Assembly: GCA_027064085.1 (NCBI GenBank) | Contig: JAMOQH010000132.1 | Coordinates: forward strand, 1 to 8,245 | Direction of reading: 5' to 3' | Length of the DNA: 8,245 nucleotides | Origin: a bacterium | GTDB lineage: Bacteria > UBP6 > JAFGXH01 | Shown: in pieces, positions 1 through 8,245 of the stretch | Layout: each line of letters begins with the position of its first letter | Numbering within the stretch: the first letter of the stretch is position 1 | Notes under the pieces: generated by a model | What the model saw: only the letters and a program-made list of their open reading frames with translations | The model's database searches: none | What the model was told of the DNA's origin: nothing | Position numbers and translations under genes: made by a program

Positions 1-4
1 ATTT

Positions 5-328
5 TTACTTCGGCTGTGCTGTGCTGTGCTGTGCTGTGCTGTGCTGTGCTGTGCTGTGCTGTGCTGTGCTGTGAACCATAATTTTCAAATTTCTCCATAT
101 GATAATATAAGTATTATACATAAGTTTATGTGTAACGACACCTTCTTTGTCATTCTTCCAGCCTTTTACAAAAGCAAACTCTCCACCTAAAGCAGTTTCT
201 AGAAGATATTCTCTTCCTTTTATAATTCTGATTTATTTACCTTCTGCAACCTCAGTTCCAACTCCAGCAGGTAAATAAAAAGCATACAAAGAATAATTCA
301 AGACTGTACTAAACAAGATATAAAAATT
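5..328 (-). pseudogene. Degraded gene remnant of unknown function, reading into the repeat
   Basis: One minus-strand frame (codons aligned to 71-73) reads like protein on both sides of a single TAA at 233-235. Before the stop it contains YAFYLPAGVGTEVAEGK. After it comes about 50 residues including LLETALGGEFAFVKGWKNDK, then the translated repeat (Ser-Thr-Ala-Gln-His units), then Pro-Lys and a TAA at 5-7. No convincing start codon or ribosome-binding site is visible, and the upstream limit given here is a guess. The Gly/Val/Lys-rich composition looks like a beta-rich globular domain, but I do not recognise the family. A sequencing error at 233-235 could make this an intact or phase-variable gene. 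The C-terminal repeat could also be a later insertion or expansion in a dead gene. Confidence 0.45.
13..72. repeat. Pentanucleotide tandem repeat (GCTGT)12
   Basis: Twelve perfect, uninterrupted copies of GCTGT (ACAGC on the other strand), plus one further matching G at base 73. At 60% GC the tract stands out from its very AT-rich surroundings. Neither strand can form a stop codon inside it: the plus strand cycles Ala-Val-Leu-Cys-Cys and the minus strand Ser-Thr-Ala-Gln-His. Because the unit is 5 bp, gain or loss of one copy shifts any reading frame crossing it. Long perfect pentamer tracts are known slippage sites behind phase variation in other bacteria. Here the minus-strand frame entering it is already interrupted, so a working switch is uncertain. 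Confidence 0.97.
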
Positions 329-342
329 TAAAATCTTTTCTA

Positions 343-371
343 TTGACAGCAATACTACTTTTATGTACACT
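343..371 (+). promoter_or_regulatory. Sigma-70-like promoter of the secreted protein gene
   Basis: A perfect -35 box TTGACA lies at 343-348. It is followed by a 17-bp spacer and TACACT at 366-371, which matches four of six -10 consensus bases. The sequence just upstream (about 310-342) is A/T-rich and could act as an UP element. Transcription would start near 378, leaving a leader of about 34 nt before the ATG at 412. Confidence 0.6.
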
Positions 372-411
372 CTGCGAGTTTTAAAGATTCACTATTTTTA
401 TGGAGTATAAA

Positions 412-2193
412 ATGGGAAAAAAACTTACTATTATCTTATTAAGTGTTTTAATGAGTAGCTCACTTTTTGCAGGATTTAACTGGGGTAGCAATTGTTCATC
501 TGGTGAGGGTAACTTTGAACAAAATATTGAAAGATATGCAAAAGTTGAAGTTGGTAGAATACCTATTGGTAAAAGGAATATCAAAATTAATCTTAATAGT
601 TTAGTTGATGCAGATATACAGTTATATGATGCTCAAACAAATGAAGCAATTATTGATTGGGAAAATGGATTAATTAATGAATCTACTGAAGTTACAAAAG
701 AATATAGAGGACTTAGTTATAAATATAGTGGTTATAATGGGGTAAATGGAGAATTAGGAAATGAATTTGTCGAAATACTTGGTGACACAAATAGAGAACT
801 AATTCTTTATGCTTATGGTTATAGAGCAGGTATTGCTAGTATGGAATATAGTTTTGGAGCTATCCCAACTTGTAATGAAATAGGAAATGGTGAGTTTTCA
901 CAATATATTCAAAGAAGTAGAACCGTTGTTGTTGGAGATATTCCTGTTGGAAAAACAAATATATTTATTGAATTAAAAGCTCGTCAAAATAAAGATGTTG
1001 ATGTTGTTTTAGTTGACAAGTTAACTGGTGAAGAAATTATTGCATGGCCAAATGGACTTATTAATGGCCCTACAGGAAAACAGATTACTTATCATGGAAT
1101 GCAAATTGAATATAGTGGATATAACGGTATAAACGGTAATTTAGGTCATGAAACTATAGCAATTACCGGTAAAGTAACCCGTGAACTTACAATGAAAGCA
1201 TTTGGTTATGTCGCAGGAACAGCAGACATCACTTATTTATGGGGACATGGAGTTGGTGAAACATGTACAAGAAACGAAGGATGTGCAATGGGTTTACTAT
1301 GTAAATCAGAAAACACAACTCCTAATGTTTGCCATACAAAAAACTGGTGCTTAAATGATAGTGCAGCCAATGAAAACTGTAGTAACATTCCTCATATTGC
1401 AACCCCTGGAAAATGGACTTGTCAAGAATTTCAATGTATATGGCAAAATACATGTCCTCTATATATGATTCCATTATGCCCTGAAGGAAGCCATAACGAA
1501 ATGACTACAGACAGTAATGGCTGTGATAAGCCTATTTGTACACCTAATGGAGCAGATTTACATGAAATGTGTGGCGGAATTGCAAATATCCAATGCCAAG
1601 AAGGTTTATATTGCTATATTTCAAGTAGTCATCCTGATGCTAGTGGTATATGTATAGATCAATCTTTACAACAAGGTGATGAATGTAGTAATGATTCTGA
1701 ATGTGAAGAAGGACTTTTATGTTCAAATTTTAATATTAACGATAAAGTTGTAGGTACAGATGTTATCCCTGCTGCCTTTTGTGAACCAGCATGGATGTTA
1801 AATGAATTTAGTAACTATAATGATGTTATTACAATTCATGCAAATGAATCAAAACAAACAAGCATTGGAGTATCTAATCTTGCAAGTGTTGGAATGAATG
1901 CATTTATTACAGTTAAACTTGACATGGGTAATAATACTCATATAGATGGCCTTACTTTTGAAGTAATTCCATATTCAGAAGGATACGATACAAGTTTTAG
2001 AGTTTCAATAATAGACCCCTCTAAGGTAACATTTGAAGATGGTGTTCTCACCATCACTAATTTACCAATAAATACTCCAGGAGATGACCAAGTTAATGGC
2101 CCATGGAGTTTAAAAATTACAAATATGAATCAACAAGGTCAAAGTGTAAGATTACAAGGCTGGAGTTTGAAATTATCAAGCCGTATGGATTAA
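412..2193 (+). CDS. Secreted multidomain protein: two beta repeats, Cys-rich region, P-domain-like C-terminus
   Basis: 593 residues from the start chosen here. The in-frame ATG at 400 lacks an upstream ribosome-binding site, while GGAG at 402-405 sits 6 nt before the ATG at 412 and gives a clean signal peptide (MGKK, hydrophobic core, SLFA cut before GFNW). Residues 28-153 and 154-284 are diverged copies of one domain: each begins at a Cys and shares I-P-[IV]-G-K, W-x-N-G-L-I-N, YSGYNG and R-E-L. They resemble pre-peptidase-type beta sandwiches. Residues 285-457 are rich in cysteines, with antistasin- or Dickkopf-like spacing (for example CGGIANIQCQEGLYC). About 465-593 resembles the P domain of proprotein convertases, with NGPWSLKIT near 562 and GWSLKL near 583. 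No catalytic domain is visible, so it is probably an exported binding or surface protein. Export is well supported, the role unknown. Confidence 0.85.
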   Translation: MGKKLTIILLSVLMSSSLFAGFNWGSNCSSGEGNFEQNIERYAKVEVGRIPIGKRNIKINLNSLVDADIQLYDAQTNEAIIDWENGLINESTEVTKEYRGLSYKYSGYNGVNGELGNEFVEILGDTNRELILYAYGYRAGIASMEYSFGAIPTCNEIGNGEFSQYIQRSRTVVVGDIPVGKTNIFIELKARQNKDVDVVLVDKLTGEEIIAWPNGLINGPTGKQITYHGMQIEYSGYNGINGNLGHETIAITGKVTRELTMKAFGYVAGTADITYLWGHGVGETCTRNEGCAMGLLCKSENTTPNVCHTKNWCLNDSAANENCSNIPHIATPGKWTCQEFQCIWQNTCPLYMIPLCPEGSHNEMTTDSNGCDKPICTPNGADLHEMCGGIANIQCQEGLYCYISSSHPDASGICIDQSLQQGDECSNDSECEEGLLCSNFNINDKVVGTDVIPAAFCEPAWMLNEFSNYNDVITIHANESKQTSIGVSNLASVGMNAFITVKLDMGNNTHIDGLTFEVIPYSEGYDTSFRVSIIDPSKVTFEDGVLTITNLPINTPGDDQVNGPWSLKITNMNQQGQSVRLQGWSLKLSSRMD

Positions 2194-2263
2194 TTTCATT
2201 TTTAATAATTTTTACAATTTTATTACTACTTAATAATTACAAAATACAAGACAAAGAATAAAG

Positions 2264-2297
2264 ATATTGTTGAAATTAATCAATATTTCCCTATAAT
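2264..2297 (+). promoter_or_regulatory. Strong sigma-70-like promoter of the lipoprotein gene with flanking dyad
   Basis: TTGAAA (2270-2275), a 16-bp spacer and a perfect TATAAT (2292-2297) form one of the best promoter matches in the window. An inverted repeat, ATATTG (2264-2269) and CAATAT (2281-2286), brackets the -35 box with 11 bp between the arms, a spacing compatible with a dimeric repressor. The promoter call rests on consensus match; the operator reading is inference, because A/T-rich dyads arise easily by chance. Confidence 0.7.
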
Positions 2298-2302
2298 ACA
2301 TT

Positions 2303-2320
2303 AAATAAATATATTTATTT
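2303..2320. repeat. Perfect 18-bp palindrome at the predicted transcription start
   Basis: AAATAAATATATTTATTT reads identically on both strands. It starts 6 bp after the -10 box and so covers the expected start site of the lipoprotein transcript. That is a natural place for a repressor to bind, but the palindrome consists only of A and T, so chance or DNA-bending roles are also possible. Confidence 0.6.
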
Positions 2321-2341
2321 TAATCAAAAATGATTAAAATA
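2316..2341 (+). other. 11-bp hairpin in the lipoprotein mRNA leader
   Basis: The arms TATTTTAATCA (2316-2326) and TGATTAAAATA (2331-2341) are perfectly complementary around an AAAA loop. They lie within the predicted 68-nt leader, ending about 18 nt before the AGGAG. It shares its left arm with the preceding palindrome, so the two structures exclude each other in RNA. No U-run follows directly, so it is not a typical terminator. It may stabilise the mRNA or be part of an operator. Confidence 0.55.
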
Positions 2342-2371
2342 GAGAAAATAAACAATTTTAGGAGAAGTTTT

Positions 2372-4408
2372 ATGAAATTAATTATTATTTTATTAGCAGT
2401 ATTGCTCTTTATATCATGCAGTGATGACAATAATAGTAATCATGACAATAATAAACCAAAGGAAAAAAGTTACTCTGTAACAATAACTCCCGACCTAACC
2501 CAAATTTTACCAAACCAAATAACTAAATTTGCCCTTGTAAAAACACCAAACTGGCTTAGAGCAAAATTTTTAGATAAATTAAATTCACTTAAAGCATTAG
2601 AAGAAGATAAATACCCTACAAACCACCCTGCTCCTCCAGAAAATGTAACTAATCCTAAGAATTATTTTTCTAATCTTATCTTAGAAATTCAAGATAAAGA
2701 AATTATAGATGAAATTGTTTATCAAATTGTAATTACTCCTAATAATGAGTTAACTAGTTTTAATTTTAGAATAGAGCTATTTATAGAAAACGCTAAATCT
2801 ATTTATCAAATTGCAGATGAGTTAAAATATGTTAATATTTTTGAGGGCGAAAATTATACAACTCTTAAATATAAAATAGATGATGGAACAGGTAACATTA
2901 TAGATTATGAGCTACCGTATTATTACTATTATAATTATGTTCTTCCACTTGTAATTGATGATAATTCATCTTTTTATGTTACCGCAAATACAGGGGATTT
3001 TCATGAAAAAGGAGAAACTTCCCATGAAGGAAAGATGTGGAGAGATTACATTTATAATCATAAAAAAGAAGGAAGACCGTCTTTAAAAGAGTTACTTGCA
3101 GACAAAGAAGTTTTATGGAGACATAAATCTAATTTTTGGGGCCATTATGACACCGAAAGATGGACAAATGGCTATAAAGATGCTGATTTTAATTTGGATA
3201 ATCAAGTTGAAAAAGTAGATGCTTTTTTAGCTGAAGCATATTCCAATCAAGGAGCAATTGGTAGTGTTATAGAATGGATGATGAAAAATATGATTTTTGG
3301 AGCAAAAGGAAAACGACCTGTTGAACCAGCAGAAATTTTTACTTGGGGCTGGGGTAACTGTGGAGAATGGGGAGATTTAACAACAGCTTCTATGAGAACT
3401 GCGTTAATTCCAACAACAGTTGTTTCAACTTCCATAGATGACCATGTTTGGAATGAATTTTTTGATGGTCAGTGGCATAATATTGAGCCATACCACCCTT
3501 TTATTGACTATCAGTATTACGATAAAGACATTGCAAGCGAACATGAAGATATCAACGGTTTTGGTTGGCAGGCCCACATGACTACAAGGGCTAGAGCCGA
3601 TGGATTAATGGAAGATGTTATTGATAGATATTCTGGTTACGGAACATTAAATTTAACAGTAAAAGATAAAAATGGAAAGCCATTAGATGATTCTATTATT
3701 TTAATATATGGACAAGGAGACTTAAGAGAAGAAGGCCAATTAAGTTTAGGCTTAGTAACTTATACTGATATTTTTGGAAATGCAACTATAAATTTAGGAG
3801 ACAATAGAGCTTTTTGGGGAATTGTTTACACTCCATTTGGTTCCTACCCTATTGATGATAACGAAGTTTATAAAATTATGGATAATGTAGAAATAGATAA
3901 TAATTACACATGGGATATTGTAATTGATGGTGAAAAAGAAGTTTTTACACCTAAAACAACGGAGATTTCTTCAAAAGAAAATAAACTTAAATTAAATTTT
4001 AATTTAAATAATTTAACTTCTTATTCTAAGGGCTATAATATCTGGAAAGGAGATAATTTTTTAATAAAAAATAAAATTTTAGTAAATAATTTATCTATTA
4101 TGGTTTTAAATGAAGAGAATTATCAAAAATTTAAAAATAATGAAAATCCAGAAACAGAAACCAAAGAAGAAATAAAAGCCCTTTATTCTTTTTCAGACAC
4201 TAACCAAGGAGGATTTGATTTACCAATAACAAAAGATAAATTATATTTTGTTATTGCAAATAAAAATAATCTAAGAACATCTTTTTGGGCTAATTTAGAA
4301 GTTTCATTTAATACAAATAATCAAGAAATAAAAAAATACAATTCTGAAGTTTATATTAGTCCTAATAAATCATTTATTATTGAATTTACCACAGAAGAAC
4401 TAAATTAA
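2372..4408 (+). CDS. Lipoprotein with transglutaminase-like domain
   Basis: 678 residues. The upstream in-frame ATG at 2330 lies inside a leader hairpin and is rejected. The ATG at 2372 has AGGAG at 2360-2364 (7-nt spacing) and begins a lipoprotein signal, MKLIIILLAVLLFISC, with the lipid-modified Cys at 16 and a polar SDDNN linker after it. Residues 17 to about 290 match nothing I recognise. About 300-380 is a transglutaminase-like (papain-fold) core: Cys330 in WGNCGEWG, His358 in DDHVWNEFF, and W-H-N-I-E-P, where Glu372 stands in the place usually held by the catalytic Asp. Asp379 lies nearby. About 413-510 looks like a carboxypeptidase-regulatory or Ig-type beta domain (LTVKDKNGKPL). The rest is probably beta-rich. 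Likely tethered to a membrane and facing outward. It could act as a cysteine protease or amidase, a cross-linker, or an inactive binder. Confidence 0.87.
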   Translation: MKLIIILLAVLLFISCSDDNNSNHDNNKPKEKSYSVTITPDLTQILPNQITKFALVKTPNWLRAKFLDKLNSLKALEEDKYPTNHPAPPENVTNPKNYFSNLILEIQDKEIIDEIVYQIVITPNNELTSFNFRIELFIENAKSIYQIADELKYVNIFEGENYTTLKYKIDDGTGNIIDYELPYYYYYNYVLPLVIDDNSSFYVTANTGDFHEKGETSHEGKMWRDYIYNHKKEGRPSLKELLADKEVLWRHKSNFWGHYDTERWTNGYKDADFNLDNQVEKVDAFLAEAYSNQGAIGSVIEWMMKNMIFGAKGKRPVEPAEIFTWGWGNCGEWGDLTTASMRTALIPTTVVSTSIDDHVWNEFFDGQWHNIEPYHPFIDYQYYDKDIASEHEDINGFGWQAHMTTRARADGLMEDVIDRYSGYGTLNLTVKDKNGKPLDDSIILIYGQGDLREEGQLSLGLVTYTDIFGNATINLGDNRAFWGIVYTPFGSYPIDDNEVYKIMDNVEIDNNYTWDIVIDGEKEVFTPKTTEISSKENKLKLNFNLNNLTSYSKGYNIWKGDNFLIKNKILVNNLSIMVLNEENYQKFKNNENPETETKEEIKALYSFSDTNQGGFDLPITKDKLYFVIANKNNLRTSFWANLEVSFNTNNQEIKKYNSEVYISPNKSFIIEFTTEELN

Positions 4409-4472
4409 AAAATTAAATAACTAAAACTTATTTTATTCAAAAAGTATAAACCCACGGCAGTGAAGGAGATAA
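4409..4472. other. Convergent spacer between lipoprotein and helicase genes
   Basis: Two genes end toward each other across 64 bp. The only hairpin I can draw is AAATAA (4415-4420) with TTATTT (4428-4433), an all-A/T stem of 6 bp that is too weak to call a terminator. A small GC-richer island at about 4450-4468 includes an isolated GAAGGAG with no start codon behind it. No gene is visible. Confidence 0.6.
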
Positions 4473-6488
4473 TTAAAAATCAAATAATTTTTCTAAATTA
4501 TTCATTACTGCACCTTTAACCTCTTCTAAAGGCACATCACTTTTACCATCGGTATAATCTATCCATTTTATTATTTCAGGTGGAATTTCATCTAAAAACC
4601 TTGATAACTCATAATGAAAAGCATTACCGTTCATGATTTTATTTTCTATCGCAGTCATTATAAGCTCTTTTTTAGCCCTTGTAATTGCAACATAACACAA
4701 TCTTCTCTCTTCTTCTAAGTCTGTTCTTTTTTTAGTATCTAAAGACCTTTGATGGGGTAATATCCCCTCGTTAAAACCTAATAAAAATACATAAGGAAAC
4801 TCTAAACCTTTTGACGCATGAATAGAAAGTAAAGTTACTTCATCAACCTCTTCTTCATTTTTAGCACTATCAGGCTCAAGTGCAAATTTTATTAAATATT
4901 CTTCAAGAGTAATATTAGCTTTTGTAATATACTTTACCATTCCTTCAATAAATAAAATTAAATTCCTTTTTTTAGCATTTGCAACTTTATCAGACTTGCT
5001 TTCATTATTTAGTTGCTCTACAAATTTAATTTCATCTACAAAATTATATAATTCTTTTTCACTTACTATATTATTTAAAATTTTATCATATTTTTTTATT
5101 AAATCTAAGAAAGTTTTTATTCCATCTTGAGTTTTTTTAGCAATTCCTAATTTATAAGCATCTTTTAAAGCATTAAAAAATGTTTTTTTATTATTATGAG
5201 CATATTCTGATATTTTTTGTATAGTAGTTGAACCTATTCCTCTTGTTGGATAATTGATAATTCTTTTTAAATGTATTTCATCATTTGGAAAAACAAGCAT
5301 AATTAAATAACTCATAAAATCTTTTATCTCTTTACGATTATAAAAATCCAAACTTCCAACTACTTTATATGGAATTTCTCTTTCTTTTAGCTTTAATTCA
5401 ACCACTCTTGATTGATGATTACTTCTATACATAATTGCAATATCTTTTGGTTTGATATCTTTTCTTAAATAAGATTGTATCTTTTCTGCAACTTTATTTG
5501 CTTCATGTTCTGGGTCTTCAAGTAAATATAATTTTATCTTTTCACCCTTTCCTAAGTTAGAAAACAAAGTTTTTTTATTTCTTACTGAGTTTTTAGCAAT
5601 AACAGAATTTGCTGCATGAATTATATTTTCTGTTGAACGATAATTTTGCTGTAGTTTTACTTCTTTTGCATTTTTATATTGAGTAGCAAACTGTAAAATA
5701 TTACCAACATTTGCCCCCCTAAAACCATAAATAGATTGATCATCATCTCCAACAACACAAATATTTTGATTATCATTAATAATATGATTAATAAACTGAA
5801 ATTGTATATCATTAGTATCCTGATATTCATCTATCATGATATAATTAAACCTTTTTTGGTATTTCTTTTTGATATTTTCAAAATTTTCAAAAATCAAAAC
5901 AGGCTTTAATAATAAGTCAGAAAAATCTACTGCTCCAAATATTCTCATATACTCTTCATAGTGTTCATATACTTTTTGAGCCAACATCATTTCTTCTGTT
6001 ATATTTTCTGTTGGAAAAGTTTGTGGAGTTATTTTATTAGATTTAGCTTCTAAAATTATATATTGAATTCGCCTTACAATATAAGCTTCAACTTTATCTA
6101 TTTTATACCTTTCTTTTAAAATTGTTTTAATAACTCTTTCGATATCACTATCTGCATATATTACAAAGTTTTTCTGTATTCCCAACTTTAAGCCATCTTC
6201 CCTTAATATCCTAACTCCAAGAGCATGAAAAGTAGAAACAGTTAGTTTTTTCACTGTTTCATTGCCTAAAAGTTCAGATAATCTTTCACGCATTTCTCTA
6301 GCTGCTTTATTAGTAAAAGTAACAGCTAATATTTTATTTGGATATATACCATTGTTAATCATATGAGCAATTCTGTAAGTAATAACTCTCGTTTTACCAC
6401 TTCCTGCACCTGCTAAAACTAAGACAGGACCTTTTATAGTTTCAACAGCCTCTCTCTGTGACTTGTTTAACGATGATAAATTTACCAT
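4473..6488 (-). CDS. Rep/PcrA/UvrD-type superfamily 1A DNA helicase
   Basis: 671 residues: an ATP-driven 3'-to-5' single-strand DNA translocase and helicase of replication restart and repair. The motif set is complete. Q motif Gln11; Walker A GAGSGKT at 27-33 with Lys32; motif Ia TFTNKAAREM; motif II DEYQD at 220-224; motif III VGDDDQSIYGFRGA; motif IV QQNYRSTENI; motif V SIHASKGLEFPYV; motif VI YVAITRAKKE with Arg604. The length equals E. coli Rep (about 673) and is shorter than typical PcrA or UvrD, whose extended C-terminal tail is missing here. Rep-like is therefore the best label, though the paralogues are hard to separate by eye. GGAG lies 5 nt before the ATG. It is transcribed alone, divergent from the cold-shock gene and convergent with the lipoprotein gene. 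Confidence 0.95.
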   Translation of the reverse strand: MVNLSSLNKSQREAVETIKGPVLVLAGAGSGKTRVITYRIAHMINNGIYPNKILAVTFTNKAAREMRERLSELLGNETVKKLTVSTFHALGVRILREDGLKLGIQKNFVIYADSDIERVIKTILKERYKIDKVEAYIVRRIQYIILEAKSNKITPQTFPTENITEEMMLAQKVYEHYEEYMRIFGAVDFSDLLLKPVLIFENFENIKKKYQKRFNYIMIDEYQDTNDIQFQFINHIINDNQNICVVGDDDQSIYGFRGANVGNILQFATQYKNAKEVKLQQNYRSTENIIHAANSVIAKNSVRNKKTLFSNLGKGEKIKLYLLEDPEHEANKVAEKIQSYLRKDIKPKDIAIMYRSNHQSRVVELKLKEREIPYKVVGSLDFYNRKEIKDFMSYLIMLVFPNDEIHLKRIINYPTRGIGSTTIQKISEYAHNNKKTFFNALKDAYKLGIAKKTQDGIKTFLDLIKKYDKILNNIVSEKELYNFVDEIKFVEQLNNESKSDKVANAKKRNLILFIEGMVKYITKANITLEEYLIKFALEPDSAKNEEEVDEVTLLSIHASKGLEFPYVFLLGFNEGILPHQRSLDTKKRTDLEEERRLCYVAITRAKKELIMTAIENKIMNGNAFHYELSRFLDEIPPEIIKWIDYTDGKSDVPLEEVKGAVMNNLEKLFDF

Positions 6489-6513
6489 TTTAACTCCATA
6501 ATCTTAGAAAGAT

Positions 6514-6541
6514 ATAATAACATTTTTTATCTTTAAATCAA
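6514..6541 (-). promoter_or_regulatory. Extended -10 promoter of the helicase gene
   Basis: Reading the minus strand, TTGATT (6536-6541) is followed by a 16-bp spacer and TATTAT (6514-6519). TG is placed one base before the -10 box, giving the extended form TGTTATTAT. This leaves a short leader of about 20 nt before the helicase ATG. Confidence 0.55.
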
Positions 6542-6548
6542 ATTGATA

Positions 6549-6574
6549 TTTTAAATTTAGAAATAAATTTAAAA
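6549..6574. repeat. AT-only inverted repeat between divergent promoters
   Basis: TTTTAAATTT (6549-6558) and AAATTTAAAA (6565-6574) are exact reverse complements around 6 nt. The element lies just upstream of the helicase promoter and about 90 bp upstream of the cold-shock promoter. It could be a shared regulator site, but such repeats are common by chance in DNA this AT-rich. Confidence 0.5.
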
Positions 6575-6665
6575 ACAATTTTCTATGGACTAATTTTTAA
6601 AATATAGCTTAAAAAGATTTAAAAAAACTTTTTTATTAAAAATTATAAATTTTAAATTAAAAAGT

Positions 6666-6694
6666 TTGACAATTCGTGATTTTAGTAATACTAT
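6666..6694 (+). promoter_or_regulatory. Cold-shock gene promoter with UP-like A/T tracts
   Basis: A perfect -35 TTGACA (6666-6671) is followed by a 17-bp spacer and TACTAT (6689-6694, four of six -10 bases). The roughly 60 bp upstream are nearly pure A and T in short tracts, as in UP elements of strong promoters. Transcription would start near 6701 and produce a leader of about 112 nt before the cold-shock ATG. Confidence 0.7.
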
Positions 6695-6723
6695 GTCACA
6701 TCTGTTGTAATTTAGCAATAGAA

Positions 6724-6791
6724 GCCTAAATAGATTTTAAGAAACTCTATTTTGAGACGGTGGACTCATAGGCGTAATATTATTACCCACC
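6724..6791 (+). ncRNA. Structured 5' leader of the cold-shock mRNA: three-way junction with pseudoknot
   Basis: All pairings are read directly from the sequence. P1 is GCCUA (6724-6728) with UAGGC (6769-6773). It encloses P2, AAUAGA (6729-6734) with UCUAUU (6746-6751), and P3, UGAG (6753-6756) with CUCA (6765-6768). Only U6752 is unpaired at the junction. P4, GUAAU (6774-6778) with AUUAC (6782-6786), follows at once. GGUGG in the P3 loop (6759-6763) is complementary to CCACC (6787-6791), directly after P4, forming a 5-bp pseudoknot. It ends 11 nt before the AAGAAGG ribosome-binding region. I do not recognise a known riboswitch class. A temperature sensor, a ligand-binding leader or a processed small RNA are all possible. 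The folding is by hand, without energies. Confidence 0.6.
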
Positions 6792-6812
6792 ATAATATTT
6801 TAAGAAGGTAAA

Positions 6813-7007
6813 ATGAGTAAAGGTACAGTAAAGTGGTTCAATGATGTTAAAGGTTTTGGTTTTATTACTCCAGAAGACGGAGGAAAAGATCTTTTCGTTC
6901 ATTCTTCAGAAGTAAGAAGTGGATCACTAAGAGATGGTCAAGAAGTTGAATATGAAGTAGGTCAAGGACAAAAAGGTCCTTGTGCCAATAATGTAGTTCC
7001 TGCTTAA
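6813..7007 (+). CDS. Cold-shock domain protein, CspA family
   Basis: 64 residues, the full length of a single cold-shock domain. This five-stranded OB-fold binds single-stranded RNA and DNA and, in characterised members, melts mRNA secondary structure. The N-terminus [20 protein letters not shown] carries the conserved WFN and RNP1 (KGFGFIT, about residues 14-20); RNP2 is DLFVHSS (about 27-33). The C-terminal part has the usual acidic stretch and ends ANNVVPA. AAGG at 6805-6808 lies 4 nt before the ATG. The gene has its own strong promoter and a long structured leader, as is common for cold-inducible family members; cold induction here is inference. Many genomes hold several paralogues, so no letter is assigned. 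Confidence 0.96.
6963..6982 (+). other. Hairpin inside the 3' end of the cold-shock coding region
   Basis: CAAGGAC (6963-6969) and GTCCTTG (6976-6982) are exact reverse complements with a 6-nt AAAAAG loop. They lie within the codons for Gln-Gly-Gln-Lys-Gly-Pro, ending 22 bases before the stop codon. With four G-C pairs out of seven it is the most stable small hairpin in the 3' part of this transcript. No U-run follows, so it is not a classical terminator. Confidence 0.6.
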
Positions 7008-7008
7008 T

Positions 7009-7026
7009 TATTTATTTTAATAAATA
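7009..7026 (+). terminator. Weak AT-only hairpin after the cold-shock gene
   Basis: TATTTATT (7009-7016) and AATAAATA (7019-7026) form a dyad 1 nt after the stop codon. It is all A-U with a minimal loop and has no clear U-tract, so it is a poor intrinsic terminator. It is listed because nothing better is visible between this gene and proS. Confidence 0.25.
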
Positions 7027-7128
7027 TTACGAAATAGTAGTATTGTAAAAATATAACTTAAATAATATAAAAGTCAAAATCAACAAAGTAAATGAGTGTT
7101 CGTATTCTAAAAATAAAAAAATTAATAA

Positions 7129-8245
<1,117 letters not shown>

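Follow-up and report, generated by a model that had tools for sequence, protein, structure and literature searches.

A conserved element, probably an H-type pseudoknot, in the leaders of one subfamily of cold-shock protein mRNAs

The window, i.e., the whole 8,245-nucleotide stretch of DNA analysed here, contains a cold-shock (csp) gene whose upstream region had been annotated, from the sequence alone, as an unrecognised compact RNA fold. Is this fold more than a fortuitous set of pairings, does it belong to a catalogued family, and what might it do for the csp mRNA? The first-pass annotation placed it just upstream of the ribosome-binding site of the csp gene, and the Shine-Dalgarno (SD) sequence and the start codon are both found downstream of it (Table 1). 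From the position of the predicted promoter, the transcript probably starts near 6701, which would place the fold within a leader some 112 nt long. An alternative fold of the region 6680-6830 that uses GUAAUACUAUG was rejected because this segment is the -10 region of the predicted promoter and precedes the putative transcript start. The contig is native to its genome, since its proS gene is 80-82% identical to that of same-family genomes.

Table 1. Coordinates of the csp leader features and of the csp gene in the window.
Feature	Position	Strand	Basis or remark
Predicted sigma-70-type promoter, TTGACA-17-TACTAT	6666..6694	+	Consensus scan, 10/12 matches
5' terminal hairpin P0, absent from the first-pass annotation	6701..6722	+	MFE; no conserved counterpart seen
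P1, outer half of S1, GCCTA/TAGGC	6724-6728 / 6769-6773	+	Sequence, MFE
P2 hairpin, AATAGA/TCTATT, insert in the 5' strand of S1	6729-6734 / 6746-6751	+	Sequence, MFE
P2 hairpin, whole extent	6729..6751	+	None like P2 seen in homologues
Single junction base, T	6752	+	Sequence
P3, inner half of S1, TGAG/CTCA	6753-6756 / 6765-6768	+	Aligned with homologues
P3 hairpin with loop ACGGTGGA	6753..6768	+	Covariation at each of the 11 S1 pairs in the family
S2 5' strand, loop GGTGG (family GGTGA)	6759..6763	+	GGTG near-invariant in 68 sequences
Linker L3, P4 of the first-pass annotation (GTAAT/ATTAC, 6774-6778/6782-6786)	6774..6786	+	A/U-rich in homologues
S2 3' strand, CCACC (family TCACC)	6787..6791	+	Compensating G-C replaces A-U
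Shine-Dalgarno AAGAAGG, outside the pseudoknot	6802..6808	+	Sequence
csp gene, 64-aa cold-shock domain protein	6813..7007	+	Pfam CSD, E 3.1e-25

Elsewhere in the window, a perfect pentanucleotide array, (GCTGT)x12, was visible at the contig end (13-73); an open frame reads it as repeats of the peptide LCCAV. The ORF at 400-2193 is Cys-rich and matches Dickkopf_N weakly, and the one at 2330-4408 combines a transglutaminase core domain with a lipoprotein-like start. On the minus strand, a sub-threshold match to the Rfam entry n00280 (4644-4744, 44.8 bits against a gathering score of 65.2) is located inside a uvrD-type helicase gene and probably reflects coding conservation.

The five helices of the first-pass annotation and their single junction base were all present in the sequence as described. 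It had further been argued that so economical a fold is unlikely in random AT-rich DNA. The nested folding energy does not bear this out, with z values of -0.90 (6715-6800), -1.88 (6701-6791), -0.92 and -0.99: the nested fold is no stabler than shuffled sequence, and the single-sequence energy carries no claim. The exact five-helix topology appeared in none of 3000 dinucleotide shuffles of the leader, a test framed post hoc, when the fold was already known. P3 and the pseudoknot are the part that clearly exceeds chance, as judged by their conservation in other genomes.

When the leader was compared as DNA with relatives, chance matches alone came back. Relatives of the Csp protein in public genomes were mainly from marine Gammaproteobacteria, and many of their csp leaders displayed a hairpin with the loop GGUGA(A), followed downstream by (U)UCACC. 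The window loop ACGGTGGA and CCACC constitute the same element, as do ACGGTGAA and TTCACC in a leader from Delongbacteria (L074). The family is organised into a stem S1, a loop L1, a second helix S2 formed by the loop GGUGR and YCACC, and an A/U-rich linker (51% U, 35% A in the homologues). The geometry fits an H-type pseudoknot, with an L1 of 2 nt, whose fixed length is partly imposed by the alignment, over an S2 of 5-6 bp, no L2, and a linker of 8-14 nt. The spacing from the loop to the S2 3' strand was 20-25 nt in 64 of 66 sequences (21 nt in the window, counted in the alignment), and S2 ended 16-22 nt before the start codon (21 nt in the window).

This layout changes the reading of the helices in the window. 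P1 and P3 together, with 9 bp, probably correspond to the S1 of the homologues, which reaches 11 bp; for P1, the sequence, the MFE prediction and the stem length are in line with this assignment. Judged by the aligned leaders, P2 is a local insertion on the 5' side of S1 displayed by the window only. P4 is not part of the conserved fold: it sits in the A/U-rich linker, where a 5-bp hairpin was seen in just five homologues and no consistent hairpin emerged. From the geometry, a complete P4, with S2 and P1 stacked, would leave no free linker to span S1. The first-pass annotation was right in recognising a structured csp leader RNA, but its conserved part is a probable H-type pseudoknot and not a three-way junction with P4.

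Several leaders had peculiarities of their own. In L061 (Microbulbifer, 1438-1503) the GGTGAA hairpin was kept without CACC, and in L073 (1448-1494) the 3' part was kept without the hairpin; both are apparently decayed copies. In L041 (1488-1503) and similar gammaproteobacterial leaders, the true ATGAGTAAAGG immediately follows a segment resembling ATGAGTAAA; the start-like stretch is thereby duplicated, with a short overlapping frame. A Balneolaceae csp leader (L066, approximately 1420-1475) has a hairpin loop GTAATA and a downstream TATTAC, perhaps the same topology made with another sequence, or a chance occurrence.

The pairing was examined in two alignments. In the first, which MAFFT produced with no structural model as input, both strands and the start codon fell into register; 89.5% of the cells paired, compared with 35-49% when the partners were slid, and two-sided changes were present in 12 of 17 pairs overall (10 of 11 in S1). 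The second alignment, of 68 sequences, was fitted to S1 and not to S2. All 11 S1 pairs showed two-sided changes, and 147 cells carried changes on both sides, compared with 45.5 in shuffles; none of 500 shuffles attained 147. The covariation of S2 rests on few changes because its core pairs, GGUG/CACC, are nearly invariant in the 68 sequences: two-sided changes affected three of six pairs, once each (G-C to A-U in L158, A-U to G-C in the window, and A-U to U-A in L060). The homologues display conservation and compensatory changes, the opposite of the outcome that the first-pass annotation had named as counting against the fold.

These data also bear on the possibility that the element acts as DNA. 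The two halves form an inverted repeat, GGTGAA-N20-25-TTCACC, which a transcription factor could read as an operator. The spacing varies without helical phasing, S1 covaries as RNA and the window element is downstream of the predicted transcription start, which makes this explanation very improbable.

A covariance model (R1) was built from 17 leaders with the window left out. The window leader was the top match of R1 in its own 3.65-Mb genome, with 25.1 bits and an E-value of 0.19 for the genome (0.00043 when searched within the window), and the match fell exactly at a csp start codon. The genome E-value alone is weak; the rank and the position together make a convincing case. On the opposite side, the window's score with a model made without it was the lowest but one of 33 aligned. 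In a scan of 386 genomes sampled across the domain, csp leaders were the only matches below E 0.001, and the believable ones came from the window, from two Delongbacteria and from one more genome, which is a lower bound. The model matched nothing in the regions of nine csp genes from E. coli, of which cspD was taken from strain E2863 and the others from MG1655. A chance pairing in AT-rich DNA, peculiar to the window, would be compatible with nested z values of just -0.9 to -1.9; for P3 and the pseudoknot it is contradicted by the homologues and by the hold-out model, and we consider it extremely improbable.

The element was found in marine Gammaproteobacteria, Delongbacteria, a few other phyla and the lineage of the window; Neptuniibacter and Cycloclasticus are among its carriers. 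Carriers amounted to at least 15 of 369 sampled genomes of Gammaproteobacteria, at least 31 of 341 in one order of this class, 8 of 13 genomes in the phylum Delongbacteria, and at least 2 of 335 in one class of Verrucomicrobia; scans of more than 40 genomes were run with strict filters, so these counts are lower bounds. A csp start codon adjoined 67 of the 68 matches, the exception (L197) being a second, weak match from one of the Delongbacteria genomes. In a protein tree, every motif-bearing Csp fell into one clade with a support of 99/99, which includes the window's Csp. The motif was present in 66 of the 87 members of the clade and in none of the 43 rows outside. It is dispensable, since 21 of the 87 csp genes of the clade do without it. 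The window's Csp was placed close to Delongbacteria and to two csp genes from its own phylum without the motif; the finer branching is unsure because the tree rests on few columns. The leaders of the nearest csp genes in the phylum (L033 and L036) and of the second csp gene of the same genome (L037) showed no such motif. Some non-carriers of the clade (L038, L040, L044 and L047) seemingly share another small hairpin, GCAGAnnnTTGC-like, upstream of csp, together with a AATTAATT-like stretch, possibly another leader type.

The element had been proposed as possibly undescribed, and no catalogued family reached its gathering score here. In a scan with Rfam 15, the window leader matched RF01766 (cspA) alone, at 18.5 bits where the gathering score is 78, and the match ran into the coding region. 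At 27 homologous loci RF01766 scored 18.7-59.2 bits, always under the gathering score, and no other family covered the motif. No description of a csp-leader pseudoknot was found in the open-access literature that was searched. These comparisons support the view that the structured RNA of these csp leaders has so far gone undescribed.

We propose, with a probability of roughly 0.7, that the conserved leader element is an H-type pseudoknot with a cis-regulatory role in one csp mRNA subfamily. Comparative sequence analysis establishes the existence of the element, its conservation and covariation, its fixed geometry and its near-exclusive association with csp. In the proposed mechanism, S1 (P1 and P3 in the window, with P2 inserted) would present a loop with the near-invariant GGUG(A/G), which would pair with (U/C)CACC across the A/U-rich linker, ending 16-22 nt upstream of the start codon. 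Acting in the mRNA, the pseudoknot likely targets translation initiation, since its end lies immediately 5' of the stretch that a 30S subunit would cover and the SD is left free; the position upstream of the SD and the csp link also point to this level of control.

How the pseudoknot would act is a matter of weaker conjecture. It may be the translation-permissive conformer, stabilised in the cold, and may tie up both strands that otherwise pair with the ribosome-binding region. With ViennaRNA, which cannot form pseudoknots, withdrawing both S2 strands was predicted to open the ribosome-binding site further in 40-48 of 66 homologues and to leave its openness unchanged in the window. The computed gain of S2 from 37 to 10 °C was about 3 kcal/mol, as for any helix. 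On these two calculations, a cold-favoured permissive conformer is a first guess that we hold weakly. With pseudoknots disallowed, the predicted partner of CCACC in the window was the csp coding region; a conserved switch between UCACC and the csp coding region was rejected, being predicted in the window yet in few homologues. Binding of Csp to the U-rich linker could provide feedback, which is plausible by analogy because E. coli CspA mostly contacts single-stranded regions and, in the cold, stimulates translation of the mRNA that encodes it (PMC9947658).

It is also conceivable that the element mainly shields the mRNA from decay and affects translation indirectly. An mRNA can gain stability from structure at its 5' end. 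In E. coli, the cspA switch influences not only translation but also the stability of the mRNA (PMC4166951). The fixed distance of 16-22 nt to the start codon points instead to the ribosome, and we regard protection from decay as the main role as improbable.

The invariance of GGUG/CACC goes beyond what pairing needs and suggests a sequence-specific partner. UCACC occurs within the 3' end of 16S rRNA (anti-SD), which is suggested as the most intriguing candidate partner. The GGUGA loop might be a second, SD-like standby site and UCACC an imitation of the 16S 3' end, the pseudoknot masking the docking until it is opened. Such mimicry would account for the near-invariance of GGUG/CACC while S1 varies freely, and the pairing of GGUGA with the anti-SD was computed at -6.9 kcal/mol at 37 °C compared with -3.8 for AAGAAGG of the window. 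The GGUGG of the window, however, pairs with the anti-SD over four bases only, and tertiary contacts or a protein site could also explain the invariance. We regard mimicry as improbable, though somewhat less so than a main role in decay. A slightly bolder extension, to be taken as speculative, is a patchy but broad RNA class in which the csp mRNA carries an internal SD/anti-SD copy (GGUGA/UCACC) as a pseudoknot immediately 5' of the start site, ribosome docking competing with the mimic under tuning by temperature or Csp.

What is known of cold-shock mRNA control comes largely from E. coli cspA and from a few thermoswitches of Gram-positive bacteria. To return to the cis-regulatory pseudoknot, an element of about 75 nt kept across phyla in the leaders of one Csp subfamily would add a second csp control element, of much smaller size. 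Base-swap mutants offer a direct test of how it folds and what it does, and the covariance model allows its annotation in other genomes.

In its topology, the element resembles regulatory leaders such as the preQ1 and SAM-II riboswitches, H-type folds made of S1, a short L1, S2 and a linker. It differs from them in that none of their Rfam families matched, no ligand is suggested, and the gene context is csp only. The RF01766 cspA thermoregulator corresponds to the E. coli cspA mRNA (Giuliodori et al. 2010, as cited in PMC4166951 and PMC9947658), in whose 37 °C form the leader pairs with the coding region and the SD and AUG are hidden (PMC9947658). The two elements have in common a structured csp mRNA leader and a probable translational control, and are distinguished by the sub-gathering scores, by RF01766 matches running into the coding region, and by the absence of the new motif at the nine E. 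coli csp genes. Thermoswitches of csp genes are also described for Listeria cspA and Staphylococcus cspB and cspC (PMC8155936). These are likewise csp leaders, of about 100 nt in Listeria, and are described as responding to temperature. According to the same description, the hairpin of the Listeria switch hides or exposes the SD, whereas the SD of the present family is located outside the conserved fold, which sets the two apart.
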